Source: Paludibacteraceae bacterium
GTDB taxonomy: Bacteria; Bacteroidota; Bacteroidia; Bacteroidales; Paludibacteraceae
Length of the DNA stretch: 64,000 nt
Assembly: GCA_017509715.1 (NCBI GenBank)
Contig: JAFWOU010000019.1
Coordinates: 1 to 64,000 of the forward strand
Direction of reading: 5' to 3'
The position numbers and the translations under genes were made by a program. Of the stretch, positions 1 to 64,000 are shown in pieces. The notes beneath the pieces were generated by a model. The model saw only the letters and a program-made list of their open reading frames with translations. It had not been told where the DNA came from and did no database searches. The stretch's first letter is position 1. Every line of letters begins with the position of its first letter.

Positions 1-134
1 ACGAGTGCCGGGATAATATAATCGAGGTTCTCGAGGGTGTTGCAAATAAACTGATCACCGTCAGCTGTTCCTCGGTATAGCTTTCCGCGGACAGCCTTGC
101 CCTCAGGCTCAGAGCGATATAACTTGTAGTACAT
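1..134 (-). CDS. DUF5675-family protein, N-terminal fragment (runs off left edge)
   Basis: The frame starts with ATG at 134 and is open to the window edge, giving 44 residues. They show the DUF5675 layout: a basic first strand (MYYKLYRSE), a GKLY turn at 18-20, a cysteine at 31 followed by T-L-E at 33-35, and an I-I-P segment at 40-42 that in the family leads into a P-A-G-T-Y stretch, here outside the window. DUF5675 proteins are small and common in phage and integrative-element lysis or tail modules; their activity is not established. Only 4 nt separate it from the holin-like gene upstream, so both are probably on one transcript. Confidence 0.7.
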   Translation of the reverse strand, partial: MYYKLYRSEPEGKAVRGKLYRGTADGDQFICNTLENLDYIIPAL

Positions 135-138
135 AGCA

Positions 139-333
139 TTACTTTTTGTTGCGATAAACGTAATCAATACCAAACAGCGCTCCTGAAAATGTTGCGACCT
201 CACCGAAGCCGATTAGGAGCGATTCGTGAATCTGTCCGTGCGGCTCAATATATACTCCGCAGAAGAGCATAATGAGACCTCCGATAGAGAGCACCGCAGC
301 GGTGATTAGTTGTATAATATTCTTGTTGTCCAT
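139..333 (-). CDS. Holin-like small membrane protein
   Basis: A 64-residue protein with two hydrophobic segments (about residues 6-29 and 39-58) and a basic C-terminus (YRNKK), the plan of a class II holin. I infer a holin-like role from size, topology and its position immediately before a DUF5675 gene; no holin family motif is visible. It is the first gene of its transcript: a promoter lies at 487-517, leaving an unusually long leader of about 145 nt that folds strongly (369-445). Alternative: a structural membrane protein of the same phage-like element. Confidence 0.6.
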   Translation of the reverse strand: MDNKNIIQLITAAVLSIGGLIMLFCGVYIEPHGQIHESLLIGFGEVATFSGALFGIDYVYRNKK

Positions 334-368
334 AATAAATAGGTTTTACAATTTACATCGGCGGATAG

Positions 369-445
369 TACTCATCAGAAAACGTACTGCCCCGTACTCA
401 TACTTTTGCGTTCCCATTCCGCAAAAGAATGTTTCTGATTGAGTA
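369..445 (-). promoter_or_regulatory. Folded leader RNA of the holin-like gene (candidate structured RNA)
   Basis: On the minus strand, two outer arms (369-381 and 432-445) pair over about 14 bp with a single bulge. They enclose one hairpin with arms 403-410 and 420-427 (8 bp, CTTTTGCG/CGCAAAAG, 9-nt loop) and one short hairpin (384-387 with 394-397). Together they form a three-way junction within the leader between the promoter and the start codon. No known riboswitch class is recognised. Confidence 0.55.
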
Positions 446-486
446 CATCTCGCCTGGCAAGAGCAGGATTCTTCGTAAATCCGGTG

Positions 487-517
487 CAAAGATAATACAA
501 AAAAAGGCGGAAGTCAA
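487..517 (-). promoter_or_regulatory. Promoter of holin-like/DUF5675 unit
   Basis: Read on the minus strand, TTG (515-517), a 20-nt spacer and TATCTTTG (487-494) match the Bacteroidetes -33/-7 promoter. The -33 element sits inside the loop of the terminator at 499-527. Confidence 0.75.
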
Positions 518-527
518 GACCTCCGCC
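499..527 (-). terminator. Terminator of the phage-like early operon
   Basis: On the minus strand, GGCGGA and TCCGCC arms with an inner GTC/GAC pairing are followed by seven T. It ends the unit whose last gene is at 572-769, and overlaps the next promoter. Confidence 0.75.
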
Positions 528-571
528 AAAATGATTAAGAAAATGAAGAAAATGATGCAGATTTTGGGCAT

Positions 572-769
572 TTAGTGGAAATATTTCAGGAAAAGCAGTG
601 TGTCGGTCCGCGAAAGATATCCACGTTTTCCGGCCGTAGGTTTATGGCAGGTTCGGCGGAAAGACCAAAGAGCATCCTCCAGCAAATGGGAGGGATAGTT
701 AGGGTCTCCGCATCGCTGTCGCGCAAGTCGGAAGACCTCATCAAGTGGGATTTTGTTTTCAGGATTCAT
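572..769 (-). CDS. Hypothetical protein, 65 aa
   Basis: A short, highly charged protein (MNPENKIPLDEVF...) with no signal peptide, membrane segment or recognised motif. It is predicted mostly helical, with a central helix containing paired arginines (SFRRT). It is the last gene of the minus-strand operon that starts at the HNH gene: the preceding gene's stop is 2 nt upstream of its ATG and a terminator lies 45 nt downstream. The tight packing argues for a real gene. Function unknown; the context suggests a phage or mobile-element accessory protein. Confidence 0.6.
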   Translation of the reverse strand: MNPENKIPLDEVFRLARQRCGDPNYPSHLLEDALWSFRRTCHKPTAGKRGYLSRTDTLLFLKYFH

Positions 770-771
770 GA

Positions 772-1119
772 TTACTTAGCAGATAAAAATGGGGTTAATC
801 GTTTTTCAAGTTTGAGGATGTCGGTCGCGTTGTATACGGCTCCGGTTTCGACTATATCCAATGCCGAGAACGGGTAGTCGGCTTCATAGAGGGCGTCGAA
901 GATTTCCGTTCCGCGTATGCGTATGTCGGCGACGACGAGGTTGGACGGAGCGAGGTGGGCGATAGCCAGGATGAACCGCCAATGGCCGTCGGGAGTAACA
1001 GGTGCGTTGGTATTGCGCTTGCTGAAGAAGCGATTGCCTACGCGGCGAATGCAATAGCCGTGGGAGCGGCTGATAGTGCCGGTAAAGCTCCGGCAGTCTT
1101 TAGACAGGATGATTTCCAT
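772..1119 (-). CDS. Hypothetical protein, 115 aa
   Basis: A soluble 115-residue protein without cysteine-pair motifs or membrane segments; I recognise no family. The N-terminal half is basic and beta-rich (IILSKDCRSFTGTISRSHGYCIRRVGNRFFSKRN); the C-terminal half is acidic with a predicted helix ending in LEKRLTPFLSAK. It lies between two tightly packed small genes of the phage-like operon. The gap upstream (1120-1195) holds three tandem palindromic 11-mers, so expression of this gene and the next may be controlled separately. Role unknown. Confidence 0.6.
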   Translation of the reverse strand: MEIILSKDCRSFTGTISRSHGYCIRRVGNRFFSKRNTNAPVTPDGHWRFILAIAHLAPSNLVVADIRIRGTEIFDALYEADYPFSALDIVETGAVYNATDILKLEKRLTPFLSAK

Positions 1120-1148
1120 AAAAAATGTTATTTAAAGGTTTCTACTCT

Positions 1149-1181
1149 CGACTTAAGTCCGACTTAAGTCCGACTTAGGTC
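1149..1181. repeat. Three tandem 11-bp palindromic repeats
   Basis: CGACTTAAGTC occurs at 1149-1159 and 1160-1170, and once with one mismatch (CGACTTAGGTC) at 1171-1181. Each unit contains the palindrome GACTTAAGTC. The array lies in the 76-bp gap between two genes, and units recur at about one helical turn, which suggests a binding site, but no regulator is identified. Confidence 0.7.
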
Positions 1182-1195
1182 TTACTAACCCCTAC

Positions 1196-1660
1196 TCAAG
1201 GGATGATAGAGGAGATGGTGAGACCATAGCGTTCGGCGTTTTCACGTGTGCAGACGGGATAACGTCCTTCGGGTCGGTCGGGAATATCGACCTGGACGAG
1301 TGGTATGTGGTCGTTCATCGCTTTGTATAGCGGCGCGCCGTGGAGGAAGATCGACTCGGGCGGTTGTCCGATAGCGGGTATGTCGGCCTTAGCCATTGCC
1401 CAGGCTTGTGCTCGCGAGAGGTCGGGAGTTCGTTTGATGAGCTGCTTGACGTATGAGGCTCGTTGGGAGAAGAGGCGACGTGCGGCCTCTTCGCGTTCGG
1501 TGATGCGTGTACGGCGCTTGAAGGCATCGTCATGGTAGATGGTGGCATGTCCGTGGCCGGGTTTGTCAGACTTGTAATGGCGAAAAACTAATCGCTTGCC
1601 CATACGGGGCTTGGTGGAGCCGGAGATGGATTTTATTCCGGGTGCAAATTCTACTTTCAT
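1196..1660 (-). CDS. Hypothetical protein, 154 aa, basic
   Basis: A 154-residue basic, soluble protein. The N-terminal 60 residues are rich in lysine, arginine and histidine (MGKRLVFRHYKSDKPGHGHATIYHDD), followed by an arginine-rich helix (RRTRITEREEAARRLFSQRASYVKQL) that could bind nucleic acid, and a C-terminal part ending in SSIIP. I recognise no family. It starts 16 bp from a heptamer array, directly downstream of the replication-initiator-like gene, so it may serve in DNA replication or packaging of the element; this is inference from position only. Confidence 0.6.
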   Translation of the reverse strand: MKVEFAPGIKSISGSTKPRMGKRLVFRHYKSDKPGHGHATIYHDDAFKRRTRITEREEAARRLFSQRASYVKQLIKRTPDLSRAQAWAMAKADIPAIGQPPESIFLHGAPLYKAMNDHIPLVQVDIPDRPEGRYPVCTRENAERYGLTISSIIP

Positions 1661-1676
1661 AAGATTTTAAAATTTT

Positions 1677-1704
1677 GTCGTTAGTCGTTAGTCGTTAGTC
1701 GTTG
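1677..1704. repeat. Heptamer array GTCGTTA x4
   Basis: Four 7-bp units, the last varied (GTCGTTG). On the minus (coding) strand each unit reads CGACTAA, so TAA occurs in all three frames. It ends 16 bp before the start of the 154-aa gene. Confidence 0.9.
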
Positions 1705-1723
1705 GACTTGATTGTTGGTCGTT

Positions 1724-1801
1724 GGGCGATGATTAATCGCCCATAAATGGTCGATACATACCAAGCGGGCGATGTTAATCGCCCATATATGGTCGATACA
1801 T
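1724..1801. repeat. Two 35/36-bp direct repeats, each with a hairpin
   Basis: Copies at 1724-1759 and 1767-1801 differ only by one inserted base and one substitution. Each starts with an inverted repeat GGGCGAT...ATCGCCC and ends with ATGGTCGATACAT. The pair begins 5 bp beyond the stop of the initiator-like gene. Only two copies with a 7-bp gap exist, so this is not a CRISPR array; replication-related binding sites are plausible. Confidence 0.8.
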
Positions 1802-1805
1802 GAGA

Positions 1806-2531
1806 TTACCAATCGCGGACCCATTGCAGTCCGAATAGTTCCATATCGGCGCGGGAGCAGAGTTTGAAAGCACCGTTGTACTTGACTTGCACTATGTCTC
1901 CACCTTCGTCGCCACGTAGCCATCTGGGTTGTGGTTCGGGGAAGTCGGAAATGAGCCAATCGAGCCGCGGCTTGAAATGTGCTCCGGATTTGACCGCCGC
2001 AAGGAGTTTTGTCCTTTTGGCAATGGAGCACTTACTCCACGCATCTATAGCCGCTCTAGTAGCGCCTTCAGCGGGCTTACCGCCTTTTTCAATGAAAATC
2101 TCAATTAAATCAACAAAATCAGGGGTTTTGGGTGTGCGCGTGTCGCACGTCTGTGCGCACGTCGCGATATTATCTCTTTCCATATCATTATTAATATTAA
2201 GGGGGTTGTTAGGGGGGAGGACAATTTGTCCATTTTCAGGGACATTTTGTCCATCATTAGGGACATTTTGTCCATCGGTCGGGACAATTTGTCCCACGGA
2301 AAACAATTTCTCCTCGCGCGTCTCTATTAACCCCAAGGTTAGTAATTTTTGTACTGCACGGTTGGCAGTCTTGTACGACATGACGAAAGGCATAGCGGCG
2401 GCTAGTTCGCGATAATTACCGTACCATCCTCGTCCAGCACGGGTGCATTTGAGGATAGCGGCAAATATACACGCCTCGTTGGCATTGAGGTTGTGGCCGC
2501 GGGTAGTCTTATCGTCCAATAGGAGTTTCAT
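1806..2531 (-). CDS. Replication-initiator-like protein with N-terminal winged helix (origin inside the gene)
   Basis: 241 residues in three parts. Residues ~15-80 resemble a helix-turn-helix/winged-helix domain of phage replication proteins (NANEACIFAAILK, then YRELAAAMPFVMSYKTANRAVQKLLTLGLIET). Residues ~80-115 are a low-complexity linker repeating G-Q-x-V-P-x-D, encoded by four 21-bp DNA iterons. The C-terminal ~120 residues are acidic/helical with tryptophans and could contact a helicase or loader. DNA-binding domain, iterons within the gene and an adjacent AT-rich stretch match the lambda O arrangement. No helicase-loader gene is evident nearby. Function is inferred from layout; the fold assignment comes from sequence pattern only. 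Confidence 0.6.
   Translation of the reverse strand: MKLLLDDKTTRGHNLNANEACIFAAILKCTRAGRGWYGNYRELAAAMPFVMSYKTANRAVQKLLTLGLIETREEKLFSVGQIVPTDGQNVPNDGQNVPENGQIVLPPNNPLNINNDMERDNIATCAQTCDTRTPKTPDFVDLIEIFIEKGGKPAEGATRAAIDAWSKCSIAKRTKLLAAVKSGAHFKPRLDWLISDFPEPQPRWLRGDEGGDIVQVKYNGAFKLCSRADMELFGLQWVRDW
2170..2294. other. Candidate iteron-type replication origin inside the initiator gene
   Basis: Four 13-bp palindromes GGACAWTTTGTCC start at 2219, 2240, 2261 and 2282, spaced exactly 21 bp (two helical turns). They are followed, on the gene's downstream side, by an AT-rich run around 2170-2205 (including TTAATATTAATAATGATATGG on the coding strand, split by a C/G-rich run). Lambda has four iterons then an AT-rich element inside gene O. 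Confidence 0.6.
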
Positions 2532-2533
2532 AA

Positions 2534-2746
2534 TTAGCCAAATAGATCATCGTGGCAGCATTCGCAGAGGCGGCCGTCAAATCCAGGGTAGGAGTCGTCG
2601 GATGAAACTCTTTCGCCGCACCGCTCGCATCTGGTGAGTTCTCCATCAGCGCAATCAGGGCATACGTAGACACCAGCGCCCTCGTAGTAAATCGCATCAA
2701 CTTTTGATACGGACCTACCGCAATACTCACAAAATACACGTTCCAT
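2534..2746 (-). CDS. Small multi-CxxC zinc-binding protein, 70 aa
   Basis: Four C-x-x-C type pairs are visible in 70 residues: CEYC near residue 6, CPDC near 29, CERC near 40 and CECC near 61. This can bind two zinc ions in a treble-clef or LIM-like fold. Such small proteins are frequent in phage early regions, where they act as transcription or recombination accessory factors; no specific family is recognised. The stop codon lies 2 bp before the start of the initiator gene, indicating tight co-transcription. Confidence 0.7.
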   Translation of the reverse strand: MERVFCEYCGRSVSKVDAIYYEGAGVYVCPDCADGELTRCERCGERVSSDDSYPGFDGRLCECCHDDLFG

Positions 2747-2770
2747 TTTTCAGTCTATACTCGGTCGGTT

Positions 2771-3040
2771 TTACGAGAGTTTGAGGGCGCGTTGGTAGGA
2801 CCAGATGGTATCGATGCGCATGGAGCGCCAGGCCTTACGGTCGATATCGTAGAAGGCGACGGTTTTGGCACGATAGGCGGCTTGTTGCAGCTCGGTGCGT
2901 ACGTGCTTGGGTACGTCGTCGGAAGGGACGAGGTCGGGACAGGTAGTGCCGCGTGCTTCGCGTAGCGTGCCGTCGATCTTCTGGAATTGGAAGATAACGA
3001 TGCCTTCATAAAGGGCTTGTCTGAGATTGTAAATGTCCAT
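2771..3040 (-). CDS. SH3-like barrel protein (DUF2693-like), 89 aa
   Basis: The sequence has a beta-rich pattern of the Bacteroidetes DUF2693/SH3-barrel family: IVIFQFQKIDGTLREARGTTCPDLVP, that is, F-x-F-x-K-x-D-G-T-x-R-x-A-x-G-T. A helical segment (RTELQQAAYRAKTVAFYDIDRKAWRSMRI) follows. Members are common on Bacteroidales phages and conjugative elements and are thought to mediate protein contacts; no enzymatic residues are seen. Its start codon is 4 bp from the end of a GTCGTTA array that carries the stop of the previous gene. Family assignment is by pattern and is moderate. Confidence 0.6.
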   Translation of the reverse strand: MDIYNLRQALYEGIVIFQFQKIDGTLREARGTTCPDLVPSDDVPKHVRTELQQAAYRAKTVAFYDIDRKAWRSMRIDTIWSYQRALKLS

Positions 3041-3044
3041 AGGT

Positions 3045-3075
3045 GTTAGTCGTTAGTCGTTAGTCGTTGGTCGTT
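3045..3075. repeat. Heptamer array GTTAGTC/GTCGTTA
   Basis: Four units of the same heptamer as at 1677-1704. On the coding strand it encodes the last residues (NDQRLTTND) and stop of the 79-aa gene, and ends 5 bp from the next start codon. Confidence 0.9.
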
Positions 3076-3285
3076 TCGCTGCTTTTTCAGCTGCTTCTTT
3101 AGGGCTTTATACTTTTTGAGCATGAACTTTCCGAAGCCCTCTTCTCGCTCTGCCGCATGTTTTTGCAGATTATATCCCATTTGCATAACGCGGAGATTTT
3201 CTCTTATTTTCACCCTGGTTATTTTGTCCATATCACCTATTAATTCTTCGACTCTATTAAGTCCGTAATAAAATAAATCATCCAT
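3046..3285 (-). CDS. Hypothetical helical protein, 79 aa
   Basis: A 79-residue highly charged, probably all-helical protein (MDDLFYYGLNRVEELIGDMDKITRVKIRENLRVM...). The C-terminal third is lysine-rich (KKYKALKKQLKKQRN) and then passes into residues encoded by the heptamer array, where the stop codon lies. No family recognised. It follows the HNH gene by 7 bp in the same transcript. The repeat-encoded tail suggests that the original stop was lost or that the array was inserted at the end of the gene. Confidence 0.55.
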   Translation of the reverse strand: MDDLFYYGLNRVEELIGDMDKITRVKIRENLRVMQMGYNLQKHAAEREEGFGKFMLKKYKALKKQLKKQRNDQRLTTND

Positions 3286-3292
3286 AACTTTG

Positions 3293-3919
3293 TTATTTGT
3301 TTAGATTGTGTTCGACATTTAGTGTTTGAACTTCAGCGAGGAAGTCGTTGCCGGGGAGGAGGGTGAGGTGGCGCAAGTAGGCATGCGAGAGGCGGTGGAG
3401 GTCGTGGACGACGGACTCGATGAGCTTCTGGCGGGCGTCAGCATTATGGTGCTCGCGGCCCTTTTGCAGCAGAATAAGGTTGTCGTCCGACCAGTCGAAC
3501 TTGTCGCGGTTGAGATGGTGCAGTTCGTAGCCCTCAGGACGTAAGCCGTGCCAGATTTCGTACATGGCTAGGTGGCAGAGGATGACGCCCTTACCGTTCT
3601 TTGTAAAATGACGTAACTCAGGATATTTGCTACCTCCTTTGCATAAAGCCTTTGCACTATTCCAACGGGGTTTGATTTGGGACAAGCCCAGTCTAGAGAA
3701 CGAGAAGAAGCGCAAGCCGGCGCCGCCTTCGCCGTACAGGCGGGCGTTACCCGTGTCGCTTACAGCTGTTGGGTGTCGTTTGGCGATAGCGGAAGAGCCA
3801 TCGCAGAAAAGGATGTTTACGAACTCCTCGGGCTGTGCGATAAAGCTGAGGACATTCGTGCCCGGGCGGACAAAAGCCCATGAGCGGATTGGGATAGGAT
3901 TATAATTAAGCATAAACAT
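3293..3919 (-). CDS. HNH endonuclease
   Basis: 208 residues. The HNH core is around residues 100-155: an H in ILCHLAMYEIWHGLRPEGYELHHLNRDKFDWSDDNLILLQKGREHHNADARQK gives the His-His (ELHHLN), Asn (DNL) and final His (EHHN) pattern of HNH homing-type nucleases. It would nick or cut DNA with a divalent metal. It is the first gene of the phage-like early operon, with a -7 box at 3964-3971. A second in-frame ATG lies two codons inside; the first is used here. HNH genes in phages can be homing or packaging nucleases; the position before replication genes favours an accessory or homing nuclease. Confidence 0.75.
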   Translation of the reverse strand: MFMLNYNPIPIRSWAFVRPGTNVLSFIAQPEEFVNILFCDGSSAIAKRHPTAVSDTGNARLYGEGGAGLRFFSFSRLGLSQIKPRWNSAKALCKGGSKYPELRHFTKNGKGVILCHLAMYEIWHGLRPEGYELHHLNRDKFDWSDDNLILLQKGREHHNADARQKLIESVVHDLHRLSHAYLRHLTLLPGNDFLAEVQTLNVEHNLNK

Positions 3920-3963
3920 CGGATCTTTAGGAGCGGCGACGTTGCCGACTCGGAAATCCGGTG

Positions 3964-3971
3964 CAAAGGTA
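3964..3971 (-). promoter_or_regulatory. Promoter -7 box of the early operon
   Basis: Minus strand TACCTTTG followed by CAC. No TTG is present 20 nt upstream, where the arm of the terminator at 3977-4005 lies instead, so the -33 element is weak or replaced. Confidence 0.6.
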
Positions 3972-3976
3972 GGGAT

Positions 3977-4005
3977 AAAAAAAGGCTTCCGAGGTGTCGG
4001 AAGCC
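3977..4005 (-). terminator. Terminator of the type III R-M operon
   Basis: Minus strand perfect 9-bp stem (GGCTTCCGA/TCGGAAGCC) with a 4-nt loop and seven T. It stands directly upstream of the promoter at 3964. Confidence 0.85.
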
Positions 4006-4008
4006 ATG

Positions 4009-4101
4009 AATCAAATGAGAATCAAATGAATCAAATGAAAATCAAATGAGAATCAAATAGAGGGGTGTTTTTAATCAAATGAATCCAATGGAAATCAAAT
4101 G
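4009..4101. repeat. ATCAAATGA repeat array
   Basis: At least seven copies of ATCAAATG with 1-3 nt linkers (periods mainly 9 and 11) fill the space between the coiled-coil gene and the terminator; each unit contains TGA on one or both strands. Confidence 0.9.
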
Positions 4102-4108
4102 GAATTTA

Positions 4109-5089
4109 TCAGAAATATGCCACAAAATTGGTATAACCGAAGCGCATTTGGTCGCCGAAAAAGGCTTTCAGTTCTTCGAAAGTCTCTTTCTTATTACGTC
4201 GTCCCATATCGAGGACTTGTAGTTCGCGGTACTTTTTCAAGAATGGAGCAAGGACATTTGCTCCGCCTTCCACCGCTTCGCGGTATTTGTTCTCAAACTC
4301 CTCTAAGGTATATACTCCCAGTTCTTGCAGCTTAGCGGGAACTAGGAAAGGAAGCGTTTGTTTTTGCTCGGTTTTTACCTCTTGAACGGGTATGATGTCC
4401 TCAACTTGTTGGGGCTTTTCTTGCGGTGCCGCATATTGGTTGATAGTGACCGGACCATTATAGATCGTGCCATGATTATTTTCTTGCTTATACTGCGTGC
4501 CGATGTTCATTTGTTGGTATTTTTCTTCCATAGTAGTGATCGTATATTTGAGTTGAATGTTTTCGGTTGTTAGTTGATTGTTTTTGGTGATGAGTTGTTG
4601 GTTCTCGGCTTGCAGCCGTTGGATCTGAATGCCGGTATCCATGAGGAAATCCTCTTCGGAGAAACGCTTCTCGGCAGAGCGGAGGAACTGGTCGTAGAGC
4701 GAGACACCCTCTTCGAAATCCTCGGAACGGTTTTCCAGCAACATATTCCGGCACGCCTTGGCACGGAAGCCATCGGTACGTTGCAACATAGCTGCCAGCA
4801 CGATGATAGCGACCTTGAAAAGCTGCTTGTCGCACCCAAGGCTCATATTCGCCAGAGCGTCATACTCGAGTTGGTCGCCCGAGCAGGTAGTGGTAAACAT
4901 ATACGCCGCCATGAAATGCACGGTATTCATCACCCGCACCACGGGTATCTCGATAGGGATATTATTGTTCCAGAAATGGCACTGCATAGCATGCAACCCG
5001 TCGATGAGTATTTCATCGCCGGGGAAGTCATGGCATAGATCCCTTTCGGAATGTCTGTCACGATAATATGTATCGTGATTGAGGCGCAT
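4109..5089 (-). CDS. Coiled-coil protein downstream of type III restriction genes
   Basis: 326 residues: an N-terminal alpha/beta part (1-160) with several cysteines and histidines, a strong coiled coil at about 165-205 rich in Q, N, L and T (RLQAENQQLITKNNQLTT), a glycine/asparagine-rich linker (NNHGTIYNGPVTINQYAAP) that resembles the GTIYNG-x-V-T-I beta segment of some phage-derived regulators, and a helical C-terminus. I recognise no family for the N-terminal part. It starts 14 bp after res and shares its transcript, so it may be an accessory of the R-M system. The coiled-coil DNA is itself repetitive. Function unknown. Confidence 0.65.
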   Translation of the reverse strand: MRLNHDTYYRDRHSERDLCHDFPGDEILIDGLHAMQCHFWNNNIPIEIPVVRVMNTVHFMAAYMFTTTCSGDQLEYDALANMSLGCDKQLFKVAIIVLAAMLQRTDGFRAKACRNMLLENRSEDFEEGVSLYDQFLRSAEKRFSEEDFLMDTGIQIQRLQAENQQLITKNNQLTTENIQLKYTITTMEEKYQQMNIGTQYKQENNHGTIYNGPVTINQYAAPQEKPQQVEDIIPVQEVKTEQKQTLPFLVPAKLQELGVYTLEEFENKYREAVEGGANVLAPFLKKYRELQVLDMGRRNKKETFEELKAFFGDQMRFGYTNFVAYF

Positions 5090-5103
5090 ACGGAATTAAA
5101 AGC

Positions 5104-7728
5104 CTACATTTGACTTAATATCTCTAAAAATCTGGCCTTAGTATATGCCCCATCTACAACACGTTTATCATACACCAAGAAATATCCGTATTTATCACGT
5201 CCACAGCAAGATGCCCATAAGTTTCCTAATTTAATTTTCAGTTCGGCATCCAAATGCTCGCCCTTAGTCTCCAACAAGACTATCTTTCCGCTTTTCGTCT
5301 TGATAATAAAGTCGGGATAATGGTTAATAAAGCCATTGATATAGAAGCCTCTCTTTTCCACATCACGCGTCCACCATTCAATATTAGGCATATTTGCCAC
5401 ATCGTTAATCACCTCTAACTCAAAATCATTTACTGCTTCCTCATTTGTGTACAGACTGCGAGGTATAGCACTACCCTTCTCTTTTACTGCGATAGTCTGC
5501 GGGAATTTGTATATGGGTTTGACAAAGAGTTTACCGGCATCTAACCAATCGCAAAACGTCTCATACATATGCTTCTGCTCAAGAGTAACTATTTTCTGCT
5601 TTATCTCATCCGAATATTCATTCAAATGTGCAACAAAATCGTTCAGTTGCTCTTCGTTCATCGGCCTTAGAATACGCTCTACGTAGGCCATAATATCGGG
5701 CTCCGCCAGAGGAGACATTTTTCCCATAGCGCGTGCTACGACAGAAGCACATTTATGTATCTTCTGTTCGGTATTTTCAGACGAACGTAAGTAATTCAGG
5801 ATATACTCACGTTGCTGAGGATTGTCTATTTTAAAATAGCGAGGCGTATGATCGTCCGATTCGGTGTCTATATCTACACGGTACATGCTAGTAGGAGCTG
5901 CAACAAAACTAATATTTGCATCCTGATGTTCAAGTTTAAAGTTATCCAACAAATGCTCCTTTTTAAGCAACACCTCTTGGGCTTCAAAAATATTCATTTG
6001 CAATGTTAATTTCGAATAGAACATCGGGAGTTCTACCATCTTTGCACTATCCGCAAAAGCAGATTTGATTTGACCGTGCTTCATATCTTTCTTAAGTTCG
6101 TTAGGTACATTTGTCTCTCCTGTTTGCTCTTGGTGCTCTATTTGCTGTTGCAATGCTGCCGCTTCTTGTGCGCCATTTTGAAGAATAGATAATACATCCT
6201 CATTAGCAGAAGGAGCGTCTAAGGGCTCATCCGGATTAAACGTAATAGCAGTCTTGTCTATTTCATCCGAAGATTTGCTTACGGATTGTGGTTTCGGGGT
6301 CTCAGTAAACAATTCTGGACCAACCATAAAGTTGTCATCCGGATTATACTGTTGCTCTTGTGCTGCCTCGTCAATGGAACGGTAGTCTTCCTCTGAGAAG
6401 CCCGCACGATTAAGACCCTTAACTACATTATTCAGCGTTTCTTGGAAACGTGCGGAAGCTGTGAGTACATAACTCATATTAAGCGCCGCGTCAGGATTTT
6501 GGCGAGTATTCGGCAAACGCAGCACACGTCCGACTATCTGCTCTACATCGACAGCCGAACTACGATCGGCAAGAGAAGCGAGAATATATGCGAAGGGACA
6601 ATCCCATCCCTCTTTGAGAGCATTGATGGTGATAATATAGCGCACAGGACAATCCTCCGCCATCAGGTCTATATCCTTTATCTCGTTTATCTCAGCGGTC
6701 TTTATTTTAATTTGTTCCTCTGGGATACGCAAGTCTAGCAAGCTCTGCTTAATCTTATCAAATGTTGCACGGTCTGCATCCCCGTTTTTAGATTCCGCTT
6801 GGAATAATACAATAGGACGGATATATCTGTCGGTATATTTATGAGCAGTACGCTCCAACTCACGCTGCAAATGTAATGCAGAGTCGATGACTTGCTCTTT
6901 CTTATTGTGATTATATACTATAACCGGCAATTTGACCATATTGTTTTTCTTGAGTTCGAGCGCGTCCGTGAAGCATAGAATATTACTATTCTTACGAGGT
7001 GTAGCAGTGAGGTCAAGTACAAAACTCGGGTGCATGTCTTTAATCATATCCTCACTCAACTTACTCGTGGCGTTGTGGCTTTCGTCAACTATAACAACTG
7101 GATGCAGGGCTTGGATGACGGACATCAGCTGAACCTCATCGGTATTGCTAGCATTTTCATGCAACAAAGGCAAGAACGACTGCAAATATCCGTTGTCCAA
7201 ATATACACGGCGGTTGTCCTTGTTTGCAGTACGGAACGAGTCATAACTCATCACTAAGATACACAAGTTCTCATTGACGGTCGCCAATGAAAAGCCCTGC
7301 CCCATCAGAGCCTGCTCTTTGTTGAACACCTCTACGCGGTTTTGAAAATCCGTATCGATACGTTGGCGGTATGGATGATTTTTGTTTCGCAAGTTGCGCA
7401 AAGTCTGCTCCAGAATGGCGTTGGAAGGTACGAGCCACACTACAAAGCGTCTCGATAACAGACTGAAAGCGTCAAAGATAGTCTTCAGCGCAGCGGACGC
7501 AATAAACGTTTTACCACCACCGGTAGGCACCTTAATACACAAATGCGGAGCGCCCGGTACATTGTCCTTATACGGTTCAATTGGCATTCCGGGAAACGGA
7601 TTGAAAGGCGGATTATTTGTCTGCCAGAACTTGTTGTAAGCATCACCGATGGAGTGAGTCTCTTGGGATATTTCCAAGAAACGCTCCAATTCGTTCAAGA
7701 TCTTTTGTTGATAGTTCTTCAGTTCCAT
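5104..7728 (-). CDS. Type III restriction enzyme, Res subunit (helicase-nuclease)
   Basis: 874 residues, slightly short for Res (often 900-1000). An SF2 helicase core is visible: Walker A PTGGGKT at 68-74, a Walker B variant V-D-E-S-H near 212-216, the S-A-T-like LTATPRKNS after it, and motif VI EQIVGRVLRLP. The C-terminus has a PD-(D/E)xK nuclease signature, HYPDFIIKTKSGKIVLLETKGEH near 800-820 (D, then E-x-K). With Mod it would cleave DNA after ATP-driven communication between two inversely oriented sites. It begins 1 nt after the mod stop, in the normal mod-res order. No frameshift or missing motif is visible, so it should be active. Confidence 0.92.
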   Translation of the reverse strand: MELKNYQQKILNELERFLEISQETHSIGDAYNKFWQTNNPPFNPFPGMPIEPYKDNVPGAPHLCIKVPTGGGKTFIASAALKTIFDAFSLLSRRFVVWLVPSNAILEQTLRNLRNKNHPYRQRIDTDFQNRVEVFNKEQALMGQGFSLATVNENLCILVMSYDSFRTANKDNRRVYLDNGYLQSFLPLLHENASNTDEVQLMSVIQALHPVVIVDESHNATSKLSEDMIKDMHPSFVLDLTATPRKNSNILCFTDALELKKNNMVKLPVIVYNHNKKEQVIDSALHLQRELERTAHKYTDRYIRPIVLFQAESKNGDADRATFDKIKQSLLDLRIPEEQIKIKTAEINEIKDIDLMAEDCPVRYIITINALKEGWDCPFAYILASLADRSSAVDVEQIVGRVLRLPNTRQNPDAALNMSYVLTASARFQETLNNVVKGLNRAGFSEEDYRSIDEAAQEQQYNPDDNFMVGPELFTETPKPQSVSKSSDEIDKTAITFNPDEPLDAPSANEDVLSILQNGAQEAAALQQQIEHQEQTGETNVPNELKKDMKHGQIKSAFADSAKMVELPMFYSKLTLQMNIFEAQEVLLKKEHLLDNFKLEHQDANISFVAAPTSMYRVDIDTESDDHTPRYFKIDNPQQREYILNYLRSSENTEQKIHKCASVVARAMGKMSPLAEPDIMAYVERILRPMNEEQLNDFVAHLNEYSDEIKQKIVTLEQKHMYETFCDWLDAGKLFVKPIYKFPQTIAVKEKGSAIPRSLYTNEEAVNDFELEVINDVANMPNIEWWTRDVEKRGFYINGFINHYPDFIIKTKSGKIVLLETKGEHLDAELKIKLGNLWASCCGRDKYGYFLVYDKRVVDGAYTKARFLEILSQM

Positions 7729-7729
7729 A

Positions 7730-9289
7730 TTACAAGCGCTTTATGTCACGCGGTATTTTCTTAAATACGATATTAAATTTTTGCAATTCTTCTTGTGCGA
7801 GCAGGCAACGGTCGGCATAGATGATATACTGCTCGGCGCGCTGTTTAAGGGTTTCCAAGAAGTTCCAATCGAGCACGGTTTCTTGTTTCGGCTCGTAGTA
7901 GAAATAATAGTCCGTAAAATTGTGCGTGCCTAACAAATAAGTGTTGCTGCGTTTCGGGTCCTCCTTATAAGCTGTGTGCGTCTCTGCGTACCATACATAT
8001 TGACGTATCTGCTCTGTATCGGCTTCATCATTCAGCATTTCTGTTTTATTATCAAAGATAGTCGTTCCCAACTCATAGAAATCAAAACTACCGCCTGTAC
8101 CCTCTACGGCATTACTGCCCTCTCCATAGCCGGACATCACACGGCGTACGCGTTCTGCCGTGATTGTCTCGGCATAGTCGCACATCTCACAAAGAATAAA
8201 CTTACGGTTTCCACCATCTTGCTTGTTAAGATTGAGTACTGCGTGAGCCGTTGTACCACTACCGGCAAATGAATCTAAAACAATCGAATTGTCTGGGATG
8301 TGAGAAATTAGAGATTCTATTAAGGTAGGCGGTTTAACAGTATCAAAACCTACAGGTCTAGCCAATATACTATTCAAGATTTCTTTTCCCTTCTGTGCAG
8401 TCCCATAATCTGCTGAGAAATGCGACCAAAATGGCACAAAGGAATCTTTTCCGACCTCATCTTCTGGATATACAGCCCTCTTAACAATCCCATTAATTAT
8501 CTCAATCTTTCCCGCTGCGACTAATTCCTTAGCAGTTTCTTCTCCTATTTGCCACCTCTTCCCGGGGCGAGGGAATTGTCCCAAGATGGGAAACTTCATT
8601 GTGGCTCTTTCGTATCCTCCAGCATCAGATTTCTCTATAATCTCAAAGCGACATGGCCCGAATTTCCCCATATGAGGATATTTCTTGGAAGAAGCGACAC
8701 TTTCTACATTAAATTTTTTATCCCCAAATTTATACAGCAGAATTTCCTCAACTTTTTTCTGTAGATTAAATTTTGCGCTACCAACGTTGGTTGGTTGTGT
8801 TGTTGATTCCCATGTAATAATCCCCACAAAATTAGACCGTCCAAATATCTCGTCACAAATATAGCGAAGTGCCGCATTCTCATTATCATTTATAGAAATA
8901 AAAATTGCCCCATCTTCTGACAAAAGTCTCTGTAACAATGTCAATCGAGGATACATCATGCACAACCATTTATCGTGGCGCGTAAGATCGTCCACTTCAG
9001 AACCAACGACTTGCCCAAGCCATTTCCTTATATGAGGGTCGTTCACATTGTCATTATATACCCAACCCTCGTTGCCTGTATTGTACGGAGGATCTATATA
9101 AATACATTTCACCTTTCCTTCGTACTTCGGCAATAAGGCCTTCAGAGCTTCAAGGTTGTCGCCGTGAATAATCATATTACCACTATCGGGTGTATCGCCA
9201 AATGTGTATTGCTTTTCCAATACACGGAACGGCACCTCATTGTGGTGATTAACAACTTTGTCTTTTCCTATCCAATTTAATGTAGGCAT
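7730..9289 (-). CDS. Type III DNA (adenine-N6) methyltransferase, Mod subunit
   Basis: 519 residues. The catalytic motif IV DPPY is at 66-69 and the SAM-binding motif I FAGSGTT at 341-347; this order (IV before I) defines beta-class methyltransferases, which include type III Mod proteins. The region between, with no conserved motifs (about 130-320), is the expected target-recognition domain. It would methylate adenine on one strand of an asymmetric site, both protecting the host and guiding Res. It precedes res by 1 nt and follows a small secreted-protein gene. Simple repeats typical of phase-variable mod genes are not present inside it. Confidence 0.93.
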   Translation of the reverse strand: MPTLNWIGKDKVVNHHNEVPFRVLEKQYTFGDTPDSGNMIIHGDNLEALKALLPKYEGKVKCIYIDPPYNTGNEGWVYNDNVNDPHIRKWLGQVVGSEVDDLTRHDKWLCMMYPRLTLLQRLLSEDGAIFISINDNENAALRYICDEIFGRSNFVGIITWESTTQPTNVGSAKFNLQKKVEEILLYKFGDKKFNVESVASSKKYPHMGKFGPCRFEIIEKSDAGGYERATMKFPILGQFPRPGKRWQIGEETAKELVAAGKIEIINGIVKRAVYPEDEVGKDSFVPFWSHFSADYGTAQKGKEILNSILARPVGFDTVKPPTLIESLISHIPDNSIVLDSFAGSGTTAHAVLNLNKQDGGNRKFILCEMCDYAETITAERVRRVMSGYGEGSNAVEGTGGSFDFYELGTTIFDNKTEMLNDEADTEQIRQYVWYAETHTAYKEDPKRSNTYLLGTHNFTDYYFYYEPKQETVLDWNFLETLKQRAEQYIIYADRCLLAQEELQKFNIVFKKIPRDIKRL

Positions 9290-9318
9290 ATGATGACGTT
9301 TCTAATTTTATTTCGGTA

Positions 9319-9543
9319 TTAGTGTTTGTGTTCTTGCGGATAACAAATTTTGCAAGGTCTTTTGCCTTGCTTTTGGGCGGCGGAGAGGGGGATGCGACGG
9401 ACCTCATGGTTGCAGAGGTCGAGGCCCTCGCAACTATCCGTACGATGATAGCACGCCGCATACGGGCTATCGCATATATAGACCTGCTTGGCATCGGCTG
9501 CCGCCAGGAAAAGGAAAGACAATATGATCCAGAGGCGGCTCAT
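9319..9543 (-). CDS. Small secreted cysteine-rich protein, 74 aa
   Basis: Residues 1-18 (MSRLWIILSFLFLAAADA) form a clear signal peptide with A-D-A cleavage site. The mature ~56 residues contain six cysteines, including CDSPYAAC and CKIC, suggesting disulphides or a bound metal in the periplasm. The start overlaps the stop of the preceding gene by 4 nt (ATGA type), so translation is probably coupled. No family recognised, though the pattern VYICDSPYAACYH...L..C.H.V resembles small periplasmic proteins of Bacteroidales. Its tie to the R-M genes is only positional. Confidence 0.6.
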   Translation of the reverse strand: MSRLWIILSFLFLAAADAKQVYICDSPYAACYHRTDSCEGLDLCNHEVRRIPLSAAQKQGKRPCKICYPQEHKH

Positions 9544-10026
9544 TTTCGCTCGGGCTTACAACCGGTATTCAAGCAGCGGAGCAGCTCCTTGGCAGGCTCG
9601 TACCCACTGATAGCCGACATAAGAAGAAGCGCGTCGGCTTCCTGCTTATCCTTAATATAAGGAACGCCCTCGGGCACGGGACGCTCGGAGGCATAATAAT
9701 AGGAGCACGCCATCACGTACTGCGCGCGAGGATCGTCCGACTCCAGCAGCGCCTGATAGCAGCGCATAGTATCAGCATTGGTAAAGAAAGCCTTGCTAAG
9801 GGCCAAAGGAGAATTGGAGGTCTTGGTATCCGGCTTCGCCATCAGCACGGCACCGGAGAGCAACGCGCCCACCAAGACCACTATAAACAGAAACGACGGT
9901 ACCCACCGAAAGTGAGCACCGCCGTTAAGCGTTGCGAATAGGGATTTATTACGATTTACCCGCCCTTCGCAGCAGGGGGGGGGTATTGGTAATCAGCGAG
10001 TTATGAAAAGATTTGCGAGTATTCAT
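9540..10026 (-). pseudogene. Membrane-anchored Sel1-like protein, frame broken at a G9 tract
   Basis: A promoter (10052-10082) leads to an ATG at 10026, whose frame (MNTRKSFHNSLITNTPP...) stops after 25 codons, just past nine C on the coding strand (forward G9, 9975-9983). With eight C the frame would continue into an open frame carrying a membrane helix (WVPSFLFIVVLVGALLSGAVL) and a periplasmic domain of 90 residues with a Sel1-like helical pair (RCYQALLESDDPRAQYVMACSYYY; QEADALLLMSAISGYEPAKELL), ending at 9540. As written, only an internal GTG at 9881 gives the C-terminal 113 residues. It is either phase-variable, decayed or a sequencing error; it heads the type III R-M operon. Confidence 0.65.
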
Positions 10027-10051
10027 GGTTCGTAAGCGCATAATTCGGGTG

Positions 10052-10082
10052 CAAAGGTACGAAAAAAATCGCACATGTGCAA
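10052..10082 (-). promoter_or_regulatory. Promoter of the type III R-M operon
   Basis: Minus strand TTG (10080-10082), 20-nt spacer, TACCTTTG (10052-10059) then CAC. The -33 element lies in the loop of the hairpin at 10066-10097. Confidence 0.75.
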
Positions 10083-10097
10083 GCGCGCGTGCGATTT
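10066..10097. terminator. Probable bidirectional terminator
   Basis: Perfect 9-bp stem AAATCGCAC/GTGCGATTT with A-run on one side and T-run on the other, so it can stop transcription from both sides. It overlaps the minus-strand promoter at 10052-10082. Confidence 0.7.
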
Positions 10098-10212
10098 TTA
10101 TGAAAATACAGAAATTACGCCTGCAGGCGTTACGCTACGAGGCGTAATTGATGATATATTGTTTATATTTTGAAGTGTCGCATTTTTTGCGACAGTTGGA
10201 GATTTCATCCAT

Positions 10213-10275
10213 AGTTACATATCGCCTAAACTCAATGCAATAAACTGTATCTGATAGCCGCGGAAATGAGAACGG
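10213..10275 (-). pseudogene. 63-bp relic of the 3' end of a DUF234-type ATPase gene
   Basis: These 63 bp are identical to 19268-19330, the last 20 codons and stop of the ATPase gene at 19270-20580 (HFRGYQIQFIALSLGDM). Upstream sequence here shows no further similarity and no long open frame, so it is a remnant or a short conversion tract rather than a gene. Confidence 0.8.
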
Positions 10276-10363
10276 CTTATTATTTGTTAACTGCTTATTA
10301 TCTCGATAAACCATACGGAGAGAAGCAAATGCAGAAGGGATTGACGCGTATAGACTACTTCTT

Positions 10364-10498
10364 TCATCTGAACATAGCACGAATACGCGGTTCCAAGAAA
10401 GCCATAGCCTCATCAGCCGTAAAATACATCTGCTGCGACGTGCCGGTAGTCGACGAATCAGTCATCAAGGGCATCTGTTTGGGTTCTTGCGTTTTCAT
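10364..10498 (-). CDS. Promoter-driven 44-aa protein
   Basis: A short frame (MKTQEPKQMPLMTDSSTTGTSQQ then YFTADEAMAFLEPRIRAMFR) lies 29 bp downstream of a perfect minus-strand promoter at 10527-10557. The first half is polar and probably disordered; the second half predicts one amphipathic helix (ADEAMAFLEPRIRAMF). This pattern, a helix with A-x-E-A-x-A-x-L-E-P-x-I-R, makes chance unlikely but gives no function. No partner toxin-like gene is adjacent; the next downstream item is the ATPase relic. Possible antitoxin or regulatory remnant; this is speculation. Confidence 0.55.
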   Translation of the reverse strand: MKTQEPKQMPLMTDSSTTGTSQQMYFTADEAMAFLEPRIRAMFR

Positions 10499-10526
10499 CT
10501 TAACTATAGATTTTTATTTTCGGCAG

Positions 10527-10557
10527 CAAAGGTACAACTTTTTTTCGACTTGAGCAA
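10527..10557 (-). promoter_or_regulatory. Promoter of the 44-aa gene
   Basis: Minus strand TTG (10555-10557), 20-nt spacer, TACCTTTG (10527-10534), then CTGCCG. Confidence 0.75.
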
Positions 10558-10574
10558 ATTTTAGTAGATTTTTC

Positions 10575-10604
10575 TTGAATTTTCAGAAAATTGTCGTATC
10601 TTTG
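10575..10604 (+). promoter_or_regulatory. Orphan plus-strand promoter
   Basis: TTG (10575-10577), 19-nt spacer, TATCTTTG (10597-10604), then CAG. No plus-strand gene of convincing quality follows; a terminator comes about 60 nt later. Confidence 0.7.
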
Positions 10605-10610
10605 CAGCCG

Positions 10611-10669
10611 ACATATGAAATTTTAAAAAACGATGGAGGGATACCGACGTGATGTCGTTATCCCTTTTT
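10611..10669 (+). ncRNA. Candidate ~60-nt small RNA
   Basis: The RNA would begin about 7 nt after the -7 box at 10597-10604 and end at the T-run of a strong hairpin (10638-10664: GGGATA and TATCCC arms, an inner CGAC/GTCG stem, 5-nt loop). It contains only a three-codon frame (ATG AAA TTT TAA) before the hairpin. A 58-codon frame starting at 10633 crosses the hairpin but has no support. Sequence beyond it to 10793 holds two small hairpins and no gene. Confidence 0.45.
10638..10669 (+). terminator. Terminator of the orphan unit
   Basis: An 11-position stem with one mismatch, a 5-nt loop and five T. Confidence 0.8.
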
Positions 10670-10793
10670 ACTTTCACACAAATCACAAATTCTTATCTCG
10701 TTCGTCGAACTCGAACGATTATTTCTTAGCCGCAAGGGCACGATTATGTTTGGCGTTTCACGCCTTCACATTTTCACACAAAAATGTAGGTTC

Positions 10794-12527
10794 TTATCGT
10801 GACTCCTGACCGGTAACGGTGTAGGTGCGGTTGCCATGCAGGATGAAAAGTTGCCCGTTGAGGAACATTTTTCCGTGCTGTCCTTTGGCTTCTTCCGTGT
10901 TCTCCAAGTCCGTTGGATTGGATGCTTCCGGGTTGGATGGAATGATTGGCGGAGTCGGGATTATTTCGTCACCACCTTCTTCCAGTTCTCCCGGATAACC
11001 GAAGGTCGCAAACGCACCGGTATAGACGTGGACAGGCGTGCCGTTTGCGTCAAGCGTAGAGAGGACGTAATTATAACGTGTTGCGGCTTCGAGACCGGTG
11101 ATATTAAACGACAGCGTGGTGGGAAATTGGGTGCTGTTACCAGAATCACCGTCAGTTGTTTGCTCGTGTCGTTGTGGCGCATTGAACGTTATTCCGAGCA
11201 ATTGCCCGGTCGGACCAAGCGTCAAATGACAGAAGACCGCACCGCTTTTGTAGATATCAATCTGGTACGAACCGGCGGCACTATCAGTAGGCCATGTCAT
11301 GACCGCACTGGTTTGAGCCGGATCAACCGTCACTTTGTCAAGAGTTGTTTCAACAGCAGCCGTGTGGAAACTGCCGGAAACGGTACTGATCGTCTGACCG
11401 TTCGCGTCTTCTCCGGAGATAGCGTACCAATAGTCCGTATTGGCCTGTAAACCATTGAGCGTATAGAAGAAAAGCCTGTCCGTATATTCGGTATCTTCCG
11501 CTTTAGTACGTGCCGGAGCATGAGGGATAAAATGCAGACCGGTCACTACGCCGTTACGATCAAAGGTGATATAAAACGCCTCTTCCGTCCGTGTACTGTC
11601 TGAATAGACATGCAGGATATACGTCTCTGCATTCGGTACCGATGTCCATTGGAAGATAGCACTATGGGTATTCGGCACTACCGGGAAAAGATCACCGCCT
11701 TCATGATTTTGCACAAGACGCACTCCTTTGCCAACATAGCGGTTGTCCATAAGGATGGTCGGATTGCCATAGGGCACATAGTAATATGCGCCGTTTGTAC
11801 CATTGGGTGTGGAAGTCCAGTAACGGGCAGTATTTTCCTGATATACAGCTGTGCAGTATTCACTCTGCCAATCCATTGACCGCTCGTACGTAATCGGCAG
11901 AAATACCGCTCCTGCCATTTCCATGAACATCCACTCATCTGCGGTGTAGTTATTGGGAGCCGCAGTGGAGTCTGTGCTATTGGAAGGCTTGAAATGCAAG
12001 TCGGCTGGTATCACCCAGTTGTCGGGTAACAGGATAGAGCCATTCACGCCACTCACTGTGCCGTTGGCATAAAGCGATGCAGCATTTTCGCGTCCTCTGA
12101 AAAGGTAGTCCCACTCATCTTTGGTCATCGTACGCCAAAGATTGGCTTTCTTACCTCCGTTGGAGATAGCATTTCTTCCCCAGTCGGTGAATGAGCCGTA
12201 GTTGCTATTGGTAGAGGTGCTGGCAGTAGGGTTATTGCCTGTTCCCCAGCCAAAAAGATCGAGCCAGCCTTTGTAAGTCCACACCCAACCTTCGGGTGAG
12301 TATTGGTAATGACGGATACGTCCGTTTGCTGTACCTACAAAGTCCCACTGGTTCTCGGCAAATCGCCATGTGGACGTACTGGGTTGGTACTGAAGGTTGC
12401 CACGCGAGAAAGCTACCGTGTCCGTCGCGCTGATGGCGAACCTGCCACGCAATGCGCCTTCTGTTGCGTACATGCTGCTTGCCATCATCGTCAGGCAAAC
12501 AAGAATAATAGATACTTTCGTTTTCAT
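10794..12527 (-). CDS. Secreted FISUMP-like protein with two Fn3-like modules
   Basis: 577 residues. Signal peptide at 1-21 (MKTKVSIILVCLTMMASSMYA). Residues ~25-275 match the FISUMP-type domain seen in many Bacteroidales: F-S-x-G-N-L-Q-Y-Q, W-R-F-A-E-N-Q-W-D, G-W-x-D-L-F-G-W-G-T, N-L-W-R-T-M-T-K-D-E-W, G-A-V-F-L-P, then a closing V-R-L-V. Two Fn3-like modules (~280-395 and ~397-510) follow, then a short conserved tail (FLNGQLFILHGNRTYTVTGQ) like a truncated T9SS type A sorting signal. It is presumably exported and surface-attached. The second Fn3-like module is nearly the same as that of the gene at 15798-17645. Biological role unknown. Confidence 0.8.
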   Translation of the reverse strand: MKTKVSIILVCLTMMASSMYATEGALRGRFAISATDTVAFSRGNLQYQPSTSTWRFAENQWDFVGTANGRIRHYQYSPEGWVWTYKGWLDLFGWGTGNNPTASTSTNSNYGSFTDWGRNAISNGGKKANLWRTMTKDEWDYLFRGRENAASLYANGTVSGVNGSILLPDNWVIPADLHFKPSNSTDSTAAPNNYTADEWMFMEMAGAVFLPITYERSMDWQSEYCTAVYQENTARYWTSTPNGTNGAYYYVPYGNPTILMDNRYVGKGVRLVQNHEGGDLFPVVPNTHSAIFQWTSVPNAETYILHVYSDSTRTEEAFYITFDRNGVVTGLHFIPHAPARTKAEDTEYTDRLFFYTLNGLQANTDYWYAISGEDANGQTISTVSGSFHTAAVETTLDKVTVDPAQTSAVMTWPTDSAAGSYQIDIYKSGAVFCHLTLGPTGQLLGITFNAPQRHEQTTDGDSGNSTQFPTTLSFNITGLEAATRYNYVLSTLDANGTPVHVYTGAFATFGYPGELEEGGDEIIPTPPIIPSNPEASNPTDLENTEEAKGQHGKMFLNGQLFILHGNRTYTVTGQESR

Positions 12528-12604
12528 GATCGTATATTATTTCAGTTGATTTCCTTGTATATCGTACATCCGTCCTTCGTACATCAGATAGATTTGTCCG
12601 TTGC
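12481..12604. repeat. Direct repeat copy 1 (shared start/tail DNA of paralogous secreted genes)
   Basis: About 124 bp matching 15742-15865 with three to four mismatches. It spans the signal-peptide codons of one gene, the gap, and the tail codons of the next, so gene ends are shared modules. Confidence 0.9.
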
Positions 12605-15600
12605 GGAGGAATTTGACAGGAGTATTTGTGCCGTTTTCCTCGATGAAATCGATACCTTCCGCGTTTCCTATGGTGAAGAATGTGCCATTCGCAGTGTCTA
12701 TGAGCAGCAGCACATCGTCATAGGCTTCGAGGGTGTACCAATACTGTGTACCAGGCAACAGGTTTTCTATTGTGGTGCTCAATACCGGTGCGCTCCACAA
12801 GGCGGCAGGTACGCGGCGAGGCGCTTTGGAGAAGTCAATGGAGATCAGCGTTCCGTCAGCAGCCAAGTGGAGAGTACAAACTTTCTCTGTCTGCGCTTCG
12901 TCCGCCCAGATAATGAGGGTGTAGGAAGCACCTCCGCTGACAGCCGGCCATGTAAAGGTAGCGGTGTTCTCTTCGGGTTCAATCTCCAGGTTCTCTTCTG
13001 TCGGCGTCTTGACAGAATCGACTTCTGCACTCAGTTGGGTGTAGTAGTAGCGTGCCATGTATTGCGCATTCACAGGATCCAAAATGCCGTATTTGTTTTC
13101 CGACACGTGGTGTGCCGTCAGGATACGCGCTTTCATCGCTTCGGGGTTGAACCAGTCGGTATAGAGGAGTTGGTTCGCTTCCTGAATACCGAACGATGCG
13201 GGGGAGAGCACAGGTTCCGCTTCCAAGGATGCTCCGTACGTCAGATTGTAGGCCTCGTTGCGCAACTCGTACTGCACTATATTGCCGGATTCATCGAGAG
13301 AAATAACCGGTAAAGTAGCCGCGCCGCGATAGGAAGAATTCGCGAATTCCCATGCGTTGTTTGTATCCGACCAGTTGTAGGTCTCGCGGAAATACCAGTC
13401 GGCATCGTCGCCTTCATAATGCATGATCTGTTTGGTCTTCGGCACCAACGCGGTTGCCGTATTGTCCAGACGGTAGTAAATCTGCTCGACAGGGCGTCCC
13501 TGTTCATCATAAGAGACATCTCCGAGACCGTCATTAGTCAATTGGAAATCAGTCCACCCCATAGATGAGCCGCCGTATTGCGAAACAGCAACGCAATCAT
13601 ACTGCGTACCGTCGTCCGGACGATAGAAGTAACGGTATTTCCAATACGGGATATTGCCTGTATTGCTCCATGTATACCACTCGATGCGCTGCGTCAAACG
13701 GCCGAGGACGTCGTAGGTGGGCTGGTTGCGGATGATCTTGTCACAAATAAGTGTTGTTGAATAATCTTCCCAATGATAGGCGTGCTGCTCTGTAAAAGTG
13801 CCGAATTCATCGAAGATATCGAAGGTGTCGGTGAAAAGTTCCAGTCCCTCTGTCTGATTTCCGGGAACAACCATACTTGAGTTTTCCTTTCTCCAAAAAT
13901 AGCGCGATGCTTCTTTCTTACAATCAGGCTCGGGGAAGTAAGTAACATCTTTCCGATATGTCAGTTCCCATGAGGCGGTAGAGTCCACATAGTTATAGTA
14001 ATACAGATGTGCCTGATGTCCTTCTATATCTTCTTGTACCTCGGCATAGTATTCACGTTCCATACCGGCTTTACCTCCTCCGAGCTTATAATACCAGTCA
14101 GGTAGAGGTTGAGCCAGAGTCTGCCAGGACTTGGTGCCGTCTCCATTATCCGCCATCTCTGCTGTCTTGATACGCAGGTACAAACCGATTTCCTCATCAT
14201 AAGTGAAGGTATAGAGGTATTTTTCCTCCCAAATGTTCCCTTCCGGATCATTACTGATATATTCAATGGTGGAAGCAGGAGTCCCGTCGGAATTAAATGT
14301 GGTTTCCTCGCGGCTGTAGTTTAACAAATTCCAAGTGAAGTTTTTGGTATCCAATTTTTCCCGCTTACGCGACATGTCGAATTTATTGGAGTAATACAAT
14401 TGCGTTTCCCGGATAGTATCGTTATGATATTTTCCCCCATTGACGCTCCAACCTTGTATATTGACCAGTAGCAGTTTATAATACTCTGCCGGACGATGAT
14501 CCTCTTCGCTAAAAATAGTCCAGCCTCCGTAAGCTGGGTCTTCACGACTGGAAACGGAGTATATCTCCTCTCCCTCCGCATCATATTCCTTACGTTCATA
14601 GCACCACATGCCTTGGGAGTTAATGAACGAATCTACCTCCAATGCGATATTGTAATTCTCATCGTAGCGAATACAATGGTGTCGTTTCAGGCTGTCGTTG
14701 GAGTAGTTGTTCTCCAGCGTCAGCAAGGTGGTTGCCGCTCCTATGCTTCTCATAGGACGGGTACGGATTATCCATTCGCGCTCTTGCTTGGAAAGACATA
14801 CCTTGCCCGACCGTTCGGAATGAATCTCGCTGATACAGAGATTCGTAGCACGGTCAATCCGGCGCTCGATATTATCGGTGAACACGAGATTTCCTTGCTC
14901 ATCGTAAGTATAAGAACTCTCCCGAGTGCGTGCAACAGGATCTTTACGCGTAGTTACCGTTTCCCGTCCATAGGTGTTTTTGCCTTCTGTATTCCGTTTG
15001 ATTTCGGCTTTGATCCAAAGTGTATCAATTCCCATTGGGTTATATTCAGAGATGTCCACATGGAGAGAAGCTATTTCGCCGTTCTCATGATAGGTGTAGT
15101 TAGATTCACGGATAGACATATCTAGAATATGATTGCGGTAATAATTGCGCACAACGCTTTCGGAGTTCGTTTCCCACGTACGGGCAGACGCGTTATATTT
15201 ATAGGTATAATCAACCGAAACAGAATCATTCTCTGTACGAACGGTGCGGTTGTATGGTGTCCATTCCATGCCGGTCATCATTCCTGTCTGCTCGTCATAG
15301 ACGGTGTTGAGACGGAACGTGATGTAGTCATAATTGCGAATCTGACGAATAAGCCTTCCTTCCTCGTCATAGACGTTACGCACGCTGTCCTTCATATACA
15401 ACTCTTTCTGTGCCGGATTACGGTATTCAACATACTGAAGCGAGTCAAATGTCTCATAATATACGCGTTTTGCACGCCTGGACTCTTTCAGGTACAAGCC
15501 GCTGTCCACTTTGGTGTACAAGGTCTTGGTCGGCATCAACATATATGTCGTGTCATGCCATGTGCCGCGCTCCACGCTGATGACTTCCAGCGTGTCGTCC

Positions 15601-15788
15601 GTGTACCTGTAAGCCGTGTAATGGTCCGGACGGACCTCCTCCAGATCATTTTCCACCGTATAGGTCGGATAGGTATACACCACACTGTCCAGCCGCCATG
15701 CATAACGATTGGATAAATCCTCCTGCGTGTAGGCGCTATTTGCCATCATCGTCAGGCAAACAAGAATAATAGATACTTTCGTTTTCAT
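12537..15788 (-). CDS. Large secreted protein with YD-like repeats and a C-terminal Fn3-like module
   Basis: 1083 residues. Signal peptide MKTKVSIILVCLTMMANSAYT is almost identical to that of the neighbour downstream. The body (~30-950) is a series of aromatic-rich beta repeats with Y-D-E-x-G-x-L/P (for example YDEEGRLIRQ, YDEQGNLVFTD, YDEQGRPVEQIYY), resembling the YD or MORN-like repeats of secreted Bacteroidetes proteins. One Fn3-like module (~960-1050) and the tail FLRNGQIYLMYEGRMYDIQGN follow. No catalytic motif is visible; it could be an adhesin or surface scaffold. The three neighbouring genes are codirectional, 9 bp apart and share ends. Confidence 0.8.
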   Translation of the reverse strand: MKTKVSIILVCLTMMANSAYTQEDLSNRYAWRLDSVVYTYPTYTVENDLEEVRPDHYTAYRYTDDTLEVISVERGTWHDTTYMLMPTKTLYTKVDSGLYLKESRRAKRVYYETFDSLQYVEYRNPAQKELYMKDSVRNVYDEEGRLIRQIRNYDYITFRLNTVYDEQTGMMTGMEWTPYNRTVRTENDSVSVDYTYKYNASARTWETNSESVVRNYYRNHILDMSIRESNYTYHENGEIASLHVDISEYNPMGIDTLWIKAEIKRNTEGKNTYGRETVTTRKDPVARTRESSYTYDEQGNLVFTDNIERRIDRATNLCISEIHSERSGKVCLSKQEREWIIRTRPMRSIGAATTLLTLENNYSNDSLKRHHCIRYDENYNIALEVDSFINSQGMWCYERKEYDAEGEEIYSVSSREDPAYGGWTIFSEEDHRPAEYYKLLLVNIQGWSVNGGKYHNDTIRETQLYYSNKFDMSRKREKLDTKNFTWNLLNYSREETTFNSDGTPASTIEYISNDPEGNIWEEKYLYTFTYDEEIGLYLRIKTAEMADNGDGTKSWQTLAQPLPDWYYKLGGGKAGMEREYYAEVQEDIEGHQAHLYYYNYVDSTASWELTYRKDVTYFPEPDCKKEASRYFWRKENSSMVVPGNQTEGLELFTDTFDIFDEFGTFTEQHAYHWEDYSTTLICDKIIRNQPTYDVLGRLTQRIEWYTWSNTGNIPYWKYRYFYRPDDGTQYDCVAVSQYGGSSMGWTDFQLTNDGLGDVSYDEQGRPVEQIYYRLDNTATALVPKTKQIMHYEGDDADWYFRETYNWSDTNNAWEFANSSYRGAATLPVISLDESGNIVQYELRNEAYNLTYGASLEAEPVLSPASFGIQEANQLLYTDWFNPEAMKARILTAHHVSENKYGILDPVNAQYMARYYYTQLSAEVDSVKTPTEENLEIEPEENTATFTWPAVSGGASYTLIIWADEAQTEKVCTLHLAADGTLISIDFSKAPRRVPAALWSAPVLSTTIENLLPGTQYWYTLEAYDDVLLLIDTANGTFFTIGNAEGIDFIEENGTNTPVKFLRNGQIYLMYEGRMYDIQGNQLK

Positions 15789-15865
15789 GATCGTATATTA
15801 TTTGAGTTGGTTTCCTTGTATATCGTACATCCGTCCTTCGTACATCAGATAGATTTGCCCGTTGA
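15742..15865. repeat. Direct repeat copy 2 (see 12481-12604)
   Basis: Offset of 3261 bp from copy 1. It covers the start of the 1083-aa gene and the tail of the 615-aa gene. Confidence 0.9.
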
Positions 15866-17645
15866 GGAACACCTTTGTACATGGTACATCGTCCCCTTGT
15901 ACATCCATGATGCCTTCCGGCGCCTCAGGGTTAGAGGGGATGATAGGAGGAGTCGGGATTATTTCGTCACCTCCTTCTTCCAGTGCTCCCGGGTAACCGA
16001 TGGTGGCGAACGCACCGGTATAGACGTGCAATGGTGTGCCGTTTGCGTCAAGCGTAGAGAGGACGTAATTATATCGCGAAGCAGCATCCAGACCTGTTAC
16101 TTTAAAGGAAAGGGTATAAGGTTGACTGTCATCGGCATTGTTCATCGGCGCTCTTCTACCAGGCGCGGAGAAATGGATCGCTAACAATTGTCCGTGGTTG
16201 CCAAGCGTCAGTTTGCAGAAAACTGCGCCGTCCTTGTAAATGTCTATCTGGTAGGAATGTGCGGCACTATCTGTCGGCCACGTAAAGTCGGCTGTCGTCT
16301 CTGCAGCATCCACAGTCACGGTACGTTGGATCATTGCCGAGTCCGGCACATCCGCCATGCGGAATCGTCCCCAATAGGGATGTTCACGATATTGTTTGCG
16401 GCTGTCCGGCAACACACTCAACCATGCACTATCAGGAATGTCTGCCAATGTGCCTTCGGTAACCATCGGTGGTACTGCTGCCCAAACGGTGATATGCGTA
16501 ACGGCACTATCTCCTTTAAAGGCGTTGTCGCCGATAAGCGTCACGTTCTTTCCAATAGAGATTTCACGCAAGGCACTCCAGTTTTCAAAGGCATTGCCGC
16601 CAACGGCTACCACTTTATCAGGGATATAAAGCGAGTCCTGACCGGTAATATTACTAAACGCATTCTCTCCTATATAAGTCACCCGTTCGGGTATGCGGAC
16701 ATCAGCCAATAGATTGCAGTTATAGAACACATTCGCGCCTATCTCCGTCAGGTTTTCCGGCAATTCCGCTTTCTCAAGCAGTACACAACTTTCAAAAGCA
16801 CCCGAACCTATCTTTTGCAAAGTGGTAGGCAGAGAGACATACGTCATCTTTTTGCATTCTTGAAAGGCATATTTGCCGATTTCCTTCACACCCTCCGGCA
16901 AAACAATACTGTCTCCATTATATTCATGACACAGGTAATTGGGAATATACTCCACGCTGTCCCCGAAAATGATTTTCTTAAATGACAACGCATATCCCGA
17001 ACCGATATCCAGAGGACTGTCCCAGTCTCTCGTCGGGTCAGTCGGGTGTTTCGCATTCCAAACAACGGCATCCAAATTAGGAAAACTCCACCAACCTATC
17101 TGTTTGTTAGATTTGAATGTGGCAGGAATATAGAGCGTGTCGCGTAACAAGATAGACTTGTCATTCCCTTGAGCATCCCAGTTATGAAATATAGTACCTG
17201 CAATGGTTTCCAGGCAATCGGACCATTTAACCTTTGTTAAGGCATTGCAACCGAAGAACACGCCTCGTCCTATATACTTTACGCCGCGACCTAAATCGCA
17301 GTATTGCAGCGCGCTACAGGAATGAAAAGCATATTCGCCTACTGAATCGACAGAAGAGGCAAATACCACTGTGTCCAATTGGGTAAATGAGTACGAGAAC
17401 GCACTTGTGCAGACAGAAGTTACTCCTTCTTCTATCTCCAAGCGCTTTGCAGTATATGGATAACTCCTTTCGGTTATAGCCCCGTTACCGTAGATTCGCA
17501 ACACTTGGGTAGAATCATTATACTCCCAATACACCTGCTCGCCACAAGTGCCATTGGATACCTCCGCGTACGCACTCGTTCCTTTTAATAACATAATTGC
17601 TACAAAAAGCAGACAAATTTGATTTTTCTTTTCCATAATTTGCAT
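15798..17645 (-). CDS. Secreted BspA-like leucine-rich repeat protein
   Basis: 615 residues. Signal peptide ~1-28 (ICLLFVAIMLLKGTSAYA). Residues ~50-420 are LRR_5/BspA-type repeats of 22-24 residues with I-G-x-x-A-F-x-x-C motifs (EIGKYAFQECKKMTYVSLP, KIGSGAFESCVLLEKAELP, EIGANVFYNCNLLADVRIP). An Fn3-like module (~435-555) and the conserved tail FLNGQIYLMYEGRMYDIQGN follow. BspA-like proteins mediate adhesion and binding of host or microbial partners. A promoter at 17700-17730 drives it and probably the two downstream paralogues. The first ATG is two codons before a second one (MQIMEKKN); either could be used. Confidence 0.88.
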   Translation of the reverse strand: MQIMEKKNQICLLFVAIMLLKGTSAYAEVSNGTCGEQVYWEYNDSTQVLRIYGNGAITERSYPYTAKRLEIEEGVTSVCTSAFSYSFTQLDTVVFASSVDSVGEYAFHSCSALQYCDLGRGVKYIGRGVFFGCNALTKVKWSDCLETIAGTIFHNWDAQGNDKSILLRDTLYIPATFKSNKQIGWWSFPNLDAVVWNAKHPTDPTRDWDSPLDIGSGYALSFKKIIFGDSVEYIPNYLCHEYNGDSIVLPEGVKEIGKYAFQECKKMTYVSLPTTLQKIGSGAFESCVLLEKAELPENLTEIGANVFYNCNLLADVRIPERVTYIGENAFSNITGQDSLYIPDKVVAVGGNAFENWSALREISIGKNVTLIGDNAFKGDSAVTHITVWAAVPPMVTEGTLADIPDSAWLSVLPDSRKQYREHPYWGRFRMADVPDSAMIQRTVTVDAAETTADFTWPTDSAAHSYQIDIYKDGAVFCKLTLGNHGQLLAIHFSAPGRRAPMNNADDSQPYTLSFKVTGLDAASRYNYVLSTLDANGTPLHVYTGAFATIGYPGALEEGGDEIIPTPPIIPSNPEAPEGIMDVQGDDVPCTKVFLNGQIYLMYEGRMYDIQGNQLK

Positions 17646-17699
17646 ATGTTAAAAAGTTTTACTAATTTTGCGTCGTGAATCGTGTTTCAAAATCTGGTG

Positions 17700-17730
17700 C
17701 AAAGGTACTGCTTTTTTTCGACATGTGCAA
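17700..17730 (-). promoter_or_regulatory. Promoter of the secreted-protein operon
   Basis: Minus strand TTTGCACATGTC -33 region (TTG at 17728-17730), 20-nt spacer, TACCTTTG (17700-17707). Confidence 0.85.
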
Positions 17731-17801
17731 ATTTTGCAGTTGTACGAGGGGTGTATATGGCATTTTGTAAGTCATTGTAAATAAGCAAATTATATTTTTG
17801 T

Positions 17802-19268
17802 ATGAAAAATAAAGTTGTACGATGGGAATTTTTGCCGCTTTTGGGCTTGATTTTTTGCTTTCAGAGTTGCCATTTTGAGTCTCAAAACGCCCAAAATCGG
17901 CTTCAAGAAGCGGAAGAATTGTACCTTCAAGGAACCTCATCCAATAGTAGTAGTCAGTACGAAAGTTCGACCGCATATCTAAAACAAGCGGAAGAGATCT
18001 TGGAGAGTATTCAGCCGTCAGCCGTCAGCCATCAGCAGTTGGCACAGCGGGATCAGTTATTAGGGTTGACATGGTTCCACTTGGGCAACACTTCGGAGAG
18101 TGAGATGCTTTATGACATTGCGCAGGCGTATTACCGCAAAGCGATACCAATGTTGAATCCGGACAGTAACGCGGTTTATTTAGCCTGTGCCTATCGCGAC
18201 ATAGCGCGTACGATAGCCATCACCGGGGGAGAACAAGACAGTGTACTTTGGTATTTTGCGCAAGCAGACATATTTGCCAATAAGGCCAATAACACGCTGC
18301 TCTTACTGGACATCGATGCCTACCGTTACCAACTATGTTTCCCGGATAGTGTGGTGCATAGACTGAATGTATGCAAACAGTTGGCCGAAGAATACAAGGT
18401 TGCGACACGCTATTCGGAAATCGTCGAACTGCTGTTGGCGCAGAGCGCTACCGACTCGGCTGCCTATTATTTGGCTCGCTTGCAACCTACCGATTCGGCC
18501 TATACCTATTGGTTTGAACAGAGCTATGCATATCTGAATAGCAAGATTCTTCGTCAACGCGGACAAGCAGATAGTGCCTATAGCGTGCTCTTGGATCTAT
18601 ATGACCGCAAGATCGAAGAACTCCAGCGTGATGCAGGGGCGCGAACATATGCGCTCTCCTTGCACTACGATGTAGCGCGTGAACAACAGTTGGCTGCGGA
18701 GGCACAACGCGAACGACAGTGGCAACGAACCATCTCTGTTATCCTGATTTTGCTGCTGGCAGTACTGATCATACTATTTGTCGTCATCTGGCGCTATTGG
18801 CAACAGCGTCGTCGTGAACAAGCCAGACAGTTAGAAGCATTGCGCGATAAATACGTACAACAGTTACAACTGGCCTTGGAACGCCTGCAGCAGAAAGTGA
18901 ACCTCACTCGCGAAATCGAACTGCAGCACATGCGAGGCAATGAGGTGGAGTTTCCGAAATGGCTGCAAACCTACCGCGATGAGCAACTGACGATGAGCAA
19001 AGAGAGCCTGGACGAACTGATCGCTTCGATCGACAAAGCGCTGGATGGCGCGATCAGTCGTTTGCGCGCGGAGTATCCCGAACTGACCGAATCGGATATG
19101 CAGTTTGCCATACTCAGCATCATCGGCGCGTCGGACAACGACATGTCTATCGTGCTGAACGTCCAGAAACAAACCATCTATCATCGCCGCCAAATCGTCC
19201 GCAAACACGTCAACCCCGATATTGACGACATCGATGCCTGGTTAAGGAAGTATGTGCTGAGTATATAA
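17802..19268 (+). CDS. TPR lipoprotein-like regulator with membrane helix, coiled coil and C-terminal HTH
   Basis: 488 residues. An N-terminal export signal ends in F-Q-S-C (residues ~20-23), a lipoprotein-type site. Residues ~30-300 are TPR-like helical pairs; a membrane helix at about 310-332 is followed by a coiled coil (~335-385). The C-terminal ~100 residues carry a helix-turn-helix-like segment (SDMQFAILSIIGASDNDMSIVLNVQKQTIYHRRQIVRKHV). This sensor layout (periplasmic TPR, one helix, cytoplasmic HTH) is common in Bacteroidetes regulators. It may control the secreted-protein genes divergent from it, but no direct evidence exists. Codons near 18009-18037 are a heptamer repeat (QPSAVSHQQ). 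A promoter is not clear. Confidence 0.75.
   Translation: MKNKVVRWEFLPLLGLIFCFQSCHFESQNAQNRLQEAEELYLQGTSSNSSSQYESSTAYLKQAEEILESIQPSAVSHQQLAQRDQLLGLTWFHLGNTSESEMLYDIAQAYYRKAIPMLNPDSNAVYLACAYRDIARTIAITGGEQDSVLWYFAQADIFANKANNTLLLLDIDAYRYQLCFPDSVVHRLNVCKQLAEEYKVATRYSEIVELLLAQSATDSAAYYLARLQPTDSAYTYWFEQSYAYLNSKILRQRGQADSAYSVLLDLYDRKIEELQRDAGARTYALSLHYDVAREQQLAAEAQRERQWQRTISVILILLLAVLIILFVVIWRYWQQRRREQARQLEALRDKYVQQLQLALERLQQKVNLTREIELQHMRGNEVEFPKWLQTYRDEQLTMSKESLDELIASIDKALDGAISRLRAEYPELTESDMQFAILSIIGASDNDMSIVLNVQKQTIYHRRQIVRKHVNPDIDDIDAWLRKYVLSI
18009..18037. repeat. Heptamer repeat inside a coding region
   Basis: Four units of TCAGCCG/TCAGCCA within the TPR gene. The same family of units fills intergenic gaps at 23036, 25133 and 27739; here it is read in frame. 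Confidence 0.85.
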
Positions 19269-19330
19269 GTTACATATCGCCTAAACTCAATGCAATAAAC
19301 TGTATCTGATAGCCGCGGAAATGAGAACGG
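19268..19330. repeat. 63-bp identical repeat of 10213-10275
   Basis: The 3' end and stop of the ATPase gene; the second copy lies 9 kb upstream without the rest of the gene. Confidence 0.9.
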
Positions 19331-20580
19331 ATGTTTACAAACTTTTCTTCCAATGTCTGCATACTGATTTTCTTCTCATTGCGTTTCACTTCGCCGATCG
19401 TCACACGTTTGTCCAATTTCTCAATAGCAATTAAGTCTATCTCGTTCTCTCCGCTCTTGTCCCACCAATGTCCTACTTCCGTCACACGCTCTTTCTCTGC
19501 GTATAACTGCCGGAAATAACGCTCTAACATCAAACCGCTGAACCGGTCGTAGCCTTTATCAATCATTTCTTTGAGCAAATCCGACTTGCCCATCTCGACA
19601 ATCGAACGGTTGGATTCGATGAAGCGGAACCAGAACGTCAGGAAATTATCGTATAACGCGAACTTGATACCTTGCGAGTTAGGTTTGGCAAACATCGGTC
19701 GCACCTTTTGAATGAGGTTATATTCCTCTTCCAACGTAGCCAAGTACCGCCCGTTATTACCACCAATGACGCTGTCTATTTGTGATTGTGTGGTCATGCT
19801 GTTGGCAATCAGTTGCATAATACTGAAATACACCTGATAGCGTTTGCCGAATTCACCAACCAGCAGTTCCGTACCCTCGTTAAGGAACACTGAACCGTTT
19901 TGGCACACGGCATCAATCATCATCTCCTTACTTATAGCGTGCGCGTCCATGAGTAACTCCACGTATTTTGCTACACCGCCGCTAATGGTATATAGTGCCA
20001 GCAAGTCCTCCGGTGTATAATCGGGATTATAATCCGACAAAATCTGCTTGAGTAAAGCCGTGGAGAAAGGTTGCAACCGGATCTCTGCTGTCGCTCTACC
20101 GAACAAAGGTTGTTTCTTGTCGCGGAAAATCTTCAGCATCATCGAATAGACTGAACCGCACGCGATCAAGTGCATATGCGCTTGGTTCTTGTAGCTGTCC
20201 CATACGTCTTGTATCTCGGACAAGATGGCAGGATTGATGTCGTACAAACGTTGGAACTCATCCACCATAAATGTTACATGATTTTGTTCGCTGTAGATCA
20301 TCAACTCACGCAATATATCCGCAAACTTGTTTGCACGTCCGTACAAGTGCAACCCTAAAACGGCTTCCACCGTTTGCTGCAACTCCTGGCAAAGCAACTG
20401 TTCCGATTTCTGAGACACAAAGAAATAGAGCATCTGCTTATCAGCAAAAGCTTGTTTGACCAGCGTCGTTTTACCGGTACGCCTGCGACCGATAAGCAGC
20501 GTGAATACTGCTGTTTGCTCCGATTGACGGTCCAATTGTAACAACCGCTCAATCTCTTGATTCCTGCCGTAGAACTTCAT
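19270..20580 (-). CDS. AAA ATPase with C-terminal PD-(D/E)xK domain (DUF234 type)
   Basis: 436 residues. Walker A GRRRTGKTTL at 31-40 and Walker B FMVDEFQ near 103-110 identify a STAND/AAA-like ATPase of the archaeal ATPase/DUF234 family. A helical middle includes the A-L-Y-x-x-S-G-G-V-A-K-Y motif. The C-terminal part (~375-405) has a nuclease-like signature, GENEIDLIAIEKLDKRVTIGEVKRN (E-x-D, then E-x-K). These genes are abundant and mobile in Bacteroidales; function is uncertain, with a role in defence or DNA transactions suggested. It has its own promoter (20632-20662). The stop is 1 nt from the stop of the convergent TPR gene. Confidence 0.85.
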   Translation of the reverse strand: MKFYGRNQEIERLLQLDRQSEQTAVFTLLIGRRRTGKTTLVKQAFADKQMLYFFVSQKSEQLLCQELQQTVEAVLGLHLYGRANKFADILRELMIYSEQNHVTFMVDEFQRLYDINPAILSEIQDVWDSYKNQAHMHLIACGSVYSMMLKIFRDKKQPLFGRATAEIRLQPFSTALLKQILSDYNPDYTPEDLLALYTISGGVAKYVELLMDAHAISKEMMIDAVCQNGSVFLNEGTELLVGEFGKRYQVYFSIMQLIANSMTTQSQIDSVIGGNNGRYLATLEEEYNLIQKVRPMFAKPNSQGIKFALYDNFLTFWFRFIESNRSIVEMGKSDLLKEMIDKGYDRFSGLMLERYFRQLYAEKERVTEVGHWWDKSGENEIDLIAIEKLDKRVTIGEVKRNEKKISMQTLEEKFVNIRSHFRGYQIQFIALSLGDM

Positions 20581-20631
20581 ACATTTTTTACTTTTTACAT
20601 TTTTGTAAATTACAAAATTTCAAAACTGCCG

Positions 20632-20662
20632 CAAAGGTACTGTTATTTTTTGAATTGAGCAA
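20632..20662 (-). promoter_or_regulatory. Promoter of the AAA ATPase
   Basis: Minus strand TTG (20660-20662), 20-nt spacer, TACCTTTG (20632-20639). Confidence 0.8.
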
Positions 20663-20763
20663 GTTTTTGAACAAAAAAGTTACTGGGAAGTGCATTTTTT
20701 TCCCATTTTGGTTGTTTTTCACACAATTATGCGAGCATAGATGATATTTTTTCGGCCAAAATC

Positions 20764-20794
20764 TTGCATATTCCAAATTTTTGTTGTAATTTTG
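20764..20794 (+). promoter_or_regulatory. Promoter of efp
   Basis: CTTGCATAT -33 region (TTG at 20764-20766), 20-nt spacer, TAATTTTG (20787-20794) followed by CAG. Confidence 0.85.
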
Positions 20795-20851
20795 CAGCGA
20801 TTTTCTGAGATAAACGACTAAATAGAAACTGATTAAATAGTAAATCGATTT

Positions 20852-21415
20852 ATGATTAACAGTCAAGACATCAAGAACGGCGTATGCATTCGTATGGACG
20901 GCCGTTTGTATTTCGTTATTGAATTTCTGCACGTGAAGCCCGGTAAGGGTAACACGATCATGCGTGTTAAGTTTAAGGATGTTGTGGACGGTCGCGTTCT
21001 GGAGCGCCGCTTCAATATCGGTGAGAAACTGGAGGATGTACGCGTAGAGCGTCGTCCGTATCAGTACCTCTATCAGGAGGGTGAGGACTATATCTTCATG
21101 AACAACGAGACCTTCGAGCAAGTGCCTATCGCTCACGACCTGATCACGGGTGTGGACTTCCTGAAGGAGGGTATGGTAGTAGATGTAGTATCGGACGCTT
21201 CGACGGATACAGTGCTGTTTGCCGAGCTGCCTACCAAGGTAGAGCTGAAGGTGACCTACACCGAGCCGGGCCTGAAGGGCGACACGGCTACCAACACGCT
21301 GAAGCCTGCCACGGTGGAGACCGGTGCAGAGGTGCGTGTACCGCTGTTCATCAACGAGGGTGAGACGATTCGTATCGATACCCGCGACGGTAGCTACTGC
21401 GAGCGTGTGCGTTAA
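20852..21415 (+). CDS. efp: Elongation factor P
   Basis: 187 residues, the usual length. EF-P binds between the P and E sites of the ribosome and relieves stalling at proline runs. The KOW-like N-terminal domain carries the loop KPGKGNT with lysine 32 at the tip, the residue that is modified in many bacteria. The two OB-fold domains ([14 protein letters not shown]; the C-terminal [17 protein letters not shown]) are complete. A promoter lies 58 bp upstream. Its stop codon overlaps that of the convergent psuG gene by the shared TTAA. Confidence 0.97.
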
Positions 21416-22326
21416 TCGCACATCGCCGCAGCTACGCGAGCAGCCAGACGGGCATTGTTGAGCACCAGCTCGATATTAGCGGCCAGGCTATCACCGCCCG
21501 TCAGATCTTTTACTCTGGCCAGCAGAAATGGCGTGCACTCTTTACCGTGTACGCCTTTTTCTTCGGCTTCCTGCAGGGCATGCTCGATGGCGAAATTGAT
21601 GATGTCGGCCGGCATGGAGTACTCCTCGGGGATAGGATTGGTGACGAGCATACCGCCCTGCAGCCCCATGGCCAGTTTGGCATGGAAGGCATGTGCCAGT
21701 TCTTCGGGCGTATCCATCCGATAGTCCACGCCGAAACCGCTATGACGCGTATAGAAAGCGGGCAGTTCGTCGGTGCCGTAACCGATCACGGGTACACCCT
21801 TGGTCTCCAGGTACTCGAGCGTCAGTCCCAGGTCCAGGATCGACTTAGCACCGGCGCAGATGACCATGACGGGCGTCTTAGCCAGTTCCTCCAGGTCAGC
21901 CGAGATATCGAAACTATGCTGTGCACCGCGATGCACACCGCCTATACCGCCCGTAGCAAACACGCGTATGCCGGCCATGGCTGCGATGATCATGGTGGTG
22001 GTGACCGTAGTAGCTCCGTCCATGCCGCGCGCTACCAGCACGGGCAGGTCGCGACGCGAAGCCTTGGTGACCTCCGCGCCTTTCTTACCGAGGTGCTCTA
22101 TCTCCTCGGGCGTACAGCCGGCCTTGAGGCGACCGCCGATGATGGCTATCGTAGCCGGTACGGCACCGTGGTCGCGGATGGTTTGCTCCACGCGCAGGGC
22201 CGTCTCCACGTTCTGGGGATAAGGCATGCCATGACTGATGATGGTTGACTCGAGCGCTACGACGGGACGTCCGTCGCGCAGTGCATCCGCCACTTCGGGC
22301 GAGAGGGAAAGATAGTGGTTTAGCAT
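21412..22326 (-). CDS. psuG: Pseudouridine-5'-phosphate glycosidase
   Basis: 304 residues, normal for PsuG, which splits pseudouridine 5'-phosphate into uracil and ribose 5-phosphate (reversibly) using Mn2+. Family motifs are clear: [17 protein letters not shown] near the start, [31 protein letters not shown] in the middle, and [32 protein letters not shown] at the end. It is the last gene of the long minus-strand run from acpP. No linked pseudouridine kinase (psuK) is seen in the window. Confidence 0.95.
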
Positions 22327-22348
22327 AGTATTAGTATTTTTTCGTGTT

Positions 22349-23029
22349 TTATTTCTCTTCTAATAAGTCAGGGCGGCGTTCCTGAGTATGACGTAGTGCC
22401 TCGTCGTAGAGCCACTCTTCGATCTTAGCCTGGTGGCCGGAGAGCAGGATGTCGGGTACGCGCCAACCTTTGTACTCGGCCGGACGGGTATAGACGCCTG
22501 GCTCCAGCAGGCCGTCCTGGAACGAGTCGTTCAGCGCACTCTCTACGTCGCCCAGCGCACCGGGCAACAGACGTACGATAGCGTCGGTCATCATGGCCGC
22601 GGGCATCTCGCCACCGGTGAGCACGAAGTCGCCGATAGAGTACTCACGGGTGATCAGGTGGTCACGCACGCGCTGATCCACGCCCTTGTAGTGGCCGCAG
22701 AGGATGATGATGTTCTCACAGAGCGAGAGGCTGTTGGCCGCCCGCTGGTCGAAGCGCTCGCCATCGGGAGCGGTGAAGATGATCTCGTCGTAGTGGCGCT
22801 CGGAGGTGAGGTGGGTGATGAGCCGGTCGATGGGTTCGATCTGCAGCACCATACCTGCTCCGAAACCGAAGGCATAGTCATCTACTTTGCGGTGCTTGTC
22901 CAGGGTCCAGTCGCGCAGGTTATGCACGTATATCTCGCACAGCCCACGGTCCTTGGCACGCTGAATGATGGAGTGGTTGAGCGGCGACTCCAGCAATTCG
23001 GGACAACATGTGATGATATCAATTCTCAT
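22349..23029 (-). CDS. trmD: tRNA (guanine37-N1)-methyltransferase
   Basis: 226 residues. TrmD methylates N1 of G37 next to the anticodon, preventing frameshifting. The SPOUT trefoil-knot signature is intact: [40 protein letters not shown]. The N-terminus [25 protein letters not shown] is typical. It is separated from yidD by a 63-bp gap wholly occupied by a heptamer array. It does not sit with rpsP or rimM here (rpsP is at 55.9 kb), unlike in many other bacteria. Confidence 0.96.
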
Positions 23030-23035
23030 ATATTC

Positions 23036-23098
23036 AGGCTTTCAGCTGTCAGCCATCAGCTTTCAGCTTTTTTCTTTTGACTTTCGACTTTTGACTTA
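23036..23098. repeat. Heptamer array between yidD and trmD
   Basis: On the coding strand, units GTCAAAA, GTCGAAA, GCTGAAA, GCTGATG and GCTGACA follow each other at 7 bp. The first bases are the yidD stop (TAA), and the array ends a few bases from the trmD start. Confidence 0.9.
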
Positions 23099-23326
23099 CG
23101 GTACCGGATCATAGCCGGAGCCGCCCCAGGGGTTGCAGCGCAGGATGCGCTTGATACCCAGCCAACCGCCGCGGAAGATGCCGTACTTCATCACGGCCTC
23201 CACCATATACTGGCTGCACGTAGGCGTGAACCGGCACGACGGTGGCGTGAGGGGCGAGATGCATGCGCGGTAGAAATACACCGGCAGCAAAAACAGCTTT
23301 CGTATGATCACTTTTACACTCATCAT
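23096..23326 (-). CDS. yidD: Membrane protein insertion efficiency factor
   Basis: 76 residues starting at ATG 23326 ([25 protein letters not shown]). The three-cysteine signature [18 protein letters not shown] and the end [14 protein letters not shown] are diagnostic. YidD supports the YidC insertase at the inner membrane. A longer frame from a TTG at 23341 exists, but its extra residues come from the heptamer array, so the ATG is preferred. The gene directly follows rnpA, the usual Bacteroidetes order. Confidence 0.95.
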
Positions 23327-23356
23327 CCTTTCACCTTTCAACTTTCACCTTTCAAT
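23327..23356. repeat. Heptamer array at rnpA end / yidD start
   Basis: On the coding strand TTGAAAG and GTGAAAG alternate. The rnpA stop (TGA) lies inside and the yidD ATG follows at once. Confidence 0.85.
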
Positions 23357-23694
23357 TTCCGCAGCGCTTTGCGCATCGCTTTCTCGATGACCACGTAGGG
23401 TTGCTTCTCGCGGTCGATATAGTTGAAGCCGATCAGGTAGTGGCGGTCCGGTTGCTCGTCCAGCAGGTGGCGGTTGAGCCGGTAGGCCTCCCGCATACGG
23501 CGCCGCATATGGTTGCGATCCACGGCATGCCGGAAGATGGACTTAGGTGCCCATACGAGTACCTGGGTCTGATCCTCAGCCGGCATATAGGTCACACGCA
23601 GCGGCCAGCACACGAAATGCTTGCCCTCGCGGTAGAGTTGCCGGATGCGCAACTGGCCGCACAGTCGGTCGGATTTAGAGAGCGTATAGGCCAC
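23338..23694 (-). CDS. rnpA: Ribonuclease P protein component
   Basis: 118 residues. The RNR motif [17 protein letters not shown] (about residues 57-73) binds the catalytic RNase P RNA that trims tRNA 5' ends. The N-terminus ([22 protein letters not shown]) corresponds to the conserved lead strand of Bacteroidetes RnpA. The last residues (LRKLKGES) and stop are encoded by the heptamer array. It lies 15 bp after hemD and just before yidD. Confidence 0.94.
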
Positions 23695-23709
23695 CTTTTC
23701 TCTCAGTTT

Positions 23710-24456
23710 TTACGCTTCGGTCTGGTGCTCCAGATAGTCGTTGATAGCCGATATGATCGACTGGTGCTTCTCGTTGGGCACGCGGATATCTACGCGGAAG
23801 CCGGCTTCCTCCAGCGCCTGTACCGTACCGGCACCAAAGGCGGCGATCAGGGTTTTACCCTGCTGCCAGTTGGGGAAATTCTCCTGGATCGACTTCACGC
23901 CCGAGGGGGTGAACAGCGCGATCATATCGTAGTCAAAGGGTTTTTGCTCTTCCCACTTGCTCGACACGGTGCGGTACATGATAGCCGGCTGCACGGTGAT
24001 ATTATGCTCGGCAAACATGTTGATCTGGTCGTCGGTATGGATATCGCTCAGCACCATCAGGTATTTCTCCTGCGGACGACGGAACATAGCCGGCAGCAGG
24101 TCCTCGAAGCGGTTGTGCTCCGAGAAGAACACTTTACGCTTGCGGTACTGGATATATTTCTGCAGGTAGTTGCCTACGGTCTCGGAGATGCAGTAGTAGT
24201 GCATCGAATCGGGCACGTTGAGTCGCATCTCTTCGCAGAGACGGAAATAGTGCTCGATACCCAGGCGCGAATTGAGGATGACGGCCGTATAGTCGAGCGG
24301 GTTGATGTGTTGCATACGAAATTCGCGAGCGGTCAGTCCCTCGATATGGATCAGTTGACAGAAGTCAAACTCCACCCCATACTTGGCCGCCATATCGGCA
24401 TAGGGGTTACGTTCGGTCTGGGGCTTGGGTTGCGAAATAAGAATCTTTTTTATCAT
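23710..24456 (-). CDS. hemD: Uroporphyrinogen-III synthase family protein
   Basis: 248 residues with the bi-lobed HemD pattern: ILISQPKPQTERNPYADMAAKYGVEFDFCQLIHIEG at the start, then a C-terminal lobe with MIALFTPSGVKSIQENFPNW and GKTLIAAFGAGTVQALEEAGFRVDI. HemD closes hydroxymethylbilane to uroporphyrinogen III in haem synthesis. No other haem gene is in the window; in Bacteroidetes this gene normally sits between DUF4271 and rnpA, as here. Some such orthologues may have no full haem pathway around them, so substrate use cannot be judged here. It overlaps the DUF4271 gene by 4 nt. Confidence 0.88.
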   Translation of the reverse strand: MIKKILISQPKPQTERNPYADMAAKYGVEFDFCQLIHIEGLTAREFRMQHINPLDYTAVILNSRLGIEHYFRLCEEMRLNVPDSMHYYCISETVGNYLQKYIQYRKRKVFFSEHNRFEDLLPAMFRRPQEKYLMVLSDIHTDDQINMFAEHNITVQPAIMYRTVSSKWEEQKPFDYDMIALFTPSGVKSIQENFPNWQQGKTLIAAFGAGTVQALEEAGFRVDIRVPNEKHQSIISAINDYLEHQTEA

Positions 24457-25121
24457 AATTGCACAAAACTTTGACTAAGTATATAGTTGGTACCATAGTA
24501 TGCGCCCAGGAGGGGCAGCACATCCATGGTCATCACGGATATCAATATATAGAGCAACGCCGACGGACGCTGGAGAAAGGCGCGGCAGTACTTAAAGATG
24601 ATGAGACCCACAAAGCCGGCGGTCAGGATCCCGACGAGCGTCTGCAGCAGGCGGGTGTTGCCATAGTAGAACATGCCGAGCATGAGGGGATAGAGGGCGC
24701 AGCAGAAGACGCATATCAGGTGCTCGTAGTGCTCACCTATCGTGGCACAACTCTTGCGGATCTGGAAGGTGTAGTTCACCAGCAGCATCATGAGCACCTT
24801 GATGCCGTATAGCAGGGCTATCAAGAGCAGGATGACGCCATAGCGGGCGATAGAGAACGCTCCGTCGTGGAAGCAGAGCAGGTAGCAGGCCATCGCCAGG
24901 GTGCCAAGTTGGAACAGGTGCAGACATATCTGGCCCAGCACGGTGCGCTGCGACTCGGTGTACTGCCGTTCCGGTTTGGCAACGATGGTCGTAAAGCTAT
25001 TGAGCACAACACCCGGTTGCAACACGTTGGCCAGCGCGGCCAGCACGAGCAACAACAGCAGCACCCAAGCCGTCCACGGCTCGGATACAGGCGATGATAT
25101 GAGGGGTATGGAGGTGCTCAT
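24453..25121 (-). CDS. DUF4271 multi-pass membrane protein
   Basis: About 222 residues starting at ATG 25121 (MSTSIPLISS); an upstream ATG at 25142 lies in the heptamer array and would add seven residues. Five to six membrane helices are visible (for example AWVLLLLLVLAALANVLQPG, RYGVILLLIALLYGIKVLMMLLVNY, ICVFCCALYPLMLGMFYYG). DUF4271 is a Bacteroidetes-specific family regularly found next to hemD; its function is unknown. The 4-nt ATGA overlap with hemD suggests coupled translation. Confidence 0.88.
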   Translation of the reverse strand: MSTSIPLISSPVSEPWTAWVLLLLLVLAALANVLQPGVVLNSFTTIVAKPERQYTESQRTVLGQICLHLFQLGTLAMACYLLCFHDGAFSIARYGVILLLIALLYGIKVLMMLLVNYTFQIRKSCATIGEHYEHLICVFCCALYPLMLGMFYYGNTRLLQTLVGILTAGFVGLIIFKYCRAFLQRPSALLYILISVMTMDVLPLLGAYYGTNYILSQSFVQL

Positions 25122-25132
25122 TGTTTTAGGGG

Positions 25133-25165
25133 CTGTCAGCATTCAGCCGTCAGCTTTCAACTTTT
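25133..25165. repeat. Heptamer array between U32 peptidase and DUF4271 genes
   Basis: Coding-strand units GCTGACG, GCTGAAT and GCTGACA, preceded by GTTGAAA. The stop of the U32 gene (TGA) lies in the first GCTGACG. Confidence 0.85.
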
Positions 25166-26421
25166 AATTGGTATAACTTGTCGCCACGATGTATCAGGCG
25201 GTCGGTCTTGAGCGAGAAAAATTGGCCTTGGGGGATGCGCTCGGCGGGATGTCCGTCGGCATCGCGCATACCCGCAGCGGTCAGTTCGTACGCACCGGTG
25301 GTCTCGCCCGTGACGAGCAGTTCGGCCGTGGCGTCCAATTCGGGCACCGCTTCGACGTAGAACTCGGCTACGCTCAGTTGCTTGTAGAAATTGGTACACT
25401 TGCCTACGAACACTTTCTTGCGCGTGGCCATACTGCCATAGTGGCGAGTCCACTCGCCCAGACGTTGTCCCTGGTAGTAGCCGTCCCAGAAGCCGCGGTT
25501 GAAGACGCGGCTGAGGCGCTCGTCCCAGCGGGCGATCATGGGTTCTATCACCTCGTCCTGCGTGTACAGTCCCTGCTGCCAGGCCTCGACGGCCTCGCGG
25601 TAGCAACTGACGACGGTACTTACATACTCAGGTCCGCGGGCACGTCCCTCGATCTTGAGGACACGTACGCCGGCATCCAGCATGCGGTTGAGAAAACCGA
25701 TGGTCTTCAGGTCGCGGGGCGACATGATATACTGGTTGTCGATGTCCAGCTCCAGGTCCGACGACTTATCGCGCACCGTATAGGCGCGGCGGCACACCTG
25801 CACGCAGGCACCACGGTTAGCCGACTGACCGAAGTTGTTGAGGCTCAGGTAGCACTTACCGCTCACGGCCATGCATAGCGCGCCGTGGCAGAACATCTCG
25901 ATGCGCAGCAGTTCGCCCTTGGGGCCGCAGATATGCTGCTCTTGGATGTCACGGTAGATGGATGCCACCTGGTCCATATTGAGTTCACGCGCCAGCACCA
26001 CCACGTCGGCAAACTGCGCGTAGAACCGCAGCGCCTCGGTGTTAGCGATATTGAGTTGGGTAGATAGGTGCACCTCGACGCCCACCTCGCGGGCATACTG
26101 CATCACGGCGATATCGCTGGCGATGATAGCACTCAGTCCCGCCTCGCGGGCATGGTCCACTATCTCGCGCATGAGCGGCAGGTCCTCGGGATACATGACG
26201 GTGTTGAGCGTCAGGTAGGTCTTCACGCCCGCCTCACGGCAACGACTGACGATGGTATGGAGGTCTTGGGTCGTGAAGTTAGCCGAACTGCGCGCACGCA
26301 TGTTGAGGTGCTCGATGCCGAAATAGACGCTGGTAGCACCGGCCTCGATGGCCGCTGCCAAGCTCTCCCAGCACCCTACCGGCGCCATGATCTCGATATT
26401 TGGGCATTCAGTATTCAGCAT
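25150..26421 (-). CDS. U32 family peptidase-like protein (tRNA/rRNA hydroxylation type)
   Basis: 423 residues. The PROSITE U32 signature E-x-F-x2-G-[SA]-x-C-x4-G-x-C-x-[LIVM]-S is matched by EMFCHGALCMAVSGKCYLS (about residues 165-183). The N-terminal barrel begins IEIMAPVGCWESLAAAIEAGATSVYFGIEHLNMRA. U32 proteins such as RlhA and TrhP carry Fe-S clusters and hydroxylate RNA bases; the exact target here is not decidable. The family normally begins a few residues before I-E-x-M-A-P, so the ATG at 26421 fits; it lies in the ATTCAGT heptamer array. Confidence 0.88.
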   Translation of the reverse strand: MLNTECPNIEIMAPVGCWESLAAAIEAGATSVYFGIEHLNMRARSSANFTTQDLHTIVSRCREAGVKTYLTLNTVMYPEDLPLMREIVDHAREAGLSAIIASDIAVMQYAREVGVEVHLSTQLNIANTEALRFYAQFADVVVLARELNMDQVASIYRDIQEQHICGPKGELLRIEMFCHGALCMAVSGKCYLSLNNFGQSANRGACVQVCRRAYTVRDKSSDLELDIDNQYIMSPRDLKTIGFLNRMLDAGVRVLKIEGRARGPEYVSTVVSCYREAVEAWQQGLYTQDEVIEPMIARWDERLSRVFNRGFWDGYYQGQRLGEWTRHYGSMATRKKVFVGKCTNFYKQLSVAEFYVEAVPELDATAELLVTGETTGAYELTAAGMRDADGHPAERIPQGQFFSLKTDRLIHRGDKLYQLKVES

Positions 26422-26498
26422 TCAGTATTCAGCTTGCTACGCATTTTTGACTCCGGAGGCACTCCGGCTTTCGACTTTCTACTTTTTTCTTTCGACTA
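26404..26498. repeat. Heptamer arrays between asd and the U32 gene
   Basis: Two blocks: ATTCAGT/ATTCAGC units (26404-26433), which include the U32 start codon, and GTCGAAA-type units (26467-26498), which include the asd stop. Between them a GC-rich hairpin GGAG/CTCC (about 26451-26468). Confidence 0.85.
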
Positions 26499-27483
26499 AA
26501 TATTCTGCTATTTGCACGGCATTGAGGGCGGCACCTTTGCGGATCTGGTCGCTTACGCACCAGAAGTTGAGGCCGCAGGGGTTGGTCAGATCCTCGCGAA
26601 TACGTCCGATATATACGGGATCCTGTCCGCTCAAGTAGAGCGGCATGGGGTATTCGTTCTGCTGGGGATTGTCCATCACGACGCAACCGGCCGAAGCCTC
26701 AAAGGCCTCTCGGGCACGGGCCACGCCGATCGGCTGCTCGGTCTCTACCCACACCGCCTCCGAGTGGGCACGCAGCGAGGGCACGCGCACGCAGGTGGCG
26801 CTCACCAGAATGTCGGAGTGCATGATCTTGCGCGTCTCGTTGTACATCTTCATCTCCTCCTTAGTGTATCCGTTGTCGGTGAAGACATCGACATGGGGGA
26901 TGACGTTGTAAGCCAGCTGGTGCGGAAATTTCTTGACGGTAACGGGTTCGCCGCTGAGCACCTGGCGATATTGTGTCTCCAGTTCCGCCATAGCTTGTGC
27001 GCCTGCGCCGGAGGCTGCCTGGTAGGTAGCTACATGTACGCGGCGTATATGGCTCACGCGCTCCAGTGCCTGCAGGGCTACCACCATCTGGATGGTTGTG
27101 CAGTTGGGGTTGGCGATGATGTTGCGCGGACGACAGAGGGCGTCCTGGGCGTTGACCTCGGGCACTACCAGAGGCACATCCTCGTCCATGCGGAAAGCGG
27201 AGGAGTTGTCAATCAGAATAGCGCCAAAGCGGGTGATATCGTCCGCGTACTCGCGTGATACGCTCGCGCCCGCGCTGGCAAAAGCAATATCGACACCCCG
27301 GAAGGCGTCGTTGTGCTGGAGCAGTTCCACGGTGTGGGGTTCGCCCCTGAATAGGTATGTCTGGCCTGCGCTACGCGATGAGCCGAACAGGCGTAGTTTT
27401 GTGAGCGGGAACTGCCGCTGTTCGAGAACACGCAACAGTTCCTGTCCTACGGCGCCCGAGGCGCCTACGATAGCTATCGTCAT
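26479..27483 (-). CDS. asd: Aspartate-semialdehyde dehydrogenase
   Basis: 334 residues. It reduces aspartyl phosphate to aspartate semialdehyde with NADPH, feeding lysine/diaminopimelate, threonine and methionine synthesis. The nucleotide-binding start [20 protein letters not shown], the catalytic cysteine in [13 protein letters not shown] and the [12 protein letters not shown] segment are intact. The last residues and stop (VERKK) fall in a heptamer array. It lies 14 bp downstream of the small winged-helix gene. Confidence 0.96.
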
Positions 27484-27497
27484 ATGTACGTACGAAC

Positions 27498-27695
27498 TTA
27501 TGCGAGCGCTACAGTAACGTCAGCCTCACCCTCAGCGAAGGTCAGTTTGCCCTCACGAGCGAGCCAACCAAGAGCCAGATAGAGGTCTTCGTTTTTCAGT
27601 TTCGTGGCTTTCTTCAGAGCCTTCAGTGCGAGTGCACCATTCTCGAGAGCAGCCCAAATGAGGCCTGCGTTCTCACCAATTTTAGCTACATTCAT
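27498..27695 (-). CDS. Winged-helix protein of the DUF2582 family, 65 aa
   Basis: A 65-residue protein ([20 protein letters not shown]...) matching the DUF2582 winged-helix-like family: [46 protein letters not shown]. Such proteins are short, alanine-rich and widespread in Bacteroidetes; DNA binding is presumed but not shown. It is codirectional with asd and fabF. The 131-bp gap to fabF holds a long heptamer array and no clear promoter. Confidence 0.85.
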
Positions 27696-27738
27696 GATTG
27701 TTTTCTTTCTTTTTTGTTAATATAATAGACTAATATTC

Positions 27739-27823
27739 TGTCGGCCGTCAGCTATCAGTCATCAGCCATCAGCCTTCAGTTTTAATTTTCAGCTTTTGTC
27801 TTTTCTTTCGACTTTCGACTATT
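27739..27823. repeat. Heptamer array between fabF and the DUF2582 gene
   Basis: Coding-strand units GTCGAAA x2, GCTGAAA, GCTGATG x2, ACTGATA and GCTGACG. It begins 4 bp after the fabF stop. Confidence 0.9.
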
Positions 27824-27826
27824 GTA

Positions 27827-29086
27827 TCACTCTTCCCACTTACGGAACACCAGGCAGGCGTTGTGGCCGCCGAAGCCGAAGGTGTTGGTCAGCGCATAGC
27901 GCAGCGGGCGCTTCTGGGCCTGACCGAAGGTGAAGTTGATCTTGTAGTCGATCTGCTCGTCCTCGTCGTCGGCGGAGTGGTTGATCGTAGGCGGCACGAT
28001 GCCGTGCTTGAGGGCCAGGATACAAGCCATCGACTCTACGGCACCCGTAGCACCGATCATATGACCCGTCATCGACTTGGTCGAATCCAGGTTCATCTCA
28101 TAGATATGATCGCCAAAGACGTTGCGGATAGCCTTCAGTTCGGCGATGTCGCCGAGCGGCGTGGACGTGCCGTGGGTATTGATATAGTCGATATCCTCCG
28201 GACGGATGCCGGCATCCTGGATAGCCAGTTGCATGACGCGTTGTGCGCCCTTGGCATCGGGATCGGGGGCCGTCATATGGTAGGCATCCGAGGTCATACC
28301 CTCGCCCACCATCTCGGCGTAGATCTTGGCGCCACGTGCCTTGGCGTGCTCATAGTCCTCCATGATGAGGCAGGCAGCACCCTCGCTCAGCACGAAGCCG
28401 TCGCGCGACCTAGAGAACGGACGGCTGGCGCCCTGCGGGTCGTCGTTGCGCGTAGAGAGCGCATGCAGCGAGTTGAAGCCGCCGATACCCGTGATCGTCA
28501 CGTCGGCATCCGCACCACCCGTGAGCAGCACGTCGGCATGACCCAGACGAATCTGGTCGAAAGCCTGCGCGATAGCGTGGGACGACGAGGAGCATGCGGT
28601 GGACACCGAGAAACTCAGTCCACCCAGGCCGAACAGGATAGATATCTGACCGGCAGCGATGCTGGGAATCGACTTGGGAATCATGAAGGGATTGAAGCGG
28701 GGTACGCCGTCGCCCTTGCCGAAGCTGACGATCTCCTCCTCGGTGGTCTGCAGACCACCCATACCGGAACCCCAAATCACGCCGATACGGTCGCGATTCT
28801 CATGCTCCATATCCAGTCCCGAATCCTCCAGCGCCTCTTTGGCCACCCATACCGAGAACTGCGCGTAGCGGTCGAGCTTGCGCACCTCTTTGCGGTCGAG
28901 CAGGGGCGTTGGGTCAAAACCCTTCACCTCGCCGGCAAACTGGGTCTTAAAGAGGCTGGCATCAAAGGCCGTGATAGGAGCTATACCGCTCTTGCCGGCC
29001 AACAGGGCTTCCCATGTCTCGCGCGCGCTATTGCCTACGGGCGTAAGCGCGCCTATTCCTGTAATAACGACTCTTCTTAATTGCAT
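27827..29086 (-). CDS. fabF: 3-oxoacyl-[acyl-carrier-protein] synthase II
   Basis: 419 residues, normal length. It condenses malonyl-ACP with acyl-ACP in fatty acid elongation. The catalytic cysteine is in SVSTACSSSSHAIAQAF (about residue 168), and both histidines are in DYINTHGTSTPLGD and TNTFGFGGHNACLV. It follows acpP by 81 bp, with a GAGTTTACGG/CCGTAAGCTC hairpin between them that may set relative expression. Confidence 0.97.
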   Translation of the reverse strand: MQLRRVVITGIGALTPVGNSARETWEALLAGKSGIAPITAFDASLFKTQFAGEVKGFDPTPLLDRKEVRKLDRYAQFSVWVAKEALEDSGLDMEHENRDRIGVIWGSGMGGLQTTEEEIVSFGKGDGVPRFNPFMIPKSIPSIAAGQISILFGLGGLSFSVSTACSSSSHAIAQAFDQIRLGHADVLLTGGADADVTITGIGGFNSLHALSTRNDDPQGASRPFSRSRDGFVLSEGAACLIMEDYEHAKARGAKIYAEMVGEGMTSDAYHMTAPDPDAKGAQRVMQLAIQDAGIRPEDIDYINTHGTSTPLGDIAELKAIRNVFGDHIYEMNLDSTKSMTGHMIGATGAVESMACILALKHGIVPPTINHSADDEDEQIDYKINFTFGQAQKRPLRYALTNTFGFGGHNACLVFRKWEE

Positions 29087-29167
29087 GCTTTTTTGCGTCT
29101 TGTATCACATGAATTAACGAGCTTACGGTTGCCCGTAAACTCGCAATTCAATCATTCTTACCGTCTG

Positions 29168-29404
29168 TTAAGCCTGTGCGTTCTTGATGTACTCAATCAC
29201 GTCACCTACGGTGCTGATCTTCTGCGTATCCTCATCCGGAATAGAAATTCCGAACTCTTTCTCAAACTCCATGATGAGCTCAACTGTATCCAGCGAATCA
29301 GCATTCAGATCTGCTTGGAAATTAGCCTCGGGGGTCACTTGCGACTCCTCAACACCCAGCTTATCAACGATGATAGCTTTTACTTTCGATTCAATTTCTG
29401 ACAT
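29168..29404 (-). CDS. acpP: Acyl carrier protein
   Basis: 78 residues from ATG 29404 ([17 protein letters not shown]). The phosphopantetheine serine is in the motif D-S-L ([16 protein letters not shown], about residue 38). A longer frame begins at 29485, but the upstream residues have no ACP similarity, and the promoter at 29507-29537 gives a normal ~97-nt leader to the ATG chosen. ACP carries growing acyl chains for FabF and others. First gene of the long minus-strand run to psuG. Confidence 0.97.
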
Positions 29405-29506
29405 AATTGTATAGATTTGTTTTTGTATATTCTCGTGTTGGTTTTTTGCTTGTTTTCGGCGGCATTTTCTATCCGATGGGAACATGCCTAACTACGAAAA
29501 AGCGTG

Positions 29507-29537
29507 CAAAATTACAACATTTTTCTGATATATGCAA
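29507..29537 (-). promoter_or_regulatory. Promoter of acpP-fabF run
   Basis: Minus strand TTTGCATATATC -33 region (TTG at 29535-29537), 20-nt spacer, TAATTTTG (29507-29514). Confidence 0.9.
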
Positions 29538-29609
29538 ATTTTTCACCCTATTTTCATAAAAAAAGTGCAATTTGAGAATTGGATATAACATTTTTTTCCG
29601 ACATTTTTT

Positions 29610-29640
29610 TTGCATATATGAAAAAAAAGCTGTACCTTTG
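29610..29640 (+). promoter_or_regulatory. Promoter of parE
   Basis: TTTGCATATATG -33 region (TTG at 29610-29612), 20-nt spacer, TACCTTTG (29633-29640) followed by CAG. Confidence 0.9.
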
Positions 29641-29665
29641 CAGCCGATTTTAAATTTGGCATACT

Positions 29666-31606
29666 ATGGCAGAAGAGCAACTGGCGCAAACGACTACCAA
29701 CTATGGCGATGAGAATATCATCCACCTCGACGACCGCGAACATATCCGCCGCCGACCCGGTATGTATATCGGTAAATTGGGCGACGGCACCCACTCCGAC
29801 GACGGTATATACGTGCTGATCAAGGAGACGATCGACAACTCGATCGACGAGTTCCGCATGGGCGAAGGTAAGGTGATCGAAGTGGACATAACGGCGACAG
29901 GCGAAGGGGCGAATGGCGAACGTCAGATGGTACGCGTACGCGACTACGGACGCGGTATACCCTTGGGCAAGATGGTGGAAGCCGTTTCGCTGCTCAACAC
30001 CGGCGGTAAGTACGACAGCAAGGCCTTCAAGAAATCCGTGGGTCTGAACGGCGTAGGTACCAAGGCCGTAAATGCGCTCTCTACTTTCTTCCGCGTACAG
30101 TCGTTCCGCGACGGCAAGACGCGCTGCGCCGAGTTCAGCCAAGGTCACCTGGTGTCGGACACCGACGTGATAGACTACGACGGACCGGAGAAGCGAGGCA
30201 CCATCATCGAGTTCCGACCCGATGACTCGAAAGGCCTATTCGAGAACTACCGCTTCCGCGACGACTATATCGAGGAACTGCTACGCAACTATGCCTACCT
30301 CAACACCGGCTTGACGCTGATCTACAACGGCAAGAAATACACATCCAAGAACGGCCTGCTCGATCTGCTGACCGAGAACATGACCGTAGATCCGCTCTAC
30401 CCCATCATCCACCTGAAGGGTGAGGACATCGAGATCGCCCTGACCCATACCTCGCAGACCGGCGAGGAGTACTACTCCTTCGTGAACGGTCAGCACACCA
30501 TCCAGGGCGGTACCCACCAGGCCGCCTACCGCGAAGCTATCGGCCGTACGATTAAGGAGTTTTTCAACAAGAACCAAGACCTCACCGACATCCGCAACGG
30601 CGTAGTAGGCGCGATAGCCATCAACGTAGAGGAGCCCGTCTTCGAGAGCCAGACCAAGGTGAAACTGGGCTCGAAAGATATGTCCCCCACGGGCGGCGTG
30701 AGCGTGAATAAGTTCGTGAACGACTTCGTGAAGCTGCAACTGGACAACTACCTGCACAAGAACCCGCAGACCGTGGAGATCATGCTGCAGAAAATCCAAG
30801 ATAATGAGAAAGAGCGCAAGGCTATAGCCGGCGTGACGAAAGCCGCTCGCGAGCGTGCCAAGAAGAACCTTCTAAATAATCCTAAGTTGCGTGACTGTCA
30901 GGTGCATTTCAACGACGCCAAGCCTGTACACTCGACCAAGAATGCCGACGACGACCTGCGTCAGGACACCTGCATCTTCATCACCGAGGGACTCTCGGCA
31001 TCGGGAAGTATCACCAAGAGCCGCGACGTACGTACCCAGGCCGTATTCTCGCTGCGCGGTAAGCCGCTGAACTCGTACGGACTGAGTAAGTCAGTAGTGT
31101 ATGAGAACGAGGAGTTCAACTGCCTGCAGTCGGCCCTGAACATCGAGGACGGACTGGACGAACTCAGATACAACAAAGTGATCATCGCCACGGATGCCGA
31201 TGTGGACGGCATGCACATCCGACTGCTGATGCTGACCTTCTTCCTGCAGTTCTTCCCCGACCTGGTGAAGAAAGGGCACGTCTATATATTGCAGACCCCG
31301 CTCTTCCGCGTGAAGAACAAACAGGAGATACGCTACTGCTACTCCGAGGAAGAACGACTGAAGGCGCTGGCGGAGGTGAAGAACCCCGAGATCACGCGAT
31401 TCAAAGGACTCGGTGAGATCTCACCCGAAGAGTTTAAGGGCTTCATCGGTGGCGACATCCGCCTGGACCAGGTGAGCCTGCGCAAGGAAGATGCCGTGAA
31501 GGAACTGCTGGCCTACTACATGGGTAAGAACACCACGGAACGCCAACAATTCATCATCGATAATCTGGTGATAGAGGAAGACAAGGTCGATGATATCGAC
31601 ATTTGA
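29666..31606 (+). CDS. parE: DNA topoisomerase IV subunit B
   Basis: 646 residues. GHKL ATPase motifs: [13 protein letters not shown] (N-box), [12 protein letters not shown], and [14 protein letters not shown]. The Toprim domain shows [11 protein letters not shown] and [16 protein letters not shown]. The N-terminus ([33 protein letters not shown]) matches Bacteroidetes ParE rather than GyrB (VRKRPAMYIG...GLHHLVYE). With ParC it separates linked daughter chromosomes. parC is not adjacent. The last codons (KVDDIDI and stop) are part of a 63-bp tandem duplication. Confidence 0.93.
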
Positions 31607-31707
31607 AGTGACAAAGGGACAAAGTACTAAGAGACTAAGGTGATCAAGGTCGATGATATCGACATTTGAAGTGACAAAGGGACAAAGTACTAAGAGACTA
31701 AGGTGAT
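31582..31707. repeat. Perfect 63-bp tandem duplication across the parE stop
   Basis: Copies 31582-31644 and 31645-31707 are identical. Each holds the parE tail codons, its stop and a 7/8-bp array (GACAAAG, ACTAAG). The second copy supplies the GTG start of the next gene. Confidence 0.97.
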
Positions 31708-32101
31708 ACCTCTGCTATTATTCATATTATTAGTTGTCATCGTTGTCGTATTGTACGAGATACGTGAGCGACAAAGAATGGCTAAAGGCGAAGGGCTAAA
31801 GGCGAACGATCGGCCGGAGGGATGCTGCGGCGAGCACCTGGTGTGCGAACGCGAGACGCTACTGCAGACCAACGCCGAGATCGTCTATTACGACGATGAG
31901 GAATTGGACCAGTTGGCCGACACCGACCCCAAGGACTACACCGAAGCACAATACGCACAGCTGCGCGACGTATTTGAGACGCTAAAAGAAGCGGACGTAC
32001 CCGGCTGGTGCCGCAGCCTGCAGTTGCGCCGCATTCAACTACCGGAAGATATCAAGGACGAGGCGCTGATGATCGTTCGCGAGCGAAGAAATAGCAGATA
32101 G
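31703..32101 (+). CDS. Membrane-anchored hypothetical protein with CCGEHxVCE motif
   Basis: 132 residues from GTG 31703. Residues 2-18 are a membrane helix (IPLLLFILLVVIVVVLY), followed by a charged linker, the cysteine motif PEGCCGEHLVCERETLL (about 40-56) that could bind metal or form disulphides, and an acidic segment (YYDDEELDQLADTDPKDY). This combination recurs in small Bacteroidales membrane proteins of unknown function. The start codon lies at the end of the 63-bp duplication, whose first copy has the same GTG but runs only into the duplicated parE tail. Its 3' end overlaps the convergent CPBP gene by 50 bp. Confidence 0.7.
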   Translation: MIPLLLFILLVVIVVVLYEIRERQRMAKGEGLKANDRPEGCCGEHLVCERETLLQTNAEIVYYDDEELDQLADTDPKDYTEAQYAQLRDVFETLKEADVPGWCRSLQLRRIQLPEDIKDEALMIVRERRNSR

Positions 32102-32918
32102 CCGTTACGGCCAACAGACTCAGCACACCTACATACCACGTGCTACCCGCACCAAACTCCTCCATCCATTCTGTACCCAGACCCAGATGGTCGCTCAGGT
32201 AGAAACTGATCACGGCCACCGCATTGTTGGTCATATGCATCAGCATCGGTACCCACAGACTACCCGTCCACACCAGCATATAGCCGAATAGGGCACCCAT
32301 CAGCATACGCGGCACGAAGCCATAGAACTGCATGTGGATAAAGCTGAATAGCGCCGCCGTGATCCATATGGCGGCTGTTTTATATTTAGGCGAGAATTGT
32401 CCCTGCACCACGCCGCGGAAGGTCAACTCCTCGCCTATGGCCGGCAACACGGCCATAAGACCTAGGTTGATGAGCAGTCCACCGACGCTATCCACCCTGA
32501 GAAAACGCTCGGTCAGCACGGCCGCAGCATCCTCCATCTGACGCATCCATTCCTCCAAGCCATGCAGCGCCGAGGGCAACACGAGTTGCTGATTCAAATG
32601 GCTCAGCAGGTTGATCGCCGGCACGGCGATGAGCATCGTCCCGACCGCCACCAGGGCCGTGCGTCCGGTCATACCGCGGTCCAAGTGCAACCACGCGAGC
32701 GGCTGCTCCGACCATAGATAGACGCCCAACAACGACGGCAGGATAAAGATAGTCAGCGTCTGCCATAGCTGAAGACGCTTGGCGGCCGCTACCGAATCCG
32801 AACCATGGGTCAGGATAAACCATAGGATCATCATCGGGATCGTCAGCGCCAGCATCAGGCCCAACCATAGGCCCAGGCGGCTGTACCATTTGGAATCACT
32901 CCATTTGCCTCGTAACAT
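32052..32918 (-). CDS. CPBP-family intramembrane metalloprotease
   Basis: 288 residues with about eight membrane helices. CPBP motifs are visible: GEELTFRGVVQG (E-E-x3-R, about residues 158-169), FIHMQFYGF (H in the second motif) and PMLMHMTNNA (H-x3-N). These enzymes cleave peptides within membranes or act on prenylated substrates; in bacteria targets are mostly unknown. It ends the priA-side operon. The C-terminal residues (FFARERSSAPRP) overlap the opposite gene. Confidence 0.85.
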   Translation of the reverse strand: MLRGKWSDSKWYSRLGLWLGLMLALTIPMMILWFILTHGSDSVAAAKRLQLWQTLTIFILPSLLGVYLWSEQPLAWLHLDRGMTGRTALVAVGTMLIAVPAINLLSHLNQQLVLPSALHGLEEWMRQMEDAAAVLTERFLRVDSVGGLLINLGLMAVLPAIGEELTFRGVVQGQFSPKYKTAAIWITAALFSFIHMQFYGFVPRMLMGALFGYMLVWTGSLWVPMLMHMTNNAVAVISFYLSDHLGLGTEWMEEFGAGSTWYVGVLSLLAVTAICYFFARERSSAPRP

Positions 32919-32936
32919 AGCTGCGTTTCGTTTTTT

Positions 32937-34937
32937 TTACTGCGGATCGACATCCGCGATGATTTGTACTCGTTTGTGCCTGGTCTGCACGTAGTCAATC
33001 TGTTCGGCTACCATCTGCTTGGCCCGCACGATATTGGCGCCCGCCTCGATGCGGAGCCGGACGAGCCGTATATGCTGGTTCTGGACACGCGCTATCGAGG
33101 GTACGACGACACCCGATACGCGTTCGGCGAACACACCCTGCAGACGGCGCTGCAGCAGGCGGGCGGCCTCTACGACAGCCTGTTCGTCGCGATGCCGCAG
33201 CGTAAGCTCTATGATGCGGTAGAAAGGCGGGTAGTGGAACTGACGGCGTTCGGCGATCTGCTCTTGGTAGAGCGCCTCGTAGTCATGATTCAGCACATAA
33301 CGGAGCACCCCGTTGTCGCGCTGCCAGGTCTGGATGATCACCTCGCCTTGCTGTCCTTTACGTCCGGCACGGCCTGCCACCTGGCTGAGCATCTGGAAGG
33401 CACGTTCATAGGCCCGGAAGTCGGGTTGGTTCAGTAGGTGGTCAGCACTCAATACGGCCACCAGTCCCACATCGTCGAAATGCAGTCCCTTGCTCACCAT
33501 CTGGGTACCGATCAGTATGTCGCACTCATGGCGCGCAAAGCGGTCGATAATATCCTGGTAGGCCGTTTTCTGGCGCGTGGTATCCAGGTCCATACGCAGT
33601 ACGCGGGCCTCTGGGAAATACTGCGCCACCTCGTCCTCGAGGCGTTCGGTACCAAATCCGCGTACCCGCAGTTCACCGCCGCACGCAGGACATATAGAAG
33701 GAATCGCGCGCGCGTGCCCGCAATAGTGGCAGCGCAGTTCGTGGGCCTGCATATGGAGCGTGAGGGGTACGTCGCAGTTGGGACATCGCGGCGGTTGACC
33801 GCACGAGACGCATTGCAGTTGGGGCGCATAGCCTCGGCGGTTCTGAAAGAGGATGACCTGGCGTCCGGCTTGCAGCACCTCGCGCATACGCTCTACGAGC
33901 GGGTCGCTGAAATGGCCGTACATCTCGCGGCGGTGGTACTGGCGCTCCAGGTCGATGAGCGTCACTTTCGGCAACTCAATATCCTTGTATCGCCGGGTCA
34001 TACTAACCAAACCGTACTTACCGGAAAGGGCGTTATGGTAGGTCTCGACGGCCGGCGTAGCCGTACCGAGCAGCACCTTGGCGCCCTGCTGGTGAGCCAA
34101 CATGATAGCGGCCGAACGCGCATGGTAACGCGGGGCGGGTTCTTGCTGCTTGTAGCTGGTCTCATGTTCCTCATCGACGATGACGAGACCCAGCCCGCTG
34201 AAGGGCAAGAGAACGGCCGAACGGGCACCTACGATTAATCGGGGCTGCGGATGGAGTTGCTGGCGATATATCTCAGCCCTGAGGCCATCGCTCACGCGCG
34301 AATGATAGACCACGACTTGGTCACCAAACACGCGCTGCAGCCGATCGGTGAGTTGGGTAGTTAGGGCTATCTCGGGCACGAGGTAAAGCACCTGGTGGCC
34401 CTGGGCGAGTTGCTCTTGGATGAGGTGGATATACACCTCGGTCTTGCCGGAAGCCGTGACACCATGCAGCAGCACCGTCTCCTGGGTCTGCCAGGCTTGC
34501 AGGATCTCCTGTTTGGCCCGCTGCTGCTCGTCGTTGAGCGGGTGGATATCCTCTATCTCGCCGATATACTCGGGCAACTTAACGCGGCGCTTCTTGACGG
34601 GCGAGAAGCTATAGGTGCGATCGCACACGCGTGCCGGCAAAGCCGCCGCCATGACGTCGCCGATGTGGCACATATAGTAGTCGGCTATCCATTGCCATAG
34701 GGCCAGTTGCGCAGGGTTGACGGCCGGCTGCTCGTCGAGCGCCATGATGACGTCACGCAGGCGGATGGCATCCGGGATAGGTTCGGTGTGCTCACGCAGC
34801 ACGATACCCACCATCTGCTTGGTGCCCAGCGGAACAAGAACCCGCATACCTGGTTGCGGGTTCTCCATGCCATCCGGTACCTGATAGGTATAGGTATCCC
34901 GGATAGCGAGGGGCAGTATGACGTCAATGGTTTTAAT
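32937..34937 (-). CDS. priA: Primosomal protein N' (PriA helicase), probable ATT start
   Basis: PriA reloads the replicative helicase at stalled forks. Helicase motifs: GVTASGKTEVY (Walker A), VDEEHETSYKQ, LLGTATPAVE and VAGRAGRKGQQGEV. Eight zinc cysteines lie in CVSCGQPPRCPNCDVP and CHYCGHARAIPSICPACGG. The first ATG in frame (34868) would remove the N-terminal strand of the 3'-DNA-binding domain; the frame continues upstream as IKTIDVILPLAIRDTYTYQVPDGMENP, matching other PriA N-termini, up to a TGA at 34947-34949. Between that stop and the ATG only ATT, ATA or CTG could start; ATT at 34937 gives the natural length (~666 aa). Confidence 0.9.
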   Translation of the reverse strand: MKTIDVILPLAIRDTYTYQVPDGMENPQPGMRVLVPLGTKQMVGIVLREHTEPIPDAIRLRDVIMALDEQPAVNPAQLALWQWIADYYMCHIGDVMAAALPARVCDRTYSFSPVKKRRVKLPEYIGEIEDIHPLNDEQQRAKQEILQAWQTQETVLLHGVTASGKTEVYIHLIQEQLAQGHQVLYLVPEIALTTQLTDRLQRVFGDQVVVYHSRVSDGLRAEIYRQQLHPQPRLIVGARSAVLLPFSGLGLVIVDEEHETSYKQQEPAPRYHARSAAIMLAHQQGAKVLLGTATPAVETYHNALSGKYGLVSMTRRYKDIELPKVTLIDLERQYHRREMYGHFSDPLVERMREVLQAGRQVILFQNRRGYAPQLQCVSCGQPPRCPNCDVPLTLHMQAHELRCHYCGHARAIPSICPACGGELRVRGFGTERLEDEVAQYFPEARVLRMDLDTTRQKTAYQDIIDRFARHECDILIGTQMVSKGLHFDDVGLVAVLSADHLLNQPDFRAYERAFQMLSQVAGRAGRKGQQGEVIIQTWQRDNGVLRYVLNHDYEALYQEQIAERRQFHYPPFYRIIELTLRHRDEQAVVEAARLLQRRLQGVFAERVSGVVVPSIARVQNQHIRLVRLRIEAGANIVRAKQMVAEQIDYVQTRHKRVQIIADVDPQ

Positions 34938-35030
34938 AGTCGAAAGTCAAAAGACCGCTTCGCTCAAAGTCGAAAGCAGATTTACTCCTTCACTCCTTTA
35001 CTCCTTTACTCCTCTACTCCTTTACTTCTT
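34938..35030. repeat. Octamer/heptamer array between tdk and priA
   Basis: Coding-strand units GAGTAAAG, GAGTAGAG and GAGTGAAG (8 bp), then TTTCGAC-type units up to the priA start. The tdk tail codons and stop (TAG) are inside. Confidence 0.9.
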
Positions 35031-35610
35031 CTAATTCTAAGGCTTTGCGGTAGCAGGCGCGGCAGAGGGGTTCGTAGCTGTCGGTCTCGCCCAGCAGGAC
35101 ACGCTTGTCGGAATGGACGAGTCGGTGGCTGACATAGGCCAGGTCGCCACAGTGGACACAGATAGCATGCGTCTTATACACATCCTCGGCGATAGCCATC
35201 AGCGCCGGCATAGGTCCGAAGGGAACGCCCTTGAAGTCCATATCCAGACCGGCACATATGACGCGGATGCCACGGGCTGCGAGTTGCTCGCACACATCCA
35301 CGATACCCATATCGAAGAACTGGGCCTCGTCGATACCCACCACGTCGATATCATCGGCCAGCAGCAGGATCTGTTGCGACGAGTCAACCGGCGTCGATTG
35401 GATGACATTGTGGTCGTGGCTGACGACGTCCTCTACGGAGTAGCGTACATCGATAGCGGGTTTGTAGATCTCCACACGTTGGTGGGCAAACTGCGCACGC
35501 TTCATACGGCGGATGAGTTCTTCGGTCTTGCCGGAGAACATCGAACCGCACACCACTTCTATACTGCCGCGGCGGCGCGATGGGCCTTGAGTGTCTCTTT
35601 CTGAAAACAT
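35014..35610 (-). CDS. tdk: Thymidine kinase
   Basis: 198 residues. Phosphorylates thymidine in the salvage path. P-loop [14 protein letters not shown] (about residues 22-35), DEAQFFD Walker B, lasso region and the zinc site [14 protein letters not shown]...CRACY are complete. The last residues (LEEVKE) are encoded by the octamer array. An initial stretch [14 protein letters not shown] precedes the family core [13 protein letters not shown] and could be over-long, but no later ATG exists before the core. Confidence 0.95.
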
Positions 35611-35616
35611 ATTGTA

Positions 35617-35651
35617 TTGGGTTATGGGTTACGGGTTATGGGTTGGGGTTG
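35617..35651. repeat. Heptamer array between recJ and tdk
   Basis: GGGTTAT/GGGTTAC units; the coding strand reads ATAACCC. The recJ tail (NPNP) and stop TAA are within it, and tdk starts 7 bp away. Confidence 0.9.
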
Positions 35652-37363
35652 AGCAGGCGGATTTCGACGGGGCGGAGCTGGATGGAGGTCATATGATTAA
35701 AGGTGTTCTCCTCCAGTTCGTAGCATAGGTCGATGGGGTTGCCGTTCTGCAGGTAGAGTGCTTTGTCGCCCTCGCCAAAGGCGATGCCGGTGATGGCAGC
35801 GGTGCGGTCGGTGAGGTCGAGTCGCAGGTGTTCACCCATACGTCCTACGCGTCGTGTGTCGCGATTGTTGATCACGTTGCGGGTAGCGAACACGGGTCGC
35901 GGGTTGCCGGGACCGAAAGGCTCCAGGTGGCGCAGCAGGTTGAAGAACTCGGGCGTGATATCCTGGAAATCGATCTCGGCCTCGACGTCGACGGTGGGTC
36001 GCATCTGTTCAGGGCGGATATGGGCGGCCACGTATTCCTCGAAGCGACGCCGGAACTCCGGCAGGTTCTCGGGCGCCATACTGAGTCCGGCCGCAAAGCG
36101 ATGGCCTCCGAAGTTGGAGAGCAGGTCGCTACACGAATCGATGGCGCTATAGATATCAAAGTCGCTCACCGAGCGGGCCGAACCCGATATCTCGCCGCCC
36201 TCCTCGGAGGTGAGCACGATAGTAGGTCGGTAATAGACCTCGGTGAGTCTGGAAGCGGCTATACCTACTACGCCGCGGTGCCATCCGGGCGCATAGACGA
36301 CGCTCGTGAACTTACGATCATTATCCGGATCGGCAGCCAGTTGGGCCAGCGCTTCGTCCTTGGTGCGGTTGTCGCAGTCGCGTCGCTCGGCATTGTGGCT
36401 GTCTATCTCGTGGGCCAGGTGCTGCGCATAAGCCGGATCGTCGGTGATGAGCAGGCGGACGGCTTCCGCACCGCTATGCATACGACCGGCGGCATTAATA
36501 CGCGGACCGAGCTTGAAGACCAGGTCCTGGATGGTGACCTGACGGTCGGCGATGCCGGCCACCTGCATGATGGCCCTTAGACCGATCGACGGCAGGCGGT
36601 TGAGTTGGCGCAGACCGAAGGTGGCCAGTACGCGGTTCTCGCCCGTGATAGGTACGATATCCGACGCGATGGACATGGCCGTAAGCGAGAGCAGGCTATA
36701 GAGCCACTGCGGATTGAGGCAGTAGCGCTCGGTATAGGCTTGGGCGAGTTTATAGCCCACGCCGCAGCCCGAGAGTTCCTTAAAGGGGTACGGACAATCG
36801 GCGCGCTTCATATTGAGCACCGCCTTGGCAGCGGGCAGGGTGTCGCCCGGCGTATGATGGTCGCAGATGATGAAATCGATCTTGCGTTCGGTGGCATAAG
36901 CTACTTTATCGACCGACTTAATACCGCAGTCCAGGGCGATGATGAGCGAGCAGCCCTCCTGTTGGGCCACGTCGATACCTTGGAAGGAGATGCCGTAGCC
37001 CTCCTTGTGGCGGTCGGGGATATAGAAGATGAGGTTGTCGGTCAGGTGGCGCAGGAAGCTGTACATGAGTGCGACGGCCGTGGTGCCATCCACGTCGTAG
37101 TCGCCATACACCATGATGCGTTCGTTGCGCTCCAGGGCGGTATGGAGTCTGAGCACAGCTTGTTCCATGTCGCGCATGAGGAAGGGGTCGTGCAGTTCGT
37201 CCATCGACGGACGAACGAAGCGTCGCGCAGCCTCGGGCGTGGTTAGACCACGGTCCACAAGTATCTGTGCGGACAGTTCGCTGATCTTGAGTTCACGAAC
37301 GAGCAGCGCCTGGGCTTGGCGTTCGGGTTCACTCAGTTGTCGTATGATCCATTCGGATTGCAT
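35636..37363 (-). CDS. recJ: Single-stranded-DNA-specific exonuclease RecJ
   Basis: 575 residues, normal for RecJ, a 5'-3' exonuclease in recombination and mismatch repair. DHH-family motifs: YGDYDVDGTTAVALMY, IIALDCGI, ICDHHTPGD (motif III) and PRINAAGRMHSG. The DHHA1 domain has GGHRFAAGLSM. The OB-fold at the C-terminus (PRPVFATRNVINNRDTRRVGRMGEHLRLDL) is complete. The start overlaps the stop of the amidase gene by one base. Confidence 0.96.
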   Translation of the reverse strand: MQSEWIIRQLSEPERQAQALLVRELKISELSAQILVDRGLTTPEAARRFVRPSMDELHDPFLMRDMEQAVLRLHTALERNERIMVYGDYDVDGTTAVALMYSFLRHLTDNLIFYIPDRHKEGYGISFQGIDVAQQEGCSLIIALDCGIKSVDKVAYATERKIDFIICDHHTPGDTLPAAKAVLNMKRADCPYPFKELSGCGVGYKLAQAYTERYCLNPQWLYSLLSLTAMSIASDIVPITGENRVLATFGLRQLNRLPSIGLRAIMQVAGIADRQVTIQDLVFKLGPRINAAGRMHSGAEAVRLLITDDPAYAQHLAHEIDSHNAERRDCDNRTKDEALAQLAADPDNDRKFTSVVYAPGWHRGVVGIAASRLTEVYYRPTIVLTSEEGGEISGSARSVSDFDIYSAIDSCSDLLSNFGGHRFAAGLSMAPENLPEFRRRFEEYVAAHIRPEQMRPTVDVEAEIDFQDITPEFFNLLRHLEPFGPGNPRPVFATRNVINNRDTRRVGRMGEHLRLDLTDRTAAITGIAFGEGDKALYLQNGNPIDLCYELEENTFNHMTSIQLRPVEIRLLNPNP

Positions 37364-38145
37364 CAGTCAGTCAGTTCAAAATGGTCGGCATCCTGCCAGT
37401 AGGGCAGCGCTTCGCGGAAATGGTGCAGGACATTCATGTCCAGGTCCACGATGCGTGTACCGGCCTCATTATCGGTAAATCCCGCCAGGTCGTTGAGGCG
37501 GGTGTCGTAAGCTACGGAATGGCCGTTGTAGTGCCATCCCATGCCGTCGTCGCCTACGGGGTTGACGGCTACGATATAGCATTGATTCTCGGTGCAGCGT
37601 GCCGCACAGAGGGCATCCCAGTACTGGATACGTATCTCGGGCCAGTTGGCTACCACCAGCAGCACGTCGTACATCTGCTTCTCATCGCTTGGCTGGCGCG
37701 CCCATAGGGGGAATCGCACGTCGAAGCATACGAGCATGCGCATGCGTACGCCGCGGTAGATCCAGTCGGTCTGCTGCTCGGCGGGGGTGAAGAAGAGGTC
37801 CTCGCCGCTATGGCGGTAGAGGTGGCGCTTGTCCTGATAGAGCGGCGACTCGCCCGGGCGGAACATAAAGCCGCGATTGACGAGTCGTGCCCCCTCCTCG
37901 CACATCATGGAGCCTACGATAGCCAAGCGGTAGAGGTCGGCCCACTCCTGGAGCCGGCGGCACGTAGGTCCGCCCCAGGGTTCGGCCAGTTCGGGATGGT
38001 CGGTACAGAAACCCGTGGAGAACATCTCGGGCACGACGACCACGTCGGTCTTGCCTTGAAGTCCGACCAGACGGTCGTGGAGCAGACGGAGGTTAGCCTC
38101 CCTGTCTGCCCACACGATCGGATATTGCAGCAATGCAAAACGCAT
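37363..38145 (-). CDS. Omega-amidase / nitrilase-family hydrolase
   Basis: 260 residues. The nitrilase catalytic triad can be placed: Glu in VVVPEMFSTGF (about residue 40), Lys in QDKRHLYRHSGEDLFFTPA (about 107) and Cys in MLVCFDVRFPLWARQ (about 140). This subgroup, similar to YafV, hydrolyses alpha-ketoglutaramate and related omega-amides, repairing side products of transamination. It lies between floA and recJ, 5 bp after floA. Confidence 0.88.
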   Translation of the reverse strand: MRFALLQYPIVWADREANLRLLHDRLVGLQGKTDVVVVPEMFSTGFCTDHPELAEPWGGPTCRRLQEWADLYRLAIVGSMMCEEGARLVNRGFMFRPGESPLYQDKRHLYRHSGEDLFFTPAEQQTDWIYRGVRMRMLVCFDVRFPLWARQPSDEKQMYDVLLVVANWPEIRIQYWDALCAARCTENQCYIVAVNPVGDDGMGWHYNGHSVAYDTRLNDLAGFTDNEAGTRIVDLDMNVLHHFREALPYWQDADHFELTD

Positions 38146-38150
38146 CAGTC

Positions 38151-39116
38151 TTACTTCTTCTCCGGCTTAGCGATGTTCTCACGCATAGCCGTGTCGGCCT
38201 GCATGTTCTGCATGCGATAATAGTCCATGATACCCAGGTTGCCGTTGCGGAACGCCTCAGCCATAGCCTGCGGAACGAGTGCTTCGGCCTCGATCACCTT
38301 AGCGCGGGCCTCCTGGGCCTTCGCCTTCATCTCCTGCTCGGCAGCGATAGCCATCGAACGACGCTCCTCGGCCTTAGCCTGGGCGATATTCTTGTCGGCC
38401 TCAGCCTGATCCATCTGGAGCTGGGCACCGATGTTCTTACCTACGTCGATGTCGGCGATATCGATGGAGAGGATCTCGAATGCCGTTCCGTCGTCCAGAC
38501 CCTTAGAGAGCACCAACTTGGAGATGCTGTCGGGGTTCTCGAGTACCTGCTTATGGCTCTCGGCCGAACCAATCGAGCTGACGATACCCTCGCCTACGCG
38601 GGCCAGCACGGTGTCCTCGCCGGCACCACCGACCAGTTGGCGGATATTGGCACGTACGGTCACACGGGCTTTAGCGATTAGCTGGATACCATCCTTAGCC
38701 ACAGCCGTTACGGGCGGGGTATCGATCACCTTGGGGTTCACCGACATCTGCACAGCCTCAAACACGTCACGTCCGGCCAGGTCGATAGCCGTAGCCATCT
38801 GGAACGGGAGCTGCATATTGGCCTTGGAGGCACTCACGAGGGCATGTACCACACGCTCGATATGACCACCGGCCAGGTAGTGAGCCTCCAGTCCGTCGCG
38901 CTGCACGTCGGTCAGTCCGGCCTTGTGGGCCTCGATCAGACAGTTGACGATCTTGGCAGGCGGCACTTTACGGATACGCATCAGAAAGAGCTGGATCAAC
39001 GAGATACGTACGCCCGACACCTCGGCATTGATCCAGAGCATGAACGGCACGTAGTAGAAGAAAATAATGACCATCAGGCCCACCAGGCCTATGAGAATCA
39101 CATTAAACACTTCCAT
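38151..39116 (-). CDS. floA: Flotillin-like protein FloA
   Basis: 321 residues. An N-terminal membrane hairpin ([26 protein letters not shown]), an SPFH domain with [40 protein letters not shown], and the alanine/glutamate-rich helical C-terminus ([28 protein letters not shown]). FloA assembles in functional membrane microdomains. It is paired with an NfeD-like gene upstream, the usual arrangement. A 67-bp gap separates them without an obvious promoter. Confidence 0.94.
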
Positions 39117-39183
39117 AGTAAAACAAGAGTTAATAAGTTAATATAATGGGTTAACAAAAAAAATCGCATTTTTTCACAATTTT

Positions 39184-39543
39184 TTATTTTTTTTCTGCCT
39201 CGGCGTCGATTTTCTGTGCTTCTTTCTCCAGTCGCTCGATTTTCTTGCCGGGCTTGGCGAGGGACACTTTGCCATCGATTTTGGTGTCGAGCGCCATCTT
39301 GTCGATCGCACGGCTACGCCAGAAGCCATAGATAGCCAAGGCCGAGAGTACGAGGCTGGCCGCCAAGGTTAGATGACCGGCTAAAGTGCTGATTTTCAAG
39401 TAGGCCAAGAGAACAGAGCCTAACAAACATCCGAAACCCGAGATGCCGGCGATACCAAATCCGGGTATCAAAAACATCTCCAAAACCAATAAAATTACAC
39501 CGACGAGCACCAGTAGTGCCACCATAAAAATCTGTGTCAACAT
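39184..39543 (-). CDS. NfeD-like membrane protein lacking the OB-fold domain
   Basis: 119 residues from ATG 39543 (MLTQIFMVALLVLVGV). A frame extending to 39570 would start inside the -7 box and is rejected. Three membrane helices (about 3-27, 33-53, 60-80) match NfeD1b proteins, including the EMFLIPGFGIAGISG loop. After GFWRSRAIDKMALDTKIDGKVSL, where related proteins enter a C-terminal OB-fold, this one has a lysine-rich helix (KPGKKIERLEKEAQKIDAEAEKK) and stops. It is the first gene of the operon with floA and probably partners it. Confidence 0.85.
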   Translation of the reverse strand: MLTQIFMVALLVLVGVILLVLEMFLIPGFGIAGISGFGCLLGSVLLAYLKISTLAGHLTLAASLVLSALAIYGFWRSRAIDKMALDTKIDGKVSLAKPGKKIERLEKEAQKIDAEAEKK

Positions 39544-39567
39544 ACGCAAAAAAAATATTTCACGGTG

Positions 39568-39598
39568 CAAAGATAATAATTATCTTTGATATATGCAA
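39568..39598 (-). promoter_or_regulatory. Promoter of the nfeD-floA operon
   Basis: Minus strand TTTGCATATATC -33 region (TTG at 39596-39598), 20-nt spacer, TATCTTTG (39568-39575). It fixes the nfeD start at 39543. Confidence 0.9.
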
Positions 39599-39612
39599 AT
39601 AAAAAAATAAAT

Positions 39613-39643
39613 TTGTGTAATTGAAAAAAATGTAGTACTTTTG
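39613..39643 (+). promoter_or_regulatory. Promoter of topA
   Basis: TTG (39613-39615), 20-nt spacer, TACTTTTG (39636-39643) followed by CACC; divergent from the nfeD promoter. Confidence 0.85.
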
Positions 39644-39696
39644 CACCCCGAATCGACAAACGAACGAAAAAACGACACCTTATATATATAATAGGA

Positions 39697-42021
39697 ATGA
39701 GCAAAAATCTGGTGATAGTAGAGTCGCCCGCCAAGGCGAAAACGATTGAGAAATTTCTGGGAAACGATTTTCATGTACTGTCCTCACAGGGGCATATACG
39801 CGATATAGAGGCGCTGGGCAAGAACTCGATGGGTATCGACTTTGAGCACAACTATGCGCCCAACTACGTGATTGATCCCAAGAAGCAGCACCTGCTGGAC
39901 GAACTGCGCCGCGAGTCGGACAAGGCCGAGACCGTATGGCTCGCATCCGATGAAGACCGCGAGGGAGAGGCGATAGCATGGCACCTGAAGGAGGTGCTGC
40001 AGTTGGATCCGAAGAAGACCAAACGTATCGTCTTCCACGAGATCACCAAGACGGCTATCCTGCAGGCTATCCAGCATCCGCGCGACATCGACTACCACCT
40101 GGTGGACGCCCAGCAGGCACGTCGCGTGCTGGACCGCATCGTGGGTTTTGAGCTCTCACCTATCCTATGGAAGAAGGTGACCACGGGTCTCTCGGCCGGA
40201 CGTGTCCAGTCGGTGGCCGTACGACTGATTGTGGAGCGCGAACGCGAGATCAACGATTTCGCTACCAGTTCCCACTACCGCATCACGGCCGACTTCACCG
40301 GCCGCAACCCCGGCGACGCCAGCATCCTGCATACGACGCTCAACCATACCTTTGCCCACAAGAAAGACGCGCTCGCCTTTCTGGAGCAATGTCGCAGGGC
40401 TTCGTTCCGCATCGAGGACGTACAGCGCCGTCCGCAGCAGCGCACGCCGGCACCGCCGTTTACTACCTCTTCGCTCCAGCAGGAGGCTGCCCGTAAGCTC
40501 CGCTTTGCTGTGAGCAAGACCATGCGCCTGGCGCAGTCGCTCTACGAGAGCGGACTGATCACCTATATGCGTACCGATTCGGTCAACTTGAGCCAACTGG
40601 CTATCTCTACCGCCAAGGACGAGATCCAGGCCGAGTACGGCAGCCGCTATGCGCGTCCGCGTCATTACCAGACCTCGTCCAAGGGTGCCCAAGAGGCCCA
40701 CGAGGCTATCCGTCCGACCTATATGAACGTGCATCATGCCGGTCATACGCCCGACGAGCAACGGCTGTACGAACTGATCTGGAAGCGCACCATCGCCTGC
40801 CAGATGGCCGATGCCGAGATTGAGCAGACGCGCATGGAGGTGTCGGTATCCAATTCCGACTACCGGTTTGTGGCCATCGGTGAGGTGGTGCAGTTCGACG
40901 GCTTCATGCGCGCGTACGTGCAATCTACGGACGAGGCCGAGGAGGATAAGCAGCGACTTCCCCATATGGCTATGCACGAATCGCTTCGCCTGAACGAGAT
41001 GATCGCCACCCAGACCTACGCCAAGCCGCCCTACCGCTATACGGAGGCTTCGCTGGTGAAGAAGATGGAGGAACTGGGTATCGGACGTCCGTCTACCTAC
41101 GCCTCGATCATCGAGACGATACAGAACGTCAAGTACGTAGAGCGCGGTTCCGTGGCCGGACACAAGCGCGACTACCGCGTCTATACCCTGCGCGACGATA
41201 AGATCCAGGAACGCATACGTCAGGAGATGGCGGGCGCCGACTCGCAGAAACTGATGCCGACCGATCTGGGCTATATCACCAATGACTTCCTGGTAGATAA
41301 TTTCCGCAGCATCCTGCAGTATGATTTCACGGCCAAAGAAGAGGCTAACTTCGACCTCATTGCCGAAGGCAAAGCCGAGTGGGTACAGACCGTCGATACG
41401 TTCTACCACACCTTCCAGCCCATGCTCAGCTCCGTGCCGAGCGGCAAGATAGCCGGACGCGAACTGGGTACCGATCCCGAGAGCGGACTACCTGTCTATG
41501 CCAAGATCAGCAAAATGGGGCCCTGCGTACAACTGGGTTCGGCCGAGACCAGCAAGCCGAGATTTGCGAGCCTGAAGAAGGGACAGTCGATCTTCTCCAT
41601 CACGCTGAAGGAAGCCCTGGAACTGTTTAAGAATGCCCTTCCGTATACGCTCTGCGAGATAGAGGGGGAACCCGTCATCATCGGCGAAGGTAAGTACGGT
41701 CCGTACTTGCACTACCGCGATGCGTATATCAGCATCCCCAAGCAGATCGATCCGCTGCAGATCACCCAAGAGGAGGCACAACAGTTGCTGGACAAGCACA
41801 ACCAGCAACAGGTGCCGCTGCAAGAGTGGGGCGAGATACAGATCATCAACGGTCGGTTCGGTCCGTATATCAAGACACCGACGGCTAATTACCGCCTGCC
41901 GCGTGGCACGAAAACCGAGGCGTTGACCGAGCAACAAGTGCGTGAAATCATCGCAAAAGAGGCCGAATCGCCCTCTCAAACCCCAAGAAAACGCACTTTT
42001 CGCAAAAAAACTGCAAAATAA
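39697..42021 (+). CDS. topA: DNA topoisomerase I
   Basis: 774 residues. Toprim domain at the start (KNLVIVESPAKAKTIEKFLG ... WLASDEDREGEAIAWHL); the active-site tyrosine is in GLITYMRTDSVNLSQ (about residue 291). Two C-terminal repeats of the GPYLHYRDAYISIPK / GRFGPYIKTPTANYRLPRGT type replace the zinc fingers of enterobacterial enzymes, normal for Bacteroidetes. It relaxes negative supercoils. The end is basic (PRKRTFRKKTAK). Confidence 0.96.
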   Translation: MSKNLVIVESPAKAKTIEKFLGNDFHVLSSQGHIRDIEALGKNSMGIDFEHNYAPNYVIDPKKQHLLDELRRESDKAETVWLASDEDREGEAIAWHLKEVLQLDPKKTKRIVFHEITKTAILQAIQHPRDIDYHLVDAQQARRVLDRIVGFELSPILWKKVTTGLSAGRVQSVAVRLIVEREREINDFATSSHYRITADFTGRNPGDASILHTTLNHTFAHKKDALAFLEQCRRASFRIEDVQRRPQQRTPAPPFTTSSLQQEAARKLRFAVSKTMRLAQSLYESGLITYMRTDSVNLSQLAISTAKDEIQAEYGSRYARPRHYQTSSKGAQEAHEAIRPTYMNVHHAGHTPDEQRLYELIWKRTIACQMADAEIEQTRMEVSVSNSDYRFVAIGEVVQFDGFMRAYVQSTDEAEEDKQRLPHMAMHESLRLNEMIATQTYAKPPYRYTEASLVKKMEELGIGRPSTYASIIETIQNVKYVERGSVAGHKRDYRVYTLRDDKIQERIRQEMAGADSQKLMPTDLGYITNDFLVDNFRSILQYDFTAKEEANFDLIAEGKAEWVQTVDTFYHTFQPMLSSVPSGKIAGRELGTDPESGLPVYAKISKMGPCVQLGSAETSKPRFASLKKGQSIFSITLKEALELFKNALPYTLCEIEGEPVIIGEGKYGPYLHYRDAYISIPKQIDPLQITQEEAQQLLDKHNQQQVPLQEWGEIQIINGRFGPYIKTPTANYRLPRGTKTEALTEQQVREIIAKEAESPSQTPRKRTFRKKTAK

Positions 42022-42022
42022 T

Positions 42023-42053
42023 TTGCGTATATCAAAAAAAAGCAGTACCTTTG
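42023..42053 (+). promoter_or_regulatory. Promoter of the tRNA-Pro unit
   Basis: TTTGCGTATATC -33 region (TTG at 42023-42025), 20-nt spacer, TACCTTTG (42046-42053). It starts immediately after the topA stop. Confidence 0.85.
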
Positions 42054-42059
42054 CACCCG

Positions 42060-42284
42060 CTTTTTCGTCGGAAGGGGCTCGGCTAACAAAATTCGCACGC
42101 GAATTAAAAGCGCCTCGCACTTCCTCCTCTCCGATTAAAACAACGCTTCGCTAGCGTTTTATCGGGAGAAAGCAAAATACTCAATCGAAATGCTAGCAAC
42201 GCGATATTTCGATTGAAGAGCGGAGGCCTCGAGGACCTTAATGAATCTGTGATTCAGTCCGTGTCCGAGAGTGCCGAACGCGAA
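42060..42284 (+). other. Structured leader between promoter and tRNA-Pro
   Basis: About 225 nt without a convincing gene. Hairpins: AACGC/GCGTT near 42140-42157, a perfect 10-bp stem CAATCGAAAT/ATTTCGATTG near 42182-42215, and TGAATC/GATTCA near 42242-42256. These may guide processing of the tRNA precursor or form a separate small RNA. Confidence 0.5.
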
Positions 42285-42357
42285 CGAGAAGTAGCGCAGT
42301 TGGTAGCGCACCACGTTCGGGACGTGGGGGTCGGGCGTTCGAGTCGCCTCTTCTCGA
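42285..42357 (+). tRNA. tRNA-Pro (anticodon CGG)
   Basis: A full cloverleaf: acceptor stem CGAGAAG (42285-42291) with CTTCTCG (42350-42356), discriminator A42357; D arm GCGC/GCGC; anticodon stem CCACG/CGTGG with loop TTCGGGA, so anticodon CGG at 42318-42320; T arm GGGCG-TTCGAGT-CGCCT. CCA is not encoded. It reads CCG. Confidence 0.95.
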
Positions 42358-42399
42358 CAAAAGGATGGTCTCAATGGCCATCCTTTTACACAAATAGCG

Positions 42400-42993
42400 A
42401 TGCGATACGAACCGGACGACATAGCTCAGGCACTCGAGACGCTGCGCCAAGGCGGCATCATCGTCTATCCCACCGACACGGTATGGGGGATAGGTTGCGA
42501 TGCTACCAACGCCGAGGCCGTACAGCGTATCTACCGGCTCAAACAACGCGAAGACAGCAAGTCGATGCTCGTGCTGCTGGACGCTCCGGGTAAGCTGCAA
42601 GGCTATGTACAGGAGGTGCCGGAGATCGCCTGGGACCTGCTGCAGGCCACCGACCACGACGAGGAGGCGCCGCAGCGTCCGCTGACCATTATCTATCCGG
42701 GTGCCAAGAACCTGGCCAAAAACCTCGTGGCCGAAGACGGTTCGATAGGCATACGCATCACCTCGGAGCCCTTCAGCCAGGCCCTGTGCCAACGGCTGAA
42801 ACGGCCTATTGTCTCCACGAGCGCTAATATCAGCGGTCAACCCGCTGCGCGCTTCTACGATGAGATCGACGAGGCAATTCTCACCGGTGCAGACTATGTC
42901 TGCCGCTTCCGACGCGATGACCAAACGCCTCACGAGCCCAGCAGCATCATCAAACTCGGCCAAGACGGCACGTTCCAAATCATACGCCCATGA
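42400..42993 (+). CDS. Sua5/YciO/YrdC-family protein (threonylcarbamoyl-AMP synthase type)
   Basis: 197 residues. YrdC fold motifs: GGIIVYPTDTVWGIGCDATNAEAVQRIYRLKQRE at the start, TIIYPGAKNLAKNL, IGIRITSEPFSQALCQRL and PIVSTSANISGQPAA. TsaC/Sua5 proteins make threonylcarbamoyl-AMP for t6A37 of tRNAs reading ANN codons. The C-terminal SUA5 domain is absent, as in TsaC and YciO. TsaC function is likely but YciO-like function cannot be excluded. It lies 42 bp after tRNA-Pro and overlaps the next start by 4 nt. Confidence 0.88.
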   Translation: MRYEPDDIAQALETLRQGGIIVYPTDTVWGIGCDATNAEAVQRIYRLKQREDSKSMLVLLDAPGKLQGYVQEVPEIAWDLLQATDHDEEAPQRPLTIIYPGAKNLAKNLVAEDGSIGIRITSEPFSQALCQRLKRPIVSTSANISGQPAARFYDEIDEAILTGADYVCRFRRDDQTPHEPSSIIKLGQDGTFQIIRP

Positions 42994-44258
42994 ACCTCAG
43001 ACGAAGTCAACAAATATGCTACTTGCTGGCTGACCTGTTCTCCGCCGAACTGGTCTGGTTGCTCTTTCTGGGTTTCCGATGGCTGGTGTATGAGGGCAAG
43101 ATTCTGAGCATGGAGACGGTGGTGATTCCGGCCTTTAATTTCTACATGCCGCTGGTGATCTATCCGCTGGTGTGCCTCGTGGTCTATTACCTCTCGGGCT
43201 ATTACCTCCGTCCGCTGCAGAAACCGCTGTTGCGTGAGCTTTGGCGCACCTTGGCCTCGGCGGCCATCATCAGTACGGTCTTCTTCTTCGCTATTGTGAT
43301 CGACGACCAGGTAGATGACTACCATCGCTACTTCGTCTCGCTGGCCGTGCTCTTCGGACTGCAGTTTATCGTCAGCTATATCCCCCGCCTCAGCATCACC
43401 CTGCTCAGTCGCCGACGCGGCAAGAAGCGCGTACAGACCATCCACTCGTTGGACGAAGCCCGTGCGCTAAAGGCCGAGACGGTGGACGAGGTCATCATCG
43501 ACCTGCCCCGGGAGGCCAAGGAGGAGGAGATATACGACTATATCAAGTTGCTCTACCCCAAGTCGGTGGAGATTGCTGTACGTCCCCGCTTGTACGACAT
43601 CTTGACCGGTGCCGCACGTATCGACGAGGTGGGAGCACCGCCGCTGGTGCGCATCACGGAGCATAAGATGAGCGATGCCGGTCTGTGTATCAAGCGTGCG
43701 GCCGACATCGTAGCAGCCCTGCTGACGCTGGTGCTGCTCTCGCCGCTATATGCCTTGTTGGCATTGCTGGTAGCCTTGAGCAGCCGCGGTCCGATATTGT
43801 ATCGCCAGGAGCGTATCGGCAAGCATGGCCTGCCCTTCCGCATCCTGAAGTTCCGCACGATGTACAAGGATGCCGAAGGCGAGACGCCGCAGCTGAGTGC
43901 GGATCACGACCCGCGTATCACGCCCGTAGGACGCTGGATGCGTAGGTATAGGTTGGACGAACTGCCTCAGATGTGGAATATCTTGCGGGGCGACATGTCG
44001 CTGGTAGGACCGCGTCCCGAACGCGCCTATTTCATTCGTCAGATCGAGGAGCGTGCGCCCTATTACTGCCTCTTGTATAAAGTGCGACCGGGACTGACCA
44101 GTTGGGGACCGATACGCGTCGGCTATACCGATACGATGGATAAGATGGTGGAGCGCCTCAACTGCGACATCGCCTACGTGGAGAATATGTCGCTGGCGCT
44201 GGATGTGAAGATATTGTTCTTTACCGTGGGCGTGCTCGTGCGCGGGCAGGGACAATAA
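42990..44258 (+). CDS. Polyprenyl-phosphate sugar-1-phosphate transferase
   Basis: 422 residues of the WbaP/WcaJ-like two-part type: four N-terminal membrane helices (about 10-125), a Rossmann-like CoA-binding-like middle (~145-220), then a fifth helix and the bacterial sugar transferase domain (RAADIVAALLTLVLLSPLYA; YRQERIGKHGLPFRILKFRTM; RRYRLDELPQMWNILRGDMSLVGPRPE). It links the first sugar phosphate of a surface polysaccharide to undecaprenyl phosphate. The main glycan cluster is 12 kb away (56.6-63.7 kb) and could use this priming enzyme. Confidence 0.92.
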   Translation: MNLRRSQQICYLLADLFSAELVWLLFLGFRWLVYEGKILSMETVVIPAFNFYMPLVIYPLVCLVVYYLSGYYLRPLQKPLLRELWRTLASAAIISTVFFFAIVIDDQVDDYHRYFVSLAVLFGLQFIVSYIPRLSITLLSRRRGKKRVQTIHSLDEARALKAETVDEVIIDLPREAKEEEIYDYIKLLYPKSVEIAVRPRLYDILTGAARIDEVGAPPLVRITEHKMSDAGLCIKRAADIVAALLTLVLLSPLYALLALLVALSSRGPILYRQERIGKHGLPFRILKFRTMYKDAEGETPQLSADHDPRITPVGRWMRRYRLDELPQMWNILRGDMSLVGPRPERAYFIRQIEERAPYYCLLYKVRPGLTSWGPIRVGYTDTMDKMVERLNCDIAYVENMSLALDVKILFFTVGVLVRGQGQ

Positions 44259-44262
44259 GGAA

Positions 44263-44865
44263 TTAGAGTTGCCCGGCCGAGACGAGGTTGATGACCCGCT
44301 CGGTGATACGATCCTTGTCCTCGGCATCGTATTCCTCCTTGAGGTCGTTCTTGAAGAGCTTGGCAATAAACTGCCAGAAATTCGCTACAAATTTATTCTT
44401 GTATTTCTCGATGAGTTCGAAACTAGTGTGCTGACACTCGCGGTCGAGCAGCAGCATGAGCATCTTGCCCTGCGAGGCATACATGCCGCGAAAGTCGTCC
44501 TCGTACTTATGAAACAGTTCGCGCTCGTAACGCCGGAACCACTTCTTCTGTTCGCGTCGCGTTTCCAGTTTGGCCAATTCCTTGTCGGCATAGATGATGT
44601 CCTTACGAATGCTGCGCGCATAGGGCAGGGTCTTCTTCACGTCGCGCACCGTGCGCCAGTAGAAGCGCTCCTGCTGCTTGCTCTTGAAGCGGAGCGGTGG
44701 GTAGATATAGACGTCGTGGTGATAGACATGCATCAGGCTGTCGCCGTCCGGCAACTGTTCATAACGCATGTAGGTATGTATCAGTTCACGATCCAAAAAA
44801 TCGCCAGCGAGCACGGTTGTGCTCACCGACGATACGAGGAACAATATGATTAGCAGTCGTTTCAT
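44263..44865 (-). CDS. DUF4294 protein, exported
   Basis: 200 residues starting at ATG 44865 (MKRLLIILFLVSSVSTTVLAGDF), a signal peptide cleaved after A-L-A-G or V-L-A. Longer frames to 44970 have no signal and are rejected. The body matches DUF4294, a Bacteroidetes family: PDGDSLMHVYHHDVYIYPPLRFKSKQQERFYWRTVRDVKKTLPYARSIRKDIIYADKELAKL. The function is unknown; a periplasmic role is inferred. It lies 47 bp downstream of proS, same direction. Confidence 0.88.
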   Translation of the reverse strand: MKRLLIILFLVSSVSTTVLAGDFLDRELIHTYMRYEQLPDGDSLMHVYHHDVYIYPPLRFKSKQQERFYWRTVRDVKKTLPYARSIRKDIIYADKELAKLETRREQKKWFRRYERELFHKYEDDFRGMYASQGKMLMLLLDRECQHTSFELIEKYKNKFVANFWQFIAKLFKNDLKEEYDAEDKDRITERVINLVSAGQL

Positions 44866-44912
44866 GCGATAGTGGGTCTTACTGACTGCAACGCAACAAA
44901 TTCTGTGCCAAA

Positions 44913-46403
44913 TCAATACGAGAGGGCGAAGACCACGCGGCCGGCCGACGGCTTGCCGGTGACCATACACGTACCGGGTTCGCTATGATGGCCCGGCAGG
45001 TCGGCCAACGGGATGCAGCGGATCGTAGCCTTGGTGTCGGCCTTGATCTGCTCCTCGGTCTCGGGCGTACCATCCCAGTGGGCCAGGATGAAACCGCCCT
45101 TCTTCACCTCCTCCTTGAACTCGTCGTAGGAGTTAACCTCGCGCGTATTGGCGATGCGGAAGTCGAGGGCTTTCTGGTAGATATTCTGCTGGATATCCTC
45201 GAGCATCGTTTGGATGCGGGCTACGATACCCTCCAGGCTGACGGTCTCTTTCTCCATCGTGTCGCGACGTGCGATCTCGATGGTGCCGTTCTCCAGGTCG
45301 CGTCCACCCATAGCCAGACGTACCGGCACGCCCTTCAGCTCGTAGTCGGCGAACTTATAGCCCGGCGTGTACTTGTCGTCGGTATCTACCTTGACGCGGA
45401 TGCCGAGTGCCTTGAGTTCGTCGGCAATCGGATTGAGCTTCTCCATCAGGGCGGCCAACTGATCCTCCTTCTTATAGATCGGCACGATGACTACCTGGGT
45501 CGGCGCCAGGTTCGGCGGCAGGACGAGTCCGTTGTCGTCAGAGTGGGTCATGATGAGCGCACCCATCAGTCGGGTACTTACGCCCCACGAGGTAGCCCAT
45601 ACGTACTCCAGTTTGTTCTCCTTGCTCAGGAACTTGACGTCAAACGACTTGGCGAAGTTCTGACCCAGGAAGTGGCTCGTACCGGCCTGCAGGGCCTTGC
45701 CGTCCTGCATCATGGCCTCGATACAGTAGGTGTTCAGCGCACCCGCGAAGCGCTCGTTGGGCGACTTCACGCCCTTCACTACGGGGATAGCCATCACCTT
45801 CTCGGCAAAGTCGGCATATACGTCCAGCATCTGGCGTGCATAGTCCTCGGCCTCCTCCTTGGTGGCATGGGCGGTGTGGCCCTCCTGCCAAAGGAACTCG
45901 GCCGTACGCAGGAACAGACGCGTACGCATCTCCCAGCGCATCACGTTGCACCACTGATTGCACAGTATCGGCAGGTCGCGATACGACGAGATCCAGTTCT
46001 TGTAGGTGGACCAGATGATGGTCTCCGAGGTCGGACGGATGATCAGTTCTTCCTCCAGTTTGGCATTCTCGTCCACTACCACGCCACGGCCGTTCGGGTC
46101 GTTCTTCAGGCGGTGGTGAGTCACCACGGCGCACTCCTTGGCAAAGCCCTCCACATGCTCGGCCTCACGGCTCAGGAACGATTTCGGGATCAGTAGCGGG
46201 AAATAGGCGTTCTTCACACCCTGCTGCTTGAATCGGCGATCCAGCTCTTGCTGAATCGTCTCCCATATTGCATAGCCATAAGGCTTGATCACCATACATC
46301 CGCGTACGGCACTCTGCTCGGCCAGGTCGGCCTTGACCACCAACTCGTTATACCACTTGGAATAGTCCTCCGAACGAGGGGTCAGTTTCTGAAAATTTGC
46401 CAT
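44913..46403 (-). CDS. proS: Prolyl-tRNA synthetase (archaeal/eukaryotic type)
   Basis: 496 residues, without the editing insertion of the larger bacterial type. Class II motifs: motif 2 [26 protein letters not shown], motif 3 near [30 protein letters not shown], and the anticodon-binding domain [31 protein letters not shown]. The C-terminal part binds zinc in related enzymes ([21 protein letters not shown]). It attaches proline to tRNA-Pro, one of which is 2.5 kb away. Promoter at 46445-46475. Confidence 0.96.
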
Positions 46404-46444
46404 ATATTATTCTGTATTCTGTATTCTCTTTTCAAAATCGGCTG

Positions 46445-46475
46445 CAAAGGTACGAAAAAAAAATCACATGTGCAA
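46445..46475 (-). promoter_or_regulatory. Promoter of proS
   Basis: Minus strand TTTGCACATGTG -33 region (TTG at 46473-46475), 20-nt spacer, TACCTTTG (46445-46452). Confidence 0.88.
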
Positions 46476-46591
46476 ATAAATTTGCATATATCAAACTTTG
46501 GTCGCGAAAAATGCAATTTTTCTTTTAATTTCGCGAGCTACGCATGTATATTGGTCGCGAAAAGCGCATATTTTCTTTAATTTCGCGAGCA

Positions 46592-46971
46592 ACATTGCCT
46601 CCGGCAGGTACCTACCTTCGGTGCAGACCGGCCAAGCCGGTGTCTTTTGACAGATAGCAGTTGTGGCTGGCGCGGTTCTTTGTTCTGTGCTTCGGCCGTC
46701 CGGCCCGAGATTTTCTTTACTTGGAGCCCCCGCGAAGTGCTAACGTAGTGATACTTCGTGGGGAAAGGAGGAACAGCGGCAAGTTAAACGCGCCTAGCGC
46801 GTTTCGGTCTTGCAAGCTTGTTCCGACGCCGTTTCCTGCTCCGCGAGTAAGCGCGGAGGATTTCCATAGCTGTTTACTCCTCGCCGCTATCTCGGCGAGC
46901 ATATTGTCCTTTGTCTATTATCCGGCAATTCTATTGCCGTCTCATTGTGCACTTTTTTCGCATATTTGCGG
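46592..46971. repeat. Hairpin-mosaic non-coding element, copy A (380 bp)
   Basis: Starts with TTGCCTCCGGC and ends with CATATTTGCGGCAA; both ends recur at 48655-48890. Inside are small perfect hairpins: ACCGGC-CAA-GCCGGT, AACGCGC-CTA-GCGCGTT, CTCCGCG-n6-CGCGGAG, CTCGCCG-n6-CGGCGAG and CGGCAAT-TCT-ATTGCCG. It carries about 140 bp absent from copy C. No gene is seen in the 46476-47073 gap. Confidence 0.8.
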
Positions 46972-47004
46972 CAAGCAAGCGAAAATTTTTGTACAGAGTA
47001 TTCA

Positions 47005-47090
47005 AATTTGTGGATTTTTAGCATATTTAATAAAATAAATTTGTGGATTTTTAGCACTTTTTGCAAAATAAATTTGTGGAAGTCAAAAAA
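47005..47090. repeat. Triplicated promoter-proximal segment
   Basis: AAATTTGTGGA occurs three times (near 47006, 47037 and 47071), the first two followed by TTTTTAGCA. Each contains the TTTG of a possible -33 box; the last one is the -33 of the next promoter. Confidence 0.75.
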
Positions 47091-47104
47091 AAGCAGTACC
47101 TTTG
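47074..47104 (+). promoter_or_regulatory. Promoter of the DUF4143 ATPase
   Basis: TTG (47074-47076), 20-nt spacer, TACCTTTG (47097-47104) followed by CAG. Confidence 0.85.
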
Positions 47105-47131
47105 CAGCGGATTTTAAAATGATTTAGTGCT

Positions 47132-48463
47132 ATGATATTCAAACGTAAATTGTATGACACGATGCTTCGTTGGAAAAACGAACGTCAAGGAAAGACAGCC
47201 TTGATGATAAAAGGGGCACGCCGTGTCGGAAAATCGACATTAGTAGAAGAGTTCGCCAAAAAAGAATACAAATCCTATATCCTTATAGATTTCTCACGGA
47301 CAGACAAAGAATTGGAAGCATTTTTTGATAATCTGCTTGACTTGGATTATTTCTTTGTTCGATTGCAAAACAAGTTCGGCGTATCACTCTCTCCGCGTGA
47401 ATCTGTAATCGTGTTTGACGAAGTGCAAAATTTCCCACCTGCACGTCAAGCCATTAAACATCTGGTTAAAGATGGTCGCTATGATTATATTGAGACGGGG
47501 TCGCTCATAAGCATCAAGAAAAACATACAGGGTATCATTATTCCGAGTGAAGAACATTCGGAAACACTCTATCCTATGGATTTGGAGGAGTTTTATTGGG
47601 CTATAGGCAACGAGACGACACCTATACAACTGCGTCAAACGTATGAAATGCACCGTCCGATGGGGGATTCAGTGCATCGCCAGTGGATGCGTGATCTACG
47701 TTTGTATATGCTTGTCGGTGGAATGCCTCAAGCGGTTGATGCATATTTACAATACAAAGATATGCGCGCGGTAGACGATGTGAAACGTGAAATATTGGAA
47801 CTATACTATAATGATTTCCGCAAGATAGATTCTACAGGTAGAGCATCTCGTCTGTTTTCAGCTATCCCGAGTCAACTCAATAGTAACGCTTCTCGGTATC
47901 AGGTAAGCGGCGTTATTGAAAATCAGACCGCAGAACGAGTTGCTGAAGTGATTGCGGATATGGAAGATAGCCAAACTATCTTGATGGCATACCATGTAAA
48001 TGATCCCGAAGTGGGAATGGGGCAATTCAAAGATTTTTCGCGTTATAAAATGTTTATGGCAGATACCGGTTTATTTGTGACGCTTGCGTTCTGGGATAAA
48101 TCGTATACGGAAAACATCATTTACAATAAACTGCTCTCTGATAAGTTGGAAGCAAATTTAGGATATGTGTACGAAAACTTGATTGCTCAAATGCTCAAGA
48201 CAGCAGGGAATGAGTTATATTACTATACTTTCCCGACCGGCAACGGAAACAAAAATTATGAGATCGACTTTCTTCTTTCGCGAGCCAACAAACTTGTACC
48301 TATAGAAGTGAAGTCGTCTGGTTACAAGACACATAAGTCGCTTGATGAGTTCTGCACTAAGTACTCATCACGCGTAGGAGACCGTATATTGCTCTATACC
48401 AAGGATTATCAAAAGGATGGTGCAATAAAGTGCTTACCCGTTTATTTCACTCCGTTTTTGTAA
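47132..48463 (+). CDS. AAA ATPase with DUF4143 C-terminal domain
   Basis: 443 residues. Walker A GARRVGKSTLVEEF (about 26-39) and Walker B VIVFDEVQNF (about 92-101) define the AAA_14 domain. The C-terminal DUF4143 part ends with a PD-(D/E)xK-like motif, YEIDFLLSRANKLVPIEVKSSG (about 386-407). Such proteins are very common, mobile and variable in Bacteroidales; function unknown. It has its own promoter and a terminator at 48492-48526, and sits alone between copies of a hairpin-rich non-coding element. Confidence 0.9.
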   Translation: MIFKRKLYDTMLRWKNERQGKTALMIKGARRVGKSTLVEEFAKKEYKSYILIDFSRTDKELEAFFDNLLDLDYFFVRLQNKFGVSLSPRESVIVFDEVQNFPPARQAIKHLVKDGRYDYIETGSLISIKKNIQGIIIPSEEHSETLYPMDLEEFYWAIGNETTPIQLRQTYEMHRPMGDSVHRQWMRDLRLYMLVGGMPQAVDAYLQYKDMRAVDDVKREILELYYNDFRKIDSTGRASRLFSAIPSQLNSNASRYQVSGVIENQTAERVAEVIADMEDSQTILMAYHVNDPEVGMGQFKDFSRYKMFMADTGLFVTLAFWDKSYTENIIYNKLLSDKLEANLGYVYENLIAQMLKTAGNELYYYTFPTGNGNKNYEIDFLLSRANKLVPIEVKSSGYKTHKSLDEFCTKYSSRVGDRILLYTKDYQKDGAIKCLPVYFTPFL

Positions 48464-48491
48464 GACCTCTCCATTTTCCTCTTTGCTCCGT

Positions 48492-48526
48492 GCGCAAGTC
48501 GTCAGGCTTGCGCTTCTCTTTTTTCC
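48492..48526 (+). terminator. Terminator of the DUF4143 ATPase
   Basis: 7-bp stem GCGCAAG/CTTGCGC with an 8-nt loop, then a T-rich run. Confidence 0.7.
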
Positions 48527-48544
48527 CTTTCCGCGAGATTCAAT

Positions 48545-48652
48545 CCGATTGTCCTTTGTTAATTAGCCCGGCATTTGATGCTGGTTCTTAATACGTCCCC
48601 TTTAAGGAGCATGAGCTCCGTTTCATTTTGCACTTTTGTCGTATATTTGCGG
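48545..48652. repeat. Hairpin-mosaic element, copy B (partial)
   Basis: Shares with copies A and C the words ATTGTCCTTTGT, a CCGGCA...TGCYGG hairpin, and the end TTTGCACTTTTGTCG-TATATTTGCGGCAA. It also has GGAGC-ATGA-GCTCC after ACGTCCCC, a pair found again near 54510-54541. Confidence 0.75.
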
Positions 48653-48654
48653 CA

Positions 48655-48890
48655 ACTTGCCTCCGGCGGGTACCTACCTTCGGTGCAAACCGGCCAAGCC
48701 GGTGTTTTTAGGACCTGTAGCGGTGTGTGACCGGCGCGGTTCTTTGTTCTGTGCTTCGGCCGTTAGACCGGAGCTTCTCCGTGGCTGTTTACTTCTCGCC
48801 GCTATTTCGGCGAGCATATTGTCCTTTGTCTATTACCCGGCAATTTCATTGCCGTTTCATTTTGCATTTTTGTCGCATATTTGCGGCAAT
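48655..48890. repeat. Hairpin-mosaic element, copy C
   Basis: Same ends and order of hairpins as copy A without the ~140-bp middle. Loop bases differ from copy A while the stems (for example CGGCAAT/ATTGCCG and CTCGCCG/CGGCGAG) are kept. Confidence 0.8.
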
Positions 48891-48923
48891 TATCCATTTT
48901 TCTCTTATATTTTGCAAATCTAT

Positions 48924-48954
48924 TTGCGTATCTCAGAAAAAAATGGTATCTTTG
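48924..48954 (+). promoter_or_regulatory. Promoter of the 317-aa gene
   Basis: TTTGCGTATCTC -33 region (TTG at 48924-48926), 20-nt spacer, TATCTTTG (48947-48954) followed by CAC. Confidence 0.88.
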
Positions 48955-48984
48955 CACGCAAAACGTGCAAACAACAAAGAAACT

Positions 48985-49938
48985 ATGCAAAGCATCAAAA
49001 AATCAATAAAACTCTTTATAGACGAGAAGTACCGCGCTTTGCCTTTCGGTACGGTGTACTTCGTGGAAGGAACAGCTTCTGCAAAAATCAATGATTATGT
49101 GCTTTCTCAAATCGAATCCATTGAAGAGCGCATTAATCAAGATACATCTAACTGGGTGACATGCAAAATAGTATATCTCAAAGCGGAAAATCCTTTCTTC
49201 CCAGCAGAAAAGAAAGCAACTCTTTATAGCGCAATGATGCCTGTAGAGGATATTTTTCTTGCTACAAATGATAGTGATTTCTTTGTCGCTCGCCTTGACA
49301 TTACATCCACAGATCTGATTGAAACTGCGGTGTCTGAGTATTTCGATACATTGCAGGAGATGTTTGATGAAATATTAGACACTGGGAAGTACAAAGAATA
49401 TCATTTCCGCAAGACAATTCTTTCTCCTTATGAAGACAGCGGTATTCGTTTCTCGATTACCCGCAGTCAGGATGATGAGGCTATGTTCTCCATCACCCCA
49501 AAGCCGTTCCCATTCACAGAATTAAGTCGATTGGTAATTACACCTCTTACCTATACTGTGTTGCTTCCTGACTATGATCGCGAGATACATTTTACAGCTC
49601 AAGTGAAAGCTTTGTACTGCCTTTTTCTAAACCATCCGGAAGGCATACGAATGAAGGAGATTTCGGATTATAAAGAGGAATACATCCATCTTTATTTCTG
49701 TCTTACAAATAGATCGGACACGGATAAACTCCGTGAGTCTGTAAACAGGTTATTGGATGTTTGCAATCCGAATGCCTTGAATGTAAAGAAATCCCAATGT
49801 AATTTGGCTATCCGCAGGGCTATTCCTAACGATGATCTCCGAAAGCATTACGAAATAGAAGTCAATTATGGTCTTCCTCACAAAATCAATTTGGATCGTT
49901 CTTTAATCACCATGCCGGACATCCTCAAAGCCAAATAA
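48985..49938 (+). CDS. Hypothetical protein, 317 aa, with C-terminal helical (wHTH-like) region
   Basis: Start at ATG 48985, set by the promoter 31 bp upstream; a longer frame from 48727 crosses the promoter and the repeat and is rejected. The N-terminal ~190 residues are alpha/beta with acidic stretches; no motif recognised. The C-terminal region (ALYCLFLNHPEGIRMKEISDYKEEYIHLYFCL...KLRESVNRLLD) resembles a segment found in many Bacteroidales proteins, H-P-E-G-I-x-x-K-E-x-x-D-Y, possibly a winged helix, but I cannot assign a function. It is a single-gene unit at the edge of the island. Confidence 0.7.
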   Translation: MQSIKKSIKLFIDEKYRALPFGTVYFVEGTASAKINDYVLSQIESIEERINQDTSNWVTCKIVYLKAENPFFPAEKKATLYSAMMPVEDIFLATNDSDFFVARLDITSTDLIETAVSEYFDTLQEMFDEILDTGKYKEYHFRKTILSPYEDSGIRFSITRSQDDEAMFSITPKPFPFTELSRLVITPLTYTVLLPDYDREIHFTAQVKALYCLFLNHPEGIRMKEISDYKEEYIHLYFCLTNRSDTDKLRESVNRLLDVCNPNALNVKKSQCNLAIRRAIPNDDLRKHYEIEVNYGLPHKINLDRSLITMPDILKAK

Positions 49939-49950
49939 CGTTACAAACTT
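49937..49950. promoter_or_regulatory. Half-palindrome operator-like site
   Basis: TAACGTTACAAACT (49936-49950 region) abuts the -33 box of the next promoter. It equals the core and right half of the perfect 20-bp palindrome at 53086-53105, which abuts the next promoter likewise. Confidence 0.6.
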
Positions 49951-49951
49951 T

Positions 49952-49981
49952 TTGCTGTTTCAACAAAAAGCAGTAATTTTG
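49952..49981 (+). promoter_or_regulatory. Promoter of the Mrr-like nuclease operon
   Basis: TTG (49952-49954), 19-nt spacer, TAATTTTG (49974-49981) followed by CAG. Confidence 0.8.
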
Positions 49982-50011
49982 CAGTGTTAATTTAATCTAT
50001 AATAATAGCCG

Positions 50012-51655
50012 ATGAACATAACTGGAAATAAAGACGATAATTGGGGATGCATATCAGGTTATGGATTTGCAGCTGCATGTCTTGTGTCTATAGCCTTATT
50101 TATTTCAGCCGCGGAAGGGAACAATATTGATAATTGGAAATGGATATGTACAATCATCTTTTTCTTTTTTGTTGTTATATGCTGGATTATCACAAAAAAC
50201 AGAATTGAGGATAAGAAAAATGACGAGATTCAAAAATTAAGGAAAGAAAAGGAGGAACTAAACAATACGGTAACAAAGAATAATCAGCTAATTGCTATTC
50301 TGCGCTCTCGAACGCCTTTCTCTACGGTGGCCAAGATGTATGCTGATGCCCATGCTGCGATATTTGATGAAGACATAAGGTTAATGATACGTAGAAATAA
50401 TAGTTATAATACTATCCAACTTAATAAACAACGTAAAGAAGAATACATCGAACTTGCGCAGAAATATCAATCTCTAGAATGGAGGTATTCTGCTTTGATA
50501 AACCAGTACTTCAAAGAAGTAAGATCGCAGTTAAATACAGAAGAATTGTTCTTAAACTTTCTTCGAACCACCTCAACTAAACAATACATAGAACTCATAA
50601 ATGAAAAAATCAAGCAATATAACATTGAAAAAAAAGATGCCGTCAATAGATATAATCAACAACGTAATTTATTATTTTCTCAAAGTCCATTCAAGGACTC
50701 AGCAGAACTCATAGCAAAACTTGATGGGTTGGATTACGATGCGGCAGCATATTTCTTACGATATAAATCACCTCCTGCTCCAGTTTCTGCTGATAGAATT
50801 GAAAAAGAATATAAACAAGAATATCTAAAATGGCGCACATTATACGAAGAATTATACACTAAATACCAATTCCTATGTACTACTTTCCCTGATTTAAAGT
50901 TATATATTGACGACGAAAAGAGTTTGCTGAAACTAGCAGAAATTAAGTCTTTTGACGATTTTCAAGATGAAACAGATAGGGTCGCCAATTATCTTTCTCA
51001 AGAAGAATGGCAAAAATTAACGCCAATTCAAAGAAACCAGTTAGCACTTGACCGATATATTCAAAGAGATAAAGATAACCTTACAATTGGTTTAGAGTAC
51101 GAAATGTACGCTGAGTATGTGCTTCAATCAAAGGGATTTAAAACTATCCCTCATGGTATTTTAAATGGTGTAAATGATTTGGGTCGTGATATTATAGCAT
51201 GGAAAGATGATATGTGTGAACCATTATTCTCGGATGTTCGCGATATATTTTCAGATTCATATGTGTACATTATACAATGCAAATTACGTTCACAGGAAAC
51301 AGTCATTCATGAGAATGTAATTTGTCAAGTGTATGGATCTGCAATAGAATATGAATTAGAACATCCAGACAAACGAGCTATTCCGACAATTTGTACTAAT
51401 GTTCCACTCTCTGAAACTGCACAGAAATTTGCAGAAAGATTGAAGGTGTTTGTGCTTACAATGCAAATGGGAGAGTTTCCTAGAATTAAATGTAATATAA
51501 ACAATGGAGAAAAGATATATCATTTACCCTTTGATCAACAATACTGGCGAACTCAAATAAACAAGGTAGGAGAATGTTATGCATGGACTATTCAGGAAGC
51601 AGAAAATAAAGGCTTCCGTAGAGCTATGCGTCATAACCCATATGTAAATAATTAA
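50012..51655 (+). CDS. Membrane-anchored coiled-coil protein with Mrr-like nuclease domain
   Basis: 547 residues. Two membrane helices (about 14-34 and 42-63) are followed by a coiled coil (about 65-105, KKNDEIQKLRKEKEELNNTVTKNNQL), a long helical region (110-350), and a restriction-endonuclease-like domain (~355-495): IGLEYEMYAEYVLQSKGF (helix), NDLGRDIIAWKDD (Asp) and YVYIIQCKLRS (Q-x-K), the Mrr PD-(D/E)xK order. The visible Lys and Asp argue that it is active. A membrane-anchored nuclease fits a phage-defence effector, with the helical region as sensor. It is first in an operon with an ArdC-like metallopeptidase and a nucleotidase. Confidence 0.72.
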   Translation: MNITGNKDDNWGCISGYGFAAACLVSIALFISAAEGNNIDNWKWICTIIFFFFVVICWIITKNRIEDKKNDEIQKLRKEKEELNNTVTKNNQLIAILRSRTPFSTVAKMYADAHAAIFDEDIRLMIRRNNSYNTIQLNKQRKEEYIELAQKYQSLEWRYSALINQYFKEVRSQLNTEELFLNFLRTTSTKQYIELINEKIKQYNIEKKDAVNRYNQQRNLLFSQSPFKDSAELIAKLDGLDYDAAAYFLRYKSPPAPVSADRIEKEYKQEYLKWRTLYEELYTKYQFLCTTFPDLKLYIDDEKSLLKLAEIKSFDDFQDETDRVANYLSQEEWQKLTPIQRNQLALDRYIQRDKDNLTIGLEYEMYAEYVLQSKGFKTIPHGILNGVNDLGRDIIAWKDDMCEPLFSDVRDIFSDSYVYIIQCKLRSQETVIHENVICQVYGSAIEYELEHPDKRAIPTICTNVPLSETAQKFAERLKVFVLTMQMGEFPRIKCNINNGEKIYHLPFDQQYWRTQINKVGECYAWTIQEAENKGFRRAMRHNPYVNN

Positions 51656-51661
51656 CAAACG

Positions 51662-52645
51662 ATGACAATAGAAGAAACCAAAAGTAAGTTAGATATACTT
51701 TTCTCAGAAGTAAAAGCATATCGTAAGAGCAAACATTTTGCGGAGTTATTAGGGTTTTGCGCAAAATTCAAAACATTGGCACCATATAATGCCATGTTGG
51801 TTCATTTACAGAGACCGCACGCACGTTTTGTATTAACTCCAAGCGAATGGAAAAAATATAATCGCAAAGTCCGCGCTCACGCAAGACCTCTTATTATTCT
51901 TGTTCCTTTCGGACCAGTTGACTTCGTGTTCGAAATACAAGACACTTATACTCCAAGACAAGCTCCGTATGAATATGGCGAAACGGAAATTATTGATGAG
52001 GTAGAAAAGCCATTTAGAGTTTCCGGAACAGGAAATTCATCCATGCTCAATAGGCTCGTATATTTTATGCAATATCACGGTATTGCTTATAATCCTAATT
52101 GGGAAGTGGGCTCCGATTGCGGAGCTCAAATAGAAGATATTGCAGAGTCTGATGAATATAGACAACTCAACATACATATTAACAAGAATATTGATGTGGT
52201 ATATAGGCCCAAGTTTCTTGTTAGTACAAATAAAAACGCGGATGATTGCGAAAAGATAGCAAGTATTGCTCACGAACTAGGACACTTGTTTTGCTATCAT
52301 TTACCTTGTCCCAAAGGCTGGGGAAATGCTTGGGAACATAGAAACTTAGACGAAAATGTGAGAGAATTCGAAGCCGAAGCAGTAGCACGAATGGTGTGCG
52401 ACAGATTGGGGATTGGCACTCACTCCGAACGATATCTTGCTCCGTATTTGTTTAGACATAATGAAATTCCACGCGAGGTTAGTGTAGAAAACATTTGTTT
52501 CGCAGCCAATAAAATCTTAACTATGTGCTTTGATGTACAGAAGATGACGTATCGGAATGGATTGTTATATAAGAATGATGAGAAATTCAAAGAACTGGTA
52601 AAACGCATTAATTCTGCTAATAAACAAAATAATGAGAATGAATAA
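51662..52645 (+). CDS. ArdC/ImmA-like zinc metallopeptidase
   Basis: 327 residues. The zinc motif HELGH is at about 204-208 (SIAHELGHLFCYHL), and a third ligand is likely the glutamate in REFEAEAVARMVCDRLGI (about 237-243), the ImmA/IrrE (DUF955) layout. The N-terminal ~110 residues look ArdC-N-like: LAPYNAMLVHLQRPHARFVLTPSEWKKYNRKVRAHARPLIILVP, a single-stranded-DNA-binding fold in ArdC antirestriction proteins. Linked ImmA peptidases usually cleave a repressor; here the likely target or partner is the Mrr-like protein 6 nt upstream. The operon arrangement is striking, but its role is inferred. Confidence 0.78.
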   Translation: MTIEETKSKLDILFSEVKAYRKSKHFAELLGFCAKFKTLAPYNAMLVHLQRPHARFVLTPSEWKKYNRKVRAHARPLIILVPFGPVDFVFEIQDTYTPRQAPYEYGETEIIDEVEKPFRVSGTGNSSMLNRLVYFMQYHGIAYNPNWEVGSDCGAQIEDIAESDEYRQLNIHINKNIDVVYRPKFLVSTNKNADDCEKIASIAHELGHLFCYHLPCPKGWGNAWEHRNLDENVREFEAEAVARMVCDRLGIGTHSERYLAPYLFRHNEIPREVSVENICFAANKILTMCFDVQKMTYRNGLLYKNDEKFKELVKRINSANKQNNENE

Positions 52646-53087
52646 GAAAATAGTATATGTGGACATGGATAATGTGCTGGTGGATTTCCAGAGTGGCATT
52701 GATGCTATGCAGGATGTGATTACTTCTGAGTATGACGGTCGGATCGATGAAGTGCCTCATATCTTTGCGCACATGAAACCGCTTCCCGGAGCCGTTGAAG
52801 CATACCGTGCATTATGCGAAAAATACGATTGTTACATCCTTAGCACCTCTCCTTGGAGCAACCCGACTGCGGCAAGTGACAAGTTTGCTTGGGTCAAGAA
52901 GTACCTTGGTGATGTAGCTCACAAGCGTCTTATTCTATCACATCATAAGAACCTAAATAGCGGTGATTATCTCATTGACGATCGTCCAGAGAAAAATGGT
53001 GCAGGTCTTTTTGAAGGTGAAGTGATTGCCTTTGGTAGTGAGCAATTTCCGAACTGGGATTCCGTTTTATCCTATCTATTGAAATAG
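52632..53087 (+). CDS. 5'(3')-deoxyribonucleotidase-like HAD phosphatase
   Basis: 151 residues (MRMNKKIVYVDMDNVLVDF...). HAD motif I is D-M-D-N-V (the nucleophile and acid Asp), motif II CYILSTSPWSNPTAASDK, and motif III/IV YLIDDRPEKNGAGLF. This matches NT5C/YorS-type nucleotidases, which remove phosphate from dNMPs. An internal ATG at 52638 (MNKK) avoids most of the 14-nt overlap with the peptidase gene; the first is kept because overlaps are common here. Depletion of nucleotides is a known anti-phage strategy, so it may add to the operon's defence role; it may also be metabolic. Confidence 0.8.
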   Translation: MRMNKKIVYVDMDNVLVDFQSGIDAMQDVITSEYDGRIDEVPHIFAHMKPLPGAVEAYRALCEKYDCYILSTSPWSNPTAASDKFAWVKKYLGDVAHKRLILSHHKNLNSGDYLIDDRPEKNGAGLFEGEVIAFGSEQFPNWDSVLSYLLK

Positions 53088-53105
53088 TTTGTAACGTTAC
53101 AAACT
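53086..53105. promoter_or_regulatory. Perfect 20-bp palindrome (operator-like)
   Basis: AGTTTGTAACGTTACAAACT reads the same on both strands. It overlaps the nucleotidase stop codon and ends next to the -33 region of the following promoter. A shorter copy sits in the same place at 49937-49950. Confidence 0.75.
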
Positions 53106-53137
53106 TTAGGAGTTATCAAAAATATGTAGTACCTTTG
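53106..53137 (+). promoter_or_regulatory. Promoter of the secreted protein/phosphatase operon
   Basis: TACCTTTG at 53130-53137 followed by CAG. The -33 is TTA rather than TTG, as expected for a regulated promoter with an adjoining operator. Confidence 0.65.
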
Positions 53138-53184
53138 CAGCAGATTTAAAAATCCTGCTGCTTTTATTATAAAATTATATAGAT

Positions 53185-53655
53185 ATGAGACACCTTAAAT
53201 TTGCTGCGGTAGTTATACTGCTAATTATTGGAACAAGCATTGGTTGCGCGGAAGAGTATTCCCAACGTTGGAATGCTTATTTGCAGCGCACAGAGTATTA
53301 TGATTCCTTTGGTAGACTTGTTGCATACGCGCAATATAATCAAGTCACCAAGAAACTTGAATACTACGATGCGTCGGGCCGATTCCTAAAATCAGAAGAG
53401 CAGAACCCTGTTAATGGAAACATCGAATCGCGGAACACGTGGACAGGTAAAATGAACTATCAGCGCACCCAAGACCCACTGACAGAGAATCGGGAGAATA
53501 TCACGGATGAGTTTGGACGATTGATTGGTTATCGCGTTTATATGGAATCATTGAAGAAATGGGTTGTATACAACAATCAACATCAACAGATTGGTTACTA
53601 TTCATGGAATGTTGTAACGAGATCTTGGGAGTATCATAACGGACCTGCTTTCTAA
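53185..53655 (+). CDS. Secreted protein with short aromatic repeats, 156 aa
   Basis: Residues 1-20 (MRHLKFAAVVILLIIGTSIGC) are a signal sequence ending in S-I-G-C, so either a lipoprotein or a type I cleavage near C-A-E-E. The mature part has repeats of an aromatic beta hairpin with G-R/G-Y, for example RTEYYDSFGRLVAYAQYNQVTKKLEYYDASGRFL and ITDEFGRLIGYRVY. It resembles the repeats of the large secreted protein at 12537-15788. No enzyme motif. It is upstream of, and 2 bp from, the phosphatase-like gene. Confidence 0.65.
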   Translation: MRHLKFAAVVILLIIGTSIGCAEEYSQRWNAYLQRTEYYDSFGRLVAYAQYNQVTKKLEYYDASGRFLKSEEQNPVNGNIESRNTWTGKMNYQRTQDPLTENRENITDEFGRLIGYRVYMESLKKWVVYNNQHQQIGYYSWNVVTRSWEYHNGPAF

Positions 53656-53657
53656 TT

Positions 53658-54293
53658 ATGAGGACATACTCTTTCGCAAAAATAACGGTTCGTCCGTTCT
53701 TAAAATTATCGGACGTGAATAACCCTTACATCTTCGGTGAGACGAAGCACGTCATTAACATGTGTGACTATCGTGAGCCGGAAGTTATAGACTTGATTTA
53801 TTCAAAGGGTGGTACGTTCGATTGGTTTCCGACGGAAGAACAGCCGATGGATGTAAATGCTATTCTCCAAGCTGTTGCCAAACTTGCGGAGTATGACAAA
53901 GATAGTACACCCATCATCGTGCATTGCATGGGCGGTAATAATCGGTCTCGCACGGTTGTCGAAGCATATCACTTTGCCAAGTTTGGTACACATATTGAAG
54001 ACATGTACAGGGGCTATAAGAACCATCTGCACTACAATTGTGAAAGTGGATATTTACCGCCATTAAAAGAGATGGAGCGCTTGCTGTCATCAGATATAGA
54101 GACTATTTTACATGCACACAAAACGCTTGTGGAAGTCTCGATACATCAAGGCGATTTACACATGTATGGATCTGCTCCCAAAGAGTACGTGGATAAAATG
54201 CAGGAAATAGTAAAAAACGATCCTCCTGAAAAGTGGACGGGTAAAGATTTGGAATTACTGGCTACAGCTATCAAGACATTAGAAACAATGTAA
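53658..54293 (+). CDS. Dual-specificity/tyrosine phosphatase-like protein
   Basis: 211 residues. The signature H-C-x5-R is present as HCMGGNNRSR (about residues 92-101), giving a cysteine-based phosphatase pocket; the preceding strand PIIVHC and the following helix (RTVVEAYHFAKFG) fit the fold. The general acid region may be DYREPEVIDLIYSKGGTFDWFP. Substrate unknown: protein phosphotyrosine, phosphoinositide or nucleotide are possible. It has no signal peptide. A GCCCC/GGGGC hairpin follows at 54304-54338. Confidence 0.7.
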   Translation: MRTYSFAKITVRPFLKLSDVNNPYIFGETKHVINMCDYREPEVIDLIYSKGGTFDWFPTEEQPMDVNAILQAVAKLAEYDKDSTPIIVHCMGGNNRSRTVVEAYHFAKFGTHIEDMYRGYKNHLHYNCESGYLPPLKEMERLLSSDIETILHAHKTLVEVSIHQGDLHMYGSAPKEYVDKMQEIVKNDPPEKWTGKDLELLATAIKTLETM

Positions 54294-55755
54294 CAATAAT
54301 ATAGCCCCTCCTCAGCGAGATTGATTCGCTGTTGGGGCACACAAAGAGATGTCTGCGGCTTTGTTGGCGCAAGGTTAAGACCTACTCCACGTAGCGATCT
54401 CTTTGCCTCCGGTTAGTAGGGTATTGAGAAGAATTAGGCTTCTTAAGAAGTGACTACTAATCGGAGGATTTCTTTCTTCGTATTCCTTGGGATAGAATCC
54501 CGCTATAGATTACGTCCCCGACAAGGAGCTTTAGCTCCGATCATCCTTCAGCATGTATCTTTTTCTCATATCATCCACTCTTAGCATGTATTTTTTTTGA
54601 GTCATCAATCCCTTGCATGCCTTTAAAAAAATGCACTGAGAAAAGTGAGAAATTTAGGAAAATATCGTGCCCTTGTGGCTAAGAAATAATCGTTCCGAAG
54701 AATAAGAATTCTCACTTTTCTCACAATTCTCATGCAATTTTTGCATTGCACTATTTGCACTTTCTGCACTTTCACCATCAATAGTGCAAATAGTGCAGAA
54801 AGTGCAGAGTAAATTTTGCATGACCAAGTTGACCATCTTGACCAACTTCTATTTGAATTGTTTGACTTACTTGGTCAAGTTTGTCATGTGACTTTTCCTA
54901 AATAGCGTTGACAGTTTTTAATAATTTTAACTAAAAGACTTGACACTCTCCTGGAAAATGTTTACACTTTCCTAAAAAAGTTGACATCGTCCTAAATTTG
55001 TTTACATTCCGAACTATCCGATTCTTAAGATTTTAGCTCACTAAGGGGCAAGTCATGGGCAAGTAAGGGTTGAGTCATGGTTTTCCCATGGTTTTTAAAT
55101 GCCTATTTTCCCCTCCCATAATATACTATTATTAAGATTTGCCCCATGCTTATGTAAAGACTTTCCCATGAGTTAGCCCTGTTAATCCTAGACTTTTCCC
55201 GTAATGTCACCCTATGAAGAGGCTAACCAAAGGCATCCCACGAACAACGTTTGTTGGGTCGAATGATATTCGACGTATATATTTTTTGTGCACTCTGGCA
55301 CTCTCTGGGGCAGCCCAGCAGTCTAGCTGTCTTAGTCGTGTCTATGCCCTGTGTGTCGTTAGTTATAAGTTAGTTATTCGTTCGTTATTCCTTGGTTATT
55401 GATATACCAACAGGCTAACCATAGCCCCTTCATAGTCCCTCCCAACGACAATCTCTAAGCGTTATTTATTTTTGTCGTGACGGTTTGACGGTTTGGCGGT
55501 TTTCAAAATTTTCCGTGTCGCTGTGTCGCTCTTGTTTTTTTGCATGAGATTAATGAGACTTTGAGACTTTCTGGCGCAATATTCTGAATACCATTTGTTT
55601 ATAAAGTCTCACCAAAGTCTCAAAGTTCCACCAAGTAATAACGACAATAGCGACAAAGCTACATCCCGATTTAGCAAAAACGCTCAATGAATATAGTTTT
55701 TTCTTCCAAATGTTGGTAAAAAAGCATAGATTTGGACGAAAAATGCAAGAAAAAT
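54294..55755. other. 1.5-kb gene-poor, repeat-rich region
   Basis: No convincing gene. It contains: a GCCCC/GGGGC hairpin (54304-54338); a long CCTCCG-TTAGTAG/CTACTAA-CGGAGG hairpin (54406-54467) with an inner CTTCTTAAGAAG; a GGAGC-TTTA-GCTCC hairpin (about 54519-54532); a cluster of GCACT/AGTGC words (about 54752-54807); three 9-bp units TGACCAAGT-type (54821-54847); ~20-bp iteron-like repeats (54940-55020); and later short repeats (GAGACTTT, GTTTGACG, TGTCGC). It may be a decayed element or an origin-like region. Confidence 0.7.
54940..55020. repeat. Four ~20-bp iteron-like repeats
   Basis: TTGACA or TTTACA start at 54940, 54961, 54981 and 55001, i.e. 21, 20 and 20 bp apart, mostly followed by TCCT and an A-run. 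A possible earlier unit starts at 54908. Confidence 0.65.
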
Positions 55756-55786
55756 TTGCGTATATCAGAAAAAAGCAGTAATTTTG
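55756..55786 (+). promoter_or_regulatory. Promoter of rpsP
   Basis: TTTGCGTATATC -33 region (TTG at 55756-55758), 20-nt spacer, TAATTTTG (55779-55786) followed by CAC. Confidence 0.9.
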
Positions 55787-55878
55787 CACGCTTTTTCGGG
55801 TAAAAAGCATGTCAATTGATTTATTAACCGGACAAACAGCTCGTGAAGTTGTACGTCCCTAAAAACAAAAACTGTATT

Positions 55879-56445
55879 ATGGCAACAAAAATTCGTTTGG
55901 CTCGTCACGGCCGCAAAGACTATGCATTCTACCACATCGTAGTAGCTGATAGCCGCGCTCCGCGTGACGGTAAAATTATCGAACGCATCGGTTCGTACAA
56001 CCCCAACACTAACCCCGCTACCGTTGATCTGAAATTTGATCGCGCACTGTACTGGGTAGGCGTTGGTGCACAGCCGACTGACACCGCTCGCAACATCCTG
56101 TCGGGTGAGGGCGTGATGCTGATGAAGCACCTGAACGGCGGTGTAGCTAAGGGTGCGTTCAGCCAAGAAGAGGCTCAGAAGCGTTTCGACGCTTGGAAGG
56201 CTCAGAAGGATGCTAAGAACGGTAAGATCAGCGCTACTGAGGCTGAGAAGAAGACGGCTGCCGCTAAGGCGCTGCTCGCTCAGGAGGTTGAGACCAACAA
56301 GGCTAAGGCTGCCAAGATTGCAGAGAAGCGTGCCGCTGCTGCCGCTGAGTTGGCTGCTGCCGCTCAAGAGGCTGCCAAAGAGGCTGCTGCTGCAGAGGCT
56401 GAGGCTAAGGGCGAAGAGGCTCCCGCAGAGGAAGCTGAGGCTTAA
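55879..56445 (+). CDS. rpsP: 30S ribosomal protein S16 with long alanine-rich tail
   Basis: 188 residues from ATG 55879 ([42 protein letters not shown]), with an upstream extension rejected. S16 is an assembly protein of the 30S body, about 80-90 residues in most bacteria. The first ~105 residues cover S16; the tail of ~85 residues is an Ala/Glu/Lys helix ([27 protein letters not shown]), longer than in most but common in Bacteroidetes. trmD and rimM are not next to it. A terminator at 56481-56506 ends the unit. Confidence 0.95.
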
Positions 56446-56475
56446 GGCGAATGGCGAAAGGCTAATGGCTAATGA
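56446..56475. repeat. Heptamer array after rpsP
   Basis: GGCGAAT, GGCGAAA, GGCTAAT, GGCTAAT directly after the rpsP TAA; TTTCGAC units recur at 56522-56536 after the terminator. Confidence 0.85.
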
Positions 56476-56480
56476 AGAAA

Positions 56481-56506
56481 ATGCGCTCGAAAGGGCGCAT
56501 TTTTTT
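56481..56506 (+). terminator. Terminator of rpsP
   Basis: 8-bp stem ATGCGCTC/GGGCGCAT with a GAAA loop, then seven T. Confidence 0.9.
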
Positions 56507-56544
56507 GCTTTTTTCTTTTTTCTTTCGACTTTCGACTAAAAAAT

Positions 56545-56575
56545 TTGCATATATGCAAAAAATGTTGTACCTTTG
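56545..56575 (+). promoter_or_regulatory. Promoter of the polysaccharide cluster
   Basis: TTTGCATATATG -33 region (TTG at 56545-56547), 20-nt spacer, TACCTTTG (56568-56575). Confidence 0.9.
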
Positions 56576-56608
56576 CATACTTTTTATGCACGTTTGCAGA
56601 AAAAACAG

Positions 56609-57853
56609 GTGAAGACACTCTATAAAAATATGGTTTCGTTGGGCGTGTTGCAGGTGGCTAACTACCTCATACCGTTCTTGGTACTGCCCATCATCAGCCG
56701 CGTGCTGGGTCCTTCGCTGTTCGGTAGCATCAGTTATGCGCAGAATATCGTAACCTATCTGACCCTGCTCATCAACTACGGTTTTGAGTACTCCGCCACG
56801 CGCCAGATCTCGATAGCGAGAGATGATAAAAAGAAGACGGATGCCATTTTCTGGTCGGTGATCGTGGCCAAGACGGCATTGCTGGGTATCTCGTTCCTGA
56901 TCCTGGCCATACTACCGGTATGGATGCCGCGCGTAGCCTGCGACCCGCAGCTGTATATCTACACGGCGCTGATGAATATCGGTATCGTGTTCTTCCCCAC
57001 CTGGTACCTGCAAGGCATGCAGCAGATGGATAAGATGGCGTGGGCGAATTTCTTCACCAAACTGCTGGGCGCCGTACTGGTGCTCTACTTCGTACGCGAG
57101 GCGTCGGCCTATCGGCTCTATCCGCTGCTGATGTCGCTTGCCGGCATCGTGATAGGCATAGGGGCGATGGTCTATGTGATACGTCATTTCGGTATCAGCC
57201 GTCCATCGCTCACGCGCGAGACGATGCGCGAGGTGATGCAAGCCGGAGCCCCGATATTTCTGAATAACCTCTTCATCGCTTTCTACACGACGGCCAATAT
57301 GACGATACTCGGCTTCTACGTTGCCGATGACGTGATCGGTTATTTCTCCGGTGCGCAACGACTGATCCAGGCGCTGAATATGGTGGTGGTCCTGCCCGTC
57401 AGCATGGCAGCCTACCCGGAGATCAGTCGCCGATTTGCAGCCTCGAAGCAGGAAGGCGTACGGATGCTCAAGCGTGTGCTGGTGTGGGCAGGAGGTGCTG
57501 CGGCCGTAGTGTCGGTGCTGACCTGCCTGTGTGCCCCGCTCATCATCCGCATCATGTACGGCGCAGGTTTTACGCCATCGGTAGCGCTGCTGCGGTGGCT
57601 GTCGCCCATACCCTTCCTGGTGATGGTGGCAACGCTACTCACCGTGCAGGGATTGTATGGCATGGGTTTGCAAAAGTGGGCACCGTGGGTGGGACTGACG
57701 CTGGCCATATGCTGCGTCGGAATGAACCTGCTGTTGCTCCCGCGCATAGGCGTGACGGGCGTATGCATCAGTTGGATTGCCGCCGAAGTGCTGGAGTGTG
57801 TGCTGGTAGGTACTATATTATTGACCCGAGGTAAACGCGTATGTTCTATCTGA
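56609..57853 (+). CDS. Oligosaccharide flippase (Wzx-like, MOP superfamily)
   Basis: About 414 residues from a GTG at 56609 (MKTLYKNMVSLGVLQVANYL); starts further upstream lie on the transcription start, and an ATG at 56630 (MVSLG) is the alternative. Twelve or more membrane helices; N-terminal signature ANYLIPFLVLPIISRVLGPSLFGSISYAQNIV is typical of polysaccharide flippases. It would flip lipid-linked sugar units to the periplasm for polymerisation. First gene of the cluster; its end overlaps the polymerase start by 13 nt. Confidence 0.9.
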   Translation: MKTLYKNMVSLGVLQVANYLIPFLVLPIISRVLGPSLFGSISYAQNIVTYLTLLINYGFEYSATRQISIARDDKKKTDAIFWSVIVAKTALLGISFLILAILPVWMPRVACDPQLYIYTALMNIGIVFFPTWYLQGMQQMDKMAWANFFTKLLGAVLVLYFVREASAYRLYPLLMSLAGIVIGIGAMVYVIRHFGISRPSLTRETMREVMQAGAPIFLNNLFIAFYTTANMTILGFYVADDVIGYFSGAQRLIQALNMVVVLPVSMAAYPEISRRFAASKQEGVRMLKRVLVWAGGAAAVVSVLTCLCAPLIIRIMYGAGFTPSVALLRWLSPIPFLVMVATLLTVQGLYGMGLQKWAPWVGLTLAICCVGMNLLLLPRIGVTGVCISWIAAEVLECVLVGTILLTRGKRVCSI

Positions 57854-59022
57854 TCTGCTTCGTCATATTGCTGGTGCTGGCCATCCTGAATGTCCAGATG
57901 CACGACCGCCTGAGCAATCAGATGCTCTCAGGCTTGGCAGCGCTTCTGCTGATCGGCATTGCAGGTCTGCGCTATGAGACGGGCGGCGACTGGGACACGT
58001 ATGCCACGCTGTTCAGAGAGTTCCCCTACCTAAGTCGGCTGATCGGTCATCCTAAGGAACTGATGGCGCAGCAGGTGGAAGAAGGCTTTGTACTGCTCAA
58101 CGCGGTGATTAAGCAATTGGGCGGCACGGTGCAGCACCTCTTCTTTGTGGTGACAGCCGTGAACCTGACGCTCATCACCTGCGCCCTGCAACGCTATACC
58201 AAGTATCCCGTCGTGGCGCTGCTGTGCTACTACGGTATCCTGTATTTCCAACTGGAGATGATCTATATCCGGCAAGCGACAGCGGTGGCGCTCTGCTTCT
58301 TTGCGCTGCAGTATATCCCGGCACGCAAGATCTGGAAGTATATGCTGATTATCGTACTGGCCTGTACGTTCCACCGCGTAGCGGCGCTCATGATACCGCT
58401 CTACTTCCTACTGGATCGGAAGCTGCCCGTATGGGTATATGCTGCGGCCGTGGGTGTCGGGGCCTTGCTGATGTTGATAGGCATACCGTGGATACAGAAG
58501 ATCTTTCTGGCCGTAGCCGGTCTACTGGGCGACAACTATGCCGAGAAAGCCGAGTACTATACGGATAACGCCCTGTTTGCTGTGGGTCGCGGACTGAGTA
58601 TCGGTTTTGTGCTCAACCTGGCCATACTCGCTGTGGTGCTCTACTTCAAGGACAAACTGGATGAGTTGCCCTACGGCACGATCATGCTCAATATGTTTGC
58701 GCTGAGTCTGCTGCTCTACTACTATTGCTTTGAGTTGGTGGAGGTCAGCAACCGCGTGAGGATGTTCTTCCTCATCGGTGTCATCGCCTTGCTGCCGATG
58801 GTGCTGGAGGTGCTACCGATCTTCCTGGAACGGCTGGCGGGACTCATTGTAGTGGCGTTGTACTGCTTCAGTTTTGCCCGTGGCATCTTCCTGGAGCGTC
58901 CGGAAGCGGCCGCCTATAACCCGTATCAGAACTATATCGAATACAAGATCCATCCGCGTCCCAGCACCGGTAAGCAACGCTTGGACCAGAGTAAGAAAGC
59001 CTTCCGCAACGATCGTAAATGA
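57841..59022 (+). CDS. EpsG-family polysaccharide polymerase (Wzy-like)
   Basis: 393 residues with about ten membrane helices. The EpsG-type motif GLRYETGGDWDTY (about residues 41-53) follows the first two helices. Members polymerise exported repeat units into capsule or exopolysaccharide chains. The partner flippase is directly upstream and glycosyltransferases follow, which supports the role. The C-terminus is a soluble basic tail (HPRPSTGKQRLDQSKKAFRNDRK). It overlaps the next gene by 4 nt. Confidence 0.88.
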   Translation: MFYLICFVILLVLAILNVQMHDRLSNQMLSGLAALLLIGIAGLRYETGGDWDTYATLFREFPYLSRLIGHPKELMAQQVEEGFVLLNAVIKQLGGTVQHLFFVVTAVNLTLITCALQRYTKYPVVALLCYYGILYFQLEMIYIRQATAVALCFFALQYIPARKIWKYMLIIVLACTFHRVAALMIPLYFLLDRKLPVWVYAAAVGVGALLMLIGIPWIQKIFLAVAGLLGDNYAEKAEYYTDNALFAVGRGLSIGFVLNLAILAVVLYFKDKLDELPYGTIMLNMFALSLLLYYYCFELVEVSNRVRMFFLIGVIALLPMVLEVLPIFLERLAGLIVVALYCFSFARGIFLERPEAAAYNPYQNYIEYKIHPRPSTGKQRLDQSKKAFRNDRK

Positions 59023-60128
59023 GTCACGTGCTGTTCATATCGCATGCCCGCGGGGTACATGGTGCTGAAGCGGTGATGGTGCAAGCTATCCGAGCCTGCG
59101 CTGCGCGGGGCGTACGCGTGACGGTGGTAGTGCCCAGTATCGTGCCGGACCAGGGCATGGAGGAGGTGCTGAAGGGTATTCAGGGCGTGCAGATCCTCGC
59201 CTTGCCGTACCGTGCAGCGGGGGTACATGCCTGGCGTACGATCATAGTGGGGCTATACAACGCACGCGCTTTACGCACCCTGAAGCAGTACGTACAACGT
59301 GAGCAGGTGAGCACCATCTATTCGTGTTCATCCATTACGATATTAGGGGCGGCGGTGGCGCGCGCAACGGGTGTGCGCCACGTATGGCATTTCCACGAAC
59401 CCGTGGACCATCGCTTCGGATGGCACCGGTCGCTGACGGGTATGTACCGCCGATGGGTAAGACAAGCGGACCGTATTATTTGTATCTCGAAGGCGCAGCA
59501 AGAGGAGTGGGAACAGACCTTGGGAATGAAACTGCCGAACGCCAAGATCGTCTATAACCCCATCAAGCGGATTGTGACGACGAACCCGGAGCCGCACGAA
59601 GGCATACGGATCGGATTTATCGGGCATTTCGAAGAACGAAAGAATATCCCTATGTTGGTGCGCGTCTTCGAACGTCTGCATACCACGCAACCGAATACAG
59701 CCCTTTGGCTATGCGGTGCCACGGGCGAAGAGGACCGACGTTATATAGCCGAGATGACTACGCTGCAGTCGCCCGTTCTAGAGGTACAGCCGCAGACGCA
59801 AGACGTGGCGGCGTTCTACAGCCGGATAGATATCCTGGTGCTGCCCTCGTGGCGCGAAACGATGCCGCTGGTGGTGCTGGAAGCTATGCAGGCCGGCGTA
59901 TGTGTGCTGCAGACCGACCGATCGGGCATGAAGGAACGGATAGCGGATGGCAGGGAGAGTCTCTTCTTCGCGCCGGAAAATGAAGAGGAACTGTATACCC
60001 TGCTGGAGCAATGCTGCACGGATGCCGAATACCGTCAAAAGATCGCCGCAGCCGGAAGGAAGAAAGCCCTGGAATTAGTGAACCACTCGTCGTTTGACGA
60101 ACAAATAGAGAGAGAGTTATGCGAGTAA
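59019..60128 (+). CDS. Glycosyltransferase family 4
   Basis: 369 residues, GT-B fold. The N-domain starts MSHVLFISHARGVHGAEAVMVQAIRACAARG (the glycine-rich acceptor loop); the C-domain has GIRIGFIGHFEERKNIPMLVRVFERL and the donor-binding E-x7-E region RETMPLVVLEAMQAG. It adds a sugar to the growing lipid-linked unit in the cytoplasm; sugar specificity cannot be predicted. It overlaps the WbsX-like gene by 10 nt. Confidence 0.92.
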   Translation: MSHVLFISHARGVHGAEAVMVQAIRACAARGVRVTVVVPSIVPDQGMEEVLKGIQGVQILALPYRAAGVHAWRTIIVGLYNARALRTLKQYVQREQVSTIYSCSSITILGAAVARATGVRHVWHFHEPVDHRFGWHRSLTGMYRRWVRQADRIICISKAQQEEWEQTLGMKLPNAKIVYNPIKRIVTTNPEPHEGIRIGFIGHFEERKNIPMLVRVFERLHTTQPNTALWLCGATGEEDRRYIAEMTTLQSPVLEVQPQTQDVAAFYSRIDILVLPSWRETMPLVVLEAMQAGVCVLQTDRSGMKERIADGRESLFFAPENEEELYTLLEQCCTDAEYRQKIAAAGRKKALELVNHSSFDEQIERELCE

Positions 60129-61183
60129 TAGCCTATTATCTGCCGCAGTTTCATGCGATACCGGAGAACGATGCCTGGTGGGGAAAAGACTTCACCGAAT
60201 GGGTGAGCGTGCGTAACGGCCGTCCGCTCTATCGGGGACATCAGCAACCCATCGAACCCGGTGAACTGGGCTATTACAACCTGCTGGATGCGGATATCAA
60301 GGAACGTCAGGCAGCGCTGGCACGTGAGGCGGGCGTAGAGGGATTCTGCTACTGGCACTATTGGTTTGGCGGTAAGGAGCTGTTGGAAAAGCCGCTGCAG
60401 CAAGTGATGGCGAGTGGAAAGCCGGACCTGCCGTTCTGCCTCGGTTGGGCTAACGAGAGTTGGAAAGCCAAGACCTGGCTCGACCAGCAGAAAGCGCCTG
60501 ACCGTATGCTCATTGAGCAGACCTACTCGCCGGAAGATGACAAAGCGCATTTTGAAGCGATCCTGCCTATGCTGCGCGATAAACGCTATATACAGGTGGA
60601 CGGCAAACCGCTGCTGATGGTCTATCGTCCGTTCGACCTGCCGGATGGCAAAGCATGGACGGCACGCTGGCAACAGATGGCTAAGGAGGCGGGACTGAAA
60701 GGACTGTATCTACTGGGGCACGTAGCGTATCAAAAGCAGATAGACGAGGTGCTGGCAATGGGATTTGATGCGGTGAACTTGGTGCCGCTGGGAGATACCA
60801 AACGGGATAAATGTCTGGCGTTGCGTCATTTGCCGACTCTGATCAAGCATCTTCGGGGTAAATCGCCCTTGGTATATGATTATGCGAAAGCCATCAAGGT
60901 CTTTGCTGAACCGGCTATGCAACGCGAAGAGGTCGTACCGACTATTTTACCCGGATGGGATCATTCGCCACGCAGCCGTATGCGTGCATTTGTGATGAAT
61001 AACTCCACCCCCGAGGCATTCAAGGCACATGTACAGGCAATCAAAGCCATCGTCGATAAGAAGCAAAACCAACTCGTCATGCTCAAGTCCTGGAACGAAT
61101 GGGGGGAAGGCAACTACATCGAGCCTGACAAGCGCTGGGGGAAACAATATTTGGAAGTTTTAGGAGAAGTACAAAGCCGATGA
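60119..61183 (+). CDS. WbsX-like protein (GH99-like domain)
   Basis: 354 residues. WbsX family hallmarks: VIAYYLPQFHAIPENDAWWGKDFTEWVSV at the N-terminus, GVEGFCYWHYWFGGKELLEKPL, FCLGWANESWKAKTW and LKSWNEWGEGNYIEPDKRWG. The fold resembles GH99 endo-mannosidase, but in glycan clusters these proteins are treated as glycosyltransferase-linked; actual activity is unsettled. It sits within the cluster with overlapping ends, implying involvement in the same glycan. Confidence 0.9.
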   Translation: MRVIAYYLPQFHAIPENDAWWGKDFTEWVSVRNGRPLYRGHQQPIEPGELGYYNLLDADIKERQAALAREAGVEGFCYWHYWFGGKELLEKPLQQVMASGKPDLPFCLGWANESWKAKTWLDQQKAPDRMLIEQTYSPEDDKAHFEAILPMLRDKRYIQVDGKPLLMVYRPFDLPDGKAWTARWQQMAKEAGLKGLYLLGHVAYQKQIDEVLAMGFDAVNLVPLGDTKRDKCLALRHLPTLIKHLRGKSPLVYDYAKAIKVFAEPAMQREEVVPTILPGWDHSPRSRMRAFVMNNSTPEAFKAHVQAIKAIVDKKQNQLVMLKSWNEWGEGNYIEPDKRWGKQYLEVLGEVQSR

Positions 61184-62124
61184 GAGTGACATTTGACAAT
61201 ATAATCTTTTCACTTCAGCGTTACGGAGGTATCTCCGTGGTGTGGAATGAATTGTTATCGCGTGTGCGAGTGGACAAGGATTTGCAGGTGACGGAACTCG
61301 ATTATCGCGAAGCATTGGAGCCGAGGTGGATGGAGCGGTACCGCATACCAGCCTATACAGCAGAAGAACCCTCTATTTTCCACTCCTCCTATTTTCGGAT
61401 CTTACCGCAAAAAGGGGTATATAACGTGACTACGGTGCATGATTTGACCTATCATTATTACCGGAAAGGTTTGCCGAAAGCGGTTCATCTCTGGGAGGAA
61501 GAACGGGCACTGCGGCATAGCGAGGCAGTCATCTGCATCAGCGAGAATACCAAACGCGATCTGATGCGTTTCTATCCATGGTTGCAAGAGGACCGGATCC
61601 ATGTGGTGTACAACGGCGTGAGTGAGGCATTTGCCCCGATTCCATCGGCACAAAAAAAAGGATACCTGCTCTTCATTGGCAATAGTATGGTGGATTACAA
61701 ACGCTACGATGTGGCGCAAGAAGTGGCACGTCTGACGGGATTGGAGTTGCGCACCCCTACCTGCGTCTCGCAAGCGGAACTGAATACGCTCTACAATGAG
61801 GCCCTGTGCCTGTTGTACCCTTCGGACTATGAGGGATTCGGTTTGCCGATTCTGGAAGCACAGAAAGCCGGTTGTCCGGTTATTGCCCAAGGCCGCTCCT
61901 CTATCCCCGAAGTGATGGGTGAGGGCGGATGGATGGTGCAGCCCGATACACCGCACCGTATGGCGCAAGAGATGGCAGCTATCGTTGGCGAGATACAATC
62001 GCGCTCCACGCAGCAGATGATTCAGAAAGGAATGGAGAACGCCAAGCGGTTCTCCTGGGATAAGACATACCGACAGACTAAACAAGTATATGAAAATATC
62101 TATCATAACCATCACCTACAATAG
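61180..62124 (+). CDS. Glycosyltransferase family 4
   Basis: 314 residues, short GT-B type. Motifs: VTFDNIIFSLQRYGGISVVWNELL, TVHDLTYHYYRKGLPKAVHLWEEERALRHSEAVICISENTKRDL (sensor of acceptor), then GYLLFIGNSMVDYKRYDVAQEV and YPSDYEGFGLPILEAQKAGCPVI with E-G-F-G-L-P-x-L-E. Similar proteins transfer mannose or related hexoses. It overlaps the next gene by 35 nt, the longest overlap in the cluster. Confidence 0.92.
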   Translation: MRVTFDNIIFSLQRYGGISVVWNELLSRVRVDKDLQVTELDYREALEPRWMERYRIPAYTAEEPSIFHSSYFRILPQKGVYNVTTVHDLTYHYYRKGLPKAVHLWEEERALRHSEAVICISENTKRDLMRFYPWLQEDRIHVVYNGVSEAFAPIPSAQKKGYLLFIGNSMVDYKRYDVAQEVARLTGLELRTPTCVSQAELNTLYNEALCLLYPSDYEGFGLPILEAQKAGCPVIAQGRSSIPEVMGEGGWMVQPDTPHRMAQEMAAIVGEIQSRSTQQMIQKGMENAKRFSWDKTYRQTKQVYENIYHNHHLQ

Positions 62125-62860
62125 CGCCCGTACCATACAGCGTGCGTTGGAGAGTGTGCAGAGCCAGACTTACAAGGATATTGAGCATATCATTGTAGAC
62201 GGTGCTTCGACCGATGGTACGAAGGAACTGATTGAGGACTATGCAGAGAAGGTACAAAGCCACAAGGGACTAGGTACGAAGGAAGTGCGATGGGTGTCGG
62301 AGAAGGACAAAGGTATCTACGATGCGCTCAACAAGGGTATCCGCATGGCTACGGGCGATGCGATCGGTTTTCTGCATTCCGATGACGTGTTCTATAGCAC
62401 GGACTCGGTAGCACATATCGCCCGGGCGCTGGAGGAAGAGGGCGTGCAGGTGGTGTATGGCGATCTGCAGTACTGCAACGGCGAGAAAGTGGTGCGCCGC
62501 TGGAAGAGCAACGACTTCAACCCGTGTGCACTCAAATATGGCTGGATGCCGCCCCACCCGACGGTCTATGTGCGCCGCGAGGTGTATCAGGAGGTAGGCG
62601 AATACGACGAGTGGTTTCGTATCTCTGCCGACTATGACATGATGCTTCGTATCTTCACGGCCGGTTATCGGAGTCGTTACCTGCCGGAAGTGCTGGTGTC
62701 AATGGAGGTAGGTGGTGCGAGCAACAAGAACACCAAGGCACGGCTCTCTAAGACCCAGGAAGACTATATCGTGCTGAAGAAAAACCACGTCGGAGCCGGC
62801 TATCTGACCGTGGCTTGCAAACAGTTGCGCAAAGTAAAGCAGTTTATCCGCAAAGAGTAA
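62090..62860 (+). CDS. Glycosyltransferase family 2
   Basis: 256 residues, GT-A fold. ISIITITYNSARTIQRALESVQSQTYKDIEHIIVDGASTDGT, then KGIYDALNKGIRMATGDAIGFLHSDDVFYS (D-D of the metal site), and HPTVYVRREVYQEVGEYDEWFRISADYDMMLRI. The chain matches the GT2 subgroup often called WcaA-like, which adds hexoses. The start ATG 62090 lies inside the end of the previous gene. Confidence 0.93.
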   Translation: MKISIITITYNSARTIQRALESVQSQTYKDIEHIIVDGASTDGTKELIEDYAEKVQSHKGLGTKEVRWVSEKDKGIYDALNKGIRMATGDAIGFLHSDDVFYSTDSVAHIARALEEEGVQVVYGDLQYCNGEKVVRRWKSNDFNPCALKYGWMPPHPTVYVRREVYQEVGEYDEWFRISADYDMMLRIFTAGYRSRYLPEVLVSMEVGGASNKNTKARLSKTQEDYIVLKKNHVGAGYLTVACKQLRKVKQFIRKE

Positions 62861-62865
62861 AAGCG

Positions 62866-63684
62866 ATGCTCAACATATCGATCGTACTATATCATCCGCG
62901 GTGGGAACAGGAGGTGCTGCCTCTTGTGGAGGAACTGTTGCGCGTTAAGAACCTCAGGAAACTGTACCTGATTGATAATTCGGAAGAGGAGGCGAATGGC
63001 GAATGGTGCCTCCGGGCACTCCGAGATAGAGCGAAGGGGCAGAAGTTGCGCTATATTTTCAACGGGCAGAATTTGGGCTATGGTCGGGCGCATAACATCG
63101 CGCTCAGGGAGAGCGTGTTCTATAAGACGCCCTTCCACCTCGTGATGAACAGCGACATACAGGTGCGGGCGGAGGATATCGACCAGATGCACGACTTCAT
63201 GATGCAGACGCCGGAGGTGGGGCAACTCATGCCGCGCGTCATCTCGCCCGACGGAATGCAGCAGTACTTAGCGAAGCGTCTTCCGACGCCGCTGGATGTC
63301 TTTGGACGTCGCTTCCTGCCGGCATGGCTCATGGCGCGCCGAAACCGCCGTTACGAGTTGCGCGACCTGGACCTGACGCGTCCGCAGAATGCGCCGTACC
63401 TAAGCGGATGCTTTATGTTTCTAAGGATGGAGGCGGTGCTCCAGGCTCGGCTGTTCGACGAGCGCTACTTTATGTACCCCGAGGATATCGACCTGACGCG
63501 CACCATTCATCGCAACTGGCTCACGCTCTACTATCCGGCTTGGACTATTACGCACGCACATACGCGGGCATCTTATAAGGAAAAGCACATGCTCCGAATT
63601 CATATCCGGAACATGTGCCGCTATTTCAATAAGTGGGGATGGTTGTTCGATAAAGAGCGCACGCTCTTCAACAATAGCCTATAA
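62866..63684 (+). CDS. Glycosyltransferase family 2 (rhamnosyltransferase-like)
   Basis: 272 residues from ATG 62866 (MLNISIVLYHPRWEQEVLPLVEEL); an upstream extension overlapping the previous gene is rejected. Features: YLIDNSEEEANGE, FNGQNLGYGRAHNIALRESVF, LVMNSDIQVRAEDIDQM (metal site), and YLSGCFMFLRMEAVLQARLFDERYFMYPEDIDLTRTIH, the C-G-x-F-x-x-R ... E-D-x-D-L pattern of WbbL-type enzymes. It is the last gene of the cluster; its stop is the first TAA of an eight-unit heptamer array. Confidence 0.92.
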   Translation: MLNISIVLYHPRWEQEVLPLVEELLRVKNLRKLYLIDNSEEEANGEWCLRALRDRAKGQKLRYIFNGQNLGYGRAHNIALRESVFYKTPFHLVMNSDIQVRAEDIDQMHDFMMQTPEVGQLMPRVISPDGMQQYLAKRLPTPLDVFGRRFLPAWLMARRNRRYELRDLDLTRPQNAPYLSGCFMFLRMEAVLQARLFDERYFMYPEDIDLTRTIHRNWLTLYYPAWTITHAHTRASYKEKHMLRIHIRNMCRYFNKWGWLFDKERTLFNNSL

Positions 63685-63737
63685 CCCGTAACCTGTAACC
63701 CGTAACCTGTAACCCGTAACCTGTAACCCGTAACCCT
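63681..63737. repeat. Heptamer array GTAACCC/GTAACCT x8
   Basis: Eight units between convergent genes; TAA occurs in all three plus frames. The GT2 stop is inside, and the last bases form the stop of the opposite gene. Confidence 0.95.
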
Positions 63738-64000
63738 TACACCGACATCAGTCGGTAGCTCAAATAGCCTGCATATACTAATAACAGTACGGCGCCTCCC
63801 CAGCGCTTGAGTTCACGTTCGCGGTTGGTCTTCACCAGCAACCATACCAATATGCTGCCCAGCGCAGCCATCCAGGCATCTACTTCTATCCCATCGTAAG
63901 CCGGCAACGGACGCACCATAGCACTCGTGGCCAGTACGAAGAAGACGTTGAAGATATTCGAACCGATCACGTTACCCAACGCGATGTCGCAGTTGTGCTT
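63737..64000 (-). CDS. Calcium/sodium antiporter, CaCA family (C-terminal part; runs off right edge)
   Basis: The frame is open to the window end, showing the last ~87 residues. The sequence DIALGNVIGSNIFNVFFVLATSAMV is the second alpha repeat of CaCA exchangers of the YrbG type (G-N-V-x-G-S-N-I-F-N), followed by two more membrane helices (AWMAALGSILVWLLVKT; WGGAVLLLVYAGYLSYRLM). They exchange Ca2+ for Na+ or H+ across the inner membrane. Its stop lies at the end of the heptamer array. Confidence 0.88.
   Translation of the reverse strand, partial: KHNCDIALGNVIGSNIFNVFFVLATSAMVRPLPAYDGIEVDAWMAALGSILVWLLVKTNRERELKRWGGAVLLLVYAGYLSYRLMSV

Follow-up and report, generated by a model that had tools for sequence, protein, structure and literature searches.

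The hairpin-rich intergenic arrays described here are very probably BIME-like mosaics of REP-type palindromes, belonging to a RAYT/REPtron-type system of this ruminant-gut Bacteroidales genus. They lie in a stretch of 64,000 nucleotides, hereafter the window (positions 1 to 64,000 of contig JAFWOU010000019.1 from a Paludibacteraceae bacterium). The search for a linked transposase that an earlier note on this sequence had proposed led to a family of REP-associated tyrosine transposases (RAYTs), tied to one of the unit types of which the arrays are built. The same note had suggested a new REP/MITE-like family. The REP part of that suggestion stands, given dispersed units and RAYT genes that are flanked by units or carry them, and the MITE part is not supported, no bounding inverted repeats having been found.

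The three arrays, A (46592..46974), B (48545..48655) and C (48655..48890), are related mosaics, as had been claimed. A and C are common at both ends, and B has the linker CCTTTGT-nnATTA and the end CGyATATTTGCGGCAA in common with them. All units in the three arrays are on the minus strand in the same orientation, with their tails toward lower coordinates. In plus-strand order A reads U8 U7b U6 U5 U4 U3 U2b U1, B comprises U2, U9 and U1, and C comprises U8, U7b, U3, U2b and U1. A and C align over their whole length apart from the extra block reported in A, which is ~145 nt long and holds three hairpins, a long imperfect one, AAACGCGC-cta-GCGCGTTT and CTCCGCG-agtaag-CGCGGAG. On the minus strand the latter two are U5 (46786..46804; AAACGCGC-tag-GCGCGTTT) and U4 (46839..46858; CTCCGCG-cttact-CGCGGAG then cagGAAACGgc), neither of which is in C. 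U3 is found in A at 46880..46899 (CTCGCCG-agatag-CGGCGAG then gaGTAAACAG) and in C at 48795..48814 (CTCGCCG-aaatag-CGGCGAG), and U8, with the hairpin ACCGGC-ttg-GCCGGT, at 46627..46641 in A, where ctgcACCGAAGG follows it, and at 48689..48703 in C. The B/C array begins earlier than had been described, at 48482, with an additional hairpin (GCGCAAG-tcgtcagg-CTTGCGC); this is U10 (48482..48516, minus strand, GCGCAAG-cctgacga-CTTGCGC + CACGGAG), just past the stop codon of an ATPase gene.

The unit type that ties the arrays to the RAYT has a 6-7 bp stem ending in AT, a 3-nt loop and then (g)(c/t)AATnRACAAAG, a tail that can be summarised as (C)TAATnRACAAAG. It is present on the minus strand in A at 46907..46941 (CGGCAAT-aga-ATTGCCG + gataatagACAAAGGA), in B at 48552..48586 ((C)CAGCAT-caa-ATGCCGG + gctaattaACAAAGGA, with one stem mismatch) and in C at 48822..48856 (CGGCAAT-gaa-ATTGCCG + ggtaatagACAAAGGA), and an isolated copy lies at 55242..55276 (GTCGAAT-atc-ATTCGAC + ccaacaaACGTTG). 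The related word that had been noticed near 54510-54541 proved to be a genuine variant of a unit of B (TTACGTCCCCgacAAGGAGCTTTAGCTCCG), an isolated U9 at 54514..54541 that reads directly as GGAGCtaaaGCTCCttgtcGGGGACGTAA on the minus strand.

Perfect hairpins with a stem of at least 6 bp are about ten times as frequent in the arrays as in shuffled sequence, which bears out the chains of hairpins. Dinucleotide-preserving shuffles gave an expectation of 0.48 for A, where 5 are observed, and of 0.37 for 48480-48890, where there are 4. The A and B/C arrays rank with the 400-nt stretches of the window that are richest in perfect hairpins, and each array folds better than every shuffle (z-scores of -4.3 for A and -3.6 for C).

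The arrays do flank the DUF4143 ATPase gene (47132-48463), yet the same units adjoin many unrelated genes elsewhere. Two 33-nt tandem repeats (AAATTTGTGGATTTTTAGCA..., 47004-47069) are found directly upstream of the ATPase start region. The ATPase, which corresponds to PADLOC candidate PDC-S01 (E 1.8e-97), is part of an island between proS and rpsP (47132-54293). The island also holds two unassigned ORFs, the second with a C-terminal half that looks restriction-endonuclease-like by eye, together with a putative metallopeptidase (HELGH motif), an NT5C nucleotidase and a dual-specificity-type phosphatase. A different dispersed repeat family occupies 54600-55250, in the 1.3 kb gap before rpsP; it has 27 matches in the genome, including one of 121 nt at 100% identity (C22:90786) and one just downstream of the RAYT gene on contig C28.

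The units of A, B and C recur ~30-60 times in the 2.38 Mb genome. The genome-wide search that had been proposed was run with a 349-nt query spanning B and C and gave ~30 partial matches, and the units, which might have been confined to a single locus, are dispersed genome-wide; counts beyond the loci examined individually come from genome searches alone. Against 60 relatives the same query gave few and weak matches, all within the genus. The units fall into about a dozen types, all of them hairpins with a short tail, and their order changes between arrays. With 14 units, C18:82765-83707 is the largest array, and it includes the U4-U5-U6-U7 block of A. Some units stand alone and others in tandem, and they are also found within transposase genes and next to unrelated ones. 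Contigs C6, C8, C9, C13 and C20 have ends in or close to units, so that the assembly was probably interrupted by the arrays. The stems of the key unit within one genome include CCGGCAT, CGGCAAT, TCCGGAT, CCCGAAT and others, with pairing that is almost always perfect, and there is a second unit form, CTCGGG-cctgacgt-CCCGAG + CACnnnACAAAG. The canonical GT[AG]G is absent from the 5' foot of the hairpin, where CTTyGTnnATT(A/G) is found.

Small ORFs of ~64-67 aa (KDGYYFR..GKQIVQRCP) were seen among the hairpin units (L045:1991-2185, L046:10813-11016 and L053:4535-4729), and the 3' end of their gene resembles U3. Those on C14 and C18 were considered as the mobile agent and rejected, with no significant Pfam family and a weak match to Mig-14 as the sole hit.

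The genome has three RAYT genes, none of them inside the window, at C14:2745-3737, C31:146514-147551 and C28:250437-251399 (loci L045, L094 and L061, respectively). All three have a hairpin inside the coding sequence and at least one is flanked by hairpins. Their proteins are each predicted to end in a DprA-like domain. The C14 ORF carries the Y1/HUH transposase motifs YHVTMTV, MPDHIHF, GFWQ and YIRMNP; it is preceded by a hairpin-tail and followed by a tail-hairpin, such that the tails face inwards, and contains an in-frame double-tailed copy. This arrangement differs from A, B and C, which are chains of one orientation. The C28 gene has an in-frame TAG at about the tenth codon, and from its sequence this copy is possibly decayed. 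Many members of the RAYT family are flanked by units, among them C14, L079, L084, L085, L114 and L142, with tandem unit arrays on both sides of the gene in L079, L084 and L085. A repeated word, TTGTGTATGTCATTCAAAAAAGTAA, adjoins the RAYT genes in L071, where it is in tandem, and L061, and may be a further RAYT-associated repeat. A separate, better-conserved Y1/RAYT-like gene lies beside a tilS-like gene (L060:1144-1896, at 29.3 kb of C14), and no hairpin units were seen around it.

Homologues of the RAYT were found in 42 of the 61 sampled genomes of the genus, in 3 of 148 other genomes sampled from the order and in none of 147 others from the phylum. The named records with close homologues are mostly from ruminant-gut Bacteroidales, many of them labelled Paludibacteraceae. 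The proteins score 21.4 against the NCBIfam model REP_Tyr_transpos (NF047646; curated cut-off 80 bits) and 19.5-20.7 against Pfam PF01797 (curated cut-off 23 bits). They were recognised through the HUH motif and the fold; Pfam and NCBIfam alone would have missed them. In our alignments (A1 and A3) the motifs read MPDH(L/I/V)H and Y(I/V)xMNP.

The RAYT genes themselves connect transposase and unit. A hairpin is located between the HUH and Y motifs in 31 of 37 RAYTs in one set and 66 of 71 in another, the two sets overlapping in part. In the larger set there are 87 hairpins in 18.4 kb of linker vs 18 in the remaining 50.9 kb of the same ORFs, some genes also having one at the N- or C-terminus. 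More distant RAYT homologues outside the genus are without the unit. That nearly all members of one transposase family have a hairpin at a single site is left unexplained if the hairpins are instead RNA elements (terminators in 3'-UTRs, or signals for processing and stability) which only recombination has spread and which RAYT genes simply acquired. Such a reading would suit the intergenic position of the units and U10, which directly follows the ATPase stop codon and is itself followed by a T-rich stretch. A, however, is situated between two divergent genes, proS and the ATPase gene, and Rfam gave no family at threshold for the 46-56 kb stretch, with weak matches to microRNA families below it. 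We consider RNA elements of this kind unlikely.

The in-gene hairpin might also reflect conservation of the peptide, PNxIR, which recurs in one frame, its likeness to the extragenic units being secondary. Most copies, however, are read in another frame: 52 encode an ELNS-type peptide (ELNS, EFNS, ESDS) vs 27 of the PNxIR type. Being read in two frames, the hairpin is kept as DNA and not as peptide. The linker it encodes is disordered in the structure model, and the stems vary with compensation, compensatory changes being seen in 5 of 7 stem pairs in hairpins that had been preselected for perfect stems, which inflates the pairing. Peptide conservation is thus a very unlikely origin. The tails of the in-gene hairpins resemble those flanking the same locus (8.5 of 14 positions) more than those of other loci (6.8 of 14), and none of 10,000 permutations gave a likeness as high.

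To compare the arrays with the RAYT genes, a covariance model was trained on 63 RAYT in-gene hairpins with the own genome excluded. This model, built solely from in-gene hairpins of other genomes, recovers A, B and C. There are five matches in the window, the unit in B (20.6 bits, E 3.7e-4), the isolated unit at 55242-55276 (18.1 bits), the units in A (13.0 bits) and C (12.8 bits), each at an E of about 0.1 individually, and a weak one at 6250. In the own genome there are 61 matches at E<=1, the best at the three RAYT genes and the next at the dispersed units. Across the genus the median number of units is 8 in genomes with a close RAYT vs 2 in those without (p=4e-6), with a partial correlation on genome size of 0.48, for a count that takes in the copies inside the genes and that itself varies with genome size.

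The earlier note had also raised recombination sites bounding cassette genes, i.e. structured, attC-like sites around genes such as the DUF4143 ATPase. The hairpins on either side of the ATPase gene would be in keeping with this, as would the small genes between units at C18:82.8 kb, whereas units are also found alone, in tandem, within RAYT genes or next to unrelated genes and follow many orders, a layout that speaks against cassettes and renders the idea highly improbable. Hardly any weight can be given to a MITE, which would derive from a DDE insertion sequence, be non-autonomous and carry terminal inverted repeats, for although A and C have both ends in common, a repeat scan of 46400-49100 found no inverted-repeat pair bounding either, the units are single or tandem in different orders and the linked transposase is of the HUH/Y1 type.

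To look at the RAYT protein an AlphaFold2 model was made for the homologue L114 (pLDDT 83.8). Its N-terminal HUH domain matches ISDra2 TnpA and the E. coli RAYT-REP complex (4er8). The last 153 residues were modelled separately (pLDDT 94), and the 14 best PDB matches to this model are all of the DprA family (query TM 0.50-0.62), among them ShosA and the DprA proteins of H. pylori, S. pneumoniae and R. palustris. DprA is a DNA-uptake protein. An hhalign comparison of the C-terminal domain with a Bacteroidales DprA profile was non-significant (E 0.35), with a matching register, and sequence profiles gave no confirmation of the likeness; the domain is thus predicted to be DprA-like by fold alone. 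No RAYT with a DprA domain was found named in the literature searched.

In the RAYT/REP system that we favour, the RAYT, through its HUH motif and tyrosine, would recognise the hairpin, folded in single-stranded DNA, together with its tail, the replication fork being the probable place and CTTTGTnnATTA-hairpin and CTTTGTnnATTAG-hairpin candidate substrates. It would cut and rejoin the hairpin, moving units to other single-stranded sites, and the DprA-like domain may hold the single strand or pass it on. Tandem gain, nested insertion and duplication or deletion of blocks would then give mosaics such as A and C. That the RAYT binds, cuts and mobilises the units we infer from its family. Exact empty sites were looked for in relatives, upstream of proS, and none was found, the region being too divergent. 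In five close relatives with the neighbour of proS retained, the stretch of 1.5 kb upstream of proS contains no DUF4143 gene, and inspection by eye showed no array in it. By resemblance, the remaining types of hairpin in A, B and C probably represent additional unit families of this sort, for which other RAYT copies may be responsible; the weakest step is to place U1, U3, U5, U6 and U8, which have no demonstrated RAYT, in the same system. We also put forward, as a tentative and rather doubtful proposal, that this lineage is an HUH transposase fused to a DprA-like ssDNA-binding domain, whose own REP serves as a functional in-gene exemplar (an autoregulatory or template site) and keeps transposase and genome-wide hairpins matched even as compensatory changes diversify the stems.

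The system bears on the way in which REPs spread and on how a RAYT remains matched to its own REPs. Since the RAYT gene of many species here holds a REP whose tail tracks those of neighbouring REPs, the genus offers dozens of natural transposase-substrate pairs, from which rules of recognition could be read and tested. A DprA-like domain, if true, would suggest a link between REP processing and ssDNA handling or RecA loading, and would widen the domain range of HUH enzymes. For annotators the system accounts for one class of intergenic repeats that break assemblies of rumen Bacteroidales.

Among known systems, the arrays resemble the BIME/REPIN arrays of E. coli and Pseudomonas, which are RAYT-linked clusters or mosaics of palindromes (Bertels and Rainey 2011, PMC3116915), in having clustered or mosaic short palindromes beside many genes and a RAYT link. 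They differ in being mostly chains of one orientation, with several unrelated hairpin families and variable stems, regular inverted pairs not being the rule. The CGTC-tagged REPs, hairpins with a conserved tag that also occur in Bacteroidetes, have intragenic copies and no dedicated transposase was found for them (Di Nocera et al. 2013, PMC3733652). The units here are likewise tagged hairpins of Bacteroidetes with intragenic copies, but they are linked to a family of RAYTs and carry ACrAAG/ACGTTG as the tag. The closest comparison is with the RAYT subclasses of Quentin et al. (2018, PMC6006769). Subclass 2.4 (Bertels group 4), which has Bacteroidetes among its hosts, is an HUH/Y transposase with a gene flanked by REPs, some of them double-foot, and with REPs in frame between the HuH and Y motifs; it has a GT[AG]G foot and the motifs NH[IFV]H and YIxNNP. 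The in-gene REP is therefore not new. The transposase type, the flanking REPs and the in-frame REP between the two motifs are found here too, but with a CTTyGTnnATT(A/G) foot, DH(I/L/V)H and Y(I/V)xMNP motifs and a predicted DprA-like C-terminus. Subclass 2.6 (Bertels group 5), from Bacteroidetes, has atypical REPs without GTAG, the motifs NH[LIV]H and YIH[QN]NP and a length of ~179 aa. Our system resembles it in host and in its REP-like structures without GTAG, and departs from it in that the RAYTs are without those motifs and are not short proteins; in-gene REPs and a DprA-like domain, the latter predicted here, are not described for subclass 2.6 in the part of the survey consulted. What is new is the combination of a foot without GTAG, stems that vary between species, mosaics of several families and a DprA-like domain predicted at the C-terminus of the RAYT. 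With its DH..H and Y..MNP motifs and its stem-variable units set in mosaics, the system belongs on the features tested to neither subclass 2.4 nor 2.6, and is a variant rather than a member.
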